NCBI GenBank assembly: GCA_029256645.1
Contig: JAQSXM010000065.1
Location: 1 to 11,474, forward strand
DNA from: Sporomusa sp.
Lineage (GTDB): Bacteria > Bacillota_C > Negativicutes > Sporomusales > Sporomusaceae
DNA: 11,474 bases
Direction of reading: 5' to 3'
The translations under genes and the position numbers were made by a program. Positions 1 to 11,474 of the stretch are shown here, one piece after another (the stretch's first letter is position 1; the number at the start of each line of letters is the position of its first letter). Under the pieces are notes generated by a model, which saw only the letters and a list, made by a program, of their open reading frames with translations, ran no database searches and was not told where the DNA came from.

Positions 1-1
1 C

Positions 2-178
2 TCATCAAATGAACATCTAGGACCGTCTTTTATCCAATTCCCCTTCCTCGACCATGGCCTTAGATTTACTGGCTGCCGCTATGTGAAGATGATGTCACCA
101 GATCATAAGGTGTTCTATGATAGTTGGGATGAGGCTATTAATGACGGATATGTGGCTTGTAAGGTTTGTAGACCTTAA
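2..178 (+). CDS. C-terminal fragment of a Cys-rich Ada-like zinc-binding domain protein (5' end outside window)
   Basis: The frame is open from the window edge to a TAA at 176-178, giving 58 residues; the N-terminus lies to the left of the window. The readable part has the spacing of the Ada-type metal-binding fold: GCRYVK, then P-x-H-K-V-x-Y-D-S, then an A-x-x-x-G-Y turn, and a CKVC pair just before the C-terminus, so three cysteines are visible plus a His upstream of the first. In known proteins such a domain binds zinc through Cys residues and occurs alone or at the C-terminus of nucleases and DNA-repair proteins. What is fused N-terminally cannot be seen. It is the only plus-strand gene here and converges with the DHFR-family gene across a strong hairpin. 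Family assignment rests on motif recognition only. Confidence 0.6.
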   Translation, partial: SSNEHLGPSFIQFPFLDHGLRFTGCRYVKMMSPDHKVFYDSWDEAINDGYVACKVCRP

Positions 179-233
179 GGTTAATTGCTTTTAATAGGAA
201 GGCTCTGTTAAAATTTAATGTTGATAATTTTAT

Positions 234-278
234 AATAAGAATGGGAAGCCCATTATATAAGGGTTTCCCATTCTTATT
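234..278. terminator. Bidirectional intrinsic terminator hairpin
   Basis: Perfect 14-bp inverted repeat (234-247 with 265-278), continued inward by a G.T and three G-C pairs to a 9-nt loop. The outer stem is A/T-rich, so each strand presents a run of mostly A before and T after a GGGAA/TTCCC core. It lies between the converging plus-strand fragment (stop at 178) and the minus-strand gene (stop at 375), as expected for a two-way terminator. Confidence 0.75.
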
Positions 279-339
279 GCAATAACTCTATTCATTAGTA
301 GAATAAGTGACAACTACTATCGAGTATTACCTTATGATA

Positions 340-366
340 TTCATTACAATTTATCATTGTAATGAA
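340..366. repeat. Hairpin just downstream of the DHFR-family gene
   Basis: Perfect 11-bp inverted repeat (340-350 with 356-366) with a 5-nt loop, starting 8 bases past the stop codon of the minus-strand gene. It is AT-rich and lacks a clear T-tract, so it may be an mRNA 3'-end stabiliser or a weak terminator ahead of the stronger hairpin at 234-278. Confidence 0.45.
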
Positions 367-374
367 CGATAATA

Positions 375-944
375 TTAATTACCATTCCAATGATAGATCA
401 GTTGCACAACGCCAGAAGAGAACGTTCTTGTATTAACCATTTTTAAATTCAACCTTTGTTTTATATCAATAAACATCGGTTTTCCTTCTCCCAAAATAAT
501 AGGGTGAATAGATAATCTAAATTCATCAACAAGTGCTAAATTTATAAAAGTTGTAATGAGACTTGCTCCGCCATATAGCCAGATATCTTTACCAGGCTTA
601 TTCTTCAATTTATTTACTTCTTCAAGAATATTTTCATTTATAAATATTACTTGATTATCAGTCGCTATTTGTGTTCTAGAAAACACATATTTCTCTTTAC
701 TATGAACCAATTTCCAAATTTCTTTTTCGGTATCAGAGTCTCTAGTCTTTGGAATATATTGTCCCCATAAATCGTAGCTTTTTCTACCATATAAAATAGT
801 ATCAATTTGATTTAAAAAATTAGTGAACCCCATATCAGGGTCCATAATGCACCAATCAACTTCTCCATTTTTCCCTTCAATAAAACCATCTAAAGTAACT
901 GCTAAATCTAAAATTATTCTTCTCTGTTTTACGTTATTTGACAT
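375..944 (-). CDS. Dihydrofolate reductase / RibD C-terminal family protein
   Basis: 189 residues, the usual length for stand-alone proteins of the RibD C-terminal (DHFR-like) fold such as Bacillus YyaP/YwjB. Visible family marks are the N-terminal LAVTLDGFIEG strand-turn, the VDW motif, ILYGRKSYDLW (the NADPH-binding GRxTY-like segment), WLYGGASLI (the conserved GG-x-x-L-x-x-x-F/L motif) and HPIILGEGKPMF near the C-terminus. Members are NAD(P)H-dependent reductases, mostly of unknown substrate; true folate reductase activity is not implied. Start is the ATG at 944 preceded by AGGAGGA (951-957) at good spacing. A TATAAT on the minus strand at 1009-1014 could be its -10 box, though no good -35 is seen. 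It appears monocistronic, ending at hairpins 340-366 and 234-278. Cytoplasmic. Confidence 0.88.
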   Translation of the reverse strand: MSNNVKQRRIILDLAVTLDGFIEGKNGEVDWCIMDPDMGFTNFLNQIDTILYGRKSYDLWGQYIPKTRDSDTEKEIWKLVHSKEKYVFSRTQIATDNQVIFINENILEEVNKLKNKPGKDIWLYGGASLITTFINLALVDEFRLSIHPIILGEGKPMFIDIKQRLNLKMVNTRTFSSGVVQLIYHWNGN

Positions 945-1022
945 ATCTCTTCCTCCTATATCATTAGAGTAAGGATTACAAAACGAATTTAGATAATCGT
1001 AGGCTATTATTATAAGTATCTG

Positions 1023-1311
1023 TTATTTCAAATACGAATGGCGATAGCAGAAATTCTTTAATATGCAGTTTAGTGCTTTCATTATGTGCGGATCAATCAC
1101 AGGAGGTCTCACAAAGCCTATATCGATATCCTTATTGTGAAGTGTCTTAATTTGTATTGGGGTAGGCATCTTATGAAAAAATAAATCTACATATGAATAC
1201 TGTTCCTGAAACTCCCGACAATGATTGGCAGAATATCAAATATTGCAGACCCGACAACCGACCAACCATTCCCAACTCTGCCCTTCGAGTTATATCCTTA
1301 GCCCGCTCTAA
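1023..1311 (-). pseudogene. Degraded LysR-family transcriptional regulator (effector-binding domain remnant)
   Basis: Minus-strand translation gives consecutive LysR pieces in three different frames: LERAKDITRRAELG (the linker helix) at the start, then VGSAIFDILPIIV (first strand and helix of the effector domain), then EFQEQYSYVDLFFHKMPTP and NKDIDIGFVRPPV (the family's LRxGxLDxGFxRPP motif) before a TAA at 1023-1025. The order and spacing fit the first third of a LysR substrate-binding domain of the CatR/CynR/BenM type, but at least two frameshifts break it, the N-terminal helix-turn-helix is missing, and the C-terminal half is gone. It begins 9 bases past the yddG stop on the same strand. 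It is therefore a dead fragment, perhaps of a former regulator of the transporter or of a gene lost by deletion here. Confidence 0.72.
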
Positions 1312-1319
1312 TTAAATAA

Positions 1320-2237
1320 TTATGAAGAGCAAACTTTATTTTTTGATGACCGGTCCTTAGTTGCCTGCCAACATAAAATAGATCCCAAACATACCATAAA
1401 TACACCCTGCCAAAAGGAAACTGCAAGTGGCGCATTCAAAAGCAATGAGGCTAATAACGATGATAATATCGGCGTGAAGTATGAAGCACTGGCAAGTATT
1501 GATACATTGCCATACAGAATACCGAAATTCCAGGAAGCATACCCAAAACCTATTGCACAACCTGCCATCAATACATACATTATGGCATGCATACTAAGGT
1601 TGAGCGCAACACCCTCACTAAGGAAGAACTTAATCCATAAAACAGTAGCAGTGAGGATAAAGAATAATGTAATTCCGTTTTTCCCTCCCGCCAACTTATT
1701 TGTGACAGTGCAGTACGCAGCCCAAATGAAAGCACCTACAAACGCTAAAACATAGCTAAAAGTATTGCTTTTTATATTGCTAATCATCATACTCAAATCC
1801 AGCCCCCTCTCTCCTCCCAATACCCAACAAACACCAAAGAGAGAAAAGATGAGTCCAGGAATTATCAGGAATGAAGATTTCTGTTTATTAAAAATGATCG
1901 CGAATACGATTGTAAGACAGGGCCACAAGTAGTTTATAATATTGACTTCAATTGCCTGAGTACCATTGTTTGCATACCCAATCGCTAGAGCAAAAGATAT
2001 CTCATAAGCCACAAATAAAAAACCTCCAATTAATAAATATTTCAAAGAAAAGGTTTTTATTTGGGGCACTCCTAAGGTAGCAATAAGAAGAGCAGAGGCG
2101 AAGGTATAGATCATAGCAATACCTCCAAGCGGACCAATAAGCTCACTTACGCTATGAATTAAACCAACCATTGTGCTCCAAAGTACGATAGCAATTAGTC
2201 CAATAAAGGTGGCATTGTTTCTGGTCCCTATATTCAT
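1320..2237 (-). CDS. yddG: YddG-type DMT-superfamily exporter (aromatic amino acid / methyl viologen efflux)
   Basis: 305 residues with about ten hydrophobic segments and the two EamA repeats of the drug/metabolite transporter superfamily. It matches remembered E. coli YddG closely along its whole length: FIGLIAIVLWSTMVGLI at the N-terminus, QAIEVNIINYLWPCLTI in the middle, LAFVGAFIWAAYCTVTNK, and SYFTPILSSLLA and SFWQGVFMVCLGSILCW near the end. YddG exports aromatic amino acids and contributes to paraquat resistance in enterobacteria; the same substrates are inferred here. Inner membrane. The C-terminus carries a short basic tail beyond the E. coli end. Start is the ATG at 2237, preceded by a G-rich Shine-Dalgarno (GGGGAGGGG, 2247-2255). 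No terminator is seen before the LysR remnant downstream. Confidence 0.9.
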   Translation of the reverse strand: MNIGTRNNATFIGLIAIVLWSTMVGLIHSVSELIGPLGGIAMIYTFASALLIATLGVPQIKTFSLKYLLIGGFLFVAYEISFALAIGYANNGTQAIEVNIINYLWPCLTIVFAIIFNKQKSSFLIIPGLIFSLFGVCWVLGGERGLDLSMMISNIKSNTFSYVLAFVGAFIWAAYCTVTNKLAGGKNGITLFFILTATVLWIKFFLSEGVALNLSMHAIMYVLMAGCAIGFGYASWNFGILYGNVSILASASYFTPILSSLLASLLLNAPLAVSFWQGVFMVCLGSILCWQATKDRSSKNKVCSS

Positions 2238-2361
2238 CTATATAATCCCCTCCCCGTGAATGTTGTAAAAATAATACTATTCCATTTTCGATGAATGATC
2301 TGATTTATCACTACTAATATGTGGCTGATTTGCACCCCCACCTCATTTTAAATTGCAAGAA

Positions 2362-2388
2362 GACTCAAGGGGACGGTACCGCTGAGTC
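2362..2388 (+). repeat. REP-like palindromic element, copy 1
   Basis: GACTCA at 2362-2367 and its reverse complement TGAGTC at 2383-2388 enclose a 15-nt core containing GGGGACGGTACC. Copy 2 has the same design in the opposite orientation. Confidence 0.5.
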
Positions 2389-2555
2389 CATCAAGCCCTA
2401 GCAATTACACTTTGGCTTATCCCAGTTAACCTTGCAATTCGTCGCGTAAATAATCCTTTAATTATATTCCGTATAGCTACTGGCTTTAAAACTATCTACA
2501 CTTCACACCAAGCCTGCCCTCAAAATATTCTGATGAATTTTACCCATTATTTCCT

Positions 2556-2582
2556 GACTCAAACGTACCATCCCCGTGAGTC
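2556..2582 (-). repeat. REP-like palindromic element, copy 2 (inverted)
   Basis: GACTCA at 2556-2561 and TGAGTC at 2577-2582 enclose a 15-nt core whose reverse complement, CGGGGATGGTACGTT, matches the core of copy 1. Same 27-bp size as copy 1, opposite orientation. Confidence 0.5.
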
Positions 2583-2608
2583 ACGTATTATAAATAACTG
2601 CGAAACAA

Positions 2609-2631
2609 GGCAATGAGTCGACCTCATTGCC
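2609..2631 (-). terminator. Probable terminator of the nim-like gene
   Basis: Perfect 9-bp stem GGCAATGAG / CTCATTGCC (2609-2617 with 2623-2631) and a 5-nt loop, followed on the minus strand by TTGTTTC. It sits about 90 bases past the stop of the flavoprotein gene. The same stem recurs at 3578-3604. Confidence 0.55.
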
Positions 2632-2661
2632 CTGCAAAAAACCTGAAAACACATCACCTTA

Positions 2662-2688
2662 TGAGTTAAAGAACTGTCACCTGACTCA
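2662..2688 (-). repeat. REP-like palindromic element, degenerate copy 3
   Basis: TGAGTTA (2662-2668) and TGACTCA (2682-2688) bracket a core with GAACTGTCACC, a variant of the GGGACGGTTC-type core of the other copies. One arm carries a mismatch. Confidence 0.35.
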
Positions 2689-2722
2689 ATGATTCAAGAC
2701 TCTCAGTTACGAATCTCCCAAG

Positions 2723-3190
2723 CTATCGCCCGAGCTTTCCTGTCATATGCTCAATATCAATTTTATATACGGAAGTAGCACTTGCACCCTTATGTATGTA
2801 TTCAATCCCTTCTGCTAAATAACAGCTGGAATACTTCTCGATTAGCAGCATAAGCGCTCGTTTCATCTCCGCCTCTTCGGTAATTCGTGATGCCTCACCA
2901 AAAAGAATCACGCTATCATATTCTGTGTCAAATTTTTCTGGTAATACCTTGTAGTATCCAACCGCAGAAAAACACACTTTGCCATTGAAGCTGATATTAT
3001 CAATCTTGTGGCCCGATTGCGCAGAATGGAAATAGATTTTGCCGTTATCGTATGCATAATTTAACGGAACCGAATACGGATAGCCATTTTCTCCAATACA
3101 CGCCAACGTTCCAAATTCCGTTTTTTTGAGAATGTTTTTCGTCTCTTCTTCGGACATAATTTTTTCCTTGCGTCGCATAGTCCTAAACAT
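2723..3190 (-). CDS. Nim-like pyridoxamine 5'-phosphate oxidase-family flavoprotein
   Basis: 155 residues, typical for the small split-barrel FMN-binding proteins related to NimA (5-nitroimidazole reductase/resistance) and PNPOx. Family marks are the MFRTMRRKEK start followed by the acidic MSEEE helix, FGTLACIGENGYPYSVPLNYAYDNGKIYFH (first strands of the barrel and the FMN-phosphate contact region), the GHKIDNI motif, KVCFSAVG, and a late acidic YDSVILFGEA strand. Nim proteins reduce nitroimidazoles to amines, but most chromosomal homologues in anaerobes have unknown natural substrates; resistance is not implied. Start is the ATG at 3190, with GGGGGAAGG (3196-3204) upstream. A TATAAT at 3212-3217 places a possible promoter right before the Shine-Dalgarno. 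Cytoplasmic, apparently monocistronic, ending at the hairpin 2609-2631. Confidence 0.87.
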   Translation of the reverse strand: MFRTMRRKEKIMSEEETKNILKKTEFGTLACIGENGYPYSVPLNYAYDNGKIYFHSAQSGHKIDNISFNGKVCFSAVGYYKVLPEKFDTEYDSVILFGEASRITEEAEMKRALMLLIEKYSSCYLAEGIEYIHKGASATSVYKIDIEHMTGKLGR

Positions 3191-3211
3191 AGTACCTTCC
3201 CCCTTAATGGC

Positions 3212-3217
3212 ATTATA
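3212..3217 (-). promoter_or_regulatory. Candidate -10 box of the nim-like gene
   Basis: A perfect TATAAT on the minus strand, 22 bases upstream of the ATG, giving a short leader that still includes the Shine-Dalgarno. No convincing -35 hexamer at 17 bp, so the call is weak. Confidence 0.35.
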
Positions 3218-3577
3218 ATATAGAAACTGTTTGGTGCGGTCTTATTCTTTATAATTTCTTCCGATAGTACATCATCATATATTTCAATGATAGGTGTTAA
3301 TTATATCTTACTGCTAATAACATTTTAGCCTATACCTAGGTCGAAGGACAAGCTAAGACCTTCTCTTTTATCAGTATTCAGGGCGATAGTCCTGAACCTA
3401 ACGAGCAAATTCACCTATATCCTTTCAATTTTTTCAAGGTAATCAGGACAGTTCTATCCCCGCCTAACGGCAACACACAAAAAGTAGTACCCAATCCCCG
3501 CATTCCATAAGGCTCGGGCTATTTTTCGCCGTTAGAGATGATACGGTTCTGCGTATCGGGTCAAACGGTGCAGAAAA

Positions 3578-3604
3578 GGGCAATGAGTTCCGCCCTCATT
3601 GCCC
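3578..3604 (-). terminator. Terminator-like hairpin, probably ends the 683-aa/243-aa gene unit
   Basis: Perfect 10-bp stem GGGCAATGAG / CTCATTGCCC (3578-3587 with 3595-3604), 7-nt loop, followed on the minus strand by TTTTCTG. Lies about 165 bases beyond the stop at 3767. The stem is the same as that of the hairpin at 2609-2631. Confidence 0.55.
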
Positions 3605-3671
3605 TCAGATTTTGATACTATATTCAATAGCAGTCCTTCCCACATACTGTCCCTATATGGACAGAGGCATC

Positions 3672-3737
3672 TCAAAGACGGTTTGAAAGCACTGCTTAAA
3701 ACAGGGGTTTTTCAGTGCTTTTGAACCGTCTCTTTGA
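3672..3737. repeat. Long imperfect inverted repeat
   Basis: Arms 3672-3694 and 3713-3737 pair over about 23 positions with a 2-nt bulge and a 2-nt mismatch around an 18-nt loop. It starts some 30 bases after the stop of the exported protein gene. No T-tract follows on the minus strand, so it may be an mRNA 3'-end structure or a mobile-element trace rather than a classical terminator. Confidence 0.5.
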
Positions 3738-3766
3738 TGCTACCCTCGATGCTACAGCAATGATAG

Positions 3767-4498
3767 CTAAAGCTTTGATAAACGCTGTGCCGCCCGAGTA
3801 ATGATTCGTCCTGTCATAGCCATGGGATCCTTGCCTTTAGCCTCTCTAATATCAAGCAGCATCCAAACCGTTTCATTTGTTTTAGCGTCAACCAGCATAT
3901 ACGTTAATCCGGCATTTCCATACGTATCATAATGCGCCGGTGTTGTAACAGTTCGTTGAACTGGTTGCTTGCGCTTCACCTTTTTCTTTACCCACTTGCC
4001 TTTTGAATCCCGGACGTCAACCTCTACTTCTGTTTCAACCTGTTCCTTATAAGTACGAATTGATTCTGGCACAAAGCGTTGATCATAGCCAAAAGAAGTT
4101 ACTTTAATCTGTAAAATAGCGTCAACTATACTGGGGGTGAAGCTATCCATCTCCGATTTATAGCGGGCTTGATCTTCTGTCTCAAGCTGCTGCATGCTTG
4201 CGCCGGTTATGTTACTTATTCGCTCCTTTAACTGATTGGATGTAATAAATCGGAAATTAGTTTTTGCCCACCGTTCATCCTGAAAAAATTCCTGCGCGTA
4301 AAAAGTTTCCAGCCTGCGAATGCTGAACTCATCAAGCTCGGCCTGAGGATCGATAGACGTATTGACTAGGATAGTTCTGAGGCTGCCGAAATTAAAGCCC
4401 GGCTTTTTCCACTCATCTTTTCGTTCCTCAGCCTGACAAATTGACATGGAAAAAAATAATAAAAGCGCCAGCAATAGAGCTTTATACTTACATCTCAC
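3767..4498 (-). CDS. Exported protein of unknown function
   Basis: 243 residues from a GTG at 4498. A start at the ATG 9 bases upstream (4507) would sit directly against the GGAGG and is less likely. The N-terminus is a clear signal peptide (basic MRCKYK, hydrophobic ALLLALLLFFSM, cleavage near CQA-EE); there is no good lipobox. The mature part is soluble, with mixed charge. A central basic-acidic segment (EVEVDVRDSKGKWVKKKVKRK) is followed by VTTPAHYDTYGNAGLTYMLVDAKTNETVWMLLDIR, a pattern I associate with uncharacterised periplasmic proteins of Negativicutes that resemble DUF4136-like folds. No catalytic motif is recognised. It lies 61 bases downstream of the 683-aa gene on the same strand with only a hairpin between, so the two are probably co-transcribed. 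Likely periplasmic. Confidence 0.75.
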   Translation of the reverse strand: MRCKYKALLLALLLFFSMSICQAEERKDEWKKPGFNFGSLRTILVNTSIDPQAELDEFSIRRLETFYAQEFFQDERWAKTNFRFITSNQLKERISNITGASMQQLETEDQARYKSEMDSFTPSIVDAILQIKVTSFGYDQRFVPESIRTYKEQVETEVEVDVRDSKGKWVKKKVKRKQPVQRTVTTPAHYDTYGNAGLTYMLVDAKTNETVWMLLDIREAKGKDPMAMTGRIITRAAQRLSKL

Positions 4499-4533
4499 TA
4501 CTACCATCCTCCATTCTTAGTAATGTAACAACG

Positions 4534-4559
4534 CCCTTATCAAAAGTAGATGACAAGGG
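4534..4559 (-). repeat. Hairpin between the two genes of the unit
   Basis: A 9-bp stem CCCTTATCA / TGACAAGGG (4534-4542 with 4551-4559, one G.U pair in RNA) with an 8-nt loop, directly abutting the stop codon of the upstream gene. No T-tract follows, so it is more likely a processing or attenuating hairpin than a full terminator; it could lower expression of the downstream gene. Confidence 0.45.
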
Positions 4560-6611
4560 TCATTTGGTTATGGTTACGAAATAGGTTTCCTCAGTAATAC
4601 CTTCGTACTGTATTTCAATCAATTTCCTTCCGGCGCTGGTAAACGGAATCGGATGGCCTTGCTTTAGTTCAACAAATTTCACGCCATCCGCCGAATAACG
4701 AAACGTGAGTTTATCGGTAATATTTGTTGATTTGTCATCAACACGATTAAGCCCGCGTGTATTATAAACCGCGTTCATTCCGGTGATGTCAAAGTTCTCG
4801 CCAATCTTGAAGGTGGTTTTTGGGGGAAATGCCCCTATTCTAAATCCTGCCGATAAACGAGGTTTAGGCAGCTCATTCTTTTCGATCACAGGGGGCTTTA
4901 CGACCGTCTGACCTGCGGAATCGCCAGTCACGGTGATAAAATATCTTCCCCGAATTTGGACGTCGTCTTTTATTTCAACAATCTTTGTTCCGGCAGTCGT
5001 GAACGGACGGCCTTGGGTCAATTTGACGCCATCCGAGGTATAAAAGCTGCAATTAGCAGAGACATCCGTTATTTTCCCTCCGTCATTAAAATCCTTAAAT
5101 ACCGCCTTAAACCCAGTGCTGTCAAAGCCCTCGCCGACCTTGTAGGTGGTTTTTACGGGATATGACAGTATGCTTACTCTGTGCATGAGCGTGGTCGCCA
5201 CGGTCGGCGTGTTGGAATTTACGCCATGCACCATATAGAAGTTGAACTCGGCATTGTGCGGATAATCGGGGTCATATTTTGCTCTCCATTTGTTTTCACT
5301 ATACCAGGTAATAATGTGGGTACCGTCCTTATTGCTTCGGCCCGCAGCATTCAGGTACTGCTCATAAAAGCCGGGAACTTTTATAGTAGCTGTCTTTGCG
5401 AGGTCGTTCGCTCCGCTATCAATCCACCACAGAAACTCTGCGTCCCGGGTGATCAGGCGGCTGCCATTGGACGGAAGTCCTTCGATAGCGAGATATTTGC
5501 CGCCCTCTGTTTGAATCGTAAACAGCATCATCGGTAAATTAAACGAAGCATTCTTCGGGTCGATGGCCGGGACGGTTTTCTTGTAGTTGACTTTGAAGTT
5601 CTGCATTCTTGTGTTGGAAAGCTCCCCCTTGCCGTCTGCGCCTATGACTACGTGGGGCTGATTGGGATATTTTCCGAGTGCGACATCCATCACAAAAACA
5701 CCTGGGTGCATCAGGGTGACTCCTCGCTGAGCCTCGAACACCTGCCAATACCGCTCCATATCCCAGCATTTGCTGGCGTCGCACAGGATTCTCGCCTGTT
5801 CCATGTTGATTTTCGCGCCCGCGCTCGTGTCGCCGCCAACGGCAAATCTCTGGATGTCGGCCGCGGTGAGCGACCCGCGGTTGCCGTCGTGGAAATACTT
5901 GTCCGTATAGGCCGAGAGCTTGAGGAGGACGTCCGCAAACTCCTCATAGGTCACGCTTCCCGCCGCGTTGAATTCCCCGCCGCTGGGGATGACTCCCATA
6001 CTGGCAAGATAATTCGCAGCCGCGCCTATATTCACGTCGCCGATCTTTTGGTTAAACTTTATGTCGGTGAAGTGCTGTTCTTTGTAAAAGGGCATATCGC
6101 CTTCAAATGGCGCACCGCCGTTCCGAAAGAGCAAGAAGATTATTTCTGCCATGTCCGCACGGGTGATGGGCTTTGTCCAGTCGTTTGCCGCATTCGGCCA
6201 CACGTCCTTCGTGCCGATATAGCCATTGTAGTATGACAGCCGCTCTTTTGCCCAAGAGGAACACACGATGTCCGGCTGGTTTATTTTTGACACTTTTGCC
6301 TGATAAACGTAACAGTCGCGGCCGCCGTACTTCACCTTTAACCATGTGCCATCGCTGGCGGTCGCTGCCAAAACCGTCCCCCAAGGAATTTCGCCCTGAA
6401 TGGGGCCGCCTGGTGACAGGCGATAAGGTACATTCCAGTTGTTCCATATGTCGGGGACGGTAACGCTCGGGTCCGCTTTCGGATCACGTTGATCTACCTT
6501 GTACAGCGTCAGTCCCGCCATTGGCGTCATGCTGCCGGCCGCCAGTGCCGCCGGCAGCAGGGTCAGTACCATGCACAGGGTTAGCAGGATGCTTATAAGT
6601 CGCTTTTTCAT
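4560..6611 (-). CDS. Secreted multidomain protein: SH3-like, S-layer homology, ricin-like and Ig-like (Big_3-type) domains
   Basis: 683 residues from the ATG at 6611, chosen because it follows AAAGGA (6620-6625) and opens a textbook signal peptide (MKKRLISILLTLCMVLTLLPAALA); a longer frame to 6650 adds 13 unlikely residues. Residues ~58-110 read as a bacterial SH3 domain (NVPYRLSPGGPIQGEIPWGT, GTWLKVKYGG). Residues ~120-280 hold three S-layer-homology-like repeats, shown by ITRADMAEIIFLLF, FTDIK...YLASMGVIPSGGEF and KINMEQARIL. Residues ~362-462 look like a ricin-type beta-trefoil (GKYLAIEG, QYLNAAGRSNKDGTHI). Two Ig-like Big_3-type domains follow (~478-562 and ~588-683), each starting KTTYKVGEGFD or KTTFKIGENFD. 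This suggests a cell-surface protein binding peptidoglycan, cell-wall polymer or carbohydrate. The 5' two thirds look visibly richer in GC than the Ig-like 3' end. Precedes the 243-aa exported protein gene. Confidence 0.82.
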   Translation of the reverse strand: MKKRLISILLTLCMVLTLLPAALAAGSMTPMAGLTLYKVDQRDPKADPSVTVPDIWNNWNVPYRLSPGGPIQGEIPWGTVLAATASDGTWLKVKYGGRDCYVYQAKVSKINQPDIVCSSWAKERLSYYNGYIGTKDVWPNAANDWTKPITRADMAEIIFLLFRNGGAPFEGDMPFYKEQHFTDIKFNQKIGDVNIGAAANYLASMGVIPSGGEFNAAGSVTYEEFADVLLKLSAYTDKYFHDGNRGSLTAADIQRFAVGGDTSAGAKINMEQARILCDASKCWDMERYWQVFEAQRGVTLMHPGVFVMDVALGKYPNQPHVVIGADGKGELSNTRMQNFKVNYKKTVPAIDPKNASFNLPMMLFTIQTEGGKYLAIEGLPSNGSRLITRDAEFLWWIDSGANDLAKTATIKVPGFYEQYLNAAGRSNKDGTHIITWYSENKWRAKYDPDYPHNAEFNFYMVHGVNSNTPTVATTLMHRVSILSYPVKTTYKVGEGFDSTGFKAVFKDFNDGGKITDVSANCSFYTSDGVKLTQGRPFTTAGTKIVEIKDDVQIRGRYFITVTGDSAGQTVVKPPVIEKNELPKPRLSAGFRIGAFPPKTTFKIGENFDITGMNAVYNTRGLNRVDDKSTNITDKLTFRYSADGVKFVELKQGHPIPFTSAGRKLIEIQYEGITEETYFVTITK

Positions 6612-6665
6612 TGCTTTGTTCCTTTCATAATTGGATGGTAAATACTGCAATCCATAGATATATTA

Positions 6666-6671
6666 ATTATA
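6666..6671 (-). promoter_or_regulatory. -10 box (TATAAT) of the 683-aa protein gene
   Basis: Perfect TATAAT on the minus strand, conserved with its flanks (TTTAAC before, TAAT after) in the module upstream of the autotransporter gene. A TTGAAC lies 20 bp upstream, too far for a standard -35. Confidence 0.55.
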
Positions 6672-6734
6672 GTTAAATCTTGCGACTGTTAGTTCAACAT
6701 GTGGAAAAATGCAGTTTTTTTGGTGAAATTGGAG

Positions 6735-6771
6735 AAAAAAGAAAAAGAAAAAGCCATGCATGACGCATGGC
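6735..6771 (-). terminator. Intrinsic terminator downstream of the His/Pro-rich protein gene
   Basis: Minus strand: GCCATGC-GTCAT-GCATGGC (7-bp stem, 5-nt loop, 6753-6771) followed by TTTTTCTTTTTC. It lies about 155 bases beyond the stop at 6928 and just upstream of the next promoter, so it separates the two transcription units. Confidence 0.75.
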
Positions 6772-6775
6772 AACT

Positions 6776-6927
6776 AATTGTGATACTATATACGATTAAC
6801 TATTTAGAAGTTTGTAGAAGGATTCCCTGGCTTTTTCTTTATTTGTTCGGCATCCTGCTGCTCATATTACTCGCATTTCGTTTACCAGTAAGCTTCGGTT
6901 ACTCTATTTCTTGGGCTATCTAGGTGG
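6776..6927. other. 3' untranslated stretch of the His/Pro-rich gene
   Basis: About 150 bases between the stop of the His/Pro-rich gene and its terminator. No gene or strong hairpin was recognised. Confidence 0.45.
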
Positions 6928-7434
6928 CTATTGCTGTGGCGGCTGCTGCTTTGGCGGCTGCTGCTTTGGCGGCTGCTGCTTTGGCGGCTGCTGCTTTGGC
7001 GGCTGTTGCTTTGGTGGCTGTTGCTTTGGCGGCTGTTGCTTTGGCGGCTGTTGCTTTGGCGGCTGTTGCTTTGGTGGCTGTTGCTTTGGTGGCTGTTGCT
7101 TTGGCGGCTGTTGCTTTGGTGGCTGTTGCTTTGGTGGCTTCTTATGAGGTGGATGCTCATGAGGTGGATGCCCAGGTGGCTGCTCATGAGGTGGATGCCC
7201 ATGAGGTGGATGCCCATGAGGTGGATGCTTATGAGGTGGATGAGGTGGATGAGGCGGCTCATGGGGCGGCTTATCTCGTAATATGTCCTTTAACTCGCTC
7301 CAAAAATCTAACTGTACAACAGACTGTGTTCCTTCAATATGCAAGGGTGAGGCTTTTACTGTTGTTACTCCGAGACCTAATTGCATAATACCTGCTAATG
7401 AGTAAATCATAATCTGTTTTGTCATTTTGTTCAT
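6928..7434 (-). CDS. Exported His/Pro-rich repeat protein with C-terminal (KQQPP)13 stalk
   Basis: 168 residues from the ATG at 7434, which has GGAGG (7443-7447) at 8-nt spacing; a TTG five codons upstream overlaps that site and is rejected. Residues 1-28 form a signal peptide (MNKMTKQIMIYSLAGIMQLG..., cleavage near VKA-SP). A short unique part (29-54, including VVQLDFWSELKDIL) precedes a His/Pro-rich block (~56-98) built of HPPHGHPPH-like units. Thirteen exact KQQPP units (102-166) and a final QQ complete it. The His block could bind Zn, Ni or Cu; the KQQPP tail should form a stiff, basic polyproline-II rod. There is no LPXTG, lipobox, barrel or membrane anchor. I recognise no named family. 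Transcribed alone: terminators lie before (7596-7628) and after (6735-6771). Confidence 0.72.
   Translation of the reverse strand: MNKMTKQIMIYSLAGIMQLGLGVTTVKASPLHIEGTQSVVQLDFWSELKDILRDKPPHEPPHPPHPPHKHPPHGHPPHGHPPHEQPPGHPPHEHPPHKKPPKQQPPKQQPPKQQPPKQQPPKQQPPKQQPPKQQPPKQQPPKQQPPKQQPPKQQPPKQQPPKQQPPQQ
6937..7131 (-). repeat. 15-bp tandem repeat, 13 units, encoding KQQPP
   Basis: Thirteen head-to-tail units of exactly 15 bp (plus-strand form TGGCGGCTGCTGCTT and variants). All changes between units are third-position silent: the four units nearest the gene's 3' end (6937-6996) are identical, while the nine distal units mix TGG(C/T)GGCTGTTGCTT forms. Unit length is a multiple of three, so copy-number change keeps the frame. 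Confidence 0.95.
7141..7269 (-). repeat. Imperfect His/Pro-encoding repeats (GAGGTGGATGCCCAT-like)
   Basis: Degenerate 15-bp units with 6-, 9- and 12-bp variants on the plus strand, encoding the HPPHGHPPH block upstream of the KQQPP array. More diverged in length and sequence than the downstream array. Confidence 0.75.
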
Positions 7435-7442
7435 AGAATATG

Positions 7443-7447
7443 CCTCC
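7443..7447 (-). promoter_or_regulatory. Shine-Dalgarno that fixes the His/Pro-rich protein start
   Basis: GGAGG on the minus strand, 8 nt before the ATG at 7434. The upstream in-frame TTG (7449) overlaps this site and cannot use it. Confidence 0.7.
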
Positions 7448-7595
7448 AAATTTCATTTTATATTATTTATGCCACGGGACGGTTCTAATGACACACTCTT
7501 GACTATGAAGATTTTTGCCGGTCACCGCACCAGTGCTGTAGGAGTTTTCGATGAAACGCAATCTTGCAAAATAAGCTATTATCATTGAAACAAAA

Positions 7596-7628
7596 CTCCG
7601 CTCTTTCGGCGATTGATCAAGAGCGGAG
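7596..7628 (-). terminator. Intrinsic terminator of the inverse autotransporter gene
   Basis: Perfect 10-bp stem CTCCGCTCTT / AAGAGCGGAG (7619-7628 with 7596-7605), 13-nt loop, followed on the minus strand by TTTTGTTTC. It lies about 85 bases past the final stop of the autotransporter frame (7712), which supports that stop, rather than the TAA at 7985, as the original gene end. Confidence 0.8.
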
Positions 7629-7711
7629 CTCGTTTCGAGGATTCAATTCTGGAACAGTTTACAAAGGATGCGAGAGGGTCTTATAATCTGGTTTTTTCAA
7701 GGATTTTTCGG

Positions 7712-7984
7712 TTATATACGCAACCCTGTATTGTATATTTCCATTTGGATACCTCCGCTCTGAACTGTTACTGGTTGGACGTTAAGGATCTTACCAGTAA
7801 TATTATGTTGGTTGTAAATAGTGTACTCACCGGCTGCTAAACCCTCAAAAACGGCTTTGTATTGCGTAAGATTGGCAGGGTCCAATCTAAAACCTGCTGA
7901 ATCCTCCAACCAATAAGTTATATTGCCAGGATTAACCCACATGACAACCCAATCGTACGTCGTCGATTCCACTTGAAGGGTCGT
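7712..7984 (-). pseudogene. Ninth, terminal passenger domain cut off by TAA
   Basis: 90 sense codons in the same frame as the domain array, directly after the TAA: TTLQVESTTYDWVVMW, then LEDSAGFRL, FEGLAAGEYTI and VTVQSGG, the same landmarks as the other passenger domains, ending at a stop 85 bases before the terminator. The GTG at 7972 has no Shine-Dalgarno, so independent translation is unlikely. Confidence 0.65.
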
Positions 7985-10900
7985 TTACACTGATGGTAGG
8001 ATTATTTCAACAGCGGTATATGGATCGTAAGTACCGTTTCCGGGGGGAATCGTTGCCGTTACGCTCTGACTGGCATAGCCATCCATGCTCGCGCTAAAGA
8101 CCACTTCGCCGGCCGGAACACCGTCAAATCTTGCATAGCCGTAAGTGTTCGTGGTTTTTGAAGTTCCACCCTCCAGAGTTACCGTAGCGTTGCTGAGAGT
8201 ACTGCCACTGACGTTTTTTACTGTGACCTGGGCTTTACCTAGAGCACGAGGCAATTCAATCACCTGCTCATTAGTGCCTTCGTTGACTGTCACCGCCGAA
8301 TAAATCATGCCTTGGTAATAATATTTGGTTGCGGTATAGGCGTATGTGCCAGTCGGCACGTTAGTTAATGTAAGCTTACCCTCTCCGTCTGTATAACCTA
8401 ATACATTCTTAGGATCAGAGTAACTTACGAAAATTTCCGCTCCGCTGATCGGCTGCTGACTATCTCGGTCTTTAACTATCAAAGTTAGATTGCCGACTTT
8501 GCGAACCATAGTTAGATTAACGGAACTGGTCTCATCGGATAGAACGACAGTCTTACTGTCATTGGTATAATATCCGTCATACTTATACGTTGCGGCAAAA
8601 AGATATTCTCCGGCGGGCAAACTAAAAGTTACATTTCCTGATGCGTCAGTCGTTTTAGTTTGGTCAACGCCATTACCTGTAACGCGCACGTTTGCGTACC
8701 AAGCCACATTTTTCTCATCGCCGTCTTTGACATTAACTTGAGCGGTAATTAGTTTAGGGGAGAGCGTAATAGTTCCCGCTTCCTTGTTGGCACCCAGAAC
8801 TGTTACAGCCGTAGTATTGCTGTCATAACCAGCTTCCGTTGCCGTAAACGTGTATGTTCCGGTCGGTAACTTTGTGAATTTCGCGATACCGCTGGCATTA
8901 GTAGTCTCTGTTACAGGCTTTATTTCATCCCCGATCTCCACCATAGTACTAACAGCTACTCCGCTAATCGGCTTACCATCAGTGCCCTTGACCGTGATTG
9001 TTATTTGGCCCTTCGGGAGGATCAATTCGATGGTTTTACTTGTTGTGTCTTCTATGTTAGTACTTAATTCGCTTCTGCTATATCCTACTTTTGTGACTTT
9101 CAAATTATAGTGGCCTGGCGTTAAATTTTCGAAAATTGCTTTACCGTCGGAGGTGGTATTCGTTGTTGAAATCGTCACTCCCTCCAAAGTCGCGGTAACC
9201 GTTGCTCCGCCAATCGGCTGCTTATCATCATAGTCTATGACCGTGATCGTCACGTTGGCGGTCTGTGGCGCCAGAGGCGTCAGAGCAAGCTCCGCAGCTA
9301 TCGTCTCTTTGTCGGTAACCGTTGTACTGATGCCTTTGTCGCTGTAATTTGCAGCTCTGGCTGTTACGGTATAGTTTGAACCGACTGTCAGGCCGCTGAA
9401 AACGGCTGTGCCATCGCTGCCGGTGGTTTTTGTATCAATAACGGTGGAACCGTTTTTCAGCTCGACTGTAGCGTCTTTTATGGCTGCTTTACCGACTGCG
9501 TCGCTAATCATGGCCACAATGTTGCCGCCGCTGGACGGCAATACGACTGTAGAACTGCTTGTCGAGTCGTTTGCTACGCTTACCGACAAGCTTTTCATCT
9601 CTTTGCCGCTATAGGTAACCGTGAATTTGTAGTTCCCCGGCGGTAAATCCGTAAATGTGGCGATGCCATTTGCACCGGTAACTGCCGTCACTTTGAAACC
9701 GGATGCCGCATAGGCTGTCTTAACTCCGAGAATTCGGTCAAAGAAGCTCTTGTCAGCCGCGCCATGCAGCCCGCTGGTCTCTTCGGCAGTAACTGTCGCG
9801 CCGCCAACGCCTGCCCCGGCGTTATCAAGTACAGTGATTTTCGCTTTGCCGCCGACAACGGCTAAGGCAATGGGGGGGACGGTCGTCGTTTGATCTTTTT
9901 GCACTGTCACCGTCGGGCTATCGTCGCTGATGTTGAAATAGGTGGCGCGCACGGTATACTCTCCTGCAGCCAGGCCGCTTAGCTCCGCTTTGCCATTTAC
10001 ATCGGTTACCACTATCGCACCGACCGGGCTGCCATTTTGATACGCTTGCACTTGCGCGCCTTGCAGGTCTGCGCCGCTGCTGGTTACTGTTACGCTTAAG
10101 CTGCCGGTGTAAGCGACTAGTTTAGTAAAGGTTTCGGTCTTGATTTCATTTTCCCGTTGCACCTTTTGCAACAGCTTATGACTGATATCGTTGGACAGTT
10201 CTTTGGCACTGCCGCCGCGCAAGGCCGGCCCCGCCGTATCGGCCAGTTGGTAGAGGACTTTGCCGTAGAGACTGCCGCTGGTCAGGTTAGAATTGGTGTA
10301 GCCCATTTCCATGGACAGCCTGGGGGTAAGCTGCATTTTACTGCGCAGTCTGTAGCCATTTTCATCCTCTTTGTATTTGTTGTCATAGTGAAAGCCTGAG
10401 GCATAAAGACTGAGCCAGGGAGCATTCGCTAGCGATGTGCCCACTTCATAGTCAAAGCCGCTCACCGCCCGGATGTAGGAATACAATATTCCATCGGTAA
10501 GGACGGTTGCTCCGGTTTGCCTGTCGCCTGAAGTCGGGATGTAGAAGTTGGCCCGGTATTCCGCTTGCTTGTTGAAGTATTCTGCGCCGACTCCGACACG
10601 GGAAAGATCGTGTTTGAAGCCATAGTCATAAAAAGCATTGACACCTGTGAGGCTGGTTTTATCTTCAGACAGCCATCTTAAACCTATGCCAAGATTGGCT
10701 GTGCTGTTTGCCCCGCTTTGATAGGCGTAGCGTCCTTGCCAGAAGCCAAGCTTACCGTCTGTAACTTCCTTGGTAAAAGGCTGGAGGGTCTCCAGCGAGT
10801 ATATCGGTTTGAGATCCTCGGTAAACGTAAGATTGATATCAGTCGTCCGCAGCCATTCTGGTCCTTGCTGCTTGCCATTTTGCGCGTAATAAGGGATAAG
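7985..10900 (-). pseudogene. Autotransporter barrel and passenger segment without its own start
   Basis: An open frame of 971 codons between the TAG (10901-10903) and the TAA (7985-7987). The first in-frame start-type codon is a TTG at 10486, which lacks a Shine-Dalgarno and lies in the middle of the barrel, so it would lose half the barrel and the signal peptide; it is not accepted as a gene start. The segment is otherwise intact over 2.9 kb, which is the main sign that the damage is recent or tolerated. Confidence 0.72.
7988..10105 (-). repeat. Eight tandem Ig-like / carboxypeptidase-regulatory passenger domains
   Basis: Each domain follows the same plan: a first strand such as ITVKGTDG or VTVKNVSG, then I/L-S-G-A-T-V, a T-T-x-x-x-G-x-A-x-F turn, L-P-A/T-G-x-Y, a T/S-A-x-x-x-G-Y strand and a final VTV...I-x-L strand. 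Domain cores include LSGLAAGEYTV, FTDLPPGNYKF, FSGLTVGSNYTV, FENLTPGHYNL, FTKLPTGTYTF, FSLPAGEYLF, LTNVPTGTYAY and FDGVPAGEVVF. Domains are diverged at protein and DNA level, so this is an old array. The second carries an insert of about 25 residues (near 9700-9790). Confidence 0.8.
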
Positions 10901-11146
10901 CTAATTGACAAATTGGACCACCTTCTGCTGCGTTGTTAAATTAGCCGTGTCCGCATTCTGCTTATTTTGGGACTGATCTTCTACCTGTTTATCTAGTGTA
11001 ATTGCCGGCAGTTCGCTAGTCTGCTCGCTGGTATTTGCGCTGGCGGCTGCGTACACCGGGACTAGCGCCACCGTATTGGACATCAGCAACAGTGCCGTCA
11101 GAAAACAAGCCAGCAGCTTGTTCAGTCGTTTAGAAATAGTAAACAA
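10901..11146 (-). CDS. N-terminal fragment of the autotransporter: signal peptide and linker, ending at TAG
   Basis: 81 residues that would actually be made if the amber codon stops translation: MFTISKRLNKLLACFLTALLL signal sequence, cleavage after VYA, then a hydrophilic linker rich in Gln, Asn and Thr ending KVVQFVN. It has the gene's only good Shine-Dalgarno. The usual periplasmic LysM domain of many intimin-type proteins is not present. By itself it would release a short periplasmic peptide of about 48 residues with no known function; it is best read as the 5' part of the broken gene. Confidence 0.7.
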   Translation of the reverse strand: MFTISKRLNKLLACFLTALLLMSNTVALVPVYAAASANTSEQTSELPAITLDKQVEDQSQNKQNADTANLTTQQKVVQFVN

Positions 11147-11153
11147 AGTCACT

Positions 11154-11160
11154 CCTCCTT
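11154..11160 (-). promoter_or_regulatory. Shine-Dalgarno that selects a TTG start for the autotransporter
   Basis: AAGGAGG on the minus strand. It is 7 nt from the TTG at 11146 but only 1 nt from the GTG at 11152, so TTG is the better start. Confidence 0.65.
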
Positions 11161-11235
11161 ATTTTCTTCCACAATAACTGCTTTTTCATGGATACAGCGC
11201 CCCTTTTGATTGAAGCACTGCAATCTGTAATAGTA

Positions 11236-11241
11236 ATTATA
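11236..11241 (-). promoter_or_regulatory. -10 box (TATAAT) of the autotransporter gene
   Basis: Perfect TATAAT on the minus strand, conserved with copy A. The hexamer 17 bp upstream (AATTAA) is not a good -35. Confidence 0.55.
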
Positions 11242-11310
11242 GCTAAATTTTGCAGCTATTAATTCCGTATGGGGAAAAATGCAGATTTTTAGGTGAAATT
11301 GGCGAAATAA

Positions 11311-11342
11311 CAGAAAGAAAAAAGCCATGCACGATGCATGGC
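11311..11342 (-). terminator. Intrinsic terminator upstream of the autotransporter promoter
   Basis: Minus strand: GCCATGC-ATCGT-GCATGGC (7-bp stem, 5-nt loop, 11324-11342) followed by TTTTTTCTTTC. Identical stem to the one at 6753-6771. It would end transcripts entering from beyond the right edge. Confidence 0.72.
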
Positions 11343-11373
11343 AACTGACTACTAACTATTGACCAAGGTAATA

Positions 11374-11474
11374 GCAGAGCCTCTGCGTCCACTTCCCGTT
11401 CCTCGTACTCCGTTCCCCTGCCCCGTTGCGGGAGGGAGACGGGCCGCAGGCCGGGGGAGGGGCGGCTTCCGTTA
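11374..11474. other. GC-rich palindromic non-coding stretch at the right edge
   Basis: Strikingly G/C-rich compared with the AT-rich flank before it. Holds GCAGAG-C-CTCTGC (11374-11386), GGCC-GCA-GGCC (11442-11452) and facing arms CCCCTGCCCC (11415-11424) and GGGGGAGGGG (11453-11462, one mismatch). No coding frame recognised. It runs off the window. Confidence 0.5.

Follow-up and report, generated by a model that had tools for sequence, protein, structure and literature searches.

A module of about 130 bp, present twice in the 11,474-nucleotide stretch of Sporomusa sp. DNA analysed here (the window), is best explained as a LytTR operator joined to a weak sigma-70 promoter, which would have reached adhesin-type genes through copying, as a cassette, of the 3' flank of a response regulator (RR) gene. 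Judging from sequence comparisons, we put the probability of this reading at roughly 0.8.

Two copies of the module in the window

Both copies lie on the minus strand, and blastn aligns 6775-6644 with 11346-11217 at 81.2% over 133 columns (E ~1e-29), which confirms the duplicated terminator-plus-promoter module proposed in an earlier sequence-only reading of this DNA. A repeat scan of the window paired 6660-6752 with 11230-11322 (ungapped, 82% of 93) and 6743-6775 with 11314-11346 (88% of 33). The order of elements is the same in the two copies: each begins with a hairpin and its T-run; a conserved ~32-bp block comes next and is separated by a gap from TATAAT, behind which lie a leader and a gene for a secreted protein. 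The GCCATGC stem said to be common to the two terminators is present in both, in terminator-like minus-strand hairpins of 8 pairs each (6771-6753 and 11342-11324) that top the 16 listed in the window (shuffles: mean 11.8). The genes behind the copies were described as sharing no coding similarity, and this holds at the DNA level, where no similarity is significant (best piece 18 bases, E 0.019). The features are as follows.

4560..6611, minus strand: gene behind copy 1 for a secreted-looking protein, ~683 aa from the ATG at 6611
6666..6671, minus strand: TATAAT, the -10 of copy 1; repeat 1 starts 62 bp away (site list)
6687..6692, minus strand: weak -35-like CTAACA of copy 1, spacer 15 to the -10 (-35 scoring)
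6704..6712, minus strand: direct repeat 2 of copy 1, GCATTTTTC, offset from repeat 1 by 21 bp (site and offset comparison)
6725..6733, minus strand: direct repeat 1 of copy 1, TCCAATTTC, putative LytTR half-site (site and offset comparison)
6753..6771, minus strand: terminator hairpin of copy 1, GCCATGC...GCATGGC and then a T-run (hairpin scan; same place behind RR genes in relatives)
6799..6849, minus strand: fossil 3' end of a LytTR RR gene, RTNKEKARESFYKLLNS, then the stop TAA at 6798-6796 (tblastn)
7985..11152, minus strand: gene for the inverse autotransporter that follows copy 2, interrupted in frame by a single TAG at 10903-10901
11236..11241, minus strand: TATAAT, the -10 of copy 2; repeat 1 starts 62 bp away (site list)
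11257..11262, minus strand: weak -35-like TTAATA of copy 2, spacer 15 (-35 scoring)
11274..11282, minus strand: direct repeat 2 of copy 2, GCATTTTTC (site and offset comparison)
11295..11303, minus strand: direct repeat 1 of copy 2, GCCAATTTC (site and offset comparison)
11324..11342, minus strand: terminator hairpin of copy 2 (hairpin scan)
11356..11363, minus strand: eight bases GTCAATAG that match the final codons plus stop codon of the RR gene in genome G001, a tentative remnant (by eye; too short for significance)

The protein behind copy 1 had been called an SH3/SLH/Ig protein, a label that gains little from the searches: no Pfam family was found at E <= 0.001, only RicinB_lectin_2 (0.069) and Big_3 (0.96) appeared at E <= 1, and "SLH domain-containing" is the UniRef name of a relative, P0001. 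The inverse autotransporter was correctly named in that reading: it shares 65% and 67% identity with two relatives, and IAT_beta was found in the one of them (from G023) that was scanned against Pfam. The TAG at 10903-10901 falls early in the window gene, and the frame is open at that place in G001 and G023. The closest relative found for the window is G001 (locus L001), a Negativicutes metagenome assembly whose protein of the same 684-aa family is 83% identical to that of copy 1.

Other contents of the window were noted in passing. Positions 6928-7449 (minus strand) encode a 173-aa secreted-looking protein, mostly PPKQQ and PPHxH repeats, where G023 has kinase and RR genes. A GC-rich stretch, 11347-11474, stands above copy 2 at the place where G001 has its RR gene; blastn gave no match to it in the relatives' loci compared. 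A plasmid search with a 7-kb stretch and a phage search with the 684-aa protein returned no match, and in viral contigs the profile of that protein gave 47 candidate stretches, none confirmed, and the block pattern 0 matches.

Association with a LytTR response regulator gene

The module was found, with a 108-bp query, in 5 of 100 relatives of G001, and 14 copies are known in all: 2 in the window and 12 in relatives (G001 3, G023 2, G036 3, G055 3 and G072 1). No more than 3 were found per genome, and 10 of the 12 in relatives are at most 10 kb from the RR gene; the three of G036 all lie inside 7 kb of a 4.96-Mb contig. Each of the five relatives has one copy directly behind a LytTR RR gene, which is divergent from a histidine kinase gene. 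The RR stop is 34-60 nt above the block in these genomes and a GCCATGC-type hairpin stands in between, so that the shared terminator is the RR gene's own. The terminator is also missing from 5 of the 14 copies, and the description of the module as an "insulated" cassette is therefore not upheld.

Of the 100 relatives, the 5 with the module, and no others, have orthologs of this RR (89-100% identical). In domain make-up the regulator is an unremarkable LytTR response regulator. The G036 protein scores 59.9 bits for PF00072 Response_reg (cut-off 30.2) and 63.5 for PF04397 LytTR (cut-off 22.6), and among solved chains covering almost all of the RR, ComE (4cbv) scores best. A wider search of 399 relatives (E <= 1e-55, with the best six first-look candidates per genome scored) gave 12 RR loci in 11 genomes; compared with the G036 query, five are 89-100% identical (group A) and seven 51-62% (group B), and all 12 homologs align over both the receiver and the LytTR domains. 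An RR 59% identical to that of G001 (P0065) is also known from a Pelosinus strain. The block is present at 12 of these 12 loci and lies directly behind the RR gene at 11; at the remaining one, L049, it precedes two neighbouring genes of the locus.

The G036 kinase matches HATPase_c_5/GHKL in Pfam at 72.3 bits, and the kinase of G023 is matched at 86-91% identity by those of the other 4 group-A loci, which are likewise divergent from the RR. By eye, the group-B kinase is divergent from the RR in L050, L051, L053 and L087, elsewhere in the locus in L052 and ~10 kb off in G136 (L097); none was seen in the 10-kb contig of L049. Pattern scans found no block in the region between the divergent RR and kinase genes, which gives no indication of autoregulation.

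The targets of the module are mostly, but not only, surface or secreted proteins. Inverse autotransporters follow window copy 2 and copies G001a and G023b; members of the 684-aa family follow window copy 1 and G001b; a gene with a similar signal peptide follows G001c. A two-partner exoprotein with a ShlB-type transporter is found behind G055b, a ~885-aa protein without a Pfam match behind the G072 copy and G036b, and a 246-aa protein, whose ortholog is window 4507-3767, behind G023a. Decayed remains follow G036a, including a piece like the 684-aa family, and G055a, a copy cut inside its -10. The earlier idea of a cassette for surface proteins is thus right for most targets and too narrow for the rest, as a LuxR-type and PAS-GGDEF pair follows G055c and, by eye, an apparent fragment of a GGDEF gene like that of G055c follows G036c.

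The window has no intact RR or kinase gene. The fossil in front of copy 1 is nevertheless recognizable, with 15 of 17 residues identical to the end of the G036 RR (tblastn, E 2e-5); it comprises the last 17 codons, at the place where the intact RR ends in relatives. The gene order is autotransporter, kinase/RR, module and 246-aa gene in G023, and autotransporter, RR fossil, module, 684-aa gene and 246-aa gene in the window, a comparison which suggests that the kinase-RR pair was lost at this place. A further, complete cassette occurs in G039 (L095 1380-1700), with a hairpin, a block with 3 mismatches and TATAAT at 63 by a count made by eye, before a gene for a ShlB-type two-partner-secretion transporter. 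No RR of this group was found in G039, the best LytTR-type match being 30% identical over part of the RR; either the cassette is an orphan or the assembly has a gap.

Direct repeats, spacing and known LytTR sites

The block contains two direct repeats of ~9 bp with 12 bp between them, which gives a period of 21. Its sequence is GCCAATTTCACCAAAAAACCTGCATTTTTCC in group A and approximately GTCAATTTTCCTTAAAAACCTGCNAGTTTTCC at the same place in group B. The comparison is based on a list of 27 sites, 14 of group A and 13 of group B. For group B, 13 of 18 distinct matches were kept; the five dropped (L049 5752, L050 3096, L086 8060, L087 11262 and L087 2120) have 6-7 mismatches, and four lie inside long reading frames, L087 2120 being in a gap between frames. 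Three weak sites, L052 3235 (6 mismatches), L087 9364 (6) and L086 9869 (7), were retained because they stand before an RR-locus gene with a -10 near 62. The group-B sites G052:C225, G136:C51:23479 and G080:C3:45113 are outside the 27, as are the additional scattered matches that a looser group-A pattern gives in group-B loci.

Among offsets 8-29, offset 21 is the best in group B and in both groups combined; in group A it ranks third, behind two registers of offset 9 (6.69 of 9 versus 6.31). The offset-21 value was reached in 0.3% (A), 0 (B) and 0 (A+B) of 1000 column permutations, and for group A alone a match as good appeared at some offset in 5.5% of them. This set had 13 of the 14 group-A copies, L033 being left out for a one-base insertion; a run with all 14 gave 2% of 500 permutations for offsets 21-22. 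The T-run of the repeats ends in C at position 9 in group A (14/14 for repeat 1, 13/14 for repeat 2) and at position 10 in group B (13/13 and 11/13). Both half-sites may have moved together between the groups; as a single change, this is only suggestive.

The distance to the -10 is nearly fixed. An exact TATAAT is present in 19 of the 27 sites, 62 bp from the first base of repeat 1 in 14 and 63 bp in 5. The other 8 have a weaker -10 or none, exact TATAAT being absent from 6 of 13 group-B and 2 of 14 group-A sites; in group B the block is mostly 62-64 bp from the -10. Ties were broken towards 62, which hardly affects the exact TATAATs. The best -10 is at 72 in L087 11590, and L032 6692 has none, its -10 being cut off.

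Passages of two papers give a picture of published LytTR sites: a pair of repeats, each 9-11 nt long and separated by 11-13 nt (PMC4847170), or 9-bp repeats, mostly 12 bp apart, located 4-11 bp above the -35 in Streptococcus mutans and most often 10 bp above it in other species (PMC6193735). The module repeats agree with these descriptions in geometry (9 bp, 12 between, period 21, with offset 9 higher in group A) and also in position, ending 9-11 bp above the -35 slot (distance 62, spacers 15-17) against the published 4-11, with the -35 itself weak. Contrary to the earlier proposal, the block consequently does not replace the -35.

In the passages of PMC4847170, the site of E. coli YpdB at yhjX is alike in that two direct repeats 21 bp apart lie above a promoter and go with a two-component RR, and in both cases the half-sites are T-rich (GGCATTTCAT for YpdB; GCCAATTTC and GCATTTTTC in the window module). 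The two systems differ in the kinase, LytS-type for YpdB and GHKL for the module RR, as well as in targets, gene order and half-site sequence. Similarly, HdrRM/BrsRM, the LytTR Regulatory Systems (LRS) of S. mutans, have 9-bp repeats with 12 bp between, near above the -35, but are described there with a membrane inhibitor partner and a self-regulating operon (PMC6193735), whereas in the module system the RR carries a receiver domain and has a kinase partner, and no site was found before the RR gene. Because of that receiver domain and kinase the module system is not an LRS; the sites found lie either behind the RR gene or in front of other genes.

Competing explanations and the proposed circuit

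The block might be bound by some other activator, or be a contact for RNA polymerase of the UP-element kind, with the RR gene a mere neighbour. Its A/T-richness, its place just above the -35 and the G039 cassette without this RR would fit such an arrangement. A general element should be common, however, and the block is rare. In 100 genomes the group-A pattern has 9 sites without mismatch, all of them module copies in the five genomes; with one mismatch, another 2 module copies join them, together with 2 sites outside the module, in G045 and G098. The latter, both inside long reading frames, are the only sites at 0-1 mismatch in the 95 genomes outside the five, and the other 11 are all module copies. 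Occurrence genome-wide before ordinary genes, named in the sequence-only reading as the outcome that would speak against it, thus failed to appear.

With 2 mismatches matches become scattered, and 39 of the 100 genomes have some match; the group-A pattern has 66 sites, 12 of which are module copies, but the reversed control has 27 as well, so that matches at this level are mostly due to chance. The group-B pattern has 8 sites in 399 genomes at up to 2 mismatches, in 5 of the 6 genomes with a group-B RR and none in the other 393; at 3 mismatches it reaches all 6 and five others (G027, G057, G067, G072 and G039), and its reversed control gave 0 sites. A conserved intergenic stretch that resembles the block at 3 mismatches, GACAATTTTCCCTAAAACCCTGCG, recurs between two other genes in four genomes (G027:C1:4286307, G057:C1:4129736, G067:C30:21406 and G072:C88:1510). 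The 21-bp direct repeat and the tight co-occurrence with the RR also weigh against a different binder, which we regard as unlikely. The relatives compared are not independent samples, and as the RR is physically linked to most sites, shared descent of the cassette explains part of that co-occurrence.

Alternatively, the block might have no function, and the copies might be alike only because duplication of the RR gene's end carried them along. Duplication did take place: the terminator and the RR fossil came along with window copy 1, and this copy, G001b and G001c have the leader and signal peptide in common too. The pattern of conservation is not what duplication by itself leads one to expect. 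In the 14 copies high conservation is confined to ~78 columns that end at the -10, with differing flanks and intermediate values in the hairpin columns (0.93-1.04 bits). The ten columns with most of TATAAT have a mean of 1.41 bits, the next two tens 0.44 and 0.43, and any later rise in information is limited to end columns that are full of gaps and represented in few copies. As conservation stops right behind the -10, GATTGCAGT, which had been counted as part of the module and is indeed common to the window pair and close copies, falls outside the conserved core. Furthermore, the five group-A copies that lack the terminator still have the block. Group B, whose RRs are only 51-62% identical, keeps the block and nearly its -10 distance, a result by which duplication alone is already strained; we consider it improbable. 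The earlier alternatives, that the module was copied or is under constraint, turn out to hold jointly, as seen in the 14 copies and in conservation and near-fixed spacing across two diverged RR groups.

Another earlier proposal, an alternative sigma factor for which the block would serve as the -35, is very doubtful. Group A has no proper -35 at spacers 16-18, where the best hexamers match only 1-3 of 6 positions (13 of 14 copies scored, L032 6692 being left out), and TTAACA-like hexamers (4-5 of 6) are found instead at spacer 15 in 9 of 13. But the block ends ~31 bp above the -10, too far for contact by sigma at the -35, the -10 is the exact TATAAT in the 19 sites mentioned, and 5 of the 6 group-B sites without it have TTGATA at spacer 16-18; the module is probably not such a promoter. 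A strong -10 with a poor -35 in group A is rather what an activator-dependent sigma-70 promoter looks like. It is hardly credible that the module is a mobile repeat or a transcribed leader RNA such as an attenuator or riboswitch, to which a hairpin with a T-run in several copies might point, since conservation lies upstream of the -10 and ends there, placing the signal in the promoter and not in the transcript, copies are few and mostly near the RR gene, and an Rfam scan found nothing in the module. The five matches listed by that scan are elsewhere and all below the gathering score; no covariance model of a known RNA family matched the module above it.

The reading preferred here is therefore that of a LytTR operator with a weak sigma-70 promoter, and the block stands as a candidate activator site, as first proposed, on account of the 21-bp direct repeat, the co-occurrence with the RR and the weak -35. 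The module would represent the 3' flank of the RR gene, with the RR terminator, the operator and a sigma-70 promoter whose -10 is good and whose -35 is poor. The GHKL kinase, as the presumed sensor, would when active phosphorylate the RR, and an RR dimer would bind the repeats just above the -35 slot and recruit RNA polymerase, thereby activating rather than repressing genes for secreted and outer-membrane proteins (inverse autotransporter, two-partner exoprotein, 684-aa family). Genes would enter the regulon by receiving a copy of the cassette, which would spread in this way; in the window, copy 1 would have stayed behind the remains of the RR gene, and copy 2 would have arrived with the same terminator. 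A surface or cell-density cue as the signal is a guess from the class of the kinase.

Several well-known systems are built along these lines. AgrCA and VirSR have a LytTR RR (AgrA and VirR), like the module system, and the kinases of ComDE, AgrCA and VirSR belong to the GHKL-type class. The module system resembles these three in its LytTR RR, its GHKL-type kinase and a small regulon of secreted or surface functions, and differs from them in the divergent arrangement of its group-A RR and kinase genes and in its targets, which lie behind the RR terminator and include outer-membrane secretion systems of diderm Firmicutes; no gene for a peptide signal happened to be noticed.

The analysis yields a candidate regulator, an exact putative operator and a short list of targets, which comprises the inverse autotransporter, two-partner secretion and further secreted proteins. 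The literature matches listed for LytTR in Negativicutes and in four of their genera, and for response regulators and autotransporters in diderm Firmicutes, showed no account of a comparable circuit in these bacteria. A broader view, for which we see even odds, is that the RR 3' flank may be a portable cassette of terminator, operator and promoter that recruits genes to a regulon, is copied to linked and unlinked surface genes and can outlive its regulator, as in the window and perhaps G039, so that diderm Firmicutes could rewire adhesin expression with one 130-bp piece.

Two further observations concern homologs of the 684-aa protein. In Clostridium sp. BSD9I1 (L002, 9095-10001), such a homolog is divergent from LytTR RR and kinase genes whose products are ~27-30% identical to those of the group, and the intergenic region has a repeat, TGATTCATG/TGTTTCATG, 21 bp apart, of a kind that by rough reckoning is not rare by chance. 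Another homolog, P0005, and an RR homolog with 67% identity, P0039, both have 17329 as their longest contig, and thus probably come from one common contig.
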